From the IMG/VR virus record IMGVR_UViG_3300048930_001372, positions 1-49,837 of that record: a stretch of DNA of 49,837 nucleotides; one strand, written 5' to 3'. Every line of letters begins with the position of its first letter. Position 1 is the stretch's first letter. The notes under the pieces were generated by a model. It was not told the origin of the DNA. It saw only the letters and a list, made by a program, of their open reading frames with translations, and searched no databases. This stretch comes from a virus. Shown here piece after piece: positions 1-49,837 of this stretch. The position numbers and the translations under genes were made by a program.

Positions 1-42
1 TTAATCCGTAGGTCCCTGGTTCGAGCCCAGGTCGAGGAGCCA
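1..42 (+). tRNA. tRNA-Asn (GTT), 3' part, cut by the window edge
   Basis: The bases fold as the 3' part of tRNA-Asn: TTAA (1-4, end of the anticodon loop), anticodon-stem strand 5-9, variable loop 10-14, T stem CCTGG (15-19) and CCAGG (27-31) around TTCGAGC (20-26), acceptor strand 32-38, discriminator G39 and CCA 40-42. The sequence closely follows the 3' half of E. coli tRNA-Asn. The 5' part, including the G of the GTT anticodon, would lie just outside the window. The CCA end is kept on the prophage side, so the tRNA should stay functional, but its normal terminator now seems to lie at 47983-48016. Confidence 0.85.
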
Positions 43-62
43 CTTGTGCTTGCTACGAACCG
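1..62. other. attL: left prophage-chromosome junction
   Basis: The host half is the end of tRNA-Asn (1-42). The phage half contains an 11-bp arm GCTACGAACCG at 52-62. The stretch shared with the right junction is only GGAGCCA (36-42), as expected for a serine integrase, which needs only a very short common core. Position 37 is the centre of symmetry of the reconstructed attP. The 3' end of the recombinase gene runs antisense through the whole site. Confidence 0.75.
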
Positions 63-1581
63 GTTGCCCGTCGGTACACACGACGAGGCAATCGGGCCTG
101 TAGTGCACCGTCACCGTATCGTCGTCGACCTCGATCGACTCCACGATGGTCGCCACGTAGGCGCGCACGGCCTTGATGTCGGCAGCCTGCGTCAGCGTGC
201 GGCGAATCACATCGGCCGCCTCCTGCGCCGTCACCGTCAGCGGGCCGACCACCGGGTCGGGCTCGTCCTCCAGGTTCATCAGCGCCACTTCCATGCGCTG
301 CACCTGGTCGGTCAGGTCGTTCACGCGCTTCAGCGCGCCGCGGATGTCGGGCATGTCCTTGCCCAGCGTCTCCATCATCTCGTAGATCTTCTCGCGCTTG
401 TGCTCGGCGTTGCGCAACTCCAGCACCATGGCCGTGCGCCGCGCGGCTCGGTCCTTCACCCAGCGGGCCGCGGCGGCGTCCATGTGGTCCAGCACGCGCT
501 GGATCACGTCGACGTTCAACACCTTGTCCAGCAGGTCGTTCAGCATGCGCTTGTCGAAGGCGTCGGCCGGTATTGGCTTCAGCGGGCAGGGCTTGCCCTG
601 CCGGTCGCCCCTGCAGGCGTAGTAGTGGTAGAGCTTGCCGTTGCGGCCGGTGCCGTTGGTCATCTGCAGCGACGACTGGCACAGCCCGCAGCGCATCAGT
701 CCGCTGAACACATGCTGGGCGGTGCCGGGTGACTGGCCCACGCCTGGCGCGCGCCCTTCCAGGGCGGCCTGCACCTTGGCAAAGTCGTCGTCGGTGATCA
801 GCGGCTCGTGCGACTGCACGCGCACCCAGGCCTCGGGCGGGCGCTGCATGCGGCTCTTGCGGTCGAAGCGGTTGTAGATGACGCGTCCCATGTAGACCTC
901 GCTCTTCAGCATGTGGAGCACGGTGTTCTTGCTCCATTTCTTGCCGCGCATCTTCAGGCCCTGGCGGTTCAGCTCCAGTGCCATGAAGTACGCCCCCTTG
1001 CCCTCCAGCGCCTGCCGGAAGATCAGCTTGATGACGGTGGCCTCGGGCTCCAGCGGCTGCAGCCGGCGGCGCTTGCCGTCCGGCGCCGGCGCCGCCTGGT
1101 AGCCGTACGGCACGCGCCCGCCCATGAAGTAGCCCTCGCCGGCGGCCTTGATCATGCTGCGCTTGGTGTCGGCCGACACCTGGCGCGAATAGCTCTCGTC
1201 GATGATCTGCGCAAAGCTGTCGAGCATCCAGCCGTCGTTCGACTCCAGGTCCACGCTGGACTGCGCGTACACCAGCTTGGTGCGGCTGGCCACCAGCGTG
1301 CGCTTGAATACGATGGCGTCGTGCTGGTCGCGTGCGAAGCGGCTGCTGCTCCAGCACACCATGTACTGCACGTCGCCGGCCTCGCAGCGCTGGATGGCAC
1401 TGCGGAAGCCCGGGCGGGCGCTGGTGGTGCCGGAGATGCCCTCGTCCTTGAACACGTGGATCACCACTGCGCCCAGCTCGGCGGCCTTGCGGTGGCAGGC
1501 CTCGATCTGGCTGTCGATCGACAGGCCCTCTTCGGCCTGGCGATCGGTGCTGACTCTGGCGTAGATGACGGCCCGCTTCAT
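1..1581 (-). CDS. Large serine recombinase (prophage integrase), 3' end supplied by tRNA-Asn
   Basis: A 526-residue serine integrase that probably integrates and excises this prophage. The N-terminal resolvase domain (about 1-150) has the catalytic serine in YARVSTDRQ (Ser11) and conserved arginines, for example in SSRFARDQ. A Recombinase domain follows (about 160-275), then a zinc ribbon (CGLC and a later CRG...CPL cysteine pair, about 300-345) and a coiled coil (about 375-440). ATG 1581 fits the family start; upstream in-frame codons do not look coding. The last residues, LDLGSNQGPTD, and the TAA are read antisense from tRNA-Asn. In the excised circle the frame instead runs into 47967-47879, giving a 29-residue tail and a 544-residue protein. 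Confidence 0.93.
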   Translation of the reverse strand: MKRAVIYARVSTDRQAEEGLSIDSQIEACHRKAAELGAVVIHVFKDEGISGTTSARPGFRSAIQRCEAGDVQYMVCWSSSRFARDQHDAIVFKRTLVASRTKLVYAQSSVDLESNDGWMLDSFAQIIDESYSRQVSADTKRSMIKAAGEGYFMGGRVPYGYQAAPAPDGKRRRLQPLEPEATVIKLIFRQALEGKGAYFMALELNRQGLKMRGKKWSKNTVLHMLKSEVYMGRVIYNRFDRKSRMQRPPEAWVRVQSHEPLITDDDFAKVQAALEGRAPGVGQSPGTAQHVFSGLMRCGLCQSSLQMTNGTGRNGKLYHYYACRGDRQGKPCPLKPIPADAFDKRMLNDLLDKVLNVDVIQRVLDHMDAAAARWVKDRAARRTAMVLELRNAEHKREKIYEMMETLGKDMPDIRGALKRVNDLTDQVQRMEVALMNLEDEPDPVVGPLTVTAQEAADVIRRTLTQAADIKAVRAYVATIVESIEVDDDTVTVHYRPDCLVVCTDGQPVRSKHKWLLDLGSNQGPTD

Positions 1582-1648
1582 GGGACCTGCGACTGTAGGC
1601 CGGCACGCCGGCCGTGTCGTGTGAAAAGCGGGCCGTACTTCACCAGTG

Positions 1649-2014
1649 TCAGCGCCAGTCGGGGAAGCTCGTGCGCGGCGGGCCCTGCAGCCGCGCGCGG
1701 GCCATGGCGCGCAGCCCGGCGTCGGCCGGCTGTGCGGCGCCGCGCACCAGCTCGTACACGTCGTCGGGCGCCCAGCAGCGCGGGCCCTTGACGCCGGGAA
1801 GATGCCACCCCTGGGCGTTGCAGTGCTTGGCGGCCGCCTTGGCACCGCCCAGGCCCAGGTACAGGGCCAGCAGCACGTCCGGCGAGGCACTGGATGCGTC
1901 CAGCTCGGCCGCACGCTCCAGCGTCTGGATCTGCGCCTGCAGCTGCAGCAGCTGCACGCGGCGGGCTTCGATCTGCGGCGCCAGCAGCGGGCGCAGGTTG
2001 GTAGCGGCGCTCAT
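1649..2014 (-). CDS. Hypothetical phage protein (121 aa)
   Basis: No family recognised. The ATG at 2014 overlaps the stop of the upstream gene as ATGA, so the two are translationally coupled. Residues 10-45 are helical and rich in Leu, Gln and Ala. A middle segment around GLGGAKAAAKHCNAQGW could be a helix-turn-helix, and a WAPDDVYELVRG segment follows. It lies just upstream of the serine recombinase gene in the same direction, separated by about 67 bp, so a role in regulating recombination is possible but unsupported. Confidence 0.6.
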   Translation of the reverse strand: MSAATNLRPLLAPQIEARRVQLLQLQAQIQTLERAAELDASSASPDVLLALYLGLGGAKAAAKHCNAQGWHLPGVKGPRCWAPDDVYELVRGAAQPADAGLRAMARARLQGPPRTSFPDWR

Positions 2015-2334
2015 GACAGCAGTCCGCCGCGCAGGTCCACGGGGTTGTCCTCGATGCCCAGCTTGGCGGCGGTTTCCACCAGGCCGTCGACGGCAAAGTT
2101 CAGGCGGCCCTGGATGCCTTCGAGCAGCACCATCAGCCCGCCCGAGGTGCCCACGTCGTCCACGGGCGATTCGATGGGCACGCCGCGCAGCAGGCGCTGC
2201 ACCAGGTTCAGCGCGTGGAAGCTCAGCGCGGTGTCGCTGACGATGCGCCGGAAGTCGTCGTGCAGGACGACGGGCTCCTGCTCGGCCGGGTCGGCCAGGT
2301 CGGGGCGGGGGATGGTGAAGCTGCTTGCGGCCAT
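2011..2334 (-). CDS. Hypothetical phage protein (107 aa)
   Basis: No family recognised. The ATG at 2334 has a GGAGGG ribosome-binding sequence about 6-8 bases upstream, which supports this start. The protein is soluble, with an acidic N-terminus and a predicted helical body (HALNLVQRLLRG, GGLMVLLEGIQGRLNFAVDGL). It is coupled by a 4-bp overlap to the following gene (1649-2014), so the pair probably forms a short operon with the serine recombinase. Confidence 0.6.
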   Translation of the reverse strand: MAASSFTIPRPDLADPAEQEPVVLHDDFRRIVSDTALSFHALNLVQRLLRGVPIESPVDDVGTSGGLMVLLEGIQGRLNFAVDGLVETAAKLGIEDNPVDLRGGLLS

Positions 2335-2648
2335 GATGGGCCCTCCGTGGTGCAGTTGGAACTGCTGCAGCCCCTCTTCTCACGAAAGGCGGCAGCCCAG
2401 ACGGGTTGAGAAGACCGGGCACCAGCGGAGCTGAACCGGCGAGCCTTGCGGCTCCCCGCCTGGGCCGCCAAAAAGCGGTCCAGAAACGACAAAGCCGCAG
2501 ACGACACGTCGATGCGGCTTGCGCCGCTGATGCACCGGGCTTCTCACACCCGACCCCCGATGTGCGGGGGCGTGGGGAATGTACGGCTACGAAAGGCGCA
2601 GTGTCAAGCGGCATGATTCGAGCGATCCAAACGAAGTGGAGACTGCTC
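2335..2648. promoter_or_regulatory. Divergent intergenic region with small hairpins
   Basis: This gap lies between a minus-strand gene starting at 2334 and a plus-strand gene starting at 2649, so it must carry both promoters, though I cannot place them with confidence. It contains two hairpins with a TTGC loop: GAGCC-TTGC-GGCTC (about 2440-2453) and GCGGC-TTGC-GCCGC (about 2513-2526). A longer imperfect stem surrounds CAAAAA near 2465-2485. No convincing gene lies within it. Confidence 0.35.
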
Positions 2649-3179
2649 ATGAGGGTCTGGGGATTCGTGGCGCTTCTGATCGGCGTGCTTGGCTTCATTG
2701 GTTCGTCGGCGATGGACACCAGCGTGTCAACGGGAGACCCGGGGCGGCGTGTCCACAACATCGGCCTCATGCAACAGCAGCAGAACATGCTGCTGACCTT
2801 CGCACTGTTGGGCATCGGCGGGGTGGTCATGATGGTGGTTGGCGGGCGGCGAAATGCAACGGCTGCCAAGCAGCAAGAGGATGCAGCCAGCCTGCGACCC
2901 TGCCCCTTCTGCGCGGAGCCCATCAGGGTTGAGGCCATCAAGTGCAAGCACTGCGGCAGTGACGTGGCCGCGCACGCGGCCGAGGAGAACGCGCGGCGAG
3001 AGGCCGCGGTGGCGGCACAGGCCGAGGCAGACAAGGCGCTGGCAGCCAAGCCGAAGGGGCAGTGTCCGAACTGCAGTGCAGTCATACCGCTGGACAGTGC
3101 CGTCTGCCCGAAGTGCGACGCAGCGTTTGGCGTCGGGTCGGCCTGGGTTCTGAAACCGGTGGCATCGGATCGATCATGA
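2649..3179 (+). CDS. Membrane protein with two zinc ribbons
   Basis: A 176-residue protein with two N-terminal membrane segments (about residues 3-22 and 39-58), a charged Ala/Glu-rich stretch and two zinc-ribbon motifs: CPFC...CKHC and CPNC...CPKC, the second near the C-terminus. A likely topology puts the ribbons in the cytoplasm. I chose the ATG at 2649 because GTGGAG lies about 7 bases upstream; an in-frame ATG at 2613 has no such signal. It is one of very few plus-strand genes in the prophage and overlaps the convergent gene at 3174 by 6 bp. It may be a separately expressed accessory (moron) gene; no specific function can be assigned. Confidence 0.65.
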   Translation: MRVWGFVALLIGVLGFIGSSAMDTSVSTGDPGRRVHNIGLMQQQQNMLLTFALLGIGGVVMMVVGGRRNATAAKQQEDAASLRPCPFCAEPIRVEAIKCKHCGSDVAAHAAEENARREAAVAAQAEADKALAAKPKGQCPNCSAVIPLDSAVCPKCDAAFGVGSAWVLKPVASDRS

Positions 3180-3641
3180 ACGCTTCCGGCTCGCTTGGGC
3201 GAGCCGCTCTATGTGGCGCCGGCTGAGTTTTTCACCCAGCTCGCTGTGCACCATGGCGTAGATCTCGATGGGCTTCAGCCCGGCGGCCACCAGCGTGTCG
3301 ATGTAGCGGTTGCGCTGGTAGCGCTCGTAGCTGCGGAAGGGCCGCAGCCGCAGCTCGATCTGGTCGTCGTCGTCGCGTAGCTCGGGCTTCGACGACAGCA
3401 GGCGCCACATGGCGACGAAGGCGTCGTAGCCCAGCAGCCGCGCCACCGACAGCCAGGTCGACGACAGGCCGATCTCCTGCAGCTCGCGCAGCCGAAGGTC
3501 CTGCGCGACTTCTGGCGGTGTGCATTCGTCCAGGTACCCACCTCCCCCCTGGGGGGGGTCGGACAGGGCCTGCCGACCCCCCACCCCGGGCTCAGCAGTG
3601 CTCGCTGCATGCACTGCACTGCGCATTTCAGAGTCAGCCAC
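3174..3641 (-). CDS. Putative DNA-binding protein with C-terminal HTH
   Basis: A protein of about 155 residues whose C-terminal half (YQRNRYIDTLVAAGLKPIEI through SRRHIERLAQ) looks like a helix-turn-helix distantly reminiscent of Mor-type activators. I chose the GTG at 3641 because GGGAGG lies 6 bases upstream; GTG 3695 and ATG 3626 are alternatives. The first 45 residues are Gly/Pro-rich and are encoded over a strong hairpin (3553-3582), so they may not be truly coding. It lies between the two recombinase genes and could regulate one of them. Confidence 0.5.
   Translation of the reverse strand: MADSEMRSAVHAASTAEPGVGGRQALSDPPQGGGGYLDECTPPEVAQDLRLRELQEIGLSSTWLSVARLLGYDAFVAMWRLLSSKPELRDDDDQIELRLRPFRSYERYQRNRYIDTLVAAGLKPIEIYAMVHSELGEKLSRRHIERLAQASRKRS
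3553..3582. repeat. Strong hairpin within the 5' part of an HTH gene
   Basis: A perfect 10-bp inverted repeat, GGGGGGTCGG (3553-3562) and CCGACCCCCC (3573-3582), with a 10-base loop that can extend the stem by two more pairs. It is flanked by further C and G runs. It resembles GC-rich intergenic hairpins or insertions rather than normal coding sequence. No T-run follows on either strand, so it is not a typical rho-independent terminator. Confidence 0.6.
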
Positions 3642-3848
3642 GCACCACCTCCCCAGGCAGCAGGATGCAATCCACTGCGCTTTCTCCTCGGACACGCAGC
3701 CGAGTTAGCCCGCTCCCGAGCCAAGTTCGGAGCACGCACGAGAACCCCACAGCACACCCAGGCAACCACCGCTGCGGCCGGGCCCCCCTCTTAGCGTTGT
3801 GTGCCCCAGTTCGACCGACGGGCGTCTGCATCGCCATGCTCGCTGCTC

Positions 3849-4910
3849 CTACAGCCGCTTCAGCAGCTCGCTGACCGGCGTCTTCATCTGGCTCAAAGGC
3901 CCTGCGCGATCGAGCACGCGCGCCTTGCGCACCATCGCCATGGCCGTGTAGATGCTGGTGCTCTTGGGGTCGCTGTGGCCCAGCAGTTCCTGCCGCACCA
4001 GCAGGTCCTCCTCGGCCTCGGCCAGCTGCACGCCCACCAGGTGGCGGAACGCATGCGGGTGCAGCTCGCGCTCGGGGATGTCCACCCGGCGGCCATAGCG
4101 CTGCACCATGCGCCACACGTTGTGCCGGCGCATGCGCACCGCCTCGCCCCGGTACTGGTCGGGCGGCACGCTGTGGTTGTTGGTGTTCACGAACAGCACC
4201 TTGTCCGCCCTGCCCTTGCCGTCGACCACATCACGATCGAACGCCCGCAGCCCCTCGTGATCGAGGTACACCCGCAGCAGCATCTCGGCCTCGCGCGGCA
4301 CCGGCAGGTCGCGCTGCTTCTCGCCCTTCTCGGTCAGCCGCACCACCATGCGTGGCTTGCCGCCCAGGTCCATCGTGCGCAGATCGCCCTCGTTCAGCGC
4401 CACCAGGCCGCTCACCCGCATGCCGCAGCCCATCAGCAGCGCCAGCATCGCCGCGTCGCGCATGCCGGCGAACGTGCCCAGGTCCGGCGCCCACATCAGC
4501 TTCTCGGCATGCACCAGGCTCAGCGCCGAAGGCAACGGCCGGCCCGTCTTGGGGTGCGGCAGCTCGGCCGCCGCATTGCCGCGCGCGTGGCCACGGCGCT
4601 GCAGCCAGGCATAGAACCCGCGCACCGCCGACACATACGGCTTGCGCGACCTGGCCACCACCCCGCGCTTGTGCAGCCAGATACCCGCGAAGGCCTCGAG
4701 CTCGGCCGCCTCGGCCAATACCAGCGGCTTGCCGGCCAGAAACTCCTGCAGGCGGGTGATCGCCAGGCCGTAGGTTTCCAGCGTGCGCGGCCGGCGGCCC
4801 TTGGCCGAGCCCAGATGCACCATCCACGCGTCGATCGCGGCCTGGTCGTCGATGGCGCCCGAGGGTAAACCCGGGGCAGAAATCGAGCCTCCCAGGGGGG
4901 GTAGGGGCAT
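3849..4910 (-). CDS. Tyrosine recombinase (site-specific integrase, XerC/D-like)
   Basis: A recombinase of about 353 residues (372 if TTG 4967 is used). An N-terminal SAM-like core-binding domain (TLETYGLAITRLQEFLAG...) is followed by a catalytic domain with the expected residues: Arg in GCGMRVSGL, HAFRH (HxxR), His in LLGHSDPKSTS and the Tyr of SIYTAM. The full tetrad suggests an active enzyme. TTG 4967 has GGAAGG 8 bases upstream but would run the gene through GTGGA repeats; ATG 4910 avoids that. Because the attachment sites fit the serine enzyme, this one probably has another substrate, plausibly the repeat region just upstream. It may serve as a DNA invertase, a multimer resolvase or a relic integrase. 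Confidence 0.85.
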   Translation of the reverse strand: MPLPPLGGSISAPGLPSGAIDDQAAIDAWMVHLGSAKGRRPRTLETYGLAITRLQEFLAGKPLVLAEAAELEAFAGIWLHKRGVVARSRKPYVSAVRGFYAWLQRRGHARGNAAAELPHPKTGRPLPSALSLVHAEKLMWAPDLGTFAGMRDAAMLALLMGCGMRVSGLVALNEGDLRTMDLGGKPRMVVRLTEKGEKQRDLPVPREAEMLLRVYLDHEGLRAFDRDVVDGKGRADKVLFVNTNNHSVPPDQYRGEAVRMRRHNVWRMVQRYGRRVDIPERELHPHAFRHLVGVQLAEAEEDLLVRQELLGHSDPKSTSIYTAMAMVRKARVLDRAGPLSQMKTPVSELLKRL

Positions 4911-4915
4911 TTCTC

Positions 4916-5300
4916 GCGTGGATCCGTGGAAGAGCCCCGATTCTGCCGGAAAACCAAAGCGCGACAAGCACTTAGCCTTCCACGGCTTCCACCGAAAACC
5001 CGTGGAAGGCCCTCACAACCCGTGGTTACAAAGCTGACGCTCGATTAAGACCTGTGGAAGTCCGCTCCCCCTTCATTCTTCTCTTTCTTCAATCAAATCA
5101 AAGAGTTAAGTAATAATATGGGGAGTATGCGGGTAAACCCGACATGTGGAACAACAGGCCGATTCCGTGGAGAAAATGACCCTACCTGTGGAATATCACT
5201 GCGTGTATACGCAGGGTCCGCGCTTAGTGCCGCAACGATTCTGGCACTTTGTAACCACGGGTCCACGGGTTTCTGGAGCATGCCTGGGGTCCCCGTGGAC
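4916..5300. repeat. Array of GTGGA repeats upstream of the tyrosine recombinase
   Basis: Twelve copies of GTGGA occur in about 380 bp. Plus-strand copies start at 4918, 4926, 5002, 5054, 5146, 5167, 5188 and 5295; minus-strand copies (TCCAC) are at 4979, 4988 and 5262, and a variant GTGGT is at 5022. The wider consensus is CYGTGGAA. Chance would give about one. They may be binding sites for the neighbouring recombinase, a repressor or an initiator. The surrounding gap 4911-5535 holds no convincing gene; its centre (5080-5125) is AT-rich and 5300-5535 shows nothing else recognisable. Confidence 0.75.
5018..5262. repeat. 16-bp inverted repeat enclosing a 213-bp AT-rich segment
   Basis: ACCCGTGGTTACAAAG at 5018-5033 recurs exactly, inverted, at 5247-5262. 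The enclosed segment 5034-5246 has a possible promoter, TTCAAT (5088-5093) and TAATAA (5111-5116) with 17-base spacing, facing right. The arrangement, next to a tyrosine recombinase gene, is like an invertible promoter switch. Each repeat contains the GTGG core of the surrounding array. Inversion itself is not shown by the sequence. Confidence 0.65.
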
Positions 5301-5535
5301 GGCAACCGAGGGTTTCCCCGCCCATGCCGGCCCCCGCCGCTTAAGGGTGAACCCTGACCGGCGCGGAGCAACGACTTTGTGGGGTGCGGGGAGCGGGGAG
5401 CACGCGGCAGCGGCAGAACCGGGCTTGCCAGAACGGGCCAGGAGCCCGCAAAAGGGCCTGGCCGATGCCAAGGCACGGGCCGACGGGTTTCAGGCGCTCT
5501 GGCGCCGATCTGGTGGGTTCGGTAGAGTGCGGCGC

Positions 5536-5745
5536 ATGGATCGCATCACGTTCCCGACACCCAGTGCCGACTGGGGCCAGATCGCCGGCGCGCTCGTACC
5601 CAACCCGCGTTGGCGCTGGTGGGCGTTCTGGCGCCCTCGTGCGATCGTGCTGCGGTTCCCCGAGCCCATCACGATTGGCCCTGGCATCGCTGTGCCGGCG
5701 ATGACCTCAGCCGCCGTGGCGCCCCTGACGCTGCGAAGCGACTGA
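5536..5745 (+). CDS. Hypothetical small protein (69 aa)
   Basis: An open frame of 69 residues, rich in Trp, Pro and Arg (PNPRWRWWAFWRPRAIVLRF), starting at ATG 5536. There is no strong ribosome-binding sequence. It would be read from the putative promoter inside the inverted-repeat segment and ends 9 bp before the stop of the convergent minor head gene. It is the only plausible coding frame right of the repeats, but could be a chance frame. Confidence 0.35.
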   Translation: MDRITFPTPSADWGQIAGALVPNPRWRWWAFWRPRAIVLRFPEPITIGPGIAVPAMTSAAVAPLTLRSD

Positions 5746-5754
5746 GCGGCTGCC

Positions 5755-6843
5755 TCAGCCCACCCCACGCCGCTGCAGCCGCTCACGCACCGCGCTGACC
5801 TTGCTGCGCACCATGCCGCGCGTCAGCAGCCCACGGTCGAAGTAGTCGGCCTTCGTCGGCCCCAGCACCCCGGCGCGCAGCTCCGGCGCCAGCCGGCCCA
5901 GCGCCTGCAGCGTCGTCTCGCGCCCTGCCCGGTCGGCATCCGTCACCTCGTCGGCGAACACCGCCACCACGAAGCTCAGCGTGTTCGGGTGCGCCGGCCA
6001 GGGTGTGGCCTCGCGCGTCGGGTACACCCCCTTGCCCAGCCCGTGCAGGTTCTGCCTGGCCAGCAGGTCGCAGATGTCGGGTTTCGGATGCCTGGGCGAC
6101 AGCAGGAAGCGGAAGCCCACCACCCCCGGCGCCTGCTCGGCCCCGGCCATGTACGCCTCGCCGTGCGCGCGGTTCAGCTCCGTGCGCGTCACCTGCAGGC
6201 TGCTGGCCAGCGGCCCCGCCTGCGGGTCCTTCAGCAGCGCCGCGGCACCCTGCACGCGGTCGACGGCCGCGGCCGCCTGCGCGGCCTGCGTCGCCGGCGG
6301 CACCGGCAGCGCGCGCAGCAGCAGCTCCTGCGCCGCCTTGTCCGCGCTCCAGCCCTGCACCACCGCCTGCTCGATCGCCCGGCCCAGCGCCTCTTTCGCG
6401 CCGCGGTCGATGCGCCACAGCCGATCGCTCAGCACCAGCCCATCCGCCGCGCGGAACTCCTGCACGAAGCGCACCGCCTGGTCGACCACGCGCAGCGCCT
6501 CCAGACCCGTCAGCGCCGGCGCCGCGGCCCGCCCCGTGGCCGCCAGGCCGGCAGCGGTCAGCGGCCGCACGCCCAGCTCCGCCGCCTGCTGCAGCGCCCC
6601 CTCGAGCACCGCCGTGCGCGCCGTGGCCAGCGCATCCAGCACCTGCTCGATCTGGCCCATCAGCGCGCGCAGCTGTTCCAGCAGCACCCGCGCCCCCGTC
6701 GACGCCGCGGCAATGGCCTGGCGCACCTGCTCGGCCGCCTCGCCGTAGATGCGCACCAGCTCCTGCATCGCCGCCGCGTCCAGCCGCTCCATCGCATGGC
6801 GCGCCTGCTGGCTGGCGCGGCGGATCGCCGCCGCCGTGCTCAA
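5755..6843 (-). CDS. Phage minor head / head morphogenesis protein (SPP1 gp7-like)
   Basis: A 362-residue protein of the gp7/gpF family of minor head proteins, which sit near the portal during capsid assembly. The family signature is RTELNRAHGEAYMAGAEQ followed by RFLLSPRHPKPDICDLLA near residues 220-265. The N-terminal 200 residues are helical and Ala/Gln-rich. The start appears to be TTG 6843, which overlaps the stop of the preceding small gene as TTGA; ATG 6792 is an alternative. In the lysogen this is the last head gene before the recombination block, and in the excised circle that block and then the capsid gene follow. Confidence 0.8.
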   Translation of the reverse strand: MSTAAAIRRASQQARHAMERLDAAAMQELVRIYGEAAEQVRQAIAAASTGARVLLEQLRALMGQIEQVLDALATARTAVLEGALQQAAELGVRPLTAAGLAATGRAAAPALTGLEALRVVDQAVRFVQEFRAADGLVLSDRLWRIDRGAKEALGRAIEQAVVQGWSADKAAQELLLRALPVPPATQAAQAAAAVDRVQGAAALLKDPQAGPLASSLQVTRTELNRAHGEAYMAGAEQAPGVVGFRFLLSPRHPKPDICDLLARQNLHGLGKGVYPTREATPWPAHPNTLSFVVAVFADEVTDADRAGRETTLQALGRLAPELRAGVLGPTKADYFDRGLLTRGMVRSKVSAVRERLQRRGVG

Positions 6844-7019
6844 GGCGCCACCCTCGCACCGGCGGCCTGCAGCCGGGCCACCAGCTCCGGCGTGCGCGGC
6901 GCCATCACGTACACCTGCCAGCCCGCATCCACCAGCTCCAGCAGCGAATAGGGCACCTGCAGCTCGCCCAGCACACGGCGCAGCTGCGGCATCGCATCCA
7001 GCGGCACCTCCACGCGCAT
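6840..7019 (-). CDS. Hypothetical small protein (59 aa)
   Basis: A short frame between portal and minor head genes. ATG 7019 lies 1 bp after the portal stop, and its TGA overlaps the TTG of the minor head gene. The protein begins MRVEVPLDAMPQLRRVLGEL and has an alternating helix-strand pattern ending in ELVARLQAAGARVAP. The tight spacing on both sides strongly suggests it is real. Function unknown. Confidence 0.65.
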   Translation of the reverse strand: MRVEVPLDAMPQLRRVLGELQVPYSLLELVDAGWQVYVMAPRTPELVARLQAAGARVAP

Positions 7020-7020
7020 G

Positions 7021-8424
7021 TCAGCCGCGGCCGCGGCCGCCGTTGCTGCCCGCCACGCCGATGGCCGTGGCGCTCTCCCCCTTGCGGGCGTTGCCCGGCG
7101 TCACACTGACGCGGGCCCCCGAAGGGTTGCCCCCGTTCGGGGGGGCCGGGGGGACCAGCGGGTACGGGTCCGCGCGCTGGCCCCAGGCCTCCACCGCCTC
7201 CAGCATCTTCGCCGGGTCGTAGCCCATCTCCGCCCACACCGTCGGCGGCGGGAAGCCCAGCGCCATCAGCTTCAGCGCCAGGTCCGCCACCTGGTTGGGC
7301 GTCTCCGTGCGGCGCTCATTGAAGCGAAGGGTGAACTCCTCCGGCCCGGCCACGATGCCGCGCAGCAGCAGGTGGATGCGGAACGCCGCGTCGTACTCGG
7401 CCGCCAGGCTGTCCTGCAGGTGGTCGATCTCGTCGTAGTAGTCGCGCTTCAGGTCATCGAGCACGTCGCGCGCCAGGCCGTCGACATAGCCGAACAGCCC
7501 CTTCGGCGCCGGCGTGCCCGCGAAGAACGTGTCCAGCAGGTGCACCACGTCGGCCACCTCGCCCAGGTTCTCGTCGCCCTGAATCGCGTTCACCGCCCCC
7601 TTGCGGTTGCTGTAGAAGTCGGTCGAGATCTCGCCCTTCTCGCCCTCCACCGCCTTGCGGTAGCTGTTCAGCTCGTCCTCGGTGGCGCCCTCCAGCACGT
7701 GGCTCAGCCGCAGCGGCGCGCGCTGGCGGCGGCGGATCACCATGTCCTCCTCCGTCATCACCAGCTTGCGCCAGGTCGTCACGCACGCGTCCAGGAAGGG
7801 GCGGCCCATCTCGCCCATGTCGTCGTAGCTCAGCGGGTCGAAGCGGGCCAGCTGCAGCTGCCAGGCCGCAAACGTGGCCAGCACCTGGCCGGTGAGCGTG
7901 TCGCGCTGCTCGTAGGCCCCGGCCGGGTTCTTGAAGCGGCCCGACATGTCCACGATGGGCACGATCGTCTCCGCCGGCATGCGCACCGCCGCCACCACGC
8001 GCTGGCTGTCGTCCAGCACCAACTGCAGCGGAAGGTTCCCCTCGCACACCAGGCCGCGCGCATCGCTGCGCAGCTTCTGCACGCGGTCCAGCTGCAGCCG
8101 CTGCTCGAAGGCCAGCCACTCGCGGCGCAGCGTCTTGCTGCTGGCCTCCTCGTGGAACTGCATCACCAGCCCCCCGCGGATGGTGTCGCGGCAGATGCGC
8201 CCGTGGATGCTCTTCACCCGGCCGTCGCGCGCCTCCATGTCGCGGATCAGCAGGATCTTGTCGCGCACCTCGGTGCTGATGGCGAACTGCCGGTACATGC
8301 GGCGTAGCGCCGTGTCGGCCGACACGCGGTCGCCGCGCTCACCGGCGGGGCGGCTGTACAGCGGCGACAGCGCCGCGCGCATCAGGTCGGCGCCGGCGGT
8401 GGCAAGGGTCTTCAGGTAGGTCAT
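7021..8424 (-). CDS. Phage portal protein (DUF935 / Mu gp29-like)
   Basis: A 467-residue protein with the pattern of the DUF935 portal family: an N-terminal helical part (RMYRQFAISTEVRDKILLIR), a central core with GNLPLQLVLDD and MPAETIVPIVD, and a C-terminal half with AVNAIQGDENLGEVADVVHL and AAFRIHLLLRGI. Portals form the dodecameric ring at one capsid vertex through which DNA enters and leaves. The start ATG 8424 overlaps the upstream stop (ATGA). It lies downstream of terminase and upstream of the minor head protein, the usual order for packaging genes. Confidence 0.82.
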   Translation of the reverse strand: MTYLKTLATAGADLMRAALSPLYSRPAGERGDRVSADTALRRMYRQFAISTEVRDKILLIRDMEARDGRVKSIHGRICRDTIRGGLVMQFHEEASSKTLRREWLAFEQRLQLDRVQKLRSDARGLVCEGNLPLQLVLDDSQRVVAAVRMPAETIVPIVDMSGRFKNPAGAYEQRDTLTGQVLATFAAWQLQLARFDPLSYDDMGEMGRPFLDACVTTWRKLVMTEEDMVIRRRQRAPLRLSHVLEGATEDELNSYRKAVEGEKGEISTDFYSNRKGAVNAIQGDENLGEVADVVHLLDTFFAGTPAPKGLFGYVDGLARDVLDDLKRDYYDEIDHLQDSLAAEYDAAFRIHLLLRGIVAGPEEFTLRFNERRTETPNQVADLALKLMALGFPPPTVWAEMGYDPAKMLEAVEAWGQRADPYPLVPPAPPNGGNPSGARVSVTPGNARKGESATAIGVAGSNGGRGRG

Positions 8425-8810
8425 GAGGCGTCCTTCGTCTTCATGGCGGGGATGTCGGGCAAGTCGACGGCCTGCCCGGCCAGTGCGTGCGTGCAGTCGC
8501 CGAGGAACTGGATGCGGCCATCGGTGACGAAGCTGTGGCAGCACGTATCGGCGGTCTCGAACTTTGGCCGTGGAGCCGGGCATCCTGCGTCCTGCCATGC
8601 CTGCTCATCGGCTTCACCCTTCGGCGTGTACCAATGCCCCCTCACCAGCACACTGGGCGTGAACGTCGGCTTCTCCGCGTTGCCGTTCCAGCCCCAGCGC
8701 GGCGCCGGCCCTTCGCCGGTCCAGACCAGGTGCATCTCGCGGCAACCCGGGCAGAAGAAGCCCAGGCCGCCGCCGGCGAGGTTGCGCAAGGTTCGTGACA
8801 GCAGGCCCAT
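8421..8810 (-). CDS. DUF6527 family protein
   Basis: A 129-residue protein matching the DUF6527 pattern: an N-terminal FFCPGCREMHLVW metal-binding-like motif, WGWNGNAEKPTFTPSVLV in the middle and CCHSFVTDGRIQFLGDCTHA followed by LAGQAVDLP at the end. Such proteins are common in phages and are often misnamed ammonia monooxygenase; their role is unknown. Conserved Cys and His residues suggest metal binding. It is coupled to the portal gene by a 4-bp overlap. Confidence 0.8.
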   Translation of the reverse strand: MGLLSRTLRNLAGGGLGFFCPGCREMHLVWTGEGPAPRWGWNGNAEKPTFTPSVLVRGHWYTPKGEADEQAWQDAGCPAPRPKFETADTCCHSFVTDGRIQFLGDCTHALAGQAVDLPDIPAMKTKDAS

Positions 8811-8813
8811 GGT

Positions 8814-9059
8814 TCAAGCACCCCCGCCCAGCGGCCCATGCACCCGCCGCGCCGGCTGCGTGAACTCCTGCACCGTGCAACGGCTCGCCGCCCGGTACCA
8901 GGCGCAGGTGCCGTGCTTCGACAGGTTCCAGACCTTCGCGAAGTCCTCGACGATCGCGCCGGCCTCCGGCAGCGGCGCCAGAAAGCGCCCGCAGGTGTCG
9001 CGCTTGGCGGCGCAGCCTGGCCGGCAGCGGATCCAGTCGGCGGGAAGGTAAGGCGTCAT
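8814..9059 (-). CDS. Hypothetical Cys-rich small protein (81 aa)
   Basis: No family recognised. The protein has five cysteines (RCRPGCAAKRDTCGRF, GTCAWYR, SRCTVQEF), so metal binding or disulfides are possible. ATG 9059 overlaps the stop of the preceding small membrane gene (ATGA) and the stop is 3 bp before the next start. It belongs to the terminase-portal operon. Confidence 0.6.
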   Translation of the reverse strand: MTPYLPADWIRCRPGCAAKRDTCGRFLAPLPEAGAIVEDFAKVWNLSKHGTCAWYRAASRCTVQEFTQPARRVHGPLGGGA

Positions 9060-9199
9060 CTCGGCGGCCACACCAGGAACACCGCGGCGGCCACCAGCCA
9101 CACGGCGGCAGTGACGTAGTGCCAGTGGCTGGAGCCCGTGGCAGTCCAGACACTGCAGCTGACGATGCAGCCCCAAAAGGCAACCTGTCTCGACTCCAT
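9056..9199 (-). CDS. Small membrane protein (47 aa)
   Basis: A 47-residue frame between terminase and the Cys-rich gene. The ATG at 9199 follows GGGTGGA in a ribosome-binding position, and its stop overlaps the next start (ATGA). The C-terminal half (YVTAAVWLVAAAVFLVW) is a membrane segment. In this position it could be an accessory lysis or membrane protein, but nothing shows that directly. Confidence 0.55.
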   Translation of the reverse strand: MESRQVAFWGCIVSCSVWTATGSSHWHYVTAAVWLVAAAVFLVWPPR

Positions 9200-9211
9200 A
9201 GTTCCACCCGG

Positions 9212-10807
9212 TCAGTTCAACAACGCCAGCCCGCTGCCCAGCAGCTGCTCGCGCCCCACCTTGCGGCTCTGGATCACCGCCGGCGCATCCTCGAGCCCGC
9301 GCGTCAGCAGCGCATACACCGCGGCCATGGTCGCGTCGAACAGGTCGTCGCCGATCTTCTGGTCCGCCATCTGGAAACTCGAGTAGCTGGCCTTCGTCGG
9401 CACCGCCTTCATGTTCCCCAGCTGCCGCACCAGCGCCAGCCATTCCGGCGCCTCGCCGTCCCAGCCCGTGTCCACGTAGGGGATCGCCGCCCGCCCGTGG
9501 TGGAACGCCTCACGCACGGCAGAAGCCATCACGTGCTTCGTCATCCCCTCAAAGCGCATCGGCGCAAACGCCCACCCGCTCCAGGCCGACGCATTGCTCT
9601 GCCCGTCGCCCACCGTCTCGCGGTTCACCGGCGTCAGCCCCTGGCGGAACAGGTCGTCATTCACCGCCGTCAACATGCCCACCCCGTAGGCATCGCCGAT
9701 CGCATAGTCCGGGCGGAAGTAGTCCCACAGCGCCACCAGGTCGCGGCGCAGCGCCTGGTCGCTGGTGCCCGCCGGCCACAGCTTCACGTAGGGCAGCGTC
9801 AGCCAGTTGCCCAGCGTCTCGGCCACCACCAGCGCGCTCTTGCTGGCCGCCGGCGTCTCGCCGTGGCCGGTGTGGTCGTAGCCGAAGCTCAGCAGACCGC
9901 GGCGCTTGTAGCGCATGCCCGGCATCGGCTCCGCGCGCTCGATGCCGGCCTCCAGCCCCACCGCCAGCGCCTTGCGGATGTGCTCCTCCCAGATCCAGTT
10001 GCGCGCCTGGATGTTGCGCCCCAGGAACTGCCGGATGTACTCGTCCGGCGGCAGCTGCTTGCGCATGCTCTCGGCCCAGGCCGCGTCCAGCACGCCCAGC
10101 GCCAGGCCCAGGTGCACGTCCACGATCGGCAGCGCGTGGTACTCGCCCGTGTCGATCAGCTTCTGCAGCACCCCCGCGCCCTTGAACACCCCGCTGATGC
10201 GGATCTCGGGGCTGAACTTCGCCACCCCCGCATCCACACCCAGCCGGCGCGCCGCGCCCAGCATCGGCAGAAAGCGGCTCAGCAGCCGCTCCTGCGGCAT
10301 GTCGTCCGTCTCCTCCAGCGACGCGATCGTGATCGAATCGCCGTCGATCTGGCTCATGATCCCGTAGGCCCCGCCCTTGCTGTGGTTGGCCAGCTCGAAG
10401 CCCGTGTCCTTCAGCTGCGGGCGGCCCTGCTTGTGGGCCACATAGGCGCTCAGCATCGGGCTGCGGCGGATGGCCTCCAGCATGTAGTCCAGGTTGTTCT
10501 GGCTCTGCTGCATGCGCGGCGCCACGATGCCGCATTCCTGGTAGGGCTCGGTGGCCAGGCGCTCCAGGTTGTACATCTCCTTCACGCTGGTCTTGCCGGT
10601 GCGCCGGCAGCTGTAGTCCACCGTGTTGCGGTGCCGGTCCATCTCCAGCATCTTCAGCACCTGCACCGGGTCGAGCTCCACGTTGTGCACGTGCTTGTGC
10701 CACAGCGCATGCGGCTTCAGCCCGCCCGGGCCCGGCGCCGCGTAGCGCAGGATCTCGTCCTCCGCCACAAGGCTGGAGCGCTGGCGTTCCGCGGCACTGA
10801 GCCTCAC
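9212..10807 (-). CDS. Terminase large subunit
   Basis: A 531-residue packaging motor and nuclease. The ATPase part has a Walker A motif SCRRTGKTS at residues 66-74 and a likely Walker B/catalytic glutamate in SITIASLEETDD. The nuclease half contains FGYDHTGHGE, YAIGDAYGVG and DDLFDATMAAVYALL, which carry the acidic residues expected for metal binding. It starts at GTG 10807, overlapping the upstream stop (GTGA). It cuts concatemeric DNA and pumps it through the portal encoded downstream. Confidence 0.85.
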   Translation of the reverse strand: MRLSAAERQRSSLVAEDEILRYAAPGPGGLKPHALWHKHVHNVELDPVQVLKMLEMDRHRNTVDYSCRRTGKTSVKEMYNLERLATEPYQECGIVAPRMQQSQNNLDYMLEAIRRSPMLSAYVAHKQGRPQLKDTGFELANHSKGGAYGIMSQIDGDSITIASLEETDDMPQERLLSRFLPMLGAARRLGVDAGVAKFSPEIRISGVFKGAGVLQKLIDTGEYHALPIVDVHLGLALGVLDAAWAESMRKQLPPDEYIRQFLGRNIQARNWIWEEHIRKALAVGLEAGIERAEPMPGMRYKRRGLLSFGYDHTGHGETPAASKSALVVAETLGNWLTLPYVKLWPAGTSDQALRRDLVALWDYFRPDYAIGDAYGVGMLTAVNDDLFRQGLTPVNRETVGDGQSNASAWSGWAFAPMRFEGMTKHVMASAVREAFHHGRAAIPYVDTGWDGEAPEWLALVRQLGNMKAVPTKASYSSFQMADQKIGDDLFDATMAAVYALLTRGLEDAPAVIQSRKVGREQLLGSGLALLN

Positions 10808-11775
10808 GATGCGCCGCCCCCGCCGGTCTGCGCCTGGTGCTCCAGCAGCACCGGGTCCTTCTCGGCCTTGGCCCGCGCCGCGCTCATCGTGCCGGGAAGC
10901 TTTTCCAGCGCCGCGGCCATGCGCTCGCCGAAGGCCTGCATCGCCTCGGCTGCCTGCACGCCCGGGTTCAGCCGGCCCTTCAGCTCGGCGTCCTCGTCCT
11001 CGGCCGCCTTCACCGTCATGCCCAGGTCAGCCAGGCTCAGGCCCAGGCGCGTCACCAAGTCGGCAATCGGCTTGAAGGCCGGGTTGGCCGCGTAGTCGTA
11101 GACGTAGCGCAGCTCCCCGTTGGCATCCACGTAGCTGATGCGCTCGTGCCGGCCCTCGCCGTCCTTGTCGAGCACCCATTCCAGCTTCGGCGTCTTGATC
11201 ACCACCCCGTCGCCCAGCACCGTCTGGATGCACAGCTGCAGGCTGGCCACCAGCGCCGCGTGCAGGTCGCTGTGCACGCGGGCCAGCACCTTGGGGTCGC
11301 GCTGCTCGAAGGCCGCGTGGTGCAGCATGAACAGCTCCGTCTGCTTCACGCAGGCCGGCTGCGCGTCGCACCAGTCGCGGTCCACATCGCAGCGCTTGCA
11401 GAAGCTGTAGCCGTCGGGCTTGCTGGGGAAGTACGTCGCCGTGCGCGCGTTCAGCCCGTGCTTCATGCCGTTGAAGCGCGTGCGCAGCGCCTCCTCGGGC
11501 GTGGGGTGCCCGGCCAGGTTGGCCGCCGTGGCCGCCTTGCCCGCCGGCGTGCGCGGCCCGGTCGACGCCTGGTGCGCCTTCAGCAGCGCCCGCTCCCACG
11601 GCGCCTGCGGCTGGTGCTTCGCATCGCAGACCGGGCAGTTGCCGAAGTAGCGGTACGGGTGGTGCGGCGCGTCCTCGTCCGGCTCCACCAGGTCGGGCCT
11701 GGCCGACCAGGTGTGGCGGCACACCTGGCAGCGGAACGTCACCTGCTGCAGCTCATCGGACCAGTCCTTGCGCAT
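10804..11775 (-). CDS. Zinc-binding protein upstream of terminase, possible small terminase
   Basis: A 323-residue protein with an N-terminal Cys pair set (CQVCRHTW...CPVCD), a conserved central region STGPRTPAGKAATAANLAGH followed by FNGMKHGLNARTATYFPSKP, and a second cluster FCKRCDVDRDWC. The C-terminal third is helical and Ala/Glu-rich. Its place directly upstream of, and overlapping, the large terminase gene suggests a DNA-recognition (small terminase) role. I cannot confirm this from a known motif. ATG 11775 is the only good start. Confidence 0.55.
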   Translation of the reverse strand: MRKDWSDELQQVTFRCQVCRHTWSARPDLVEPDEDAPHHPYRYFGNCPVCDAKHQPQAPWERALLKAHQASTGPRTPAGKAATAANLAGHPTPEEALRTRFNGMKHGLNARTATYFPSKPDGYSFCKRCDVDRDWCDAQPACVKQTELFMLHHAAFEQRDPKVLARVHSDLHAALVASLQLCIQTVLGDGVVIKTPKLEWVLDKDGEGRHERISYVDANGELRYVYDYAANPAFKPIADLVTRLGLSLADLGMTVKAAEDEDAELKGRLNPGVQAAEAMQAFGERMAAALEKLPGTMSAARAKAEKDPVLLEHQAQTGGGGAS

Positions 11776-11813
11776 CGTGGCCGGCAGGCTATGCAGCCGG
11801 GCCGGCCAAAGGC

Positions 11814-11830
11814 AGGGGGGCGCGGTGGCG
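11814..11830. repeat. 17-bp GC-rich boundary element, copy 1
   Basis: AGGGGGGCGCGGTGGCG is identical to 38192-38208 and nearly identical to part of 47356-47385. It lies immediately after the stop of the minus-strand gene 11831-12055 and about 40 bp upstream of the terminase operon start (11775). All three copies sit at the end of one gene group and before the next. Confidence 0.55.
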
Positions 11831-12055
11831 TCAGGGCGGTGGCGGCTCCGCCTGGCGCAGCAGCTGCGACGCCAGCGCCGCCTGCTCGATCTGGTCGGCC
11901 ATCGGCAGCAGCAGCACGCGCAGGCCGCGCACCGGCACTGCCGTGGCCGAGCCGCAGCCCGCCATCAACACCAGCAGCGCCTGCAGGCCATCGTGCACGT
12001 CGTGCAGGTTCGCGTCCACCTCTTCCAGGGGGTCGTCGTCATCGGTCAGATTCAT
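11831..12055 (-). CDS. Hypothetical small protein (74 aa)
   Basis: An acidic N-terminus (MNLTDDDDPLEEVDANLHDV) is followed by a hydrophobic, helical C-terminal part (LQALLVLMAGCG, LRVLLLPMADQIEQAALASQ). I chose ATG 12055; the frame stays open further upstream but runs into a non-coding region. It is the last gene before the terminase group and is followed at once by boundary element copy 1. Function unknown. Confidence 0.5.
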   Translation of the reverse strand: MNLTDDDDPLEEVDANLHDVHDGLQALLVLMAGCGSATAVPVRGLRVLLLPMADQIEQAALASQLLRQAEPPPP

Positions 12056-12206
12056 CGGCGGGTTCCCAACGTTGTTGTTCTTGCAACCCCGTTTTAAGGT
12101 GTGCCCCCCTGCCTGGGTATCCCGCGATCCCGGTCCGGGGAATGCCCTAGTGAAACAGGGGGATCGAGCCGCTAGTGTCACGGTCCCAGCTTGTCAGGAG
12201 TTCGCT

Positions 12207-12401
12207 TTGGCACAAGTCAACATCGAAAACGTCGTGGACCACCTCAGTAGGGAGTTTCGCGCGGCATTGCTCAGTGCAGTGGAGGAGGTCCTGCCTGAAG
12301 CCACGGTCGACGATCGCGACCTGTTGAGGGCATTCAAGCGCGAGATCAGACGAAAGTGCAGAACTTGGGAGACGGTGCCCGACCACCTGGTCCGACCATA
12401 G
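12207..12401 (+). CDS. Hypothetical small protein (64 aa), TTG start
   Basis: A 64-residue frame on the plus strand inside a long minus-strand region. The TTG at 12207 has AGGAG (12196-12200) six bases upstream, which decides the start. The protein (MAQVNIENVVDHLSREFRAA...) is helical and ends in FKREIRRKCRTWETVPDHLV. Its separate direction and own leader suggest independent expression, perhaps a small regulator of the neighbouring operon. No family recognised. Confidence 0.6.
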   Translation: MAQVNIENVVDHLSREFRAALLSAVEEVLPEATVDDRDLLRAFKREIRRKCRTWETVPDHLVRP

Positions 12402-12422
12402 CTGCGAAGCGCGGCGCGCCCT

Positions 12423-12599
12423 TCAGCCGAACAACCACGTCGCCACGCCGAGCAGCTCCAGCGCCGCGACGACGAGCCACCAGCGCAGCCGCCACCACAG
12501 CGGTTCGGCCAGGTCGTCCGGCGCTTCGGCCGGCAGGTAGTCGAAGTCGGTGCGATCCAGCTTGCCGGGCGACAGCGGCGGGTGGTTCAGGTTGATCAT
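12423..12599 (-). CDS. Small membrane protein (58 aa)
   Basis: A 58-residue frame that begins MINLNHPPLSPGKL and ends with one membrane segment (RLRWWLVVAALELLGVATWL). It starts 3 bp after the stop of the DUF5131 gene, in the same direction, and is the last gene of the early operon. It converges with the plus-strand gene that ends at 12401. Function unknown. Confidence 0.6.
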   Translation of the reverse strand: MINLNHPPLSPGKLDRTDFDYLPAEAPDDLAEPLWWRLRWWLVVAALELLGVATWLFG

Positions 12600-12602
12600 G
12601 GT

Positions 12603-13565
12603 TCATCCCACCACGGCGCGCTCCAGGCAGCTGGGGAACTCGTCGTGCGTGCGGCCGTCGAGCAGGCGGCCGGTGTGCTTCGTGCCGACGCGGAACATCA
12701 CTTCGGCATCACCGGTGCGGGCGTTGAATGCCGCGTTGTTCTTCAGCAGTTCGCCGCTCGTCGTGATGCCCCATGCGACAGAGCCGCGGTCATCGTCAGG
12801 GTCCGGCGTCCACTCGCCCCACTGCTTGACGTGAAACGGCACGCCAGCCGCAGCGCACTGGTCGCGCAGGCTGCGCACCCAGTCGGGGTGCATCGGCCGG
12901 GCCTGCGGGCCGCTTTCGCCGCCGCAGATGACCCAGTCCAGATTCGGCAGCACATGAAGCTCTGCGCCCGGCATGGCGTCGAACCTGGGTCGAGGAACAG
13001 CGAAAAGGTCGATCGGCCCCAGCATCGGCTCGATGCTCAGGAACCGCACGCGCGCCGGCACGGCCAGCAGCTTGGGGATGTCGCGGTCGGCCTCGGCCTG
13101 GTTGCAGATCGTGGCGCCGAGCCAGACGTTGGGCAACGGCAGCTTCAGCGACGCCATGGACCAACCGCAGGCGTCCGCCATCATCTTCCAGGCATTGCCG
13201 ATCCGCTTCGTCAGCAGCTGCCAGTCGAGGTGCGGCGTGGCCTGAATCAGCCCGAAAAGGTCCGCGCGCCACTCCGGCGGCACCTCGTTGTCGAACACGT
13301 CGGCCAGGCTGGCGCAGAAGACCCGCCGGCGTCGGCCGTGCGCCAGCATGAACGCCTCGTGCTCGCGCTCCCACAGCAGCGGCTGGCGCCAGTTGGCGGC
13401 GCTGGTGCGCTGGCGCGGCTGGCCCGGCCCCCACTGCACGCGGTGCAGCCGATGGTCCATCAATCGCTCGGCGTAGCAGTGGTCGCACGCGAGGCTGAGC
13501 TTGGTGCAGCCGACCCACGGGTTGAAGGTGCTGTCGCACCAGCTGATGGCGGTGGCTTCAGCCAT
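12603..13565 (-). CDS. DUF5131 (phage Gp37/Gp68) family protein
   Basis: A 320-residue protein with the hallmark N-terminus of the Gp37/Gp68 family: ISWCDSTFNPWVGCTKLSLA followed by CDHCYAE, a cysteine spacing that suggests an iron-sulfur or metal site resembling radical-SAM proteins. Later conserved parts are RVFCASLADVFD, QLLTKR, WLGATICNQAEAD, RFLSIEPMLGPI and WVICGGESG. The family is widespread in phages; no reaction is established that I can name. It lies at the end of the early operon and overlaps the upstream gene by 8 bp. Confidence 0.85.
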   Translation of the reverse strand: MAEATAISWCDSTFNPWVGCTKLSLACDHCYAERLMDHRLHRVQWGPGQPRQRTSAANWRQPLLWEREHEAFMLAHGRRRRVFCASLADVFDNEVPPEWRADLFGLIQATPHLDWQLLTKRIGNAWKMMADACGWSMASLKLPLPNVWLGATICNQAEADRDIPKLLAVPARVRFLSIEPMLGPIDLFAVPRPRFDAMPGAELHVLPNLDWVICGGESGPQARPMHPDWVRSLRDQCAAAGVPFHVKQWGEWTPDPDDDRGSVAWGITTSGELLKNNAAFNARTGDAEVMFRVGTKHTGRLLDGRTHDEFPSCLERAVVG

Positions 13566-13776
13566 GGGGCGCTGCCTTCATCTTCGGCCGCACGCTCACC
13601 ACCGTCTTGTAGTGGCCCATGGCCAGCGGCTTCAAGGGCTCTTGTTCGATCGTCAGCACCAGGCCCTGGCGCTCGGCCTCGGCCACCAGCATCACGGCAG
13701 TCGCCTTCACGTCTGCGCTGAACGCGTGCGCGCGACTCAGCAGCTGCTCGTACTCTTGCTCGGTAAGCATCTTCAT
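13558..13776 (-). CDS. Hypothetical small protein (72 aa)
   Basis: A small helical protein (MKMLTEQEYEQLLSRAHAFS...) with a strand-like C-terminal part (HYKTVVSVRPKMKA). Both ends overlap neighbouring genes: 4 bp with the DUF4406-DUF550 gene and 8 bp with DUF5131. No family recognised. Confidence 0.65.
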   Translation of the reverse strand: MKMLTEQEYEQLLSRAHAFSADVKATAVMLVAEAERQGLVLTIEQEPLKPLAMGHYKTVVSVRPKMKAAPHG

Positions 13777-14390
13777 GGCGCCGACACTCCTTCAACGTCA
13801 CGCACATGCTCAATCGCCTTGCCCGGTTCGGCTGTGCGCCAGTCGGGCCAGCGCCGCCCCTCGTTCTTGGTCTGCTTGGCGACGATGGCCGCGACGATCT
13901 GCTCCGGCGTCGCGCCGCTGCGCCAGGCACCGTCGAAGCCCAGGATGATCACGTCCACCCACTCGGCCAGCGGGCCGCCTTCGTCCTCGACCTCGACCAG
14001 TTCCTTGCGGATGTGGTCGACGACGCCTTGCACCCGCGCGCCGGGCCCGAAGGTGCGCTCGCTGAAAGCGGCCTGCCGCCGCAGATGTGCCACCAGGTCG
14101 AACTGCAGCGGCAGGTGCATCACCTCCATGCCCAGCCGGTGGGCAACATGCAGCTCCAGGTGCGCACCCTTGCTGCGTTCCCAGCCCGGCATCAGCGCGA
14201 TCGCGTCGCACGTCGGCAGCTCGCGCATGTCCTTGCGCAGGCACATCTCCCAGGACCCAGCCTCCTCGATCTCCGCAGGGCTCACGACGTCGTAGCCGTC
14301 GGCGCGCAGCCTGGCGGCCCACTCGCGGAACGCGGGGAAGTTGTTGTCCGGAATGCCCGTCATCGGGCCGCTGAGATACACGCGTGTCAT
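13773..14390 (-). CDS. DUF4406 + DUF550 (MazZ-like dNTP pyrophosphohydrolase) fusion
   Basis: A two-domain nucleotide-metabolism protein of about 205 residues. The N-terminal DUF4406 domain (MTRVYLSGPMTGIPDNNFPA to about residue 90) resembles nucleoside 2-deoxyribosyltransferases. The C-terminal part (FSERTFGPGARVQGVVDHIR, KELVEVEDE, EWVDVIILGFDGAWRSG, RRWPDWR, IEHVR) matches DUF550, the dATP/dGTP diphosphohydrolase family that includes MazZ, with its EExxE/EWxDxI metal-binding acidic residues. I chose ATG 14390 because AGGAG lies 8 bases upstream; ATG 14408 is an alternative. It may adjust the dNTP pool during phage growth. No PurZ partner is present. Confidence 0.82.
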   Translation of the reverse strand: MTRVYLSGPMTGIPDNNFPAFREWAARLRADGYDVVSPAEIEEAGSWEMCLRKDMRELPTCDAIALMPGWERSKGAHLELHVAHRLGMEVMHLPLQFDLVAHLRRQAAFSERTFGPGARVQGVVDHIRKELVEVEDEGGPLAEWVDVIILGFDGAWRSGATPEQIVAAIVAKQTKNEGRRWPDWRTAEPGKAIEHVRDVEGVSAP

Positions 14391-14411
14391 TGAGGTCGCT
14401 CCTGTCATGGT

Positions 14412-14882
14412 TCAGTTGTCCTCCCACCGGTCCTTGGCATCGGTGAACACCTCCACCCCGCCCAGCCGGTCGAAGCGCTGCAGTGCCGCGTCGCGTGCCG
14501 TCTTCCAGTCACCGTGCCGCTTCAGCAGCCGCTCGGCGCGCGCGCGATCGGCCAGCGCCCGCTCCAAAGCCTGCGCCGGCGTGGTCGAGTCGAAGGGGTC
14601 CTCGTCGTCCTGGCGCTGCATGTCCTGCAGCGTCGGCACCGGCTTGCTCAGCAGATGCACGGCCTGGCCCAGCTCGTAGTTGCTGACGGGCTGCTTCGGC
14701 TCCAGCGCCGTCAGCGTGTCCTCGAGCTCGCGCACCACGCTGGACGGGCTGGTGCCTGGCGGCAGTTCCACCGTCACCTCGTAGCGCACGTGCTCGTAGT
14801 TGCCCAGGTTGTGCAGCCGCGCCAGCGTCACGCGCGAGATGCGCGGGCCCGGCAGCGGCAGGTTCTGTTGTCCGTGGTCCAT
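14412..14882 (-). CDS. Hypothetical early phage protein (156 aa)
   Basis: No family recognised. ATG 14882 (MDHGQQNLPLPGPRISRVTL) begins a region with a strand-rich N-terminal half (LGNYEHVRYEVTVELPPGTS), a helical segment (SSVVRELEDTLTAL) and a C-terminal helical, charged part (ALERALADRARAERLLKRHG). Its stop is 3 bp before the ATG 14408 alternative start of the next gene. Part of the early operon. Confidence 0.65.
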   Translation of the reverse strand: MDHGQQNLPLPGPRISRVTLARLHNLGNYEHVRYEVTVELPPGTSPSSVVRELEDTLTALEPKQPVSNYELGQAVHLLSKPVPTLQDMQRQDDEDPFDSTTPAQALERALADRARAERLLKRHGDWKTARDAALQRFDRLGGVEVFTDAKDRWEDN

Positions 14883-14884
14883 GG

Positions 14885-15241
14885 TCAGCCTTGCTCCTTT
14901 GGTTTCAGCACCGTGTAGCCTTTCGAGCGCAGCAGCTCGATGGCGAGTTGCACATCGCGGCCCGGGAAGTCTTGGCACAGCGTCCAGCGACCGGCGTCGA
15001 ACCTCACCTGGCCGCAGCGGCGCGGGTGCTTGAGCAGGCCCCACACCTGGCGCGAACTGAGGTCGGCGCAAACGCTCAGCGTCAGCGTGGTTGTGCTGCC
15101 GCGCTCCTGCAGCAGCTGCAACAGGCCGGACAGCTTGGTACCGGGCTGTGCATCGGGAGGCGCGGGTCTGGCGCGGCGCGCCGGCGGCCGGTGCAGCAGC
15201 GCGTCCCAGGGCGACGCCTGCGGGAACGTGGGGCAGCTCAT
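14885..15241 (-). CDS. Hypothetical protein, possible winged-helix (118 aa)
   Basis: The C-terminal two thirds (SGLLQLLQERGSTTTLTLSV, CADLSSRQVWGLLKHPRRCG, QVRFDAGRWTL) read like a winged-helix DNA-binding fold, with a final helix LAIELLRSKGYTVL. The N-terminus is Pro/Arg-rich. ATG 15241 overlaps the upstream stop (ATGA). A regulatory or DNA-processing role is possible; no named family recognised. Confidence 0.6.
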   Translation of the reverse strand: MSCPTFPQASPWDALLHRPPARRARPAPPDAQPGTKLSGLLQLLQERGSTTTLTLSVCADLSSRQVWGLLKHPRRCGQVRFDAGRWTLCQDFPGRDVQLAIELLRSKGYTVLKPKEQG

Positions 15242-15489
15242 GCCGGCGCACCCGTCACCGCGTCCCGCCACCCCAGCCCCAGCTCCCACCGCAGCAGCAC
15301 CGTGATGCTGTCGATCGACACGCGCAGCGTCGGGCAGCCCTTCGGGTCCTCGCTGTTGTGCAGCGTCCTCACCAGGTCCTCGGCGGCATCCAGCACCAGG
15401 CTGGTCTGCTCATCGTCGGCCGCGTCGAAGCGGCCCAGCACCTTCCAGCTGCCGCTGTTGTTCAGCTCCAGGCGCGCGGGCTTCTTCAT
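15238..15489 (-). CDS. Hypothetical protein (83 aa)
   Basis: An 83-residue acidic protein (MKKPARLELNNSGSWKVLGR...) with strands around SWKVLGRF and TLRVSIDSITVLLRW and a helix between. It overlaps both neighbours by 4 bp, so it is translationally coupled in the early operon. No family recognised. Confidence 0.65.
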   Translation of the reverse strand: MKKPARLELNNSGSWKVLGRFDAADDEQTSLVLDAAEDLVRTLHNSEDPKGCPTLRVSIDSITVLLRWELGLGWRDAVTGAPA

Positions 15490-15893
15490 GAGGCCGCCTG
15501 CCCGGCCTGCCGCAGCAACCCCGCCCCGCCCGGCACATCGAAGAACTGCAGCCGCCCCTTGCAGGGGTGGAACGGCAGCGGCCGCGCATCGCGCAGCTGG
15601 AAGCCGAAGCCGCCGGGCTGGAACCACACCGACGCGCTTTCGCGCACGCAGCCGGTGATGGTCATCACGCCCACGATGCCGCCGCGCTGCAGCTCGGCGG
15701 GGTCGGGCAGCTGGATGTTGAATTCCTCGCCCACCCACTGCTGCACCTCGTCGTAGTAGCGCAGCGGCATCGTCAGCCCCGCGTGCACCAGCACCTGGCC
15801 GCGGTAGAAGGTCTCCCAGTCGCGGTTCTCGATGTCCTTGAACCCGTTCACGATCAGCCAGGCCCAGGGCTGGCGGATGCTCAGTGCGCGCAT
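15486..15893 (-). CDS. ASCH domain protein
   Basis: A 135-residue protein with the ASCH signature: MRALSIRQPWAWLIVNGFKD followed by IENRDWETFYRGQVLVHAG at the N-terminus and GGIVGVMTITGCVRESASVW and GRLQFFDVP toward the end. ASCH domains are related to PUA domains and are thought to bind RNA; some hydrolyse modified nucleosides. The protein is soluble and cytoplasmic. It overlaps the upstream gene by 13 bp and belongs to the early operon with other nucleotide or nucleic-acid enzymes. Confidence 0.85.
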   Translation of the reverse strand: MRALSIRQPWAWLIVNGFKDIENRDWETFYRGQVLVHAGLTMPLRYYDEVQQWVGEEFNIQLPDPAELQRGGIVGVMTITGCVRESASVWFQPGGFGFQLRDARPLPFHPCKGRLQFFDVPGGAGLLRQAGQAAS

Positions 15894-16696
15894 GCGTCTT
15901 CCTCCTGCTCGATCAGTTGTCCGTGCAGCTGCGCCACCAGCTCGGCGGCCTGGTGGCGCACCAGGCCGTTGCGCACCGCCAGGTCGGGCACGTCCCAGCC
16001 CCTGCGCGCGGCCAGCTCGGCCAGCCGCTGCGCCACCTTGTTGCGGTGGAAGCCCTCTTCCGACAGCTCCTGCAGCCGCTGCAGCGTCGGCGCGGCCGGC
16101 ACGTAGCGCAGCCGCTCGTGCACCCGGCGCACCCGCTCGGCGTTGCGCACCGTCACCCGGCCCGGCTTGATCTGCAGCGACCGTGCCGGCCGCCCCAGCA
16201 CCTCGCTGGCAATGCGCGTCTTGGTGTAGCCCCAGGCCAGCAGCTCGCCAATGCGCCGCAGCGTCTCGGTGCCGTCGATGTACGCACGGTCCGCCGCGGC
16301 GGCCTCGGTCACCGCCAGGATGCGCGCTTCGGTCTGCGCGCGGATCTTGGTGCGCTCGCCATACACGATCTTGGCCACGATCGACGGCGCCACCTTGGCC
16401 GCATCGGCCGCCGTCTTGTAGCCAATGCCCTGCTTGCGCAGCATGGCCAGGTGCGAGCGCGCCCGCTCGGCGCTGACGATCCTGCCGCTTTCGCCGCGGG
16501 CGCGCGCCGCGGCGCGCTCGCGCTCGTAGGCCGTGTTGGCGGCCCGGCAGGCATCGCAGCGGCAGCCGCCGTAGTAGCGCACCCGCGTGCCGCAGGGCTT
16601 GCCTTTCGCCAGCTCGGCAGCGCTGCGCAGCCCGCGCGCAGCCATCGTGCTGCTGATGGTGCGGCGCGACAGCACTGGCGTGGGCTCGGGCTTCAC
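15881..16696 (-). CDS. HTH DNA-binding protein with Cys motif
   Basis: A 271-residue protein. The N-terminal part contains KGKPCGTRVRYYGGCRCDAC followed by RAANTAYERER, a Cys-containing pattern common in phage and actinobacterial HTH proteins. Two helix-turn-helix candidates follow: GYKTAADAAKVAPSIVAKIV and WGYTKTRIASEVLGRPARSL, and a third around GFHRNKVAQRLAELAARRGW. The start is GTG 16696, overlapping the upstream stop (GTGA). It probably binds DNA, perhaps as a late-gene or replication regulator. Confidence 0.65.
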   Translation of the reverse strand: MKPEPTPVLSRRTISSTMAARGLRSAAELAKGKPCGTRVRYYGGCRCDACRAANTAYERERAAARARGESGRIVSAERARSHLAMLRKQGIGYKTAADAAKVAPSIVAKIVYGERTKIRAQTEARILAVTEAAAADRAYIDGTETLRRIGELLAWGYTKTRIASEVLGRPARSLQIKPGRVTVRNAERVRRVHERLRYVPAAPTLQRLQELSEEGFHRNKVAQRLAELAARRGWDVPDLAVRNGLVRHQAAELVAQLHGQLIEQEEDACAH

Positions 16697-16932
16697 GACT
16701 CCACCCCCATCCAAGCCGGCGCCACCGTGTACTCCAGCACATCGAACCCGCCGCGCCGCACCGCGGCCGGGCGGGCGATCAGCAGGCCGTTGGCATGCAG
16801 CCCCTCCACACACAGGTTGCAGCGCTGGCGGTGCAGCCCCATTTCCTGCACGATGGCGTGGCGCGTCATCCACTGCCCGCGCAGCAGCTTCAGCAGCTCG
16901 GCCGCCATGTTCGGTGCGGTCAATCGTTCCAT
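16693..16932 (-). CDS. Small winged-helix protein (79 aa)
   Basis: A 79-residue protein with a winged-helix layout: AAELLKLLRGQWMTRHAIVQ, then EMGLHRQRCNLCVEGLHANG as recognition region and a hairpin wing (GFDVLEYTVAP). It overlaps both neighbours by 4 bp or less, directly after the primase-helicase gene. It may assist replication or control it. Confidence 0.6.
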   Translation of the reverse strand: MERLTAPNMAAELLKLLRGQWMTRHAIVQEMGLHRQRCNLCVEGLHANGLLIARPAAVRRGGFDVLEYTVAPAWMGVES

Positions 16933-19727
16933 CAGGCAGCCTCCCTCGTCGTTTCCACCGGCTGCACCGCATACAGCCCGTACTGCTCCAGCGCCGGCAG
17001 GCTCAGCCCCACCATGTGCGCCACGCGCTTGCCGTGGCAGGTGCGCTCCACGTCCTCGATGGCCAGCACGCCGGCGGTCTGCAGCGCGCGCTTGAACACG
17101 CGGTCGCTCTTCACCGGCAGCTGGTCCCAGAACTCGCGCAGGTTGTTCTCGCGCGCCAGGTGGTCCATCACGTGGCTGGTGCGCACCGCCAGGAAGGGCT
17201 CGTCCTCCAGCGTCTTGTCGAAGGTGAAGGGGTAGCGGTACGTGCCGCGCGCAATCTCGCTCAGCAGCGTCTCCACGATCCACACCCACGGCTGCCGGTC
17301 GCTGACGCTCTCCTTCACGTGCAGGTTCATCTCGGCCGTCAGGTCCCGCAGGAAGTTGCCCTGGCTCAGCTCGATGCCGGCAAAGTCGCACAGCAGCGTC
17401 CAGGCCGCGCGCATGGCGCCGTAGTTCACCAGCATGCGTTCGGCGCCCGCCCCGTCGCGCCCGGCCACGCAGCTCTTGCTCAGTTCGTCCACGCACTGGC
17501 GGTGCAGCTCGATCACCCGCGCCTTGGGCACGTCGGCCAGGTACAGCAGCCACTGCCGCACCGGGAACACGGGCAGCTCCTCCGGCACCAGCGGGCCGCG
17601 CGCGCCTTCGGTCAGCCGGTTGCGCACCGTCTTGCCGGTCAGGCTCTTCACCGGCACGTCCTCGCCGGCCAGCAGCACCGGCGCGCACAGCAAGAAGTCG
17701 ATCAGGTCCGCCCCGCGCCGCGTGTGCGCGTACTGGTAGCACTCCTGCAGGTTGGTGACGGCCTTGTTGATCAGCTCCTGCTTGCGCGCGCTGATCTCCT
17801 CCCACCCCACCGGGTGGCTGGTGTAGCTCAGGCTGGTGAGCAGGCGGAACTCGGTCTGCAGGCTCTGGCCGCTGAACATCGTCATGCCGATGCTGCGCTC
17901 CAGCCGCTTGACCAGCGTGCTCTTGCCCACGCCCTTCTCGGCCTGCAGCACGAAGTGCGGCCAGAAGCCCAGGTACGCCTTCAGGTGCGCGCCCAGCGCC
18001 CACACCAGCATCAGCAGCGCCGCGTTCTCCCTGAACGTGGCCTGGTACGCCGCCACCACCGCGCGCGCATCGTCCACCGGCCCGCTGGGGAAGACCAGGT
18101 TGCTGTACGGGCACTGCTGCCGCGGGTCGGTGAAGTAGCAGTCCGGCCCCTCGTTCACCGCCGGCCTGCCGTTGCGCCAGGCCAGCCCGACGAAGTTGAC
18201 CGCGTCGCGCGCGCCGATGTCGGCCGCACGCTCCAGGATGTTCAGCATGCGCAGGAAGCCCGGCGCGCTGAACACCGGGCCCAGCTTCTTCCACACCTCC
18301 ACGTTGTGCAGCTGCTCGTCCTGCACCACGCGGCGCAGCAGCCGCTGGCTGTAGCGCGGGACCTGCGCGCTCACCGCAAACACCGTGGTGGGCGACGTGT
18401 CCTTGTCGCCCGTCATCGTGCTGGTCGGGCTGGCGATCGTCACCCGGCTGATGCCCGCCACGCGGAAGCCCGCCACGTTCTCGAAGGTGAGCTTGTCCTT
18501 GCCCGAATCCTCGTCCTTGTCGTACTTGCTCACCCAGCTGGTGAAGTCCTCGCGCACGCGGTACCGCCAGTAGGTCTGCACGTCGTGGAAGGGCAGCCAG
18601 ATGCGCGGCTTGCCCGCCTGCTCCTTGCCCGGCAGGCCGGGTATCAGCCAGGGCTCCAGCTTGCGCAGCGCGATCGCCAGCTCGGCCGCGCCGTGGGCCT
18701 GCAGGTAGTCGTTGATGTCGTTGATCGGCTCGTCGTCGTCGTCCACCCAGTCGTCGTAGTCCAGCATCAGCGCCGGCACGTCCAGCGCCATCAGCGCCTC
18801 GTGCGCGGCCCACGCGGCCTGCAGCCCGGGGCGGTAGCCGGCCTTGGGGCCGTGCTCCAGCGGCTTGTCGTTGTCGAAGGCCAGCACCACCTGCTTGCCG
18901 ATGAACAGGTGCCAGTCCATGCTGCGCACCGTGGCCGTGCCGCGCATGGCCACCACCGCGGTACCGGGTATCGCGCAGGTCTCGATGCTCAGCGCGTTGA
19001 TGGCGCTCTCGACGATGTACACGCGCCGCGCCGCGGCAAAGCGCCGCCAGTCGCTGCACCAGGGCCGTCCCTCCTTCTCGCCCTGGCTCTGCGTCTTGAC
19101 GCCGCCGTTGGCATCGGCGTCCAGGTAGCGCATGTCCACCGCCACCACCTGGCCGGTGTCGTGCGTGCGCACGATGAAGGCCGCCGCCTCGCCGCCGTGG
19201 TTGACCTCACCGCGCGGGATGGTCGGGCTGTGCCAGGTGTTGAAGCCCAGCGTGTGCTTGTCCAGCGCGTGGCGGATGGCCTTCTCGCCGATGCCGCGGC
19301 CCTGCAGGTACTGCATCAGCTTCTCCCGCGGGGCTTCGTCGCGCACCGCGGCCAGGCAGCTGTCGGCAATCCACTCGGCGCGCGGGCGCTCGCGCCGCTC
19401 GCCCTGCGTGGCAGCGGGCGCCGGCGGGGCGACGCTGATGCGGAACATCTCGCCCAGGTCCTTGCAGGCCGTGCGGAAGTCGCAGCCGCGCACGTGCATG
19501 TACAGGTCGACGGCGCCGCCGCCCAGGTCCTGGCTGAAGTCCTTCCACACACTGCGCCCGTCGTCGCGCGTGTAGACGCTGAGGCTCGGGCTCTTGTCGG
19601 CGTGGTGCGGGCTGCGGAAGTTGCCGCGGTCGCCGGGGCGTTCGAGCCCCAGCTTGTAGGCCAGGTCCTCGCAGTCGATGCGGGCGTTGAGTTCATCGGC
19701 GAGGCTCGGTCGGTTGGAGGGTGTCAT
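16932..19727 (-). CDS. Phage primase-helicase
   Basis: A 931-residue replication protein. The N-terminal part (DCEDLAYKLGLERPGDRGNF, RSPHHADKSPSLSVY) resembles the CHC2 primase domain but lacks the zinc-binding cysteines. A Toprim region follows with the Glu of VYIVESAINALS and the DxD of VVLAFDNDKP near residue 280. The C-terminal half is an ATPase/helicase with Walker A LQAEKGVGKSTLVKRL near residue 600 and the acidic motif GWEEIS downstream. It would unwind phage DNA and make primers. No phage DNA polymerase is seen, so host polymerase is probably used. Confidence 0.82.
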   Translation of the reverse strand: MTPSNRPSLADELNARIDCEDLAYKLGLERPGDRGNFRSPHHADKSPSLSVYTRDDGRSVWKDFSQDLGGGAVDLYMHVRGCDFRTACKDLGEMFRISVAPPAPAATQGERRERPRAEWIADSCLAAVRDEAPREKLMQYLQGRGIGEKAIRHALDKHTLGFNTWHSPTIPRGEVNHGGEAAAFIVRTHDTGQVVAVDMRYLDADANGGVKTQSQGEKEGRPWCSDWRRFAAARRVYIVESAINALSIETCAIPGTAVVAMRGTATVRSMDWHLFIGKQVVLAFDNDKPLEHGPKAGYRPGLQAAWAAHEALMALDVPALMLDYDDWVDDDDEPINDINDYLQAHGAAELAIALRKLEPWLIPGLPGKEQAGKPRIWLPFHDVQTYWRYRVREDFTSWVSKYDKDEDSGKDKLTFENVAGFRVAGISRVTIASPTSTMTGDKDTSPTTVFAVSAQVPRYSQRLLRRVVQDEQLHNVEVWKKLGPVFSAPGFLRMLNILERAADIGARDAVNFVGLAWRNGRPAVNEGPDCYFTDPRQQCPYSNLVFPSGPVDDARAVVAAYQATFRENAALLMLVWALGAHLKAYLGFWPHFVLQAEKGVGKSTLVKRLERSIGMTMFSGQSLQTEFRLLTSLSYTSHPVGWEEISARKQELINKAVTNLQECYQYAHTRRGADLIDFLLCAPVLLAGEDVPVKSLTGKTVRNRLTEGARGPLVPEELPVFPVRQWLLYLADVPKARVIELHRQCVDELSKSCVAGRDGAGAERMLVNYGAMRAAWTLLCDFAGIELSQGNFLRDLTAEMNLHVKESVSDRQPWVWIVETLLSEIARGTYRYPFTFDKTLEDEPFLAVRTSHVMDHLARENNLREFWDQLPVKSDRVFKRALQTAGVLAIEDVERTCHGKRVAHMVGLSLPALEQYGLYAVQPVETTREAA

Positions 19728-19742
19728 GTGCCATGGGCGTGC

Positions 19743-20015
19743 TTAGAACAGCGGCGGCGTGCGCGCGTCTGCGCCCGCCTTGCGCTTCAGTTGTTTGTCG
19801 TGGACGGCCTCGACGGCCGCGCGCACCGCGTCGCGGTAGGCCTGCGCCGCCGGCGCGCTGGGCTGGCGCTTCAGGCGGCGCCAGGTGTCCCACACCAGGC
19901 CGCGCAGCTTGGCCGGCACACGCCGCCAGTGGTCGTTGCACATCAGCAGCCGGGTGGGGATGTCGTGCTGGCAGCCGTGGGCGGCGCAGCGGTGGGTGGC
20001 CTGCTCAGACCTCAT
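19743..20015 (-). CDS. Hypothetical Cys/His-containing protein (90 aa)
   Basis: The N-terminal part has HRCAAHGCQHDIPTRLLMCN followed by DHWRRVP, a Cys/His cluster that could bind zinc. The rest is helical and basic. It precedes the primase-helicase gene by 15 bp and overlaps the upstream gene by 11 bp. Possibly a small DNA-binding accessory for replication; no family recognised. Confidence 0.65.
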   Translation of the reverse strand: MRSEQATHRCAAHGCQHDIPTRLLMCNDHWRRVPAKLRGLVWDTWRRLKRQPSAPAAQAYRDAVRAAVEAVHDKQLKRKAGADARTPPLF

Positions 20016-20412
20016 CGGCCTGCCCCAGCCAAGCCAGCACCGCAGGCTGCAGCTGCTCCAGCACCTCAGCGCCGGGGTAGTCGAAGGCCACCTCGGCGCA
20101 CACCACGGCATCGCCCTCGCGCCTGGCCAGGCCCACCAGGTAGCTGCCGTCGCGGGCCTGGCGGCCCACCATCGCGCGCGGCTGGTCGTCGCGCACCAGG
20201 CGCTGCACCGCCAGCCGCGCCGCCGGGCCCACCGCCAGGCGGTACTGCAGCGTGCGCGCGTTGAACAGGATGTCACCGCGGATCACCATGTCCGACAGCA
20301 CGTCGTCGAGCACCGCCTCGCTGAAGGGCAGGCCCTGGCGCAGCTCGGTGGCCAGCACCCAGGCGCCAGCGGCGGCCATGCGGTGGCGCAGCTGTTGTTC
20401 GCAGGGGGTCAT
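20005..20412 (-). CDS. Hypothetical early protein (135 aa)
   Basis: The N-terminal half (QQLRHRMAAAGAWVLATELR, FSEAVLDDVLSDMVIRGDIL) resembles a winged-helix arrangement, followed by a strand (LQYRLAVG) and a C-terminal mixed domain. Both ends overlap neighbouring genes. No family recognised. Confidence 0.6.
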   Translation of the reverse strand: MTPCEQQLRHRMAAAGAWVLATELRQGLPFSEAVLDDVLSDMVIRGDILFNARTLQYRLAVGPAARLAVQRLVRDDQPRAMVGRQARDGSYLVGLARREGDAVVCAEVAFDYPGAEVLEQLQPAVLAWLGQADEV

Positions 20413-20609
20413 GGGCGATACCTGTTCGACTTGCCGTCCTGCCCGAGCTCGTAGTCGCCCTCGTCGAAGTCTTCATCGCGCAGCGCGCGCATCCACTCGA
20501 CGCGGTCGTCGAGCGTGCAGCTGTGCGGCGCCTCGTAGACGCCGTCGCCTGGGAATGCGGGAAGTACCAACTTGCCCCCGCACTTCGGACACGAGGTGAC
20601 AACGCTCAT
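20409..20609 (-). CDS. Small zinc-ribbon-like protein (66 aa)
   Basis: A 66-residue acidic protein. The N-terminus has one knuckle, CPKCGGKLVLP, and a single later Cys (HSCTLDDR), so zinc binding is possible but not complete. Coupled to both neighbours. Function unknown. Confidence 0.6.
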   Translation of the reverse strand: MSVVTSCPKCGGKLVLPAFPGDGVYEAPHSCTLDDRVEWMRALRDEDFDEGDYELGQDGKSNRYRP

Positions 20610-20815
20610 CAGTCCCTCTCCCCCGCCTCGCGGCCGTTGACGAAGCGCACGCTGCCGGCGTGCTCGGTCGGGTCCAGAAACACCGCCTGCAGGCGGCACA
20701 CGCAGCGCCCGTTCTGGTACAGCCGCACGGTCTGGTGCACGGGCCCGCCGCCTTCGCGCCAGGGCTCGCCCATCTCGATGCGGTCGGCCTCGATGTCGAT
20801 GACGCACTGGCTCAT
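20609..20815 (-). CDS. Hypothetical small protein (68 aa)
   Basis: A short beta-rich protein (MSQCVIDIEADRIEMGEPWR, VHQTVRLYQNGRCVCRLQAV). Start ATG 20815 overlaps the upstream stop (ATGA), and the stop shares a base with the next start. No family recognised. Confidence 0.6.
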   Translation of the reverse strand: MSQCVIDIEADRIEMGEPWREGGGPVHQTVRLYQNGRCVCRLQAVFLDPTEHAGSVRFVNGREAGERD

Positions 20816-20964
20816 GACCGCCTCCGCAGGCAGATGCACGCCAGGTAGCGCGCCGAGCCGTAGATCAGCTCGGCCAGCTGTTCGGCCACGCTGCGGCTGC
20901 GCGCTTCCATGTCCAGCTGGTGGCGCCGGCCGTGGTGGTCCACGTGGGTGATGCGGTAGATCAT
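20812..20964 (-). CDS. Hypothetical small protein (50 aa)
   Basis: A 50-residue basic protein (MIYRITHVDHHGRRHQLDME...) with a strand-helix pattern. It overlaps both neighbouring genes by 4 bp, which supports it in spite of its size. Function unknown. Confidence 0.55.
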   Translation of the reverse strand: MIYRITHVDHHGRRHQLDMEARSRSVAEQLAELIYGSARYLACICLRRRS

Positions 20965-21170
20965 GACTTCCACCCCTTGGCACCGACGTACTGCAGCGCG
21001 GCGCGCGCGGCCACCTCGGGCGTTTCGGCCAGCATCACCGCCAGAGGCTGCTGCACGCCGCGGCCGCGGCGCGGTATGGCGGCCTGCCAGGTGTTGCCCC
21101 ACGGGTCGGGCGACTGCATCGGCTCCACACGGATGCCGCGCGCAGCACAGGCTTCTACGGCGGTGCTCAT
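20961..21170 (-). CDS. Hypothetical small protein (69 aa)
   Basis: A 69-residue protein (MSTAVEACAARGIRVEPMQS...) with WGNTWQAAIPRRG in the middle and a helical C-terminus. It overlaps the upstream lipoprotein gene by 4 bp and the next gene by 4 bp. No family recognised. Confidence 0.6.
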   Translation of the reverse strand: MSTAVEACAARGIRVEPMQSPDPWGNTWQAAIPRRGRGVQQPLAVMLAETPEVAARAALQYVGAKGWKS

Positions 21171-21709
21171 GGCTGCCGCTCCACCACCCAGTCGGCCATC
21201 ACCTCGGCACGGCCCAGCGCACCGGTGGGCAACCCGTTGGCCGGGTCGGCCGCGCGCACCGTCAGCCAGGCCAGCAGCCGCGTGCGCCCCGCCGGCAGCC
21301 GCAGCACCACCGCGTAGTCCAGGGTCTTGACGCGGGTGCCGCCCGCCGCCAGCGGCAGCACCACTGCACTGGCGGCCGTGGGCGTGGGCTCGCGCAGCGC
21401 CAGGCTGGCGCTGCCCGCTGCCGTGTAGTGCGCCCGCTGATGCAGCCGCGCGCTGATGCGCACGCGCACCACCGTCGCCGTGGCCAGTTCCACCACCGGG
21501 CCCGGCAGCGGCAGCACCAGCACCGCAGCGCCGGTGTTCGCATCGCCGCCCTGCGCGTCGGACTGCGCGGTGGCCAGCACCTCGGGGCCATCGTTGCCAC
21601 CGCAGCCGGTGATGCCGCCGCCCAGGCCCACCAGCAGCAGCAGGCCAAGCAGCAGCACGGGCCAGCGGGTGGTCGGGCGCCGTTGCGCCCAGCATTCGAT
21701 CAGGTTCAT
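21167..21709 (-). CDS. Predicted lipoprotein (180 aa)
   Basis: The N-terminus has a hydrophobic segment (WPVLLLGLLLLVGLGGG) and an acceptable lipobox ITGC (Cys about residue 36), so the protein is likely exported and lipid-anchored. The mature part is beta-rich with many Ala, Val and Thr. An exported lipoprotein inside an early operon is unusual and could be a surface or exclusion factor. No family recognised. Confidence 0.6.
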   Translation of the reverse strand: MNLIECWAQRRPTTRWPVLLLGLLLLVGLGGGITGCGGNDGPEVLATAQSDAQGGDANTGAAVLVLPLPGPVVELATATVVRVRISARLHQRAHYTAAGSASLALREPTPTAASAVVLPLAAGGTRVKTLDYAVVLRLPAGRTRLLAWLTVRAADPANGLPTGALGRAEVMADWVVERQP

Positions 21710-21942
21710 GCGAAGGTCCTTTCACGCCACACGTGCGAGATGCCCACGGTGAATTCCTCGCCGCTGTCCAGCGCCCGGGTGCCGCCGCGCGGCAGGCAGT
21801 CGGGCGCGTCGATGAAGCCGCTTTCGTTGTGCTTGAAGTTGCGGTCGAGGTGCCAGCCGGGCTGCGTCTGCCGGCCGTGCGGCTGGTACGACGAGACGCC
21901 GGTGGCGATGTCCACCGGCGCGAGGTAGCGGCGCGCGCTCAC
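21706..21942 (-). CDS. Hypothetical protein (78 aa), GTG start
   Basis: Starts at GTG 21942, which overlaps the upstream stop (GTGA). The protein (SARRYLAPVDIATGVSSYQP...) contains GWHLDRNFKHNESGFIDAPD and FTVGISHVWRERTF. Coupled to the lipoprotein gene. No family recognised. Confidence 0.55.
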   Translation of the reverse strand: MSARRYLAPVDIATGVSSYQPHGRQTQPGWHLDRNFKHNESGFIDAPDCLPRGGTRALDSGEEFTVGISHVWRERTFA

Positions 21943-22244
21943 AGCGGCAGCCTTCCGGTGCCCAGCCACCAGGCCAGGCCGCACAGCGCCAGCAGCAGCG
22001 CCACCTTGCCGCCCAGGCGGCGCAGGCGGGCGCGCCGGCCGCGGCGTTCCCGGCGCGGCTTGCGCAGCAGCGCCTGCTGGATCTCGGCCGCGCACTGGCC
22101 GGGTTGCGGCGGCGGCGCGGTGTAGGCGCTGCCGATCTCGATGCCGGTGCGGGTGCGCACGCGCGGGTTGATCGGCACCACCCGGCGGGCCGGGTCCAGG
22201 CGCCGCAACAGGCGGCCGGCGGTGGCGTCGGACAGCATGCTCAT
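21939..22244 (-). CDS. Predicted membrane protein (101 aa)
   Basis: A basic N-terminal part (RLLRRLDPARRVVPINPRVR) and a very basic middle region (RKPRRERRGRRARLRRLGG) precede one C-terminal membrane segment (KVALLLALCGLAWWLG). This suggests a tail-anchored protein with a cytoplasmic basic domain. Coupled by 4-bp overlaps on both sides. Function unknown. Confidence 0.55.
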   Translation of the reverse strand: MSMLSDATAGRLLRRLDPARRVVPINPRVRTRTGIEIGSAYTAPPPQPGQCAAEIQQALLRKPRRERRGRRARLRRLGGKVALLLALCGLAWWLGTGRLPL

Positions 22245-22441
22245 GGCACCGGCACCAGGTTGCCGAAGTCGTCGACCACGGCTTGCTGCGAATTGAGGAC
22301 CCGCCAGCGGTCGCTTTCCACCCAAGACAGGCCGCATGTGAAGACGTGCGTGAACCCGGGGCGCGCGCCACCGCCCCAGCGGAACCACACCAGCGACAGC
22401 TCGCTCTCGCCGCCGCGGCTGTGCGTGCGGCTCTTGCTCAC
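22241..22441 (-). CDS. Hypothetical protein (66 aa), GTG start
   Basis: Starts at GTG 22441, overlapping the stop of the small tyrosine recombinase (GTGA). Contains SELSLVWFRWGGGARPGFTH and SDRWRVLNSQQAVVDDFGNL, both strand-rich. No family recognised. Confidence 0.5.
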   Translation of the reverse strand: MSKSRTHSRGGESELSLVWFRWGGGARPGFTHVFTCGLSWVESDRWRVLNSQQAVVDDFGNLVPVP

Positions 22442-23118
22442 GCCACACCTCCCTGCCCCGCTGCCAGCTTCTTCGCCGCGCGCTTGCTCATGCGCCCGCC
22501 GTCGATGGCCTGCAGGTCGCGCACGTACTCCTCGCGCGCCATGCGGGTGTAGATGCCGGTGCTGGCGATGCTTTCGTGCCCCAGCGCCTGCTGCACCACC
22601 TTCAGCGGGTTGCGGCTGCGCGAGCGATGGATGATGTTCATGCCCCGCGTGTGGCGCAGCCAATGCGGGCTGATGCGCGGGTCCAGCCCGGCGGCCTTGG
22701 CCCACAGCTTCATGCGCGCCTGGTAGCTGCGCACCGACATGCCGTCCGCCTGGCCGGCCACCAGCGCGCGCCCCCACACCAGCGGCTCCGGCCCGTTGTG
22801 GATGCAGCGCAGCAGCGCGCTGGACTGCAGCTCCAGCAGCGCCTCCAGCCCCTCGCGCACGCTCTGCGTCACCAGGTACTCATGGCCGTGCCGGCCGCCC
22901 TTGCGCTGCTCGGCCCGCGTGATCAGCCAGCCGCTGGCCAGCGCCTGTTCGGCCTGCTGCGCCGTCAGCAGCGCGAACTCCTGCACCCGCATGCCGGTGC
23001 CGATCAGCAGCCGCATCCAGTGGTAGTCGCGCAGCGCCAGCGGGTCGCTGCTGCCCTTGGCGGCGCGCAGCAGCGCCTGCTGCTCGGCCTCGGTGAGGTA
23101 TCGCCTCATCATGTCCAT
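22438..23118 (-). CDS. Tyrosine recombinase with catalytic domain only
   Basis: A 226-residue recombinase with Arg in GTGMRVQEFALL, a basic beta-hairpin region (ITRAEQRKGGRHGHEYLV), HWLRH (HxxR), His in ALGHESIASTG and the Tyr of IYTRM. It starts directly in the catalytic domain; the usual N-terminal core-binding domain is absent. ATG 23118 is set by AAGGAG six bases upstream, so it is a real short protein and not a truncation. It is the first enzyme of the early operon. It could cut phage DNA sites, resolve multimers or work with the other tyrosine recombinase. Confidence 0.82.
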   Translation of the reverse strand: MDMMRRYLTEAEQQALLRAAKGSSDPLALRDYHWMRLLIGTGMRVQEFALLTAQQAEQALASGWLITRAEQRKGGRHGHEYLVTQSVREGLEALLELQSSALLRCIHNGPEPLVWGRALVAGQADGMSVRSYQARMKLWAKAAGLDPRISPHWLRHTRGMNIIHRSRSRNPLKVVQQALGHESIASTGIYTRMAREEYVRDLQAIDGGRMSKRAAKKLAAGQGGVA

Positions 23119-23193
23119 CGCTTGCTCCTTGCAGTTGATCGGGGTCGGTCAAGCCGGGGCGTCTGTGCGCCCCTGGCACGTTGGGAACGGGGG

Positions 23194-23589
23194 TCAGCCT
23201 TGCGGCCGTCGTCGTCGCGCGGCCTTCAGCGGCGCCGCGCCGCGCGCGCCAGCCAGGCGCGGCGCGCGCAGATCAGCAGCAGTCGCCGGCGCTGCGCATC
23301 CGCCAGCGCCGCTTCCAGCGACGGGTAGGTGCGGTGCCAGTACGGGCGCTGCTCGTAGATGCGCCGCGCGGCGGCCAGCACCGCGGGGTCGTCCAGGTCG
23401 GGCAGCGGCAGGTCCATCGGCAGCGGCGGCTGGGCCGGGTGCGTGTCCATCGGCAGGCCTCCAGGGCGCGAAGGCCTGCAGCAGCGCCTCGCGGAACAGG
23501 AACACCATGCGTTCGGCCACCACCGGCGCGGCCGGGGCCATGCCGGGCGGCAGCGCGTGCTGCAGGCGGCGCTCAGGCTTCGTCGACAT
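23194..23589 (-). CDS. Hypothetical protein (131 aa) overlapping another gene
   Basis: The ATG at 23589 has GGAGG nine bases upstream inside the preceding gene, so initiation here is likely. The first 47 residues (MSTKPERRLQHALPPGMAPA..., MVFLFREALLQAFAPW) look coding, but the rest is low-complexity Ala/Gly/Pro/Arg and overlaps another frame (23226-23450) that looks more coding. Either the two genes truly overlap, or ribosomes shift frame. Function unknown. Confidence 0.4.
   Translation of the reverse strand: MSTKPERRLQHALPPGMAPAAPVVAERMVFLFREALLQAFAPWRPADGHAPGPAAAADGPAAARPGRPRGAGRRAAHLRAAPVLAPHLPVAGSGAGGCAAPATAADLRAPRLAGARGAAPLKAARRRRPQG
23226..23450 (-). CDS. Hypothetical protein (74 aa) with its own internal start
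   Basis: ATG 23450 has GGAGG seven bases upstream, within the frame of the gene starting at 23589. The protein (MDTHPAQPPLPMDLPLPDLD...) has a good helical region (PAVLAAARRIYEQRPYWHRT, SLEAALADAQRRRLLLI) and a basic end. It is offset by one base from the frame of 23194-23589. No family recognised. Confidence 0.6.
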   Translation of the reverse strand: MDTHPAQPPLPMDLPLPDLDDPAVLAAARRIYEQRPYWHRTYPSLEAALADAQRRRLLLICARRAWLARAARRR

Positions 23590-24058
23590 CGACGTAGTCC
23601 TCCAGCCGGCGCACCAGCGTCATGAGTGCGCTCACGATGTCGAAGGCCTCGCCGCGGATCACCCGCAGCGACTCGGCGCTGAAGCGCTTCTCGCGCAGCC
23701 CGTGGCCCAGCTCGCGGTGGAAGTCGCCGCTTTCGGCGGCCAGGTTGGTCACCAGGTCGAGCAGCGCCTCGTCGCTGGTGGACTCGTGCTGCGCGCAGTC
23801 GAAGGTGGCGCGGCCGAACATCTCGGCCAGCGCCTCCACCACGCGCAGGTCGCCGGTGGCCTGCGTGGCCAGCACCACGTCGCGCAGCGTGGGCTGGCTG
23901 TGGGTGTCGTCGCCGGCGTCGGCCTTGTTGTACAGCGTGCCCGGCTTCAGCCCCATCTGCGCGGCCAGCGTGGGAACGTCGCCGCGAAACACCAGCGTGC
24001 GGAAGGCCTCGAACACGTTGGGCGCCACCGCCCGGCGCAATGCGTGCTTAGCGGCCAT
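23573..24058 (-). CDS. Phage regulatory protein CII-like (Phage_CP76 family)
   Basis: A 161-residue protein with the Phage_CP76/CII pattern: ALRRAVAPNVFEAFRTLVFR, an HTH-like DVPTLAAQMGLKPGTLYNKA, and HSQPTLRDVVLATQATGDLR followed by VVEALAEMFG. The C-terminal third is helical and may form the oligomer. Such proteins activate or tune lysogeny genes. It is the second gene of the early operon and overlaps the RHH gene upstream by 11 bp. Confidence 0.75.
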   Translation of the reverse strand: MAAKHALRRAVAPNVFEAFRTLVFRGDVPTLAAQMGLKPGTLYNKADAGDDTHSQPTLRDVVLATQATGDLRVVEALAEMFGRATFDCAQHESTSDEALLDLVTNLAAESGDFHRELGHGLREKRFSAESLRVIRGEAFDIVSALMTLVRRLEDYVDVDEA

Positions 24059-24272
24059 GGGTGGCTCCGCGAGCGGTGCTCACTTGCGGCACGGCGGCCG
24101 CGGGCGCATCCTGCTCGCCGATGAGCACCACGCCCTTCAGCGACTGCCGCAGCCGGAACAGCACCTCGGCGCTGCGGCTGCGGCCGCTCTGCTTGGCACG
24201 CTTGTCCAGCTGCTTGATCAGCGCCACCGGCACGCGAGCGGTGAGCACTGAGAATTGGCGGTCTGTCTTCAT
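24048..24272 (-). CDS. Ribbon-helix-helix DNA-binding protein
   Basis: A 74-residue protein with an RHH pattern: a strand RQFSVLTARVP, then helices LIKQLDKRAKQ and SRSAEVLFRLRQSL. It probably binds DNA as a dimer. ATG 24272 is preferred; an in-frame GTG at 24299 would lie inside the palindrome of the control region. Neither start has a clear ribosome-binding sequence. As first gene of the early operon it is a candidate Cro-like repressor. Confidence 0.65.
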   Translation of the reverse strand: MKTDRQFSVLTARVPVALIKQLDKRAKQSGRSRSAEVLFRLRQSLKGVVLIGEQDAPAAAVPQVSTARGATHGR

Positions 24273-24360
24273 GTATACCGTGTATGCACTTTGATTCACT
24301 GTGAATCACGATACACCATGAAATCACGCGGCGCAAGTACCCGCGCATAAACTTCTTTGC
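24273..24360. promoter_or_regulatory. Lysogeny control region with palindromic operator
   Basis: This gap separates divergent genes for an RHH protein (minus) and an Arc-like repressor (plus). It holds a perfect palindrome GATTCAC-T-GTGAATC (24293-24307), flanked by the inverted pair GTGTAT (24280-24285) and ATACAC (24311-24316). GTATAC also occurs next to the minus-strand ATG. A -10-like CATAAA lies at 24346-24351, only about 10 bases before the plus-strand ATG, so that message may be leaderless. This is the probable operator of the switch. Confidence 0.7.
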
Positions 24361-24675
24361 ATGGCCCGCCCCTCCAAACCCGCAGCCGAGCGTGTGCGCG
24401 ACATGAAGCCCACGCTCGTGCGCATGGAGGAGGACCTGCGCGCCACGCTGGCCCGGGCCGCCACGATCAACGGCCGCAGCCTCAACATGGAAGTCGTCAC
24501 GCGGCTGCGCGACAGCGTCGCCGGCGACCGGCGCAGCCACGGTTACCGCATCGAAGAAACCCCGCCGCAGCTGGCGGGCACACCGCTCAGCGATCAGCAG
24601 CGCATGCTGCTCAAGCGCTTCGACAAGCTGTCCCCCGACAAGCAGCTGGCGCTGATGCAGCTGCTGGCGCCGTAG
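24361..24675 (+). CDS. Arc-like ribbon-helix-helix repressor
   Basis: A 104-residue protein with an Arc-type RHH domain (KPTLVRMEEDLRATLARAAT followed by INGRSLNMEVVTRLRDSV, residues 15-53) and a C-terminal helical tail (SDQQRMLLKRFDKLSPDKQL). It is the only plus-strand gene at the switch and faces the early operon across a palindromic operator, the usual place of the lysogenic repressor. There is no ribosome-binding sequence before ATG 24361; a leaderless message, as for lambda cI, is possible. Confidence 0.72.
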   Translation: MARPSKPAAERVRDMKPTLVRMEEDLRATLARAATINGRSLNMEVVTRLRDSVAGDRRSHGYRIEETPPQLAGTPLSDQQRMLLKRFDKLSPDKQLALMQLLAP

Positions 24676-24679
24676 CGCG

Positions 24680-25213
24680 TCAGCGCTTGGTGGTGGCGGC
24701 CATCTCGGCGCGCAGCGTGGCGGCCGTGGCCTCGATCTCGCTCAGCTTGGCCACGGCCTCGGGCGGCACGGCCTTGCCCGCAGCCAGGGCCAGCAGCAGC
24801 TCGCGCTGCGGGCGGTCCTGCGCGCGCTCGTTCTGCTCAAGCTGCACCTGCAGCTCGCGCACGCGCTGCAGCTTCAGCGCCGTCTCGGTCGGCACGGGCA
24901 GGTGCTGTTCGGTGGCCTCGTCCCAGGCCCAGGTGCGCAGCTCGTCATCGGCCGGCGCGGCCGGCCGGAACGCCTCGACCTCGCCCGTCTTGGGGTTCAC
25001 GCGGCGCACCGCGGTCTTGAGCGCCACGCTGGCCGGCCACTCGACGGCGCCGCAGCCTTCGGGCAGCTCCAGCCCAGGCGCAGAGGGCATGGCATCGCCG
25101 GCCTCGCGCCGCTGCTCGGTACCGCTGTCGAGCGGCGCCGGGGCCCGGTCGCTGAGCAGCACCTGTCCGGTGAAAAGGCCGGTCTGCAGGTCGTAGATGT
25201 GCCACTTGCGCAT
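24680..25213 (-). CDS. Hypothetical tail-region protein (177 aa)
   Basis: The last gene of the tail cluster, ending 4 bp from the convergent repressor gene. The N-terminal part (MRKWHIYDLQTGLFTGQVLL) is strand-rich; a middle segment contains RRVNPKTGEVEAFRPAAPAD; the C-terminal half is a coiled coil (LKLQRVRELQVQLEQNERAQ to the end). Position after the tail-tip protein suggests a tail accessory or fibre-assembly protein; I see no defining motif. Confidence 0.6.
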   Translation of the reverse strand: MRKWHIYDLQTGLFTGQVLLSDRAPAPLDSGTEQRREAGDAMPSAPGLELPEGCGAVEWPASVALKTAVRRVNPKTGEVEAFRPAAPADDELRTWAWDEATEQHLPVPTETALKLQRVRELQVQLEQNERAQDRPQRELLLALAAGKAVPPEAVAKLSEIEATAATLRAEMAATTKR

Positions 25214-25216
25214 GGG

Positions 25217-28200
25217 CTAGTGCTTCCGCTTGAAGATACGGAACTCGGCGTCGGCGGTGTAGTCCTTGCCGCACTGCACGGTCGAGCCGGCCGCGTTGAT
25301 GTAGGTGATCTGCACCCGCAGGTGGTACCACAGCGTGCCGGCGCCGGGCGCCAGCTGCATCGTGAAGTCCAGCGGGAAGATGGTGGTCGCGGTGTACACG
25401 TCCACCGGCATCATGAACTTGCGGCGCAGCGCGCCGCCGCCGATCTCGGTCTGCGTGCCCAGGTAGGTGGTGGACGTGGTCATCCACAGCTCCACCTTGG
25501 CATACAGCGCCTGCGACCAAAAGGTTTCGCGCAGCACACCGGCCACGTCGATCTGCAGCTCGTCGGTGGCGATGCACTCGATGCCCGGGCCGTACATCGT
25601 GGTCACCCGCACCGACGATCCCGGCGAGCCGGTGCTGCCCACCGACGTGGCCGCGGCCACGGTGGCGCCCTCGGTCACCTGCTTCTCGCCAATGTAGGTG
25701 ACGCGCCCGCTGTCGTAGCCGTCCAGCATCTCGACCACCGGGGGCGCGAAGGAGATCGTCGCACCGGTACTGGCATAGAACTGGTAGGCCCGCGTGCTGC
25801 ACTCGGTAGCGCCGGCCGCCCAGCAGAAATTGGTGCCGGCCTGCACCAGCGCGCCGGTCTCCATGTCGTAGATGCCGGCTCCGGCGTTCGTCAGCCCGGT
25901 CGAGCCGGCCGGGAAGATGTAGCCCACGGCCAGATACCAGCGATTGGCGGCCATCCCTGACCAGAACGCGAAGTACGGGTTGCTGGCCGGCGTCGACGTG
26001 TTCAGGTTGCACACCTGATTCCATCCCCAGCCTGGCCCCCAATAGACTTCGCCCGTGCCGGCCGAGCGCATGAAGGGCACGGCAAACCGGTACGCGCGCG
26101 CCGGGTTGACAACGAACGCATTGCTTGGCGTGCTGCTCAGCTCGCCCTCCTCCCATCCGCCATCCCGGTCCGCGCCTGGCGTACCCGCCGCCACGCACTT
26201 CCACAGGGCCTGCTGCAGATCGCGCGGCCCGATGCCGTAGACGATGCTGTTTTCCCCAACGTTCGTCTCGTTCCGCCTCCACGGCCAGGCCGCCCCTGGT
26301 GCCCACCAGGTGGCATCCACCAGGCTCGCGCCGGTGCGCGGCGCCGGCAGTCGCTCGGTCAGAACATGGGCATAGCGCCACTCGCCCACCACGCCCAGGC
26401 TGTTGCGCCAGCGCGCGGCCACGAAGAACAGCTGCCGCTCCGGCAGCCGCGGCAGCAGCATGCCGGTGCTGTCGCCCGGCGCCTCGGGTGCGCGCGTCCA
26501 TTCCGAGGCCTCGGCCGCCCGGTACTCCACCTGCATGGCGCCCAGCGTCTGCACCAGCGCGTCGGTGCTGGCGTCCCAGCTCACGTAGGTGTTGCCGATG
26601 ACGGTGCCGTCCAGGTTCCACTGCGCCACGGTGATGTCGCTCACCACGGCCAGGCCGGTGACGGCGTCCACCTTGAAGGGGTTCACCGCAAAGCTGCTGG
26701 GCGAGCTCAGGCTGGCCGGCGCGTCGGTCTCGTCGTACATGCTGGCGTCGTCCTGCGCCAGCGTCAGCAGCGTCGGCTGGCCCAGGCGCCGCTCCTTCTT
26801 CACCACGCGGAAGACATCGGCGTTCAGCCCGAGGAAGGCGTTGGTCAGCGTCACGCGCTGGCCGGCGCGCAGCGCGCGCGCGCTGTTCTTCGCCGGGAAC
26901 ACCAGCTGCATGCCGCGCGAGCGCTCCACCTGGATGCGCGCCAGGTTCTGGCAGCGCCAGTCGGCGTTGGTGAAGGGCAGCGGCAGGTCGCCCCACAGCG
27001 CGCCGCCGTCCTCGGCCACGAAAGCGGCGTTGCGGTACGGCGTGTAGTCCGTGCGCTGGTCGAAGCGCGCCGGGTCGTAGAAACGCCCGCGCAGGCCGTT
27101 GAACACCTCCTGCCCGGTGGGCCCGCCCAGCACCTCGATCGAGCCGGCGCAGTCGTCGTCGGTCAGCGCCATCACGGGCGCGGTGTACACGCCGGCCTGC
27201 AGCGTCCAGGTGCCGTTGAACACCGCAAAGCCGGCCATCGACTGGCACAGCTCATTGAGCGTGGCGTCCACGTCGGCGTCGGTGTCGAAGCTGCCGTTGC
27301 AGGTGTAGCGCTTCTGCCCGTTGGTCAGCAGCTCGTCGCAGGCATTGGCCGCCGCGGCCACGCTGGGCCAGTTGATCTGCGCGAACAGCGCGCGCTTGCC
27401 CCATTCGGCCATCAAGAAGTGCGCCGTGCACAGCGCTGGGTTCGAGCTCCACGCCGTGAGGCCGGTGCGCGGGTCGTACACCTTGCAGCCCTTCACCCGC
27501 GCCGTCGCCTGTGGCGGGCCAGCCTGAAACTCGGCCTCGTTCAGGTCGTAGCGGATGATCGAATGGCACAGCCCGCGCAGCCGGTCGCTGGCGCTCCAGT
27601 CGGCCGGCACCTCGGCCAGCAGCACCGCGTCGGCGGTCTGCGTGGCGCTGCCCAGGTGATGGTGCACGCGCACCCGCGGCGTGGCAGTGGGCGTGTAGCG
27701 GTAGTTCACCACCGCCGACAGGCCGGCCAGGCTGGCCTGCTGGATGGTGTTGCCGGTGATCACCAGCGAGCCGATGGCCTGCAGGTCGTCCACCACGGTG
27801 GCGCGCCCGTCGCTGTCGATCGTGGCGGTCTGCACCGACACCGACAGCACCGCGGTCGGCGCATGCGTCAGCGCCGCCGCGCCGGCGCCGTTGAAGGTGA
27901 CGTTCTGGTTGGCCAGCTTGGGGCTGCCAGATGCCCAGGTGCCGCCCGTCACGTTGCCGCTGCCGTCCAGCGCGCCGATGCTCGAGCCCTTGATCAGGAT
28001 GTCCTCGATCGAGTGGCACTCGTGCGCGGCCCAGATCATCGGCACGTGCTTGTACTGGTCCTTGCCGCCGCTGGTGAGGATGGCGCCGAGCGTGCCGCCC
28101 ACCACCGCCTCGCCGTAGACGATGCGCCACGGCGCGTCCGACGACATGATCGAGACGGTGCGGTCCTGCAGGTTGCGGTTGGCCTGGGCGCGGGCCTTGT

Positions 28201-28336
28201 CCTTCATGCGCCGCTGCTGCACGGCGCCGAAGACCAGGGCGCTGCCCAGGACGATGCCGTGGGCCGCGACCGCTACCGCCGTCGCGCCCAACGTAGGGAG
28301 CGCGGCGGCGATCAGCGGCGCAAGCAGTGCTGGCAT
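25217..28336 (-). CDS. Tail tip / host-specificity protein (J-like)
   Basis: A 1039-residue protein with an N-terminal hydrophobic segment (about residues 5-40) and a first domain with RTVSIMSSDAPWRIVYGEAV followed by VGGTLGAIL typical of J-like tail tip proteins. A central part contains AEFQAGPPQATARVKGCKVY and WGKRALFAQINWPSVAAAAN. After fibronectin-like repeats (IGNTYVSWDASTDALVQTLG) a C-terminal 350-residue beta-rich part probably contacts the host. It follows the DUF6950-like peptidase gene, as in lambda and GTA tail-tip clusters. Confidence 0.8.
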   Translation of the reverse strand: MPALLAPLIAAALPTLGATAVAVAAHGIVLGSALVFGAVQQRRMKDKARAQANRNLQDRTVSIMSSDAPWRIVYGEAVVGGTLGAILTSGGKDQYKHVPMIWAAHECHSIEDILIKGSSIGALDGSGNVTGGTWASGSPKLANQNVTFNGAGAAALTHAPTAVLSVSVQTATIDSDGRATVVDDLQAIGSLVITGNTIQQASLAGLSAVVNYRYTPTATPRVRVHHHLGSATQTADAVLLAEVPADWSASDRLRGLCHSIIRYDLNEAEFQAGPPQATARVKGCKVYDPRTGLTAWSSNPALCTAHFLMAEWGKRALFAQINWPSVAAAANACDELLTNGQKRYTCNGSFDTDADVDATLNELCQSMAGFAVFNGTWTLQAGVYTAPVMALTDDDCAGSIEVLGGPTGQEVFNGLRGRFYDPARFDQRTDYTPYRNAAFVAEDGGALWGDLPLPFTNADWRCQNLARIQVERSRGMQLVFPAKNSARALRAGQRVTLTNAFLGLNADVFRVVKKERRLGQPTLLTLAQDDASMYDETDAPASLSSPSSFAVNPFKVDAVTGLAVVSDITVAQWNLDGTVIGNTYVSWDASTDALVQTLGAMQVEYRAAEASEWTRAPEAPGDSTGMLLPRLPERQLFFVAARWRNSLGVVGEWRYAHVLTERLPAPRTGASLVDATWWAPGAAWPWRRNETNVGENSIVYGIGPRDLQQALWKCVAAGTPGADRDGGWEEGELSSTPSNAFVVNPARAYRFAVPFMRSAGTGEVYWGPGWGWNQVCNLNTSTPASNPYFAFWSGMAANRWYLAVGYIFPAGSTGLTNAGAGIYDMETGALVQAGTNFCWAAGATECSTRAYQFYASTGATISFAPPVVEMLDGYDSGRVTYIGEKQVTEGATVAAATSVGSTGSPGSSVRVTTMYGPGIECIATDELQIDVAGVLRETFWSQALYAKVELWMTTSTTYLGTQTEIGGGALRRKFMMPVDVYTATTIFPLDFTMQLAPGAGTLWYHLRVQITYINAAGSTVQCGKDYTADAEFRIFKRKH

Positions 28337-28337
28337 C

Positions 28338-28745
28338 TCACACCCTCCACGCGCACAGCGCGTCGCTCATGCCGCGGAACTCCAGCCCGTCGCGCCCTGG
28401 GCTGGCCGCCTGCTCGCCCAGGCACACCGCCAGCACCGGGTGCCGGCCCTGGCGCAGCAGCACCAGGTCGCCGCGCTGCGCCAGGCCCGGCGCCACCGGC
28501 ACCAGGCCGCAGCGCGTCACCATCGCCTGCATGCCGCCCAGCGCGCGCTGCAGCCGGCAGGCCTGGCGCAGGTTGCTGCGCGGCCCGCGCAAAGGGGCCA
28601 GCCGGTCGACCCCGGTGACGGCGTGCACGTTGTCGGCCGCGAACGCGGCGCAGTCGTTGGGCCCCCACGCGAACGGCCGGTCCAGGCGCGCCAGCACCAG
28701 CGCGGCCAGGCGCGCGGGCCAGTCGGGCAGGCGGGGCGTGCTCAT
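28338..28745 (-). CDS. DUF6950-like (NlpC/P60-related) tail protein
   Basis: A 135-residue protein with FAWGPNDCAAFAADNVHAVT, whose Asp-Cys matches the catalytic-site pattern of DUF6950 and NlpC/P60-like proteins, and later RGDLVLLRQGRHPVLAVCLG. In siphophages such proteins sit in the tail tip and help penetrate peptidoglycan. It overlaps the upstream gene (ATGA) and is 1 bp from the tail tip gene. Confidence 0.7.
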   Translation of the reverse strand: MSTPRLPDWPARLAALVLARLDRPFAWGPNDCAAFAADNVHAVTGVDRLAPLRGPRSNLRQACRLQRALGGMQAMVTRCGLVPVAPGLAQRGDLVLLRQGRHPVLAVCLGEQAASPGRDGLEFRGMSDALCAWRV

Positions 28746-29314
28746 TGCTTCTGGAACCTCTTGCTCAGCCAGGTCTGCGGCTGGCCGTTCATCCGCTCCA
28801 TGCGGCTCAGGCCCGTGTCGCCGGGGTAGCGGGCCTGCTGCTGCGCGTTGTTCAGCCGCAGGCTCTGTGCGCCGCGGCCGTCGCGCCCGGGCACCTCGCA
28901 GCGCATCACGGCGCCGGCGCCCTCGCGCTTGCCGTCGCCGGTTTTGAGGCGCAGCTGGTCCATCAGTCCGGCCCACACCAGCTGCGGGTCTTCCACCGCG
29001 CGCAGCTCGTCGTCCAGCACCCACTCGTACAGCAGCACGGGGCGGCCGCGGTATTCGTTGGCCGGGCCCAGCGCCAGCGCCAGCTGCGCCGGGTCGGCGA
29101 TCTGCAGGCCGATCTCCAACGCGGGGTACTCCAGGCGCTCGCCCTCGCTGATGGTGCCCACCGACGTGATGGCGCCCAGACCCACCCAGGTCTGCCCCAG
29201 TGCAGGGACGTTGTGGTTCCAGGTGGTGAAGCGCAGCGTGGCGCTGGCGAACTGCATCTCCACCAGGTACATCAGCCCGGCGTGCGGGCCCGCGAGCTGC
29301 GACTCGGCACTCAT
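28742..29314 (-). CDS. Tail hub-like protein (190 aa)
   Basis: A 190-residue protein with the layout of tail hub proteins of the DUF2163/gp27 type: LMYLVEMQFASATLRFTTWN, a turn GQTWVGLGAITSVGTISEG, then YPALEIGLQIADPAQLALAL and YRGRPVLLYEWVLDDEL. The C-terminus contains LSRMERMNGQPQTWLSKRFQ. Its position between the distal-tail-like protein and the peptidase matches the order in GTA-like tails. The family assignment is inferred. Confidence 0.6.
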   Translation of the reverse strand: MSAESQLAGPHAGLMYLVEMQFASATLRFTTWNHNVPALGQTWVGLGAITSVGTISEGERLEYPALEIGLQIADPAQLALALGPANEYRGRPVLLYEWVLDDELRAVEDPQLVWAGLMDQLRLKTGDGKREGAGAVMRCEVPGRDGRGAQSLRLNNAQQQARYPGDTGLSRMERMNGQPQTWLSKRFQKQ

Positions 29315-30711
29315 GAGTAGCGCAGGTCTTCCATGAAGGACAGCGACCGGCCCGGGAAGCGCGCGCCCTCCTGCGCCCAGCTCACGCGCTCGTCGGTGAG
29401 CATGAACACCGCCGTGGGCTTGACCAGCGTCAGCGGCTGGTCCACCGCGGCCTGGTTGCGCAGCGGCGGCTTGAAGTACAGCGTGGCATGGCCCGATGCG
29501 TTGGAGCTGGCGTCGGCCACAAGCCGCTTGAGTTCGCCGTTCACCGAGAAGTAGCTGCCGGCCAGCAGGATGCCCGCGACGTTGGGCGTCCAGCCCTTGG
29601 TCTGCAGGCTGGCGCCGGCGCCGGCCACGCGCACCAGCGGCGTGCCGGTGGCCACGCCCAGCGGTGCCTCGCGCCGCCAGTCCCAGCAGCGCAGCCGCCC
29701 GGTGCCGCCCTGCAGCAGGTCGATCAATGCCTCCCACTGCGGCAGCTCGCTGCGGCGCAGCGCGCCGGTGTCGATGGTGAAGGCCCAGCACGGCGCACCG
29801 AGGGTGGTGACCTGCGCCGTGCCGTTGAACACGCTGCGCCCCACCGCCTGCGGCACGAGCAAGCCCCAGTCCACGCTGGCCGGGCGCAGCGCGTCGGGCC
29901 AGTTGGTGATGGTGGCCGGCACGAAGGGCACCATGTGCGTCATGGTGCCGCTGGCCGTGCCCGTGCCGCTGGCGGCGCCGGTCAGCGCGGACGCGGCGCC
30001 GGTCTCGCGCAGGCGGATGAACAGCACCACGCCGGCCGAGCTGCCGGCGCTGCCCGTCAGGTCGAAACTCAGGCTCAGCGTGCCGGTGCCGCTGCCCGAT
30101 GTGACGTCGGCCTCGAGCACGCGCATGGCGCAGTCGTCGCCATTGGTGGTGCCGATGGCCGCCGAGTTGCCGTGCCGCGGCACCAGCGCACCGAAGCCGA
30201 TGCCCGGGGCGCTGAGCGCGTAGTTGGCGTGCGTAATGTCGCCGTCGCCGTTCTGCGCGATGACGATCACGATCTTGTCGCCGGCGGCCAGGTTCATGGT
30301 GGCGGCGCTGGCCACGCTCCACGAATCGGCGGCCGTGTTCTGCGCGCCGTAGCTGGACACGATGCCCCAGCCGGTGCCGGCCGTGCGCGTGTACGACACG
30401 CTGCGACTGGTGACGCTGTTGCCGCTGGGCACGCTCACCGTTTCGGTGGCGGCGTCCTCGGTGCCATCGGACACCTTGCTGAAGACCGTGCCGTAGACGT
30501 TGCCGCTGTCGGCACCGGCCGAGCCCGCACCGCCCTGCGCCTGCACCAGCAGCGACAGCCCGGTGGGCGCGTTGGGCCCGTTGGTGGGGTACTTGTTGGC
30601 GACGCACCAGAGGATCAGGTCGCCCGCTGCCAGCGTGTCCGGCGCGCGGTACAGCACCGACGAGATGCCGGCCTGTACCGCACTTGAGGCGCTGCCGAAG
30701 GCGATGGTCAT
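29311..30711 (-). CDS. Distal tail protein with an N-terminal jelly-roll-like domain
   Basis: A 466-residue protein. Residues 1-230 are beta-rich (AGDKIVIVIAQNGDGDITHA, GTLSLSFDLTGSAGSSAGVV) like a surface decoration domain. A linker (SGTGTASGTMTHMVPFVPAT) resembles the 20-residue repeats of the protein at 31037-32794. The C-terminal 200 residues contain WPDALRPASVDWGLLVPQAV, SELPQWEALIDLLQGGTGRL, RCWDWRRE and FMLTDERVSWAQEG, which looks like a distal tail baseplate component. Overlaps both neighbours by 4 bp. Confidence 0.6.
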   Translation of the reverse strand: MTIAFGSASSAVQAGISSVLYRAPDTLAAGDLILWCVANKYPTNGPNAPTGLSLLVQAQGGAGSAGADSGNVYGTVFSKVSDGTEDAATETVSVPSGNSVTSRSVSYTRTAGTGWGIVSSYGAQNTAADSWSVASAATMNLAAGDKIVIVIAQNGDGDITHANYALSAPGIGFGALVPRHGNSAAIGTTNGDDCAMRVLEADVTSGSGTGTLSLSFDLTGSAGSSAGVVLFIRLRETGAASALTGAASGTGTASGTMTHMVPFVPATITNWPDALRPASVDWGLLVPQAVGRSVFNGTAQVTTLGAPCWAFTIDTGALRRSELPQWEALIDLLQGGTGRLRCWDWRREAPLGVATGTPLVRVAGAGASLQTKGWTPNVAGILLAGSYFSVNGELKRLVADASSNASGHATLYFKPPLRNQAAVDQPLTLVKPTAVFMLTDERVSWAQEGARFPGRSLSFMEDLRYS

Positions 30712-31025
30712 AGCGTCACGCAGGGCAGGTAGCAGGCCACCACCACCTTGCGGCCGCTGCTGAGCGTGGCCACGCAGCGCAGGTGGTAGGTAGCGTCGGT
30801 GATGCGGCCGGCCACCATCTGCAGCACCTGCGTGCCCGCGATCTGCGGCGGGCCTTGCAGCAGCAGCGCCGGGCTGGAGTCGACGCCGGCGTGCAGGGTG
30901 CAGCTGAGCGCCGCGCTGGCGATCGACTCGCCCGCCAGCAGCGACTTGCCGAACTCGAAGGGGATGAGGTCCACCTCCTCGACATCGAGGTGCTGGGTGG
31001 CCTGGGTGGGGCGGGAGATGGTCAT
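30708..31025 (-). CDS. Hypothetical tail protein (105 aa)
   Basis: A small beta-rich protein (LDVEEVDLIPFEFGKSLLAG, ITDATYHLRCVATLSSGRKV, VVACYLPCV). In siphophage clusters proteins of this type are minor tail components. It is 11 bp downstream of the repeat protein gene and overlaps the next gene (ATGA). No family recognised. Confidence 0.6.
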   Translation of the reverse strand: MTISRPTQATQHLDVEEVDLIPFEFGKSLLAGESIASAALSCTLHAGVDSSPALLLQGPPQIAGTQVLQMVAGRITDATYHLRCVATLSSGRKVVVACYLPCVTL

Positions 31026-31036
31026 GGCAGTGGCCT

Positions 31037-32794
31037 TCAGTGCACCGAACTCGACACGGCCGCGCGCCGCGCGCTGGCCCACACGGGCGGCCGGCTGGTC
31101 AGCTGCGCCGAACCCAGGCTGGCCACCGTGAGCGCGGCTGAGCCGACCGATGCGGCCTGCGCATGACCGCCCAGGTTGGCCACGCCATCGGCGTCGAGCG
31201 TGCCCGCGGCCAGGGACTGTGCCTGCGCCGCCGCGAGCAGCTGCACGGCCACCTGCATGGAGCCCAGCACCCCGGTCTGTGCCAGTGCAGCGGCCGACAG
31301 CGTGACGCTCAGGCCCAGCGAGCCGGTGTCCTGGGCCTGCGCCACGGCCGCGGCCGACAGCGGCACCAGCAGCCACAGCTGGGCCGCAGCACCGCCCTGC
31401 GCCGCGGCGTTGCCGGCCAGGCCGTCGGACGCCAGCGCGCCGCCGCCGGTGACGGCAGCCAGCGCGGCGCCGACCAGCGGCACGCCGTGCGTCATGGCCG
31501 CCGTGGCGGCGGCCTGGGCGATGGCACCGGCGGCCATCTCCACGCGCAGCGCCAGCATGCCGCCGGCCGTGACGTTGGCCAGCGGTGCGCCCTGCATCGA
31601 CACAGCAATGCTGAGCATGCCGTTGGCTGCCGCGGCCGACACCACGCTGGCCCCCAGCGGCACGGCGTGCGTGACGGCGCCGTTGACGGTGGACTGCGCG
31701 ATGCCCGCGCCGAGCAGCGTGATGGCCAGGCTGATGGCGGCGGCCGCGGTGGTCTGCCCGCCGCCTGCGCCGGCCAGGTCGGCAAAGCCCCGCGGCGTGT
31801 AGGCATCGATGCGCGGCCGGAAGTAGCGGCCGATGCTGTACGGCCCGCGGCCGGGGCGCGGGCGGCGGTCGAAGGCGGCCACGGCCGGGATGTTGGTGAC
31901 CACCGTCAACGCGGCGGCGGCCGCAGCGGCAGCGGCAGCATCGACCTGCAGCGGCACCCCATGCGTCAGACCGGCAGCAGCGGCGCCAGCGGCCGTCGCG
32001 GCACCCTGCTGCGGCACCCCATGCGACAGACCAGCAGCAGCCGCGCCAGACGCAGCCGGGCCACCCTGCAGCGGCACCCCCTGCGACAGCCCTGCAGCCG
32101 CCACAGCAGCCGCCGCGGCATTGACTTGCAGGGGCACGCCGTGGGACAGAGCGCCGGTGCCGGTGGCCTGGCCGACTGCGCCTGCAGAAAGTGGCACGCC
32201 GTGCGTGAGTGCGCCGGTGGCTGTTGCTGCTGCTGCCGCATCGCCATCCAGATCGACCGCGGTGCTGCCGATGTCCTCGGCCGCAAAGTCGTCCATCGGC
32301 GCGGCAGTCGCGCTGCGATAGACCGCGAGGCCAACACGGGTGTTCGACTGGTACAGCGACGAGGTGTACGTCGCAATCGTGGAGCCGTTGATCTTCAGCC
32401 GAAGCGTCGTCCCCTCGCCCTCGCCACGCAACACGTCGTTGTTGGCCAGGGTTGTCGTCCCGGCGGCTCGATCGGTGCCCGACCCACCAGTCACTTCGCT
32501 CAGGTAGTACTCGTTCGTTCCGCCTACCGATGCTTGCCAGCCATTGCGACTTCCATCGGCCGATCCGTTGTGTCGGAACTTGACGTCGCGGTACACAGCA
32601 GCAGCCGGCGCGCTGGCCAGCTTGACGCTTACGAAGTGGTCCCCCGAGGCCAGCGCGGTGTTGTGGTACGAGCCGTCGTAGCTGCCGCTCGCCGAGTTCA
32701 CGCACTGGCCGCCGCTCGATGTCAATGCCGTTCCATGCGCCCGCGAAAAGTCGGTCGCCATCGACGCACTGAAGTCGACGGCAATCGTGGTCAC
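31037..32794 (-). CDS. Tail-associated protein with 20-residue repeats
   Basis: A 585-residue protein starting at GTG 32794 (GTGA overlap). Residues 1-180 look like a laminin-G/concanavalin-like sandwich (HFVSVKLASAPAAAVYRDVK, TLRLKINGSTIATYTSSLYQ). From 184 to 300 six near-identical 20-residue repeats occur with GALTHGVPLQ-type cores at residues 199, 219, 239, 259 and 279. After a proline/arginine-rich insert (305-335), about ten more degenerate repeats with the same spacing run from 350 to 560. The alternating small residues suggest a beta-solenoid. Probably a fibre or tail-surface protein. Confidence 0.7.
   Translation of the reverse strand: MTTIAVDFSASMATDFSRAHGTALTSSGGQCVNSASGSYDGSYHNTALASGDHFVSVKLASAPAAAVYRDVKFRHNGSADGSRNGWQASVGGTNEYYLSEVTGGSGTDRAAGTTTLANNDVLRGEGEGTTLRLKINGSTIATYTSSLYQSNTRVGLAVYRSATAAPMDDFAAEDIGSTAVDLDGDAAAAATATGALTHGVPLSAGAVGQATGTGALSHGVPLQVNAAAAAVAAAGLSQGVPLQGGPAASGAAAAGLSHGVPQQGAATAAGAAAAGLTHGVPLQVDAAAAAAAAAALTVVTNIPAVAAFDRRPRPGRGPYSIGRYFRPRIDAYTPRGFADLAGAGGGQTTAAAAISLAITLLGAGIAQSTVNGAVTHAVPLGASVVSAAAANGMLSIAVSMQGAPLANVTAGGMLALRVEMAAGAIAQAAATAAMTHGVPLVGAALAAVTGGGALASDGLAGNAAAQGGAAAQLWLLVPLSAAAVAQAQDTGSLGLSVTLSAAALAQTGVLGSMQVAVQLLAAAQAQSLAAGTLDADGVANLGGHAQAASVGSAALTVASLGSAQLTSRPPVWASARRAAVSSSVH
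31895..32245. repeat. 60-bp tandem repeats inside a tail gene
   Basis: The core GGCACSCC recurs exactly every 60 bp (near 31953, 32013, 32073, 32133 and 32193), encoding the conserved 20-residue repeats of the tail protein. Copies diverge most in the alanine-rich part. Such repeats can expand or contract by recombination and so change protein length. Confidence 0.75.
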
Positions 32795-33222
32795 AGGTTC
32801 TCCCCGGTCAGCGCAACATAGCGGGCCAGCAGCGCGTCGGCGTCCTCCCCGATGGCTGCGCACATCTTGGCGAAAGCCTGGCCGACCGTATCGGACAGGT
32901 AGATGCCGGCCTGAATGCCGCGGTCGTCGAGCAGATCGCGCAGCTGCGAGCGCATGCCTTCGTCGATGTCGGCAACAGGCCGCGCGCGCCACCCTTCGGC
33001 ATCGAGCAGCCACACGTCGGGCAGCGTGGCCGCGATGGCGGCCTGCGCGTCGGTCAGCTCGGCCAGGCCGATGGCCACCGGCTTGGCTTCGTGCGCGGGC
33101 ACCACGGCGTAGGCGTTGGGCGGCACATCGGGCAGCAGGTCACGCAGCAGCTTCGGGCCGAACATGCCTGCCCGCGCTGGGTGCGGGTGCTCTGTGAGCG
33201 TGCAGACGAACAGCGCGTGCAT
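32791..33222 (-). CDS. Hypothetical tail-region protein (143 aa)
   Basis: A 143-residue acidic, helical protein (MHALFVCTLTEHPHPARAGM, AIGLAELTDAQAAIAATLPD, ARPVADIDEGMRSQLRDLLD, LLARYVALTGEN). It overlaps the repeat protein gene by 4 bp. No family recognised; its position suggests a fibre accessory or chaperone. Confidence 0.6.
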   Translation of the reverse strand: MHALFVCTLTEHPHPARAGMFGPKLLRDLLPDVPPNAYAVVPAHEAKPVAIGLAELTDAQAAIAATLPDVWLLDAEGWRARPVADIDEGMRSQLRDLLDDRGIQAGIYLSDTVGQAFAKMCAAIGEDADALLARYVALTGENL

Positions 33223-33225
33223 GCC

Positions 33226-34293
33226 CTACTTCCGGTAAGCCGCGAACAGTTCGAGATCGAAGCCGACGAAGCGGAAGTTGGTCGGCGCCGATGGCGCGCT
33301 GCCGCCCCCGCCGCCAGACGCGGCGCAGTTGGCGGTGTTGGCCCAGCCGCTGCACGAAAGCCGGATGAAGGGCGGCTCGGCGTGGCCCGCGGCCAGCGCA
33401 TCCTCGATGCTCGCGTATGGCCCCCAGGCCCGGTTGCTGAAGCTGCAAGGGCTGCCCGTGCAGGTGTTCGCCGTCGCAAAGTTGTAGCCGATGTTGTCTG
33501 CGCGGAACAGGAAGTCCGGCGTGTTGCCGACGATGATCACCTTGTCCCAGTTCTGCTGCAGCGTGATCGGGAAGCCGTTGGTCTGGTAGTTGATGAACCA
33601 GCCGACATTGGGGCCGTTCCACGACCCCAGGCCGTTGCCCAGCGCGCAGCCGTCGTCGCCGCCAGCGCGGTTGTTGCAGTCCGCATTGAAGGCGCTCTCC
33701 TGCCCCAACACAAGGTTCTGCACGACGACGCCGCCGAACACATTCCTGGCGACGCCGCCGAAGGTGCCGCAGCCACCGGTGCCGACGTAGCCGAACTGCC
33801 ACTGCACCAGGCCATCGTCGGTGTTCTTGAGCGTGGAGTCCTGCATGACGAACCAGCCGCCCCAGCCGGGTGCATCGAGTACCTGGGTCACATCGACGTG
33901 CGGCGGCAGCGTGGTCTTGAATGCGTTCTTGATGTCCCAGTTCTTGATGAGCACATGGCGATGAGCGGTGTCCTTCCACACCGGATGCACCAGGTCGTAT
34001 GTGTCGTTGTTGGGGCAGGCACCAGGGGTCAAGCAGGCCGGCGGCGTGCGGCCCTCATACCCATCCACAGTGCGGTCATAGGCCACCCGATCGCGCGGCG
34101 TGCAGCCGGGGTTCTCAGTGTCGCTGGGGTCGGTGCCGGCGTACTCGCTGGCGAAGGTGACAGTGCCCAGAACGCCGCCATCCACCTGCAGCTGGTTCGA
34201 CCCATTGCGGCCAAGCGCCCACGCTGGAACCGCCTGCGCGGCCACCAGGCTCGACCACAGGGCAACGACGACGGCCAGGACGAAGCGGATCAT
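33226..34293 (-). CDS. Exported protein with beta-helix-like repeats (355 aa)
   Basis: The N-terminus is a clear Sec signal peptide (MIRFVLAVVVALWSSLVAA, cleavage near AQA-VP). The mature part has repeated strand-turn units such as RHVLIKNWDIKNAF, GWFVMQDSTLKNTDDGLVQW and FGGVVVQNLVLGQESAF, like right-handed beta-helix proteins that act on polysaccharides. Several cysteines could form disulfides in the periplasm. An exported protein inside a tail-fibre cluster is unusual: it may be a lysogen-expressed cargo protein. No specific family assigned. Confidence 0.6.
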   Translation of the reverse strand: MIRFVLAVVVALWSSLVAAQAVPAWALGRNGSNQLQVDGGVLGTVTFASEYAGTDPSDTENPGCTPRDRVAYDRTVDGYEGRTPPACLTPGACPNNDTYDLVHPVWKDTAHRHVLIKNWDIKNAFKTTLPPHVDVTQVLDAPGWGGWFVMQDSTLKNTDDGLVQWQFGYVGTGGCGTFGGVARNVFGGVVVQNLVLGQESAFNADCNNRAGGDDGCALGNGLGSWNGPNVGWFINYQTNGFPITLQQNWDKVIIVGNTPDFLFRADNIGYNFATANTCTGSPCSFSNRAWGPYASIEDALAAGHAEPPFIRLSCSGWANTANCAASGGGGGSAPSAPTNFRFVGFDLELFAAYRK

Positions 34294-34475
34294 GCTTGCG
34301 CTCCGGTCTGCGGCTGCAGCTGCTGGGCGTCGGCCTCGGTGATGGGCTGCCAGTGATCGCGCAGCACGTACCATTCGCCGGGCCGCAGCTCAGCGACATC
34401 GCCCCGCTTGTAGAAGCTTGGTGACCCCTTCCTCCAGACCGAACCGGGCTCAATTGGCTGCGTCGAAGAGTTCAT
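34290..34475 (-). CDS. Hypothetical small protein (61 aa)
   Basis: A 61-residue protein (MNSSTQPIEPGSVWRKGSPS...) with GEWYVLRDHWQPITEADAQQ. It overlaps the exported-protein gene by 4 bp (ATGA) and the upstream FN3-like gene by 26 bp. No family recognised. Confidence 0.55.
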   Translation of the reverse strand: MNSSTQPIEPGSVWRKGSPSFYKRGDVAELRPGEWYVLRDHWQPITEADAQQLQPQTGAQA

Positions 34476-34722
34476 TCGAGAATTCGCTTTCTTGCGCGGC
34501 GGCGTTGTAGGCCGTGACGGCGTAGTGCCATTGGCCAGGAGATGCCCACTTCGCGGTAGTGACGTTGCCCAGGTCCATGTAGAACGTGAGCGACCCCGAT
34601 GGCGAGCGCCGGTATAGCTTGTAGCCAACGGCACCAGCTACGGCATCCCACGCGGCGCTCAGGATGTCCGAGCCGACGACATGCGGGCGGCCGGCCGCGA
34701 AGATCGACTGCGCGATCGACAT
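34450..34722 (-). CDS. Small fibronectin-III-like protein (90 aa)
   Basis: The sequence reads like one FN3 domain: SAAWDAVAGAVGYKLYRRSP, LTFYMDLGNVTTAKW and WHYAVTAYNAAAQESEFSNE. Such domains are common spacers or carbohydrate-binding units in tail fibres. Here the domain forms its own gene. Same direction and close spacing as the fibre genes on either side. Confidence 0.6.
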   Translation of the reverse strand: MSIAQSIFAAGRPHVVGSDILSAAWDAVAGAVGYKLYRRSPSGSLTFYMDLGNVTTAKWASPGQWHYAVTAYNAAAQESEFSNELFDAAN

Positions 34723-34729
34723 GGCCGGC

Positions 34730-35305
34730 TCAGATGAGCACGTCGATGTGCCCGCCTTGGATCTGGATGCTGTTGCCGGAGTTGGCCACCGACCACTGAC
34801 CCATCGCGTCGATCACCCCGGACTGGCCGTTGTCGAAGCCGGCGCCGTTGGCAGGCGCAGCGTTGTACGGCAGCAGGTGCGTGCCAGCGCCGCCCGCACT
34901 CGGCGCCGGCGAGCCGACCACCGAATGCGACTCGAAGCGGCAGCCCTTGGGGAACAGCAGTGTCGCGGTGCCGGCGCCGATGGCCCTGCAGATCAGCTCA
35001 CCGCTGAAGCGCCAGTGCACGTCGGTCTTGGCCACCACGTTGAGCGGCATGGCGCCCGACAGGAACACATCGATAGCGCCTAGGCGGATCGCCAGTTGCA
35101 GTGTGCCGGGCGAGGTGACGATGTTGCTGATGCGCCCGCAGAACATGAACTCGAAGCTGTTGCCGAGACGGTCGAAGAAGCCGATGGGCAACCCGGCGGT
35201 TTTCTTCGACGTCGGCAACAGGCTGGCCTGCGCAGTGCTGTTGGCCAGCGCGGGGCCGTCCTCGCTGATCTCGAGGATGCGTTCGCGGAATCCGTAGCTG
35301 CTCAT
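34730..35305 (-). CDS. Hypothetical virion protein (191 aa)
   Basis: A beta-rich 191-residue protein without signal peptide (MSSYGFRERILEISEDGPAL, FFDRLGNSFEFMFCGRISNI, IRLGAIDVFLSGAMPLNVVA, IQIQGGHIDVLI). Its place next to the fibre gene suggests a fibre component or decoration protein. No family recognised. Confidence 0.6.
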   Translation of the reverse strand: MSSYGFRERILEISEDGPALANSTAQASLLPTSKKTAGLPIGFFDRLGNSFEFMFCGRISNIVTSPGTLQLAIRLGAIDVFLSGAMPLNVVAKTDVHWRFSGELICRAIGAGTATLLFPKGCRFESHSVVGSPAPSAGGAGTHLLPYNAAPANGAGFDNGQSGVIDAMGQWSVANSGNSIQIQGGHIDVLI

Positions 35306-35318
35306 GGTGCAAGTCCCT

Positions 35319-37064
35319 TCAAAGTCGGTGATCGGCGGGTGGGCCGATGTATTCGGTGGCCACCACCAGGTGGTTCATGCGGTAGTGCATCTCGCGGTCG
35401 CTCGGCGCCTTGCCGCCGTAGTACCAGTTGATCCACGGCCCGCGGATGCCGAGCTCCGGGTGCCGGCGCCAGCGCAGGCCGCGCTCGACGCTGACCAGCA
35501 CGCCGTCGAGCCAGGTCCAGAGCTCGCCGTCGGGGTTCGCCTCGCCGTTGCCCAGCGCGTCGAAGGGGCCGCTGATGCTGTTCAGCACCAGGCGCTGCTC
35601 GATGCAGTGCCAGCGCCTTTTGCCGATGCACGCCGTGCCCAGCCTGATCATCTGGCCGTAGTCGGTGGGCTGGCCGAGGTGGTAGCAGTAGCTCTGGATC
35701 GGGCGCAGCTCGGCGTAGGGGTTGCCGACCGACGAACCCTTGCCTGCTTCCATGCGGATGCTGTGGCCCTGGTACTCCCAGCGGTCGGCGGTCTGGCTGC
35801 TGCCGTTCGTCTTGGCCGGCGCGAACACCTTCAGGCCGGTGCCCGGGGCGCCTCCGTTGCCTCTCGTGCTCTGCCAGTACCCGGCGCCGGCGTCATTCCA
35901 CCAGCCCATCCGCGCGTCCCAGCCGATGGCCATCTTGTTGCCGTCGAGGGTGCTGTTCCAGTCGTCCTCCAGCATGAACAGCAGCCGCGCGTGCATGACG
36001 CTGTGCGTCACCAGCGGTGGGCGCAGCGGGTCGGTGCGATCGGCCGGGTTGAACTGCAGATACCGGCCGTAGCTGCTGCGCTTCAGCGGTTCTGATGCGG
36101 TGCCCTGGCGGAAGCGCCCGCGCAGCATCATCGTGCCTGGGTGGTCCGGGTCCGGCAGCACCTCGGCGGTGTCCTGGAACTCGGCGGCAACGCGCTCCTG
36201 CTGGTCCGAAAAGTCGCCGGCCCACAGCACCGATGGGTGGTCGCGCAGCGCGGCCTCGCCGATGGCGGCGATGCCCGGCACCGGCGCGGCGTGGCTGGCG
36301 CCGACGATGATCAGCGGCAGCTGGGCGCGGAAGGCGCGGATCAGCGGCTTGGCCGTCGTGGTGGCCTTGGCCTTGCAGTGCAGGTGCATGGTGGCCGACT
36401 TCACGGCGCCCTTGACGTCGCGCAGATCCCACCGCGCGATCGCCGTTGCATTGGCGGCCACGCTGCCGGCCTGCGTGCTGTTCTGGCCCTTGGATGTCGA
36501 TGTCGACCACTTCGCGTAGGCCTGCAGTGGCGGTGTGAACGCGCCTTCGCTGGTCTCGATCTCCAGCCGTGGCGGGTTGCCGGACAGGCGGCCAGAGAAG
36601 GTGACGCCGACCGTGTCGTCGGTGCGCAGCAGCACGCCCATGTGCTCGCCGCGATCCACGTCGGCAGCGATCAGCGCGGTGATGTCGAAGGGCCACCAGC
36701 CGACAGCGTTGACACGCTGCTCGTCGAATGCCGCGGCGCCCTGCGGCACGCCGGCTGCGTCCGTCCAATCGCCAACATCGGGGTTCTGCCAGCGCAGCAG
36801 CAGGTGCTGATTGCTGTGGGCGCGGGTCGGGCCGTCGCCGGTGTCGCCCACCAGGTACTGCTCGATGTCGCTCGCCGTGGGCGGCACTGGTGGAGGAGAT
36901 GGCGCCGGCGGCTCCGGCTCCGGTGCCGGCGCGGGAGCCGGCGCGGGCGGTTCTGGCGCAGGGCTCGGCGCGGGCACGGGGCCCGGCGCTGGCACCTCGA
37001 GCGCGTCTGCGACCGCCAGAATTTCGGCCGCCGCCGCGCGCAGGCGGTCTACGTGGGCGGCCAT
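35319..37064 (-). CDS. Tail fibre/spike with polysaccharide-lyase-like domain
   Basis: A 581-residue protein. Residues 1-22 are helical; residues 25-62 form an Ala/Pro/Glu hinge. The region 65-230 is strand-rich (WWPFDITALIAADVDRGEHM, VLLRTDDTVGVTFSGRLSG). The C-terminal 330 residues, with LFMLEDDWNSTLDG, GTGLKVFAPAKTNG, HCIEQRLVLNSISGPF, GELWTWLDGVLVSVERGLRW, INWYYGGKAPSDREMHYRMN and LVVATEYIG, resemble the jelly-roll of polysaccharide lyase family 14-like proteins. It may degrade or bind capsule during adsorption. Confidence 0.68.
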   Translation of the reverse strand: MAAHVDRLRAAAAEILAVADALEVPAPGPVPAPSPAPEPPAPAPAPAPEPEPPAPSPPPVPPTASDIEQYLVGDTGDGPTRAHSNQHLLLRWQNPDVGDWTDAAGVPQGAAAFDEQRVNAVGWWPFDITALIAADVDRGEHMGVLLRTDDTVGVTFSGRLSGNPPRLEIETSEGAFTPPLQAYAKWSTSTSKGQNSTQAGSVAANATAIARWDLRDVKGAVKSATMHLHCKAKATTTAKPLIRAFRAQLPLIIVGASHAAPVPGIAAIGEAALRDHPSVLWAGDFSDQQERVAAEFQDTAEVLPDPDHPGTMMLRGRFRQGTASEPLKRSSYGRYLQFNPADRTDPLRPPLVTHSVMHARLLFMLEDDWNSTLDGNKMAIGWDARMGWWNDAGAGYWQSTRGNGGAPGTGLKVFAPAKTNGSSQTADRWEYQGHSIRMEAGKGSSVGNPYAELRPIQSYCYHLGQPTDYGQMIRLGTACIGKRRWHCIEQRLVLNSISGPFDALGNGEANPDGELWTWLDGVLVSVERGLRWRRHPELGIRGPWINWYYGGKAPSDREMHYRMNHLVVATEYIGPPADHRL

Positions 37065-37069
37065 GGTGC

Positions 37070-37237
37070 CTAGCCCGCCTTGCTGGCGTCGATCGCCGCC
37101 TGCAGCTCGGCGATGGCCGTCGACAGGCTGGCGTCCAGCGTGCCGGCCACGTCCACCTCGGTGCTGCCGGCGGCCTCGGCATGCTCGATGCCGGCGTTGA
37201 GTGCATCGCGCAGCACGCGCGCTTCGTCGATCTTCAT
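37070..37237 (-). CDS. Hypothetical small protein (55 aa)
   Basis: A 55-residue helical acidic protein (MKIDEARVLRDALNAGIEHA, LDASLSTAIAELQAAIDAS). It overlaps the lipoprotein gene upstream by 4 bp and ends 5 bp before the fibre gene. Possibly a small fibre-assembly factor; no family recognised. Confidence 0.5.
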   Translation of the reverse strand: MKIDEARVLRDALNAGIEHAEAAGSTEVDVAGTLDASLSTAIAELQAAIDASKAG

Positions 37238-37614
37238 TGCGTGCTCCCGGTGAGGTGGCCGATGCGTGCCAGCGCCGCCTGGGCGCGCTTGAGCTCGCCC
37301 GGCGAAGGCTGGCGCTTGTCCACGCACGCGGCGCGCGCAGCGGCCTGCACCTCGCGCGCGGCGTCGGCCACGGCCTGGGCCTGGGCGGCGTCGATCTGCC
37401 CGGCGCGCAGCTGGCGCGTGGCGGTGTTGACGCCGACGATGGCGCGGGTCTGCAGCGGCGCCACGGCGGCCTCGCAGGGGTTGGTGGCCAGCGTGCCGAC
37501 GGCCTGGATGGACACCGGCGGTGCGCTCTTGGGCGAGGCCAGGTCCACCGCCGGGGGCGTGCTGCACGCCGCCAGCGCAAGCGCGCTGCACACGATCAGG
37601 AAGGCGCGTTTCAT
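37234..37614 (-). CDS. Predicted lipoprotein (126 aa)
   Basis: A type II signal peptide with lipobox LAACS (MKRAFLIVCSALALAACS) predicts a lipid-anchored periplasmic protein with Cys17 as the mature N-terminus. The rest is a short Pro/Ser linker and helices (LRAGQIDAAQAQAVADAARE, GELKRAQAALARIGHL). Small lipoproteins in phage clusters can be outer-membrane spanins or superinfection-exclusion proteins; no partner inner-membrane spanin was found nearby. Confidence 0.65.
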   Translation of the reverse strand: MKRAFLIVCSALALAACSTPPAVDLASPKSAPPVSIQAVGTLATNPCEAAVAPLQTRAIVGVNTATRQLRAGQIDAAQAQAVADAAREVQAAARAACVDKRQPSPGELKRAQAALARIGHLTGSTQ

Positions 37615-37621
37615 GGGCGCC

Positions 37622-38125
37622 TCACTGGATGGTGAAGGTGAGCGCGCCGATCGCAAACGACACGGTGTCGCCCGAGTTGATCGTCTTGCTGGTGGTCAGC
37701 GCCTGGCACAGCACGATGTTCGAGCTGCTCATGACGAAGAAGTGCGTCACCGTGCCCCAGCCCGCGCTGGGCGTGGCGAAGTTGATGGCCACGTTGTTGC
37801 TGGTCTGCCCGCCCGTGCCGCTGGACGCGCTGGTGCTGCCGGCCGACTGCGTGCCGGCCCAGTTGGCCAGCGAGCGCGTGACGCTGACGCGCGCATAGCT
37901 GCCGCCCGAGACTTCGGTGCCGACCGAAGAATCGCTGCAGGCCGCGGTGCTGAGGCCGACGTCGAGCGTGGAGTTGATGGTCCAGGTCTGGGCCCGGAAC
38001 AACTGGTCGATGAGGTTGTTCTCGGCCCAGTCGGCCAGCGACTGCGCGTGCGCCGGCACCGCTGCCAGCAGCGCGGCGGTGGACAGGATCAGCAGCGCCG
38101 CGGCGCGTTGGATGTGCTTGATCAC
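37622..38125 (-). CDS. Exported beta-rich protein (167 aa)
   Basis: Starts at GTG 38125 with GGAG eight bases upstream. A signal peptide (MIKHIQRAAALLILSTAALL, cleavage near AHA-QS) is followed by SLADWAENNLIDQLFRAQTW and YARVSVTRSLANWAGT, a domain also met in phage tail or surface proteins. Export of a putative structural-type domain is unusual. Boundary element copy 2 lies 56-85 bp upstream. Confidence 0.6.
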   Translation of the reverse strand: MIKHIQRAAALLILSTAALLAAVPAHAQSLADWAENNLIDQLFRAQTWTINSTLDVGLSTAACSDSSVGTEVSGGSYARVSVTRSLANWAGTQSAGSTSASSGTGGQTSNNVAINFATPSAGWGTVTHFFVMSSSNIVLCQALTTSKTINSGDTVSFAIGALTFTIQ

Positions 38126-38180
38126 GATGGTGGCTCCGTGTGGGGGAATGGATCGGGAGCCCCATGCTGGCCGGTGGCCG

Positions 38181-38210
38181 CGGACAATCTAAGGGGGGCG
38201 CGGTGGCGCC
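38181..38210. repeat. 30-bp boundary element, copy 2
   Basis: This 30-bp stretch matches 47356-47385 at 29 positions; it begins CGGACAATCTAAGGGGGGCG on the plus strand and ends in a short GC stem. It lies 8 bp after the tape measure stop and upstream of the exported-protein gene. Bases 38192-38208 are identical to 11814-11830. Confidence 0.75.
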
Positions 38211-38217
38211 GGCAGGG

Positions 38218-40458
38218 CTAGACCTGGTTGCGGTCCATCATCTCCACCAGCTCGGCCTTGCTCTGCTGCATGGCGCGCTGTATCAGCGCCACCGTTTCGG
38301 CCCGATCGGCGGTGCCGTCGATGCGGATGCTGACGTTCTGCACAACGCTGCGCCCGCCGCCGCCTGAGCTGCCGCCGCCGCGGGCTGCCGGCGTCACCTG
38401 CCCGTCCTGCGCGCCCATCATCAGGTAGCTGCGGTTGCCGACGCTGATGACCTCGGGGCCTACTTCGTTTATGGGGTGCAGCGACCCGCGCTCGGCGCGG
38501 CCGCCCTTGGCCAGCGGCACGCCCATGGGGATGCCGTAGCCGACGCTGCTGGCGATGCTGCCACCGCCACCCAGGTTGACGCCCAGCAGGCCCAGCAGCC
38601 CGCCCACCGGGCCGCCATTGCCGCCGTCCCAGGCCTGGTCCACCAGGTACTGGATCGACGGGCGCAGCACGAGGTTGGCAAACTGCGCCTGCAGCTCGCG
38701 GCGGAAGATCTCGGCGTAGGTGGCCCCGTCGCGGAAGCCTTCCATGATGCCGTCGGTGATGCTGTCGGCCAGGCCTTCCTGGCGCTGTTTGTTCTCCTCG
38801 AGCTCCTTCTGCCGGGTCTCGACGACGTACTTGTCCTGCTGCAGGCCCTTGCGCCGCTCCAGCAGATCGATCTGCTGGCGCAGCGCGGTCGCTTCTTCGG
38901 CGTAGGCGGGCAGGCCTTCGATGCGCGCCAGGTGCGCGCTGCGGTCGGCAATCTCGGCGTCGGTCTGCGCCTGGCGCCGGGCCTGCAGGCCCTCACTGCT
39001 CATGCCGACGGCGGCGGTTTCGTCGGCCAGCGCGGCGTTGCGCTGCTCCATGCGCTCGCGCTCGGCATAGGCGGCCTTGGTGGCGGCGTCGCGCTCGGCG
39101 GCGAACTGGCGCTCGAGCTGCTCGCGCGCCTTGAGCTCCTCGCGCTGGGCCTCCACGGCGCGCATCTGGCGCGTGGTGCTCTCAACCTCGCTGCGCAGCT
39201 GCTCGGCGCGGCGCTGGCCGATCTTGCCCTGCACCTCGTCGATCTCGCGCAGCAGCTCAATGCGGAAGCGGTCGGCCTGGCTCAGCTGGTCGCCGGCGGC
39301 CAGCTCGGCCTGGGCCAGCGCCAGGCGGCGCTGGATGCTGTCTTCCAGGCGGTCGGCGGGGTCGGGGCCTGGTTTCTTGTCGCGCTCCTTCTCGCGCGCG
39401 GCGATGGCGTCGCGCGTGGCCGCGGCCTGGGCGGCCTGCAGGTCGGTGGAGCGGCGTTCGAGGCGCTGCAGTTCCTGCAGCTCGGCCTGGCGCTGGCGCA
39501 GGGCTTCGCGGCGTTGTTCGGCCTGCAGCGGGTCGCGCCCGCGCTGTACCGGCAGCGATAGGGCCTGGTTCACCGCGTCGAGCTGCTGCTGCAGGGTCTG
39601 CTCGCGGCCCAGGTCCAGTAGGGCGTCCTTCACGCTCTTGACGGCGCCCAGCACGCCCAGCCAGCCCTGCTCTACCCAGCCGACCTGCTTGACCAGCTCT
39701 TCGATGCGCGGCTTCGTGGCGTCCAGCAGCGCGTGCTGCGCCAGCGCGGCGGCTTCGCTGGCGCGGCCCTGTTTTTCCAGCGCGCGGATCTGCTCGTACA
39801 ACGAGACCGTCAGGAAGTTGGTCGTCTTGTTCAGCTCGACACTGGCCTTCACAGGCGACTCGCCCAGCCGCACGAAGTTGCGGATGGTGGTGTCGACAGC
39901 CACGCCGCCCACCTGTTGCAGCTGCAGGGCCTGTTGGGTGACCTGCTGCAGATGCTCCCGCGCGACCTGGCCGCTGGCCGTCAGCCGCGCCAACAGTGCC
40001 GCCGCCTCGCTCTGGGTGCCTGCGCCCAACTGCCTTACACCGCGCGCCATGTCGGCCAGCATGCCGGTGGTCACGCCGGCGGCGTTGCCCGTCAGCACGA
40101 TGGCACTGCGATACGCCGACGCCTCTTGGTTACCCTGCACGTAGGCCGAGCCCAGCACCAGCGCCGCGGTGGCGGCAATGCCGAAGGCGCCACCCATGCC
40201 CAGCACGGCGGTGCGCATGGCAGCCGGTACCGGCAGGCCAGCGGTGGCTTCGTTGGCCGCCTCGCGCAGTGCGCCGCTCAGCACGTTGGCGCCGCTGGCC
40301 GCCTCGCGCGAGCCCTTCGCCATGTCGGGCAGCTTCTTCGACACGTTGTCCAGGCGGTTGCCCAGGCGATCGCTCGCGTCGCCCGTCAGGTCGAAACCCT
40401 TGGTGGTCTCGACCACACCATTGGCGCGCAGCCGTATGCCAAGCTCTTCTTCAGCCAT
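38218..40458 (-). CDS. Tail tape measure protein
   Basis: A 746-residue protein that sets tail length and helps DNA ejection. It shows the lambda-family tape measure pattern: SAIVLTGNAAGVTTGMLADM followed by ARGVRQLGAGTQSEAAALLA near residues 118-158, long coiled coils (about 280-540), and the C-terminal block EGFRDGATYAEIFRRELQAQ followed by FANLVLRPSIQYLVD. A hydrophobic segment (MGGAFGIAATAALVLGSAYV, about 90-110) is usual. It starts inside the end of the frameshifted chaperone gene (8-bp overlap). Confidence 0.9.
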   Translation of the reverse strand: MAEEELGIRLRANGVVETTKGFDLTGDASDRLGNRLDNVSKKLPDMAKGSREAASGANVLSGALREAANEATAGLPVPAAMRTAVLGMGGAFGIAATAALVLGSAYVQGNQEASAYRSAIVLTGNAAGVTTGMLADMARGVRQLGAGTQSEAAALLARLTASGQVAREHLQQVTQQALQLQQVGGVAVDTTIRNFVRLGESPVKASVELNKTTNFLTVSLYEQIRALEKQGRASEAAALAQHALLDATKPRIEELVKQVGWVEQGWLGVLGAVKSVKDALLDLGREQTLQQQLDAVNQALSLPVQRGRDPLQAEQRREALRQRQAELQELQRLERRSTDLQAAQAAATRDAIAAREKERDKKPGPDPADRLEDSIQRRLALAQAELAAGDQLSQADRFRIELLREIDEVQGKIGQRRAEQLRSEVESTTRQMRAVEAQREELKAREQLERQFAAERDAATKAAYAERERMEQRNAALADETAAVGMSSEGLQARRQAQTDAEIADRSAHLARIEGLPAYAEEATALRQQIDLLERRKGLQQDKYVVETRQKELEENKQRQEGLADSITDGIMEGFRDGATYAEIFRRELQAQFANLVLRPSIQYLVDQAWDGGNGGPVGGLLGLLGVNLGGGGSIASSVGYGIPMGVPLAKGGRAERGSLHPINEVGPEVISVGNRSYLMMGAQDGQVTPAARGGGSSGGGGRSVVQNVSIRIDGTADRAETVALIQRAMQQSKAELVEMMDRNQV

Positions 40459-41199
40459 GCCATGCCTCCAATGCAGCCTGCTCCATCTCCACCAGCTGCC
40501 GCCACAGCCGGCGCGGCTTCTTCAGCCGCTGCAGCTCGATGGCGGTGCGCGCGGCCTCGTAGCGCAGCCCGTCCAATGCACCACTCAGCGGCCGGCGGTG
40601 CCACTGCCCCTCGAGCTGCATGAACAGCCGCACCACCGGGCGGTTCTCGGGCCAGACGATCAGCGGGCCGTCGTCGTCGGCCTCGCCCTCGTCGGGCTCC
40701 TGCGCCGCCAGCCACTGCTGCGCCTGGTCGGCCGGCACGCCCAACTTGCGCAGCTCCTGCGCGCGCTGGTCGTCCACCCGGCCGCGGCGCAGGCTGGCCA
40801 CCCAGCGCGCCGCGGCCTCTAGGCGTTTTTTCGGGCGGCCGTCCCGCTCATGGCTGCCAGGTAGGTGACGACGATGGCGGTGCGCACCACGGGCGCGCGC
40901 AGCAGCTGGTCCAGCGCTTCGGGGCTGAAGGGCACTTCGGCGCCGTGTTCGTTGCACAGCTTGCGCCAGCCGCGCACCACGCGCCGGCAGATCTGCGCAT
41001 CGCTGGGCACGGCTTCGCCTTCGGCCAGGCCGATGCCGCGCATGGCGTCCAGCTCGGGCTGCTCCACGGGGGCGAACAGCAGGTCCAGCCCGGCCACGGC
41101 GTAGTCGTTGTCGGTGGGCGACGGGATCTGCACCGTCCACCAGAACTCGGGCACCGTGGCGCCCAGGATGAACAGCGGCTGTTGCTTGGCGTCGCTCAT
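40451..41199 (-). CDS. Tail assembly chaperone GT-type fusion made by -1 frameshift
   Basis: Ribosomes that slip at AAAAAAC (40831-40825) leave the G-type frame after Asn125 and continue with RLEAAARWVASLRRGRVDDQ to 40451, giving 249 residues. The extension has no good start codon of its own but is clearly coding (WPENRPVVRLFMQLEGQWHR, RRLWRQLVEMEQAALEAWHG). This matches the G/GT chaperones of lambda-like phages that load the tape measure protein. The genome position directly before the tape measure gene agrees. Confidence 0.82.
40819..41199 (-). CDS. Tail assembly chaperone (G-type)
   Basis: A 126-residue protein (MSDAKQQPLFILGATVPEFW...) with FWWTVQIPSPTDNDYAVAGL, ICRRVVRGWRKLCNEHGAEV and ALDQLLRAPVVRTAIVVTYL. 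It is the normal-frame product, ending TAG two codons after the slippery site. In siphophages it coats the tape measure protein during tail assembly. ATG 41199 overlaps the tail tube stop. Confidence 0.82.
   Translation of the reverse strand: MSDAKQQPLFILGATVPEFWWTVQIPSPTDNDYAVAGLDLLFAPVEQPELDAMRGIGLAEGEAVPSDAQICRRVVRGWRKLCNEHGAEVPFSPEALDQLLRAPVVRTAIVVTYLAAMSGTAARKNA
40825..40831 (-). promoter_or_regulatory. Programmed -1 ribosomal frameshift site (AAAAAAC)
   Basis: On the minus strand the sequence is CGA-AAA-AAC-GCC-TAG. The heptamer A-AAA-AAC has exactly the X-XXY-YYZ phasing in the G-type frame, and the -1 frame runs open for 125 codons including its stop. The stop of the zero frame lies 3 bases after the heptamer. 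Confidence 0.85.
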
Positions 41200-42131
41200 C
41201 AGGTCACCACCAGGCTCATTTCGTCGTTGCCGGCGGTGTTGCGCGCCAGGTGCAGGTCGCACTCGAGCATCAGCGTGCCCTTGTCGTACTTGGGGCTCGG
41301 CTTGAACAGCTGGGCCTTGGGCGCCGACAGGGTGAGGATGTTGCCGGCCGCAGCACCATGCACGATGCTCAGCGCCGATGCGGTGGCGTTGGTGCAGATG
41401 CCCGCGGCGCCCAGGAAGTTGGCCTCGGCGATGAGCGGCAGCTCGAACATGGCTTTGCCGGCCACGTTGCGGTCGGCAATGATCACGTCCTGCCGGTTGG
41501 TGCGGTTGCGGTACTGGACGTCGTTGCCCAGGTCGATGTTGAAGCTTTCCAGCCGGATCGAGTAGGCGCCGAAGCTCACCGTGGTGTTGCTCTGGTTCAC
41601 CGCCAGCGGCCGCGGGATGGTGGGCATGGTGGGCACGGGCATGACCACGTCGGTCATGGGCACGTTCAGGCCGATGAACTTGAAGCTGGCCACCGGCGCC
41701 TTGCGCGCGGTGAAGCTGAAGTTGACGCTGCCGCGCATGCCGATCATCTTCTGCAGGATGCCGTCGTTGTAGGCGTAGATGGCGACGGCCTCTTCGCCGG
41801 TGCTCACCAGGCTGTAGGTGACGTTGCTGCCGGCGTTGATGGTCTGCGCCATGCCGCAGGCGCGCAGCAGCACGCCCCAGTTGGGCGCGGTGCCGGCGGG
41901 TGCGCCGCCGCCGCACAGCAGCACGTCGAAGCTCATGCTGCACCAGGTGGCTCCGACGATCTTTTCGCCCTTGCTGAAGTTGGGCATGACGCGGTTGTCG
42001 TCGTCGGTGTCCATCTCCAGCGGGTTGAACTGCAGGTTCTGCACCACCACCACGTTGGTGGTGTTGGTGGGCACGGGGTCGGTGTCGTAGGCGGTGTGGA
42101 TCTTGGCCAGCACGACGTTCAGGTTCTTCAT
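41199..42131 (-). CDS. Major tail (tube) protein
   Basis: A 310-residue protein that should polymerise into the tail tube. Beta-rich throughout: NVVVVQNLQFNPLEMDTDDD, NFSKGEKIVGATWCSMSFDV, SVNFSFTARKAPVASFKFIG, SFGAYSIRLESFNIDLGNDV and MLECDLHLARNTAGNDEMSL. It lies between the tail terminator region and the tail chaperones, the canonical place. Coupled to the chaperone by an ATGA overlap. Confidence 0.8.
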   Translation of the reverse strand: MKNLNVVLAKIHTAYDTDPVPTNTTNVVVVQNLQFNPLEMDTDDDNRVMPNFSKGEKIVGATWCSMSFDVLLCGGGAPAGTAPNWGVLLRACGMAQTINAGSNVTYSLVSTGEEAVAIYAYNDGILQKMIGMRGSVNFSFTARKAPVASFKFIGLNVPMTDVVMPVPTMPTIPRPLAVNQSNTTVSFGAYSIRLESFNIDLGNDVQYRNRTNRQDVIIADRNVAGKAMFELPLIAEANFLGAAGICTNATASALSIVHGAAAGNILTLSAPKAQLFKPSPKYDKGTLMLECDLHLARNTAGNDEMSLVVT

Positions 42132-42310
42132 GGCGCTTGCTCCTCGGGCGCGGCGTCAGCGCCGGGCGGTGCGGTGGGGGTGTCCAGGGTGCGTTCCAGC
42201 AGCTGCAGGCTGCCGTCGGCCTGGCGGATGTAGCTGCCGCCGTACTGGGGCTGGGGCAGCTCCAGCTCGGTCTGCTGCGGGGCACTCGGCGGGGCTTTGG
42301 GCTTGGCCAT
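42128..42310 (-). CDS. Hypothetical small protein (60 aa)
   Basis: A 60-residue Pro/Gln-rich protein (MAKPKAPPSAPQQTELELPQ, GGSYIRQADGSLQLLERT). It overlaps the stop of the holin-like gene by one base and the start of the tail tube gene by 4 bp. The disordered composition suggests a scaffold or adaptor. No family recognised. Confidence 0.55.
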   Translation of the reverse strand: MAKPKAPPSAPQQTELELPQPQYGGSYIRQADGSLQLLERTLDTPTAPPGADAAPEEQAP

Positions 42311-42666
42311 CACGGCTCCTTCGGGGGTGGGTTCAGGGTGATCTGGATGCCCAGCTTCTGCTTCACCAGCAGCAGCAGCACGTCGATGAAGCTGGCCACG
42401 CCCATGCCGCTGAAGATGCTCAGCCCCACCAGGAAGGCCAGGTCCTGCGACAGGGTGCTGAAGCTGAGCATGAACACGGCCGAGCCCCAGGCGCTGCTGT
42501 GCAGCGCGGTGCCGACGATGACGCGGGTGGTGAGCCGCTCGTTGCTGCGCAGCAGCAGGCCCAGGGCCAGCAGCGATGCGCCGCTGCCGCCGATGAGCGC
42601 GAACAACAGCCACAGGCTGCTGTCGTCGATGGCAGTCTGGAGCTTGTGCAGGAAGGTCGGGTTCAT
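42310..42666 (-). CDS. Holin-like membrane protein (LydA-like)
   Basis: A 118-residue protein with three membrane segments (about 18-42, 50-72 and 77-100) and the motif RSNERLTTRVIVGTALHSSA, similar to LydA-type phage holins. Holins open the inner membrane to release lysozyme. It sits between the neck and tail-tube genes, a somewhat unusual place, and no endolysin gene was found beside it. Confidence 0.5.
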   Translation of the reverse strand: MNPTFLHKLQTAIDDSSLWLLFALIGGSGASLLALGLLLRSNERLTTRVIVGTALHSSAWGSAVFMLSFSTLSQDLAFLVGLSIFSGMGVASFIDVLLLLVKQKLGIQITLNPPPKEP

Positions 42667-43091
42667 AGGTACAGGGCGCGGGCGCTGAGGACGATCCAGG
42701 TGTATGGGAAGTCGAAGCCGCGGCTGTAGACCACGTCGTCGGGGTACACGGCATCCAGCGGTTCGGGCTTGATGGCCTGGAACCAGGCCAGCAGCTCGGC
42801 TTCCATCTCGGCTTCGTTCTTGATCACCTCGCGCGGCGTGGCGTTGTCGTCGACGCGGCCGTAGCCGACGATGACGAAGCCGAGCGTGCCGTCCTGGCCT
42901 TCGCGGCCGCGGTGGTCGGCCCAGTCGCGCTTGCCGGTGGGGATGAGCGTGTACACGCCCTGGCGGCATTTGGCGTCGCCCAGGGTGGCCGGGTCCTGCA
43001 GGCCCTGGTCGAACAGCCGCGCGGGGTACAGGGCGGCCAGCGAGGCCTCGGCGGCGTCGATGAAGTCCTGCGTCAGCGACGGGGTGATCAT
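42663..43091 (-). CDS. Putative tail terminator/minor tail protein (142 aa)
   Basis: A 142-residue protein (MITPSLTQDFIDAAEASLAA...) with GVYTLIPTGKRDWADHRG, TLGFVIVGYGRVDDNATPRE and YSRGFDFPYTWIVLSARALY. Its place between the gp10-like protein and the tail tube fits a tail terminator (gpU-like). Overlaps both neighbours. The role is inferred from order. Confidence 0.6.
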   Translation of the reverse strand: MITPSLTQDFIDAAEASLAALYPARLFDQGLQDPATLGDAKCRQGVYTLIPTGKRDWADHRGREGQDGTLGFVIVGYGRVDDNATPREVIKNEAEMEAELLAWFQAIKPEPLDAVYPDDVVYSRGFDFPYTWIVLSARALYL

Positions 43092-43636
43092 GCGGCACCG
43101 CCTTCCAGCGCGCGGTGGACGGCGGCGGCCAGGTCGCGCGGCACGATCTCGCGGAACTCGGCCGCGGTGTCTTCGATGTAGGTGTCGGGCTTGATGCCGC
43201 GCGCCTTGACGTAGCGGCTCAGCGCCATGTAGCGGTCGCGCAGCTCGAGCTCGTGTCGCACGGCCGCGGCGCTGCCCCGGCGCGGGCGGGTGAAGGTGCC
43301 GCCGCCGGGCGGGTGAGCCTCCAGCCAGGCCACGATCTGCGCGGCGGCCGGGTCGAAGAAGCGCGGCAGGCCCCTTCCCGGCTTGCGGCCCTTGGACACC
43401 CACTTGGCATAGTCGGTGTGCGGGCCGACGAACCACTCGAACGTGCTGCGCTCCTCGAAGCGCACGCTGTTGGCCAGCAGGGTGCGGAACTTGGGCGAGG
43501 CCAGGCGCATGGCCGCTGCGACGCGCTCTGAAAGCAGCCGCAGCTCGGCACTCAGCTCGCCACGCACACGCTGGGCGGCGGCGTGCACGCGCACCGCCAC
43601 CACCCCGGCGTTGTGCTCCAGCGTGATGTAGCTCAC
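43088..43636 (-). CDS. HK97 gp10-like neck/tail protein
   Basis: A 182-residue protein starting at GTG 43636 (GTGA overlap, GGAG about 8 bases upstream). Conserved-looking segments are RFEERSTFEWFVGPHTDYAK and WVSKGRKPGRGLPRFF, typical of HK97 gp10-like proteins, which join head and tail. The C-terminus is helical (RDRYMALSRYVKARGIKPDT). Confidence 0.65.
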   Translation of the reverse strand: MSYITLEHNAGVVAVRVHAAAQRVRGELSAELRLLSERVAAAMRLASPKFRTLLANSVRFEERSTFEWFVGPHTDYAKWVSKGRKPGRGLPRFFDPAAAQIVAWLEAHPPGGGTFTRPRRGSAAAVRHELELRDRYMALSRYVKARGIKPDTYIEDTAAEFREIVPRDLAAAVHRALEGGAA

Positions 43637-44253
43637 CGCGCCTTCTCCCACTCAGCCAGCAGCTCGCGGTACAGCGCCGCGGGGGTGCTGTTGCGCGGCT
43701 GGCCGCTGTGGCCGTCGCGCAGCTGCACGGGCTTGTTGATGTTGCGCATGCTCAGCTCGCGCATGGCTTCGGCCTGGGCACGCAGCAGCAGCAGCGGCCG
43801 GTCGGGCGCGGCCAGGGTGCTGCCGTTGGCGTCGGCGCTGTGCGTGCCGTAGTACCAGAAGCGGAAAGTGCTGCCGTAGGCGTCGAGGTGGGCCTGCGTG
43901 GGCGCGGGGTCGAACACCAGCGACCAGGCGCTGCCTTCGTTGACGGCAGCCACGCGCGGCAAGGCGCCGGGGTGGCACGGCAGCCAGGGCCGGATGACCT
44001 TGCCGCCCCACTGGTGCGTCTTGTACTGCGCAAAGTCGGGCAGCGACAGCGGGTACAGGTCCTGCCCCGCCACCAGCGTGACGCTGCCCAGCAGCGTGCG
44101 CGGCCGCTTGGCCTGCATGCCGGTGAAGGCGATGGCCAGGAAGCGCTTGAAGTCGGCATCGGGCACGGACGCGTCGTCGAACACGCCCGCGGCGTCGTGC
44201 AGCGAGCGCTTCAGATCGGCGACCAGGTCGGCCTGGCTCATGCTGCCCGGCAT
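43633..44253 (-). CDS. Putative head-tail connector (206 aa)
   Basis: A 206-residue protein (MPGSMSQADLVADLKRSLHD...) with AGQDLYPLSLPDFAQYKTHQ, WSLVFDPAPTQAHLDAYGST and FRFWYYGTHSA. Its position after the capsid gene and before the gp10-like gene fits an adaptor or head-completion protein. ATG 44253 is chosen; ATG 44241 is possible. The family assignment is not certain. Confidence 0.6.
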   Translation of the reverse strand: MPGSMSQADLVADLKRSLHDAAGVFDDASVPDADFKRFLAIAFTGMQAKRPRTLLGSVTLVAGQDLYPLSLPDFAQYKTHQWGGKVIRPWLPCHPGALPRVAAVNEGSAWSLVFDPAPTQAHLDAYGSTFRFWYYGTHSADANGSTLAAPDRPLLLLRAQAEAMRELSMRNINKPVQLRDGHSGQPRNSTPAALYRELLAEWEKAR

Positions 44254-44260
44254 GGTGGCG

Positions 44261-44626
44261 TCAGTCCTCGCCGCCCTCGGAGCCTTCGCCACCGGCGGTG
44301 CGCTTGGCGCGCTCGAGCTTGAGCTCCGCGATGGCGGCCAGCAGCGTGCTGCGCGGCCTGGCAGCCTGGCCTTCCAGCGTGGCCAGCTGGTCCAGCGTGT
44401 CGGTGCCCAGGGCTTCGAGCTGGAGCAGCAGCTCCTTGACCGGCGTCTTGAGCAGCTCGCGCAGGTTGGCCAGCAGGTCGGGCTCGGCGGGCGCGGCTTC
44501 CGGGGCGTCGCCGGCTTCGGGCGGCAGGAACAGCTCGTCGACCTCGCGGCCTTCGCCGGGCGGGATCATCACGCCGCCGGCGAACACGACGCCGGCGGTG
44601 GGGTTGTGGATGTAGCGCTTGGACAT
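44261..44626 (-). CDS. Hypothetical head-region protein (121 aa)
   Basis: A 121-residue protein. The N-terminal part (MSKRYIHNPTAGVVFAGGVM followed by IPPGEGREVDELFLPPE) is strand-rich and resembles small proteins that follow capsid genes in siphophages. The C-terminal half is a helical coil (LLANLRELLKTPVKELLLQL). Possibly a capsid-associated or connector protein. Confidence 0.6.
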   Translation of the reverse strand: MSKRYIHNPTAGVVFAGGVMIPPGEGREVDELFLPPEAGDAPEAAPAEPDLLANLRELLKTPVKELLLQLEALGTDTLDQLATLEGQAARPRSTLLAAIAELKLERAKRTAGGEGSEGGED

Positions 44627-44690
44627 CGGGGGCTCCTGCCCCCGTGCCGGCCCGTTGCGGGCCCCCAGCGGGGGCGGTGGTGTGGTTGGA

Positions 44691-47330
44691 TCAGGCAGCC
44701 CGCGCCACCCGGCCGGTGGTGCTGTACAGCACCAGGCTGGTGTTGGCGTTCTTCAGCTGCGTGGGCGTGTGGCAGGCCAGGAACTGCTCGCCATAGCCGT
44801 CCTGCGCGCCGACGAAGAAGCCGCTGCCGTCGCGGGCCTGCTGCATCTCGGCCATCTGGAACGGGCGCATCATGCGCAGCCGCGTGTTGCCGCGCTGGCC
44901 GACGATGATGCGCTGGTCGGCCGTGTCCAGGCCCGGCGCGCGGGTGTTGAACGCGCTGATGCCCTTGACGACGCCGACGCTGCCGTCGGGCGACAGCCCG
45001 GTGCCGGGCCGCGAGCTGTTGGCCTGGAAGGTGGTGGCCTGGCCCAGCGCGTTGTCCACCGCGCCGCTCATCAGCAGCATGTTGGCGGTGTAGTAGCGGT
45101 CGTTCTCGATGACCACTTTGCGCGCGCCGATCTTGGTGAGCAGCGCGTCGTAGCAGCCGGCCACGGTGGCCGGGCTGTAGCCGCCGACGTCCAGGTCGTG
45201 CTTGGCCACGTTGGTGGTGTACCGGTAGGTCACCACCAGCGGCCAGGCGTTGGTGGGCGTCTGCAGCACGCCCAGCTCGTTGACGAAGCGGATCTCGCCC
45301 AGGTTGTAGTCCATCACCCAGTACAGGCCGGCGCTCAGCGTGACGCCGGACACGTATTCGGTGCGGGCCACGCTGTTGAGCGTGACGGTGATGGGGTTGA
45401 CCACGCTGCCCACCAGCGCGCCCTTCAGGTCGTAGGTGGCGCGCGGGCGCACCACCGGGAACTGCGTGAGCACGAAGATCTTGTTGGTGCCGTTGACCTG
45501 CGCGGTCAGCGTGTCGTTGCCGGCAGCGTGGCTGGCTTCGTCGGCGCTGCGCAGCACCTCGTTCTGGATGATCTTGTCGGTGTCTTCGCTGGTGATGCGG
45601 ATGACGTTGCGCACGTTCTCGGCCAGGGGGTCGAAGTCGATGGGCGCCGCGGCCAGCAGGTAGCGCATTTCGTTGCTGAGCTTGAAACCCAGCTTCTGCG
45701 GGATGGGGCGGGCTTCTTCGAAGGTCTGGATCACGCCGGCGTTCTTGATGGCCTGCAGCTCATAGGTGCGCAGCTGCGCGGCGCCGGCGGCGGTGGTGTC
45801 GCGGTAGCTGTAGGGGATCTGCGCGATCGAGGCCATCGGGTGCGTGCCCACGTCGACGAAGCTCAGGCCCGTCAGCTGGTACAGCGCTTCGCGCAGCACG
45901 GTGCGCTCGAAGACGGCGGGCACGCCGAAGTCACCGATCTGGCCGGTGCCGGCGGCCAGCAGCTTGTGCTCGCTGGCCAGGCGGTGGCCGTTGATGTCGT
46001 CGTACATCGCCAGGCACTTCTCGGCGTAGGCCTTGTTCTTGGCCAGCAGCACGCCGCCGGTGCGCTCGTAGCGGTCGGCATCGGCCATGCCGGCGATGCC
46101 CAGGCGCTTGTCGATCTCGGCCTGCAGGGCCTTGATCTGGTTGCCCGATTCGACGGTGATGTGCACGCTGCCCGACGGCGGGCGGTAGCCCAGCCCGGCC
46201 AGCTGCACGGCGGCGCTGACCTTGCCGGCCTGGCCCAGCGCGAAGGTGGCCAGGGCCTTGACCTGGTTGTCCGACAGTTCCTTGGTGACCAGCGGCTTGA
46301 GCTCGTCGACGATGGCGGCCTTGGCGTCGTCGGACAGGGTCTTGCTTTCGCCGACGGTGTCGGACAGCAGCTTGACCTTGCCCGCCAGCGTGGTGGCGTC
46401 GGCGGCTGCGGCGGTGTCGCGCGCGGCCAGGGCCTTGGCGACGGCGGCGCCGATGGCGTTGTCGTCGACGTTGCCCACCTGCAGGGTGATGGCGGCGCCG
46501 GGGGCGGCCTGGCCCAGCTGCTTGAGCTGGGTGTGCAGCGCTTCGCCGGCGGCGGTGAAGGTGTCGACCAGGGCCAGGCACTTGGCGTCGTCGTCGGCGG
46601 CGGCCTCGAGCTGCTTGAGCGCAGCGTCGAGGATGGGCTTCATCTGGGCTTCGGTGAGGCCTTGCGCCAGCAGTTTTTCGCGCAGGGCCTTCAGGTGCTT
46701 GTTCATTGCGGACTCCAGGGTCTTGAACAGATTGGGGTGGATGGCGAGCTTGGTGTCACCGTCGTCGTCGTCGCCTTCAGCGAGCTGAATGCGGTCCAGG
46801 TTCTTGATGACGGGGCGCAGGGTCAGGCCGGCGCCGAGCAGCACGCAGCCGTGGCCGTTGCCTTTTTCGTTGTCGTGCCAGTCCTCGTGAAAGTCGGCCG
46901 ACAGGTAGGCGAAGCCCTTCTTGCGCACGGCCTCGACGCCGAACTCCGTCCAGGCCAGCAGGGCACGCAGCCGGCCGCCGTCGACGGCCAGCTTGAGCAC
47001 CTGCGCTGCGGCGCCGTTGGTGTGGTTGTGGGCCACGTCGATGAACACGTCCTGTCCCAGGACGCGTGCGTCGAAGTTGGCGACCATCTGCTGCAGCATG
47101 GCCAGGGTGATCTCGAACTTGCCGTAGCGCGGGTCGGTGAAGGTGCCCGTCCGGGTCACCGTCTGCCACGACTGCTTGACGCCTTCGGCCAGCTCGATGG
47201 GCAGCGACAGGAAGCGCACCCGTCCGGATGCGCCGTCACCCTCGGCCAGAAGAATGCGGCGTGCCGGCCGCGGTGCGACCAGGCACGCCAAAGCCCCGAT
47301 CAAGGGCAAGATACAACCACGGACCTTCAT
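44691..47330 (-). CDS. Prohead protease-scaffold-major capsid fusion protein
   Basis: An 879-residue polyprotein. Residues 50-165 match Mu I-like prohead proteases (GTFTDPRYGKFEITLAMLQQ, VFIDVAHNH with His101, FAYLSADFHEDW with Ser144). Residues 195-375 are a helical Lys/Ala/Asp-rich scaffold. Residues 395-879 look like a major capsid protein (DRYERTGGVLLAKNKAY, TGLSFVDVGTHPMASIAQIP, FDPLAENVRNVIRITSEDTD, GGYSPATVAGCYDALLTKIG, GLDTADQRIIVGQRGN). An internal ATG (residue 209, base 46706) has GGAG six bases upstream and may give a separate scaffold-capsid product. The protein presumably cleaves itself on assembly. ATG 47330 lacks a ribosome-binding sequence, so the true start may be downstream. 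Confidence 0.8.
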   Translation of the reverse strand: MKVRGCILPLIGALACLVAPRPARRILLAEGDGASGRVRFLSLPIELAEGVKQSWQTVTRTGTFTDPRYGKFEITLAMLQQMVANFDARVLGQDVFIDVAHNHTNGAAAQVLKLAVDGGRLRALLAWTEFGVEAVRKKGFAYLSADFHEDWHDNEKGNGHGCVLLGAGLTLRPVIKNLDRIQLAEGDDDDGDTKLAIHPNLFKTLESAMNKHLKALREKLLAQGLTEAQMKPILDAALKQLEAAADDDAKCLALVDTFTAAGEALHTQLKQLGQAAPGAAITLQVGNVDDNAIGAAVAKALAARDTAAAADATTLAGKVKLLSDTVGESKTLSDDAKAAIVDELKPLVTKELSDNQVKALATFALGQAGKVSAAVQLAGLGYRPPSGSVHITVESGNQIKALQAEIDKRLGIAGMADADRYERTGGVLLAKNKAYAEKCLAMYDDINGHRLASEHKLLAAGTGQIGDFGVPAVFERTVLREALYQLTGLSFVDVGTHPMASIAQIPYSYRDTTAAGAAQLRTYELQAIKNAGVIQTFEEARPIPQKLGFKLSNEMRYLLAAAPIDFDPLAENVRNVIRITSEDTDKIIQNEVLRSADEASHAAGNDTLTAQVNGTNKIFVLTQFPVVRPRATYDLKGALVGSVVNPITVTLNSVARTEYVSGVTLSAGLYWVMDYNLGEIRFVNELGVLQTPTNAWPLVVTYRYTTNVAKHDLDVGGYSPATVAGCYDALLTKIGARKVVIENDRYYTANMLLMSGAVDNALGQATTFQANSSRPGTGLSPDGSVGVVKGISAFNTRAPGLDTADQRIIVGQRGNTRLRMMRPFQMAEMQQARDGSGFFVGAQDGYGEQFLACHTPTQLKNANTSLVLYSTTGRVARAA

Positions 47331-47351
47331 GCTGCGCGATGGTGCGCAGCA
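47330..47351 (-). promoter_or_regulatory. Hairpin touching the capsid fusion start codon
   Basis: TGCTGCGC (47330-47337) and GCGCAGCA (47344-47351) form a perfect 8-bp stem with a 6-base loop. On the message the stem ends at the A of the ATG. No ribosome-binding sequence is visible. The hairpin may limit initiation at this codon. Confidence 0.55.
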
Positions 47352-47355
47352 CGGG

Positions 47356-47385
47356 CGGACAATCTAAGGGGGGCGCCGTGGCGCC
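47356..47385. repeat. 30-bp boundary element, copy 3
   Basis: Matches 38181-38210 at 29 of 30 positions. It ends in the perfect palindrome GGCGCC-GT-GGCGCC (47372-47385). It lies 11 bp after the stop of the small gene 47396-47647 and just upstream of the capsid fusion gene. Confidence 0.75.
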
Positions 47386-47395
47386 CTGCGCTGGG

Positions 47396-47647
47396 CTACT
47401 TCCCTGTCCAGCCCAGGCGCGCATATTCGCGCGCCTCTTGCTCGGGTGTCAGTCCGTCGTCCGCCAGGTGGGCCACGGCTTCGGCCAGGGTGGCGAACAC
47501 CATCAGATCGCCGACTTCCCAGTTGTCCTCGATGCGGGCGATGGCCTCGTCGAGGTCCTGCTGCGTCTCGATCTTGTGCAGATCGAGCAGGCAGCATTCA
47601 GCCTGGTAGTAGCCGAGCTGTGGGGCGGGGAATCTGGGCTGGCTCAT
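47396..47647 (-). CDS. Hypothetical small protein (83 aa)
   Basis: An 83-residue acidic protein (MSQPRFPAPQLGYYQAECCL, IETQQDLDEAIARIEDNWEV, LTPEQEAREYARLGW), mostly helical. It overlaps the upstream gene by 4 bp and precedes the boundary element. No family recognised. Confidence 0.6.
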   Translation of the reverse strand: MSQPRFPAPQLGYYQAECCLLDLHKIETQQDLDEAIARIEDNWEVGDLMVFATLAEAVAHLADDGLTPEQEAREYARLGWTGK

Positions 47648-47868
47648 CGCCTCGTTACCCGAAAGATCGACTCCATGATGGCGAGCTGCTGCTCGGCTGT
47701 GTAGCCGTTGAAGACGCCCGCCTCGATGGCCGCGTCAAGCTCCGCCCCGTTGACGCGCAGCGCTTCCTCATCGAAAGCGGCCTTGTCGTCGTCGTCCATC
47801 CAGTCTTCGTGCCAATTGGCGAGGAAGCGCTTGATGGTGTCGTGGTGCTTCAGCCGGGGCGGGCTCAT
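47644..47868 (-). CDS. Hypothetical small protein (74 aa)
   Basis: An acidic helical protein (MSPPRLKHHDTIKRFLANWH, DWMDDDDKAAFDEEALRVNG, AEQQLAIMESIFRVTRR). ATG 47868 is preferred because AGGA lies 8 bases upstream; ATG 47877 is possible. In the excised circle the native stop of the serine recombinase (47881-47879) lies just before it, so it would be co-transcribed with the recombinase. Confidence 0.6.
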   Translation of the reverse strand: MSPPRLKHHDTIKRFLANWHEDWMDDDDKAAFDEEALRVNGAELDAAIEAGVFNGYTAEQQLAIMESIFRVTRR

Positions 47869-47878
47869 GGCGTGCATC

Positions 47879-47967
47879 CTACGCCGCGGACCGCTCTAGG
47901 CCCCAGCGGCGGGCCAGCGGCACGCGCGGGATGGTCAGGGTGACGGTTCGCAGCTTGCCCGGGACGG
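47879..47967 (-). pseudogene. Detached native 3' end of the serine recombinase gene
   Basis: In the lysogen this fragment has no start. Read in the frame obtained by joining base 36 to 47967, it encodes PVPGKLRTVTLTIPRVPLAR followed by RWGLERSAA and TAG (47881-47879). This is the C-terminus that the recombinase would have in the excised phage. Its coding-like composition supports the reconstruction. Confidence 0.72.
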
Positions 47968-47974
47968 GGAGCCA
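47944..47974. other. attR: right prophage-chromosome junction
   Basis: The phage arm CGGTTCGCAGC (47944-47954) is the inverted partner (10 of 11 bases) of GCTACGAACCG at 52-62. GGAGCCA (47968-47974) is the shared core. Chromosomal sequence begins after it. The two arms are equidistant from the second G of the core. Confidence 0.75.
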
Positions 47975-47982
47975 AACAAGTG

Positions 47983-48016
47983 AAGGCCCTGGTGAGAAAT
48001 TGCCGGGGCCTTTCTT
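47983..48016 (+). terminator. Rho-independent terminator, probably that of tRNA-Asn
   Basis: The stem AAGGCCC-T-GG (47983-47992) and CC-G-GGGCCTT (48003-48012) has one T-G pair and a 10-base loop, followed by TTTCTT (48011-48016). No plus-strand gene ends nearby. It starts 8 bp after the GGAGCCA core, where a terminator would follow the tRNA in an empty chromosome. Confidence 0.75.
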
Positions 48017-48065
48017 CATGGGCTGGTCGATATTGACGTTCGGCATCAGAACAGAAGGGTTGATC

Positions 48066-48485
48066 ATGAAGAACGTAGCTCCCGAGGTCACAACCGAGTT
48101 CTTGCAAGCCTTCGCCGACGCCTGGAATCGCCATGATGTCGACGCTCTCATGGAATTCATGACGGACGACTGTGTGTTCGAAGCCTCCGCAGGACCGGAC
48201 GTCTGTGGCACTCGCTACGTGGGTCGCGACGCTGTCCGAACTGGCTATGCAGAGGTGTGGAAGACCTTTCCCGATGCACACTGGGGGAACGCGCGCCATC
48301 TTGTGCAGGGTGATCGCGGCGTATCGGAGTGGGTCTTCACGGGAACCGGAGCATGTTCGAGCAAGCCTTTCTTGCTGCGGTCGAGGCGAAGCCCCAGCTC
48401 ACCGATCGCGAGAAGCTGGCCTACTCACTTTTTAATGCTTCGTTCTTTCGCGAGTCTGCCGACAGCCGCTTCCTACTTCTCATGA
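48066..48485 (+). pseudogene. SnoaL-like (NTF2 fold) gene, truncated
   Basis: ATG 48066 has AGAAGGG upstream. Residues 1-95 (LQAFADAWNRHDVDALMEFM followed by TDDCVFEASAG, GRDAVRTGYAEVWKTFPDAH, GVSEWVFTGTGA) match SnoaL/ketosteroid-isomerase-like proteins. After GTGA the expected strand with a D/G-rich turn is missing and the frame runs on as out-of-frame sequence of the next gene to 48485. The break is near 48345-48352. This chromosomal gene is therefore a fusion remnant. Confidence 0.7.
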
Positions 48486-48868
48486 TGGCGGTTGAAGCCC
48501 TGCTTGACCCAGCTCCCCGCTCGGACACTGAGCGGGCGCACGTTGAGTGGCTGATTCAGAGCACACGAGACGCTGCACTGTCTGTCGAAGCTCGCAATTC
48601 AATGGCCGGCGCGCTTCGGTGGCTGTTGAACGAGTCAATCTCGCAAGCGGGGCGCCGACTTAGCGCTGACCGTCTCGGCAACCGAACCTACATGGACATG
48701 CCTGCCAGCAGGTTCTTCTCCTACTGCTACGGCCTCAGAAGTGCGCTTGTTCATGGAAGTACGCCTTACCCGACCTTCGACACAGTATCTATAGCCGTAG
48801 GCAAGCTCGAAGTCTTTGTCTCTGACCTACTCACTGTTCCAGTGCTCGGCGCTCCCAACGGAGCGTAG
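48353..48868 (+). pseudogene. HEPN-like protein, N-terminally truncated
   Basis: From ATG 48353 an apparent 171-residue frame begins MFEQAFLAAVEAKPQLTDRE. It contains SRFLLLMMAVEALLDP and SYCYGLRSALVHGS, where R129-x4-H134 matches the catalytic RxxxxH of HEPN ribonucleases, resembling the C-terminal part of Apea-like HEPN proteins. The normal N-terminal region seems lost at the junction with the SnoaL-like gene. The remaining part could still fold and act, but expression is uncertain because the start lacks good spacing from GGAG. Confidence 0.6.
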
Positions 48869-48916
48869 GCACAGAGGGTAGCCCGAGAATACGGATCAGA
48901 GGGGGATCATCCTGAA

Positions 48917-49837
48917 GTGATCAAGACAGACATAGTGTTCCTTCTCGGCGCAGGTGCGAGCAGACCTTTTGGCTTTCCGACAGGCGCAGAGTTGCGGCGC
49001 CGAATCTGCAGCGACCTCAGCCGTGGGCAATCGCCCTTCGCTCGACTCTGCGAGTGCGGCCATTCGGACGAAGATATTGAACGATTTCGTGCCTCTTTCG
49101 AACAGTCAGGCATAGCCTCGATCGATGCGTTCATCGCATTCAGACCGGAGTTTCAGACCATCGGGGAGCACGTGATCGCGGCAATGCTCATTCCGATCGA
49201 AAGCAGCGCGAACTTGGCGAAGGGCGATTGGTATCACCTTCTTTGGAACGAGATGCTTGCCGGCGCTTCGACGCCTGAAGACCTGCTTCGAAACAAGGTC
49301 CGTTTCGTTACGTTCAACTACGACAGGTCGCTGGAGCAGTATCTCTACGACGCCATCCTCCACACGTTCGGCCTCGCTCCCAGGGTGGCCTTCTCATACT
49401 TGTTACAGATCCCAATTCAGCATGTGTATGGGTCACTTGGGGAGTACACGGAGGAGAGCGGCTATCGGTACAGCTTGCTGAAAGACGAAGACCACAAGCG
49501 TTCGATACTTGCCGCGCAGACATCCATCAAAACCGTGCCGCTGGTGCGCGGACCTACCGATGACATCAGCGCGAAGTGGCTCGCTGACGCCGAGAGGGTC
49601 TTTGTGCTCGGGTTCGGGTTCGATTCGACCAACTGCGCACGCATTGGGCTCAGAGATGCATGCAGCGCCACGGCAGATCGACACACCAGGCCGATCTTCG
49701 CTTCGGCCTACCAACTCACGCAGGCGGAGAAATGGCGGTGCGACACGAACTCCAGCCGCCAAGGACCAGGCCTGCAATGGACCAACGGTGACTGCCTCAC
49801 GCTGCTGCGCGACAAGCTCGACATGCTGCTGAGCTAA
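48917..49837 (+). CDS. SIR2-family protein
   Basis: A 306-residue NAD-binding protein starting at GTG 48917. It has FLLGAGASRPFGFPTG (GAGAS 11-15), FVTFNYDRSLEQYL (FNYD 133-136) and IPIQHVYGSLGE, where His169 fits the catalytic histidine. The C-terminus includes ERVFVLGFGFDSTNCARIGL. Bacterial proteins with this SIR2 form often act in phage defence by depleting NAD. It follows the HEPN-like remnant by 48 bp in the same direction. Base composition is less GC-rich than in the prophage. Target unknown. Confidence 0.82.
   Translation: MIKTDIVFLLGAGASRPFGFPTGAELRRRICSDLSRGQSPFARLCECGHSDEDIERFRASFEQSGIASIDAFIAFRPEFQTIGEHVIAAMLIPIESSANLAKGDWYHLLWNEMLAGASTPEDLLRNKVRFVTFNYDRSLEQYLYDAILHTFGLAPRVAFSYLLQIPIQHVYGSLGEYTEESGYRYSLLKDEDHKRSILAAQTSIKTVPLVRGPTDDISAKWLADAERVFVLGFGFDSTNCARIGLRDACSATADRHTRPIFASAYQLTQAEKWRCDTNSSRQGPGLQWTNGDCLTLLRDKLDMLLS

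Follow-up and report, generated by a model that had tools for sequence, protein, structure and literature searches.

We asked if integration of a phage changes the enzyme that catalyzes it. The window, that is, the whole stretch of DNA analyzed, is a complete IMG/VR virus record of 49,837 bp, and its first base falls inside a tRNA-Asn gene through which a serine integrase gene runs antisense. The initial annotation had placed the phage attachment site attP inside this gene, with integration changing the C-terminus of the enzyme from 544 aa (free phage) to 526 aa (lysogen). Its coordinates, namely the frame from 1581 to 1, the two core copies, the join of 36 to 47967 and both protein lengths, were all reproduced. 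The features at the two ends are listed below.

1..1581, minus strand: large serine recombinase (integrase), lysogen form, 526 aa, from the open reading frame and a domain search
1..42, plus strand: 3' half of the host tRNA-Asn, from anticodon loop to CCA; its antisense gives GAT TAA (Asp, stop)
36..42, unstranded: attL copy of the crossover core GGAGCCA (TGGCTCC on the integrase strand), from the repeat and the family alignment
48..61, minus strand: attP arm in the integrase coding sequence, GGTTCGTAGCAAGC on the integrase strand, encoding VRSK; family consensus gGTTCnYAGt
47644..47868, minus strand: small ORF, start 10 nt past the attP-form stop; it shares the direction of the integrase gene only in the free phage
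47879..47967, minus strand: orphan 3' end of the free-phage integrase gene, 29 codons (PVPGKLRTVTLTIPRVPLARRWGLERSAA) and then TAG, with homologous tails in relatives
47945..47958, minus strand: second attP arm, in the orphan tail, GCAAGCTGCGAACC on the integrase strand, encoding KLRT; family consensus CTnnGAACc
47968..47974, unstranded: attR copy of the core GGAGCCA, from the repeat, with an identical attR in the independent contig L195
47975..48018, plus strand: host side of attB, a terminator-like hairpin that would follow tRNA-Asn, in the layout of the empty sites L155 and L156

The lysogen form consisted of 526 aa ending in WLLDLGSNQGPTD, followed by TAA at 3-1, and its last 11 residues, LDLGSNQGPTD, together with the stop were the antisense of the 3' half of tRNA-Asn. 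Resolvase (PF00239), Recombinase (PF07508), and Zn_ribbon_recom (PF13408) domains were identified, all above the Pfam cut-offs, and this domain content places the protein among the large serine recombinases. ARAGORN found no tRNA within the window, because the record starts inside one; a complete tRNA-Asn was present at the corresponding place in L026, L042, L053, and L057.

The orphan tail, in which the first base of the first Pro codon belongs to the core, is in frame with the integrase gene only after excision. Joining 36 to 47967 virtually gave a protein of 544 aa ending in WLPVPGKLRTVTLTIPRVPLARRWGLERSAA (..LERSAA), with TAG at 47881-47879. We rejected the window alone as proof of a tail swap. 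The direct repeat GGAGCCA is only 7 bp long, and the 29-codon frame is weak evidence by itself because the window is GC-rich, 74% of positions on the integrase strand being open for 29 codons. It was the comparison of relatives in both states that lifted the swap above chance, and we regard the swap itself (attP in the integrase gene, C-terminus exchanged) as virtually certain.

Relatives in both states and their attachment sites

About 120 loci with related recombinases were recovered by alignment-guided searches, compared with almost none by single-sequence pattern searches. They fell into two classes, 63 lysogen forms and about 61 attP forms; the latter comprised 52 direct finds, minus L035 and L051 (not true attP forms), plus 11 reconstructed ones. 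The 3' ends of the two classes agreed up to a conserved W-L-P (TGGCTCCCC), and in pairs with 97-99% identity over the last 600 nt the sequence switched completely, exactly after this motif.

Nearly all lysogen forms ended in antisense tRNA-Asn (SNQGPTD, SNQGPAD, SNGGPAD and similar), and ARAGORN placed a tRNA at the integrase end where the DNA continued. Similar antisense read-through was seen for tRNA-His (L045, L109), tRNA-Arg (L049), and tRNA-Met (L021); L115 was also among the relatives using one of these three tRNAs instead of tRNA-Asn. Of the 63 lysogen forms, 59 had Asp as the last residue, the tRNA-Asn anticodon loop reading GAT TAA on its antisense strand, and none ended in Ala-Ala. 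The attP forms carried no tRNA at the integrase end and had a tail of 17-46 aa, counted from the Trp. They included phage yong1 (L003), which was sequenced as phage, and L005, a free-type relative with 66% identity ending in VRSKHGWLPVPGLLRTVELRLQRLAA. The recombinases of the relatives were also checked for absence of the predicted tail, and the proposal of the initial annotation withstood this check, with many relatives caught in both states. By this comparison, attP within the integrase gene, with exchange of the C-terminus, is a trait of the family.

The junctions were then compared. In 10 of the 14 chromosomal lysogens with upstream DNA, an orphan tail stood at the far prophage end, in frame behind a matching core, and terminator-like host DNA lay beyond this tail in several of them; attR was not located for L027, L030, L034, and L053. 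The attR tail of Alteromonas KUL42 (L057/L147) showed zero nucleotide differences from the attP tail of contig L020. A single 42,209-bp metagenome contig (L089 and L163) held both junctions: one terminus carried the lysogen integrase end, and the opposite terminus an attP-form tail (..FYRKRAVA, stop) preceded by an exact 127-nt copy of the integrase 3' end plus core. Most simply, both junctions were present in the sample and the 127-nt repeat is an assembly k-mer, although a tandem prophage would produce such a junction too. The attR of the window itself recurred identically in a second assembly, L195. Empty sites similar to that of the window were found in 2 of 300 genomes, and the empty attB of the exact host was not among them. 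In the similar empty sites L155 and L156, tRNA-Asn is followed by AAATAAGTAAAGCCCC and a hairpin as in the right flank of the window. Two pattern searches yielded no attP contig of the window phage, whose join is the virtual one given above.

Aligned attP forms gave the consensus gGTTCnYAGt-N10-TGGCTCCCC-N12-CTnnGAACc, a conserved inverted repeat of ~50 bp with a single dyad center inside TGGCTC. The arms are translated as V-x-S and L-x-T, and the core common to the att sites is 7-9 bp or slightly longer. Judged by this layout, attP is of the serine-integrase type and lies wholly inside the integrase gene. The window integrase would catalyze attP x attB recombination and, with a directionality factor, attL x attR; it is the products of these reactions, namely attL, attR and attP, that are seen in the sequences.

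Three loci deserve separate mention. In L035, a Gallionellales MAG, the integrase gene lacks ~23 codons just before the core (near 11470-11527) that are present in its near relative L072; the loss shifts the frame through the tRNA, and tRNA-Asn occurs once more at a distance of 40 kb. The serine recombinase of L004 (MT839362.1, human gut) is only distantly related, with 27% identity, and has an antisense tRNA-Asn end too (..GPDANRRPVD, stop), from which the arrangement may reach beyond Proteobacteria. L060 (PAPL01000087.1) is a MAG contig labeled Verrucomicrobiales; in the last 600 nt its attP-form integrase shares 99% identity with L017, an Alteromonas-type lysogen locus, and the contig is probably a free phage that was assigned to the wrong bin.

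The free-phage tail

In both forms a single ORF holds all integrase domains, and these precede attP. An AlphaFold2 model of the attP form of L005 (mean pLDDT 80; pTM 0.36, leaving domain placement uncertain) contained folded domains to about residue 499, followed by residues 500-532 at pLDDT 33-53, with one strand in the tail at low confidence only. Profile matches to solved integrases (SPbeta, A118) stopped at about 485-494. Since predicted disorder begins at about residue 500 and integrase homology ends at about 485-494, the swap would touch only an exposed flexible appendage, and the catalytic and DNA-binding domains would stay whole.

The most telling clue, on which the initial annotation did not remark, was the Ala-Ala end of the free form. 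It was present in 41 of the 61 attP forms; after clustering, the counts were 34 of 53 at 80% identity and 24 of 39 at 60% identity. Among the controls, -AA stood at the end of 15 of 500 long ORFs and of 17 of 318 unique C-termini taken from other conserved genes of these phage loci (Fisher by cluster, 4e-22 and 1e-16). Among these controls terL was high (8/31 unique C-termini, well above other genes), and the frequency in the integrase exceeded that of terL as well (p 0.004). A second attP set, found by DNA pattern instead of protein and overlapping the first, gave 25/42. Fifteen of the 16 possible Ala codon pairs were used, so that selection acts on the protein and a DNA-level constraint is excluded; codon diversity and controls together ruled out chance or a DNA-level cause. 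The window's attP form ends in SAA. About a third of attP forms lacked -AA, among them yong1 (SAS) and L050 (SAT), with -VA, -SA, -KA, -AAG and some unrelated ends in others. Residue -3 was mostly Arg or Lys, versus Leu in ssrA.

Selection on the tail beyond attP was measured in pairs picked by identity of the enzyme body (50-99%), an earlier table with pairs picked by tail identity having been discarded as biased. In nearly all pairs pN was lower than pS (pooled, 0.33 vs 0.61; L041/L088, 0.12 vs 0.71), the alignment on amino acids lowering pN slightly. A hydrophobic and basic pattern, LxT..LP.RF.RKAA, was conserved beyond attP, and the mean net charge of the tail was about +2.9. By the pN/pS values, the attP-form tail is under purifying selection at the protein level.

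Proposed function and its rivals

The initial annotation had offered three possible consequences of the swap: bias to integration, bias to excision, or instability in one state. Among these, the sequences favor instability of the free form. For ClpX to target an unstructured peptide, Ala-Ala at its C-terminus is enough, with tolerance for the preceding residue (PMC10945698), and Ala-Ala on an exposed tail of predicted disorder is what the attP forms present. Precedents exist for an -AA tagged integrase and for removal of a tag by integration (PMC9262239, PMC9635641, PMC8092301). By analogy, the Ala-Ala tail is probably an ssrA-like degron, such that the integrase of the free phage would be short-lived and integration would remove the tag.

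In the free phage, the integrase gene runs through attP into a basic, predicted-disordered tail of 17-46 aa; integration at the 3' end of tRNA-Asn puts in its place some 11 residues read from antisense tRNA, which end in Asp, the stop coming from the anticodon loop. A tag of the ClpXP/ClpAP class would shorten the life of the free-phage integrase, confine integration to those infections in which the integrase avoids proteolysis, and prevent a circle that has just been excised from integrating again. The tagless lysogen form could persist, ready for excision once a directionality factor appears. We lean, with some reserve, towards this as a stability switch on the integrase, controlled by integration, in which the degron exists only in the circular genome and antisense tRNA-Asn supplies a stabilizing C-terminus throughout a widespread family of proteobacterial phages. 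Several observations speak against a degron. The terL product, too, ends in -AA in 8/31 cases, so this end is not unique to the integrase; the conserved strand-like part of the tail exceeds the needs of a bare degron; and about a third of attP forms are without -AA, residue -3 being Arg/Lys rather than the Leu of ssrA.

The main rival reading is a directionality valve: contacts of the basic tail with DNA or with partner subunits would favor attP x attB, the tRNA-coded form being biased to excision. The conserved hydrophobic and basic pattern, the net positive charge, and the purifying selection would all suit such a role. However, the tail is predicted to be disordered with its only strand at low confidence, its length varies from 17 to 46 residues, and its most constant feature, the terminal Ala-Ala, is unexplained by DNA contact. 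We consider this reading unlikely, though worth carrying.

A by-product of chance overlap between attP and the integrase 3' end, with the two protein ends functionally equal, appears quite improbable to us. Short overlaps of attP with the 3' ends of integrase genes are known for tyrosine integrases, and the folded domains are unaffected by the swap; yet the Ala-Ala enrichment with varied codons and the lower pN of the tail indicate that the free-form end is selected as protein.

Integration would also uncouple the integrase gene from co-directional downstream genes, which in many relatives are terL and the late operon; the change of the tail could then be secondary to this effect on gene expression. 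In many attP-form contigs terL is ~1 kb downstream of the integrase gene on the same strand, and in the window a small ORF begins 10 nt past the attP-form stop (no family match was found for this ORF). Gene order varies, however, with terL upstream of the integrase gene in the window, L005, and L026, and structural genes running against it in L006, L046, L066, and L087, whereas the tail and its Ala-Ala persist whatever the order. Operon splitting as a universal function was ruled out by this variation, and an effect on expression as the primary role is very improbable. IMG/VR borders are predicted and the window begins mid tRNA, but assembly chimeras or misplaced prophage borders as the source of the two forms were refuted at the family level by isolate chromosomes with matching attL and attR and by dozens of independent contigs with matching attP, leaving this explanation a practically negligible chance.

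Relation to known systems and neighboring genes

The degron reading has its closest parallel in the integration-dependent immunity of mycobacteriophages and other actinobacteriophages, here taken from the accounts of Broussard et al. 2013 in PMC9262239, PMC8092301, PMC9934374, and PMC6109161. As in the window family, attP is in a coding sequence, and the viral form of the protein carries an -AA tag that is lost when the phage integrates into a tRNA gene; several of those phages have an -AA tag on the integrase as well. The -AA tags on repressor and integrase lead to degradation, integration strips the tag of the repressor, and protease activity sets the frequency of lysogeny (PMC9262239, PMC9635641, PMC8092301). 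There, the repressor gene is swapped and the integrase is of the tyrosine type with its own gene unchanged, whereas in the window family the serine integrase gene is swapped and the hosts are Proteobacteria. We found attP in the integrase gene, a serine recombinase at attP with tyrosine recombinases away from it, and, by sequence, an -AA end of the integrase that integration removes (41/61 attP forms, 0 lysogen forms). The window system may resemble integration-dependent immunity in its working, yet it is not a member, since attP lies in no repressor gene and the integrase is of the serine, not the tyrosine, type.

In the archaeal 'suicidal' (SSV-type) tyrosine integrases, attP also lies inside the integrase gene (PMC8371274), but integration splits that gene into two inactive parts, whereas only a flexible tail is exchanged here and all domains, upstream of attP, stay in one ORF. 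Domain order, fold, short core, and an inverted-repeat attP of ~50 bp are common to the window family and A118, SPbeta, and phiC31. Serine integrases in the literature covered have sites within ORFs and short cores (PMC8092301), and attP inside the integrase gene was reported for none of them; the window family uses tRNA genes and has attP in its own gene. An Ala-Ala carboxyl end on a flexible tail is shared with the ssrA tag and ClpX-type degrons, with the differences that the tail is gene-encoded and lost by DNA recombination, and that Arg/Lys instead of Leu is commonest before Ala-Ala. We did not find this arrangement described for serine integrases in the open literature searched, which includes only a minority of subscription papers.

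Removal of a repressor tag is known in actinobacterial phages, and the parallel here, on a serine integrase of unrelated proteobacterial phages, suggests that the lifetime of a protein became linked to the state of the DNA on more than one occasion. The proposed switch makes a clear prediction, an unstable attP form and a stable attL form; if it is true, a conserved tRNA also serves to encode part of a phage enzyme. Serine integrases are used in genome engineering as well, and database entries for the present enzymes that derive from lysogens have a C-terminus of host origin instead of the native phage one.

Two further genes form a module with the integrase gene.

3174..3695, minus strand: HTH-like neighbor upstream of the integrase gene, weak HTH_32 match
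3849..4967, minus strand: tyrosine recombinase (XerD-like), third module member, conserved among relatives

The order xerD - HTH-like - serine integrase was kept across most of the ~120 loci. The HTH-like protein, annotated 'middle operon regulator' in its yong1 homologue, is a candidate for a regulator or a directionality factor. On the host side, right of attR, an ORF at 48917-49837 starting IKTDIVFLLGAGASRPFGFPTGAEL gave no Pfam match at E<=0.1, and we presume that it resembles SIR2-type proteins. A further tyrosine recombinase lies at 22438-23118 of the window, beside a CII-like activator (23573-24058), and the phage thus has three site-specific recombinases.
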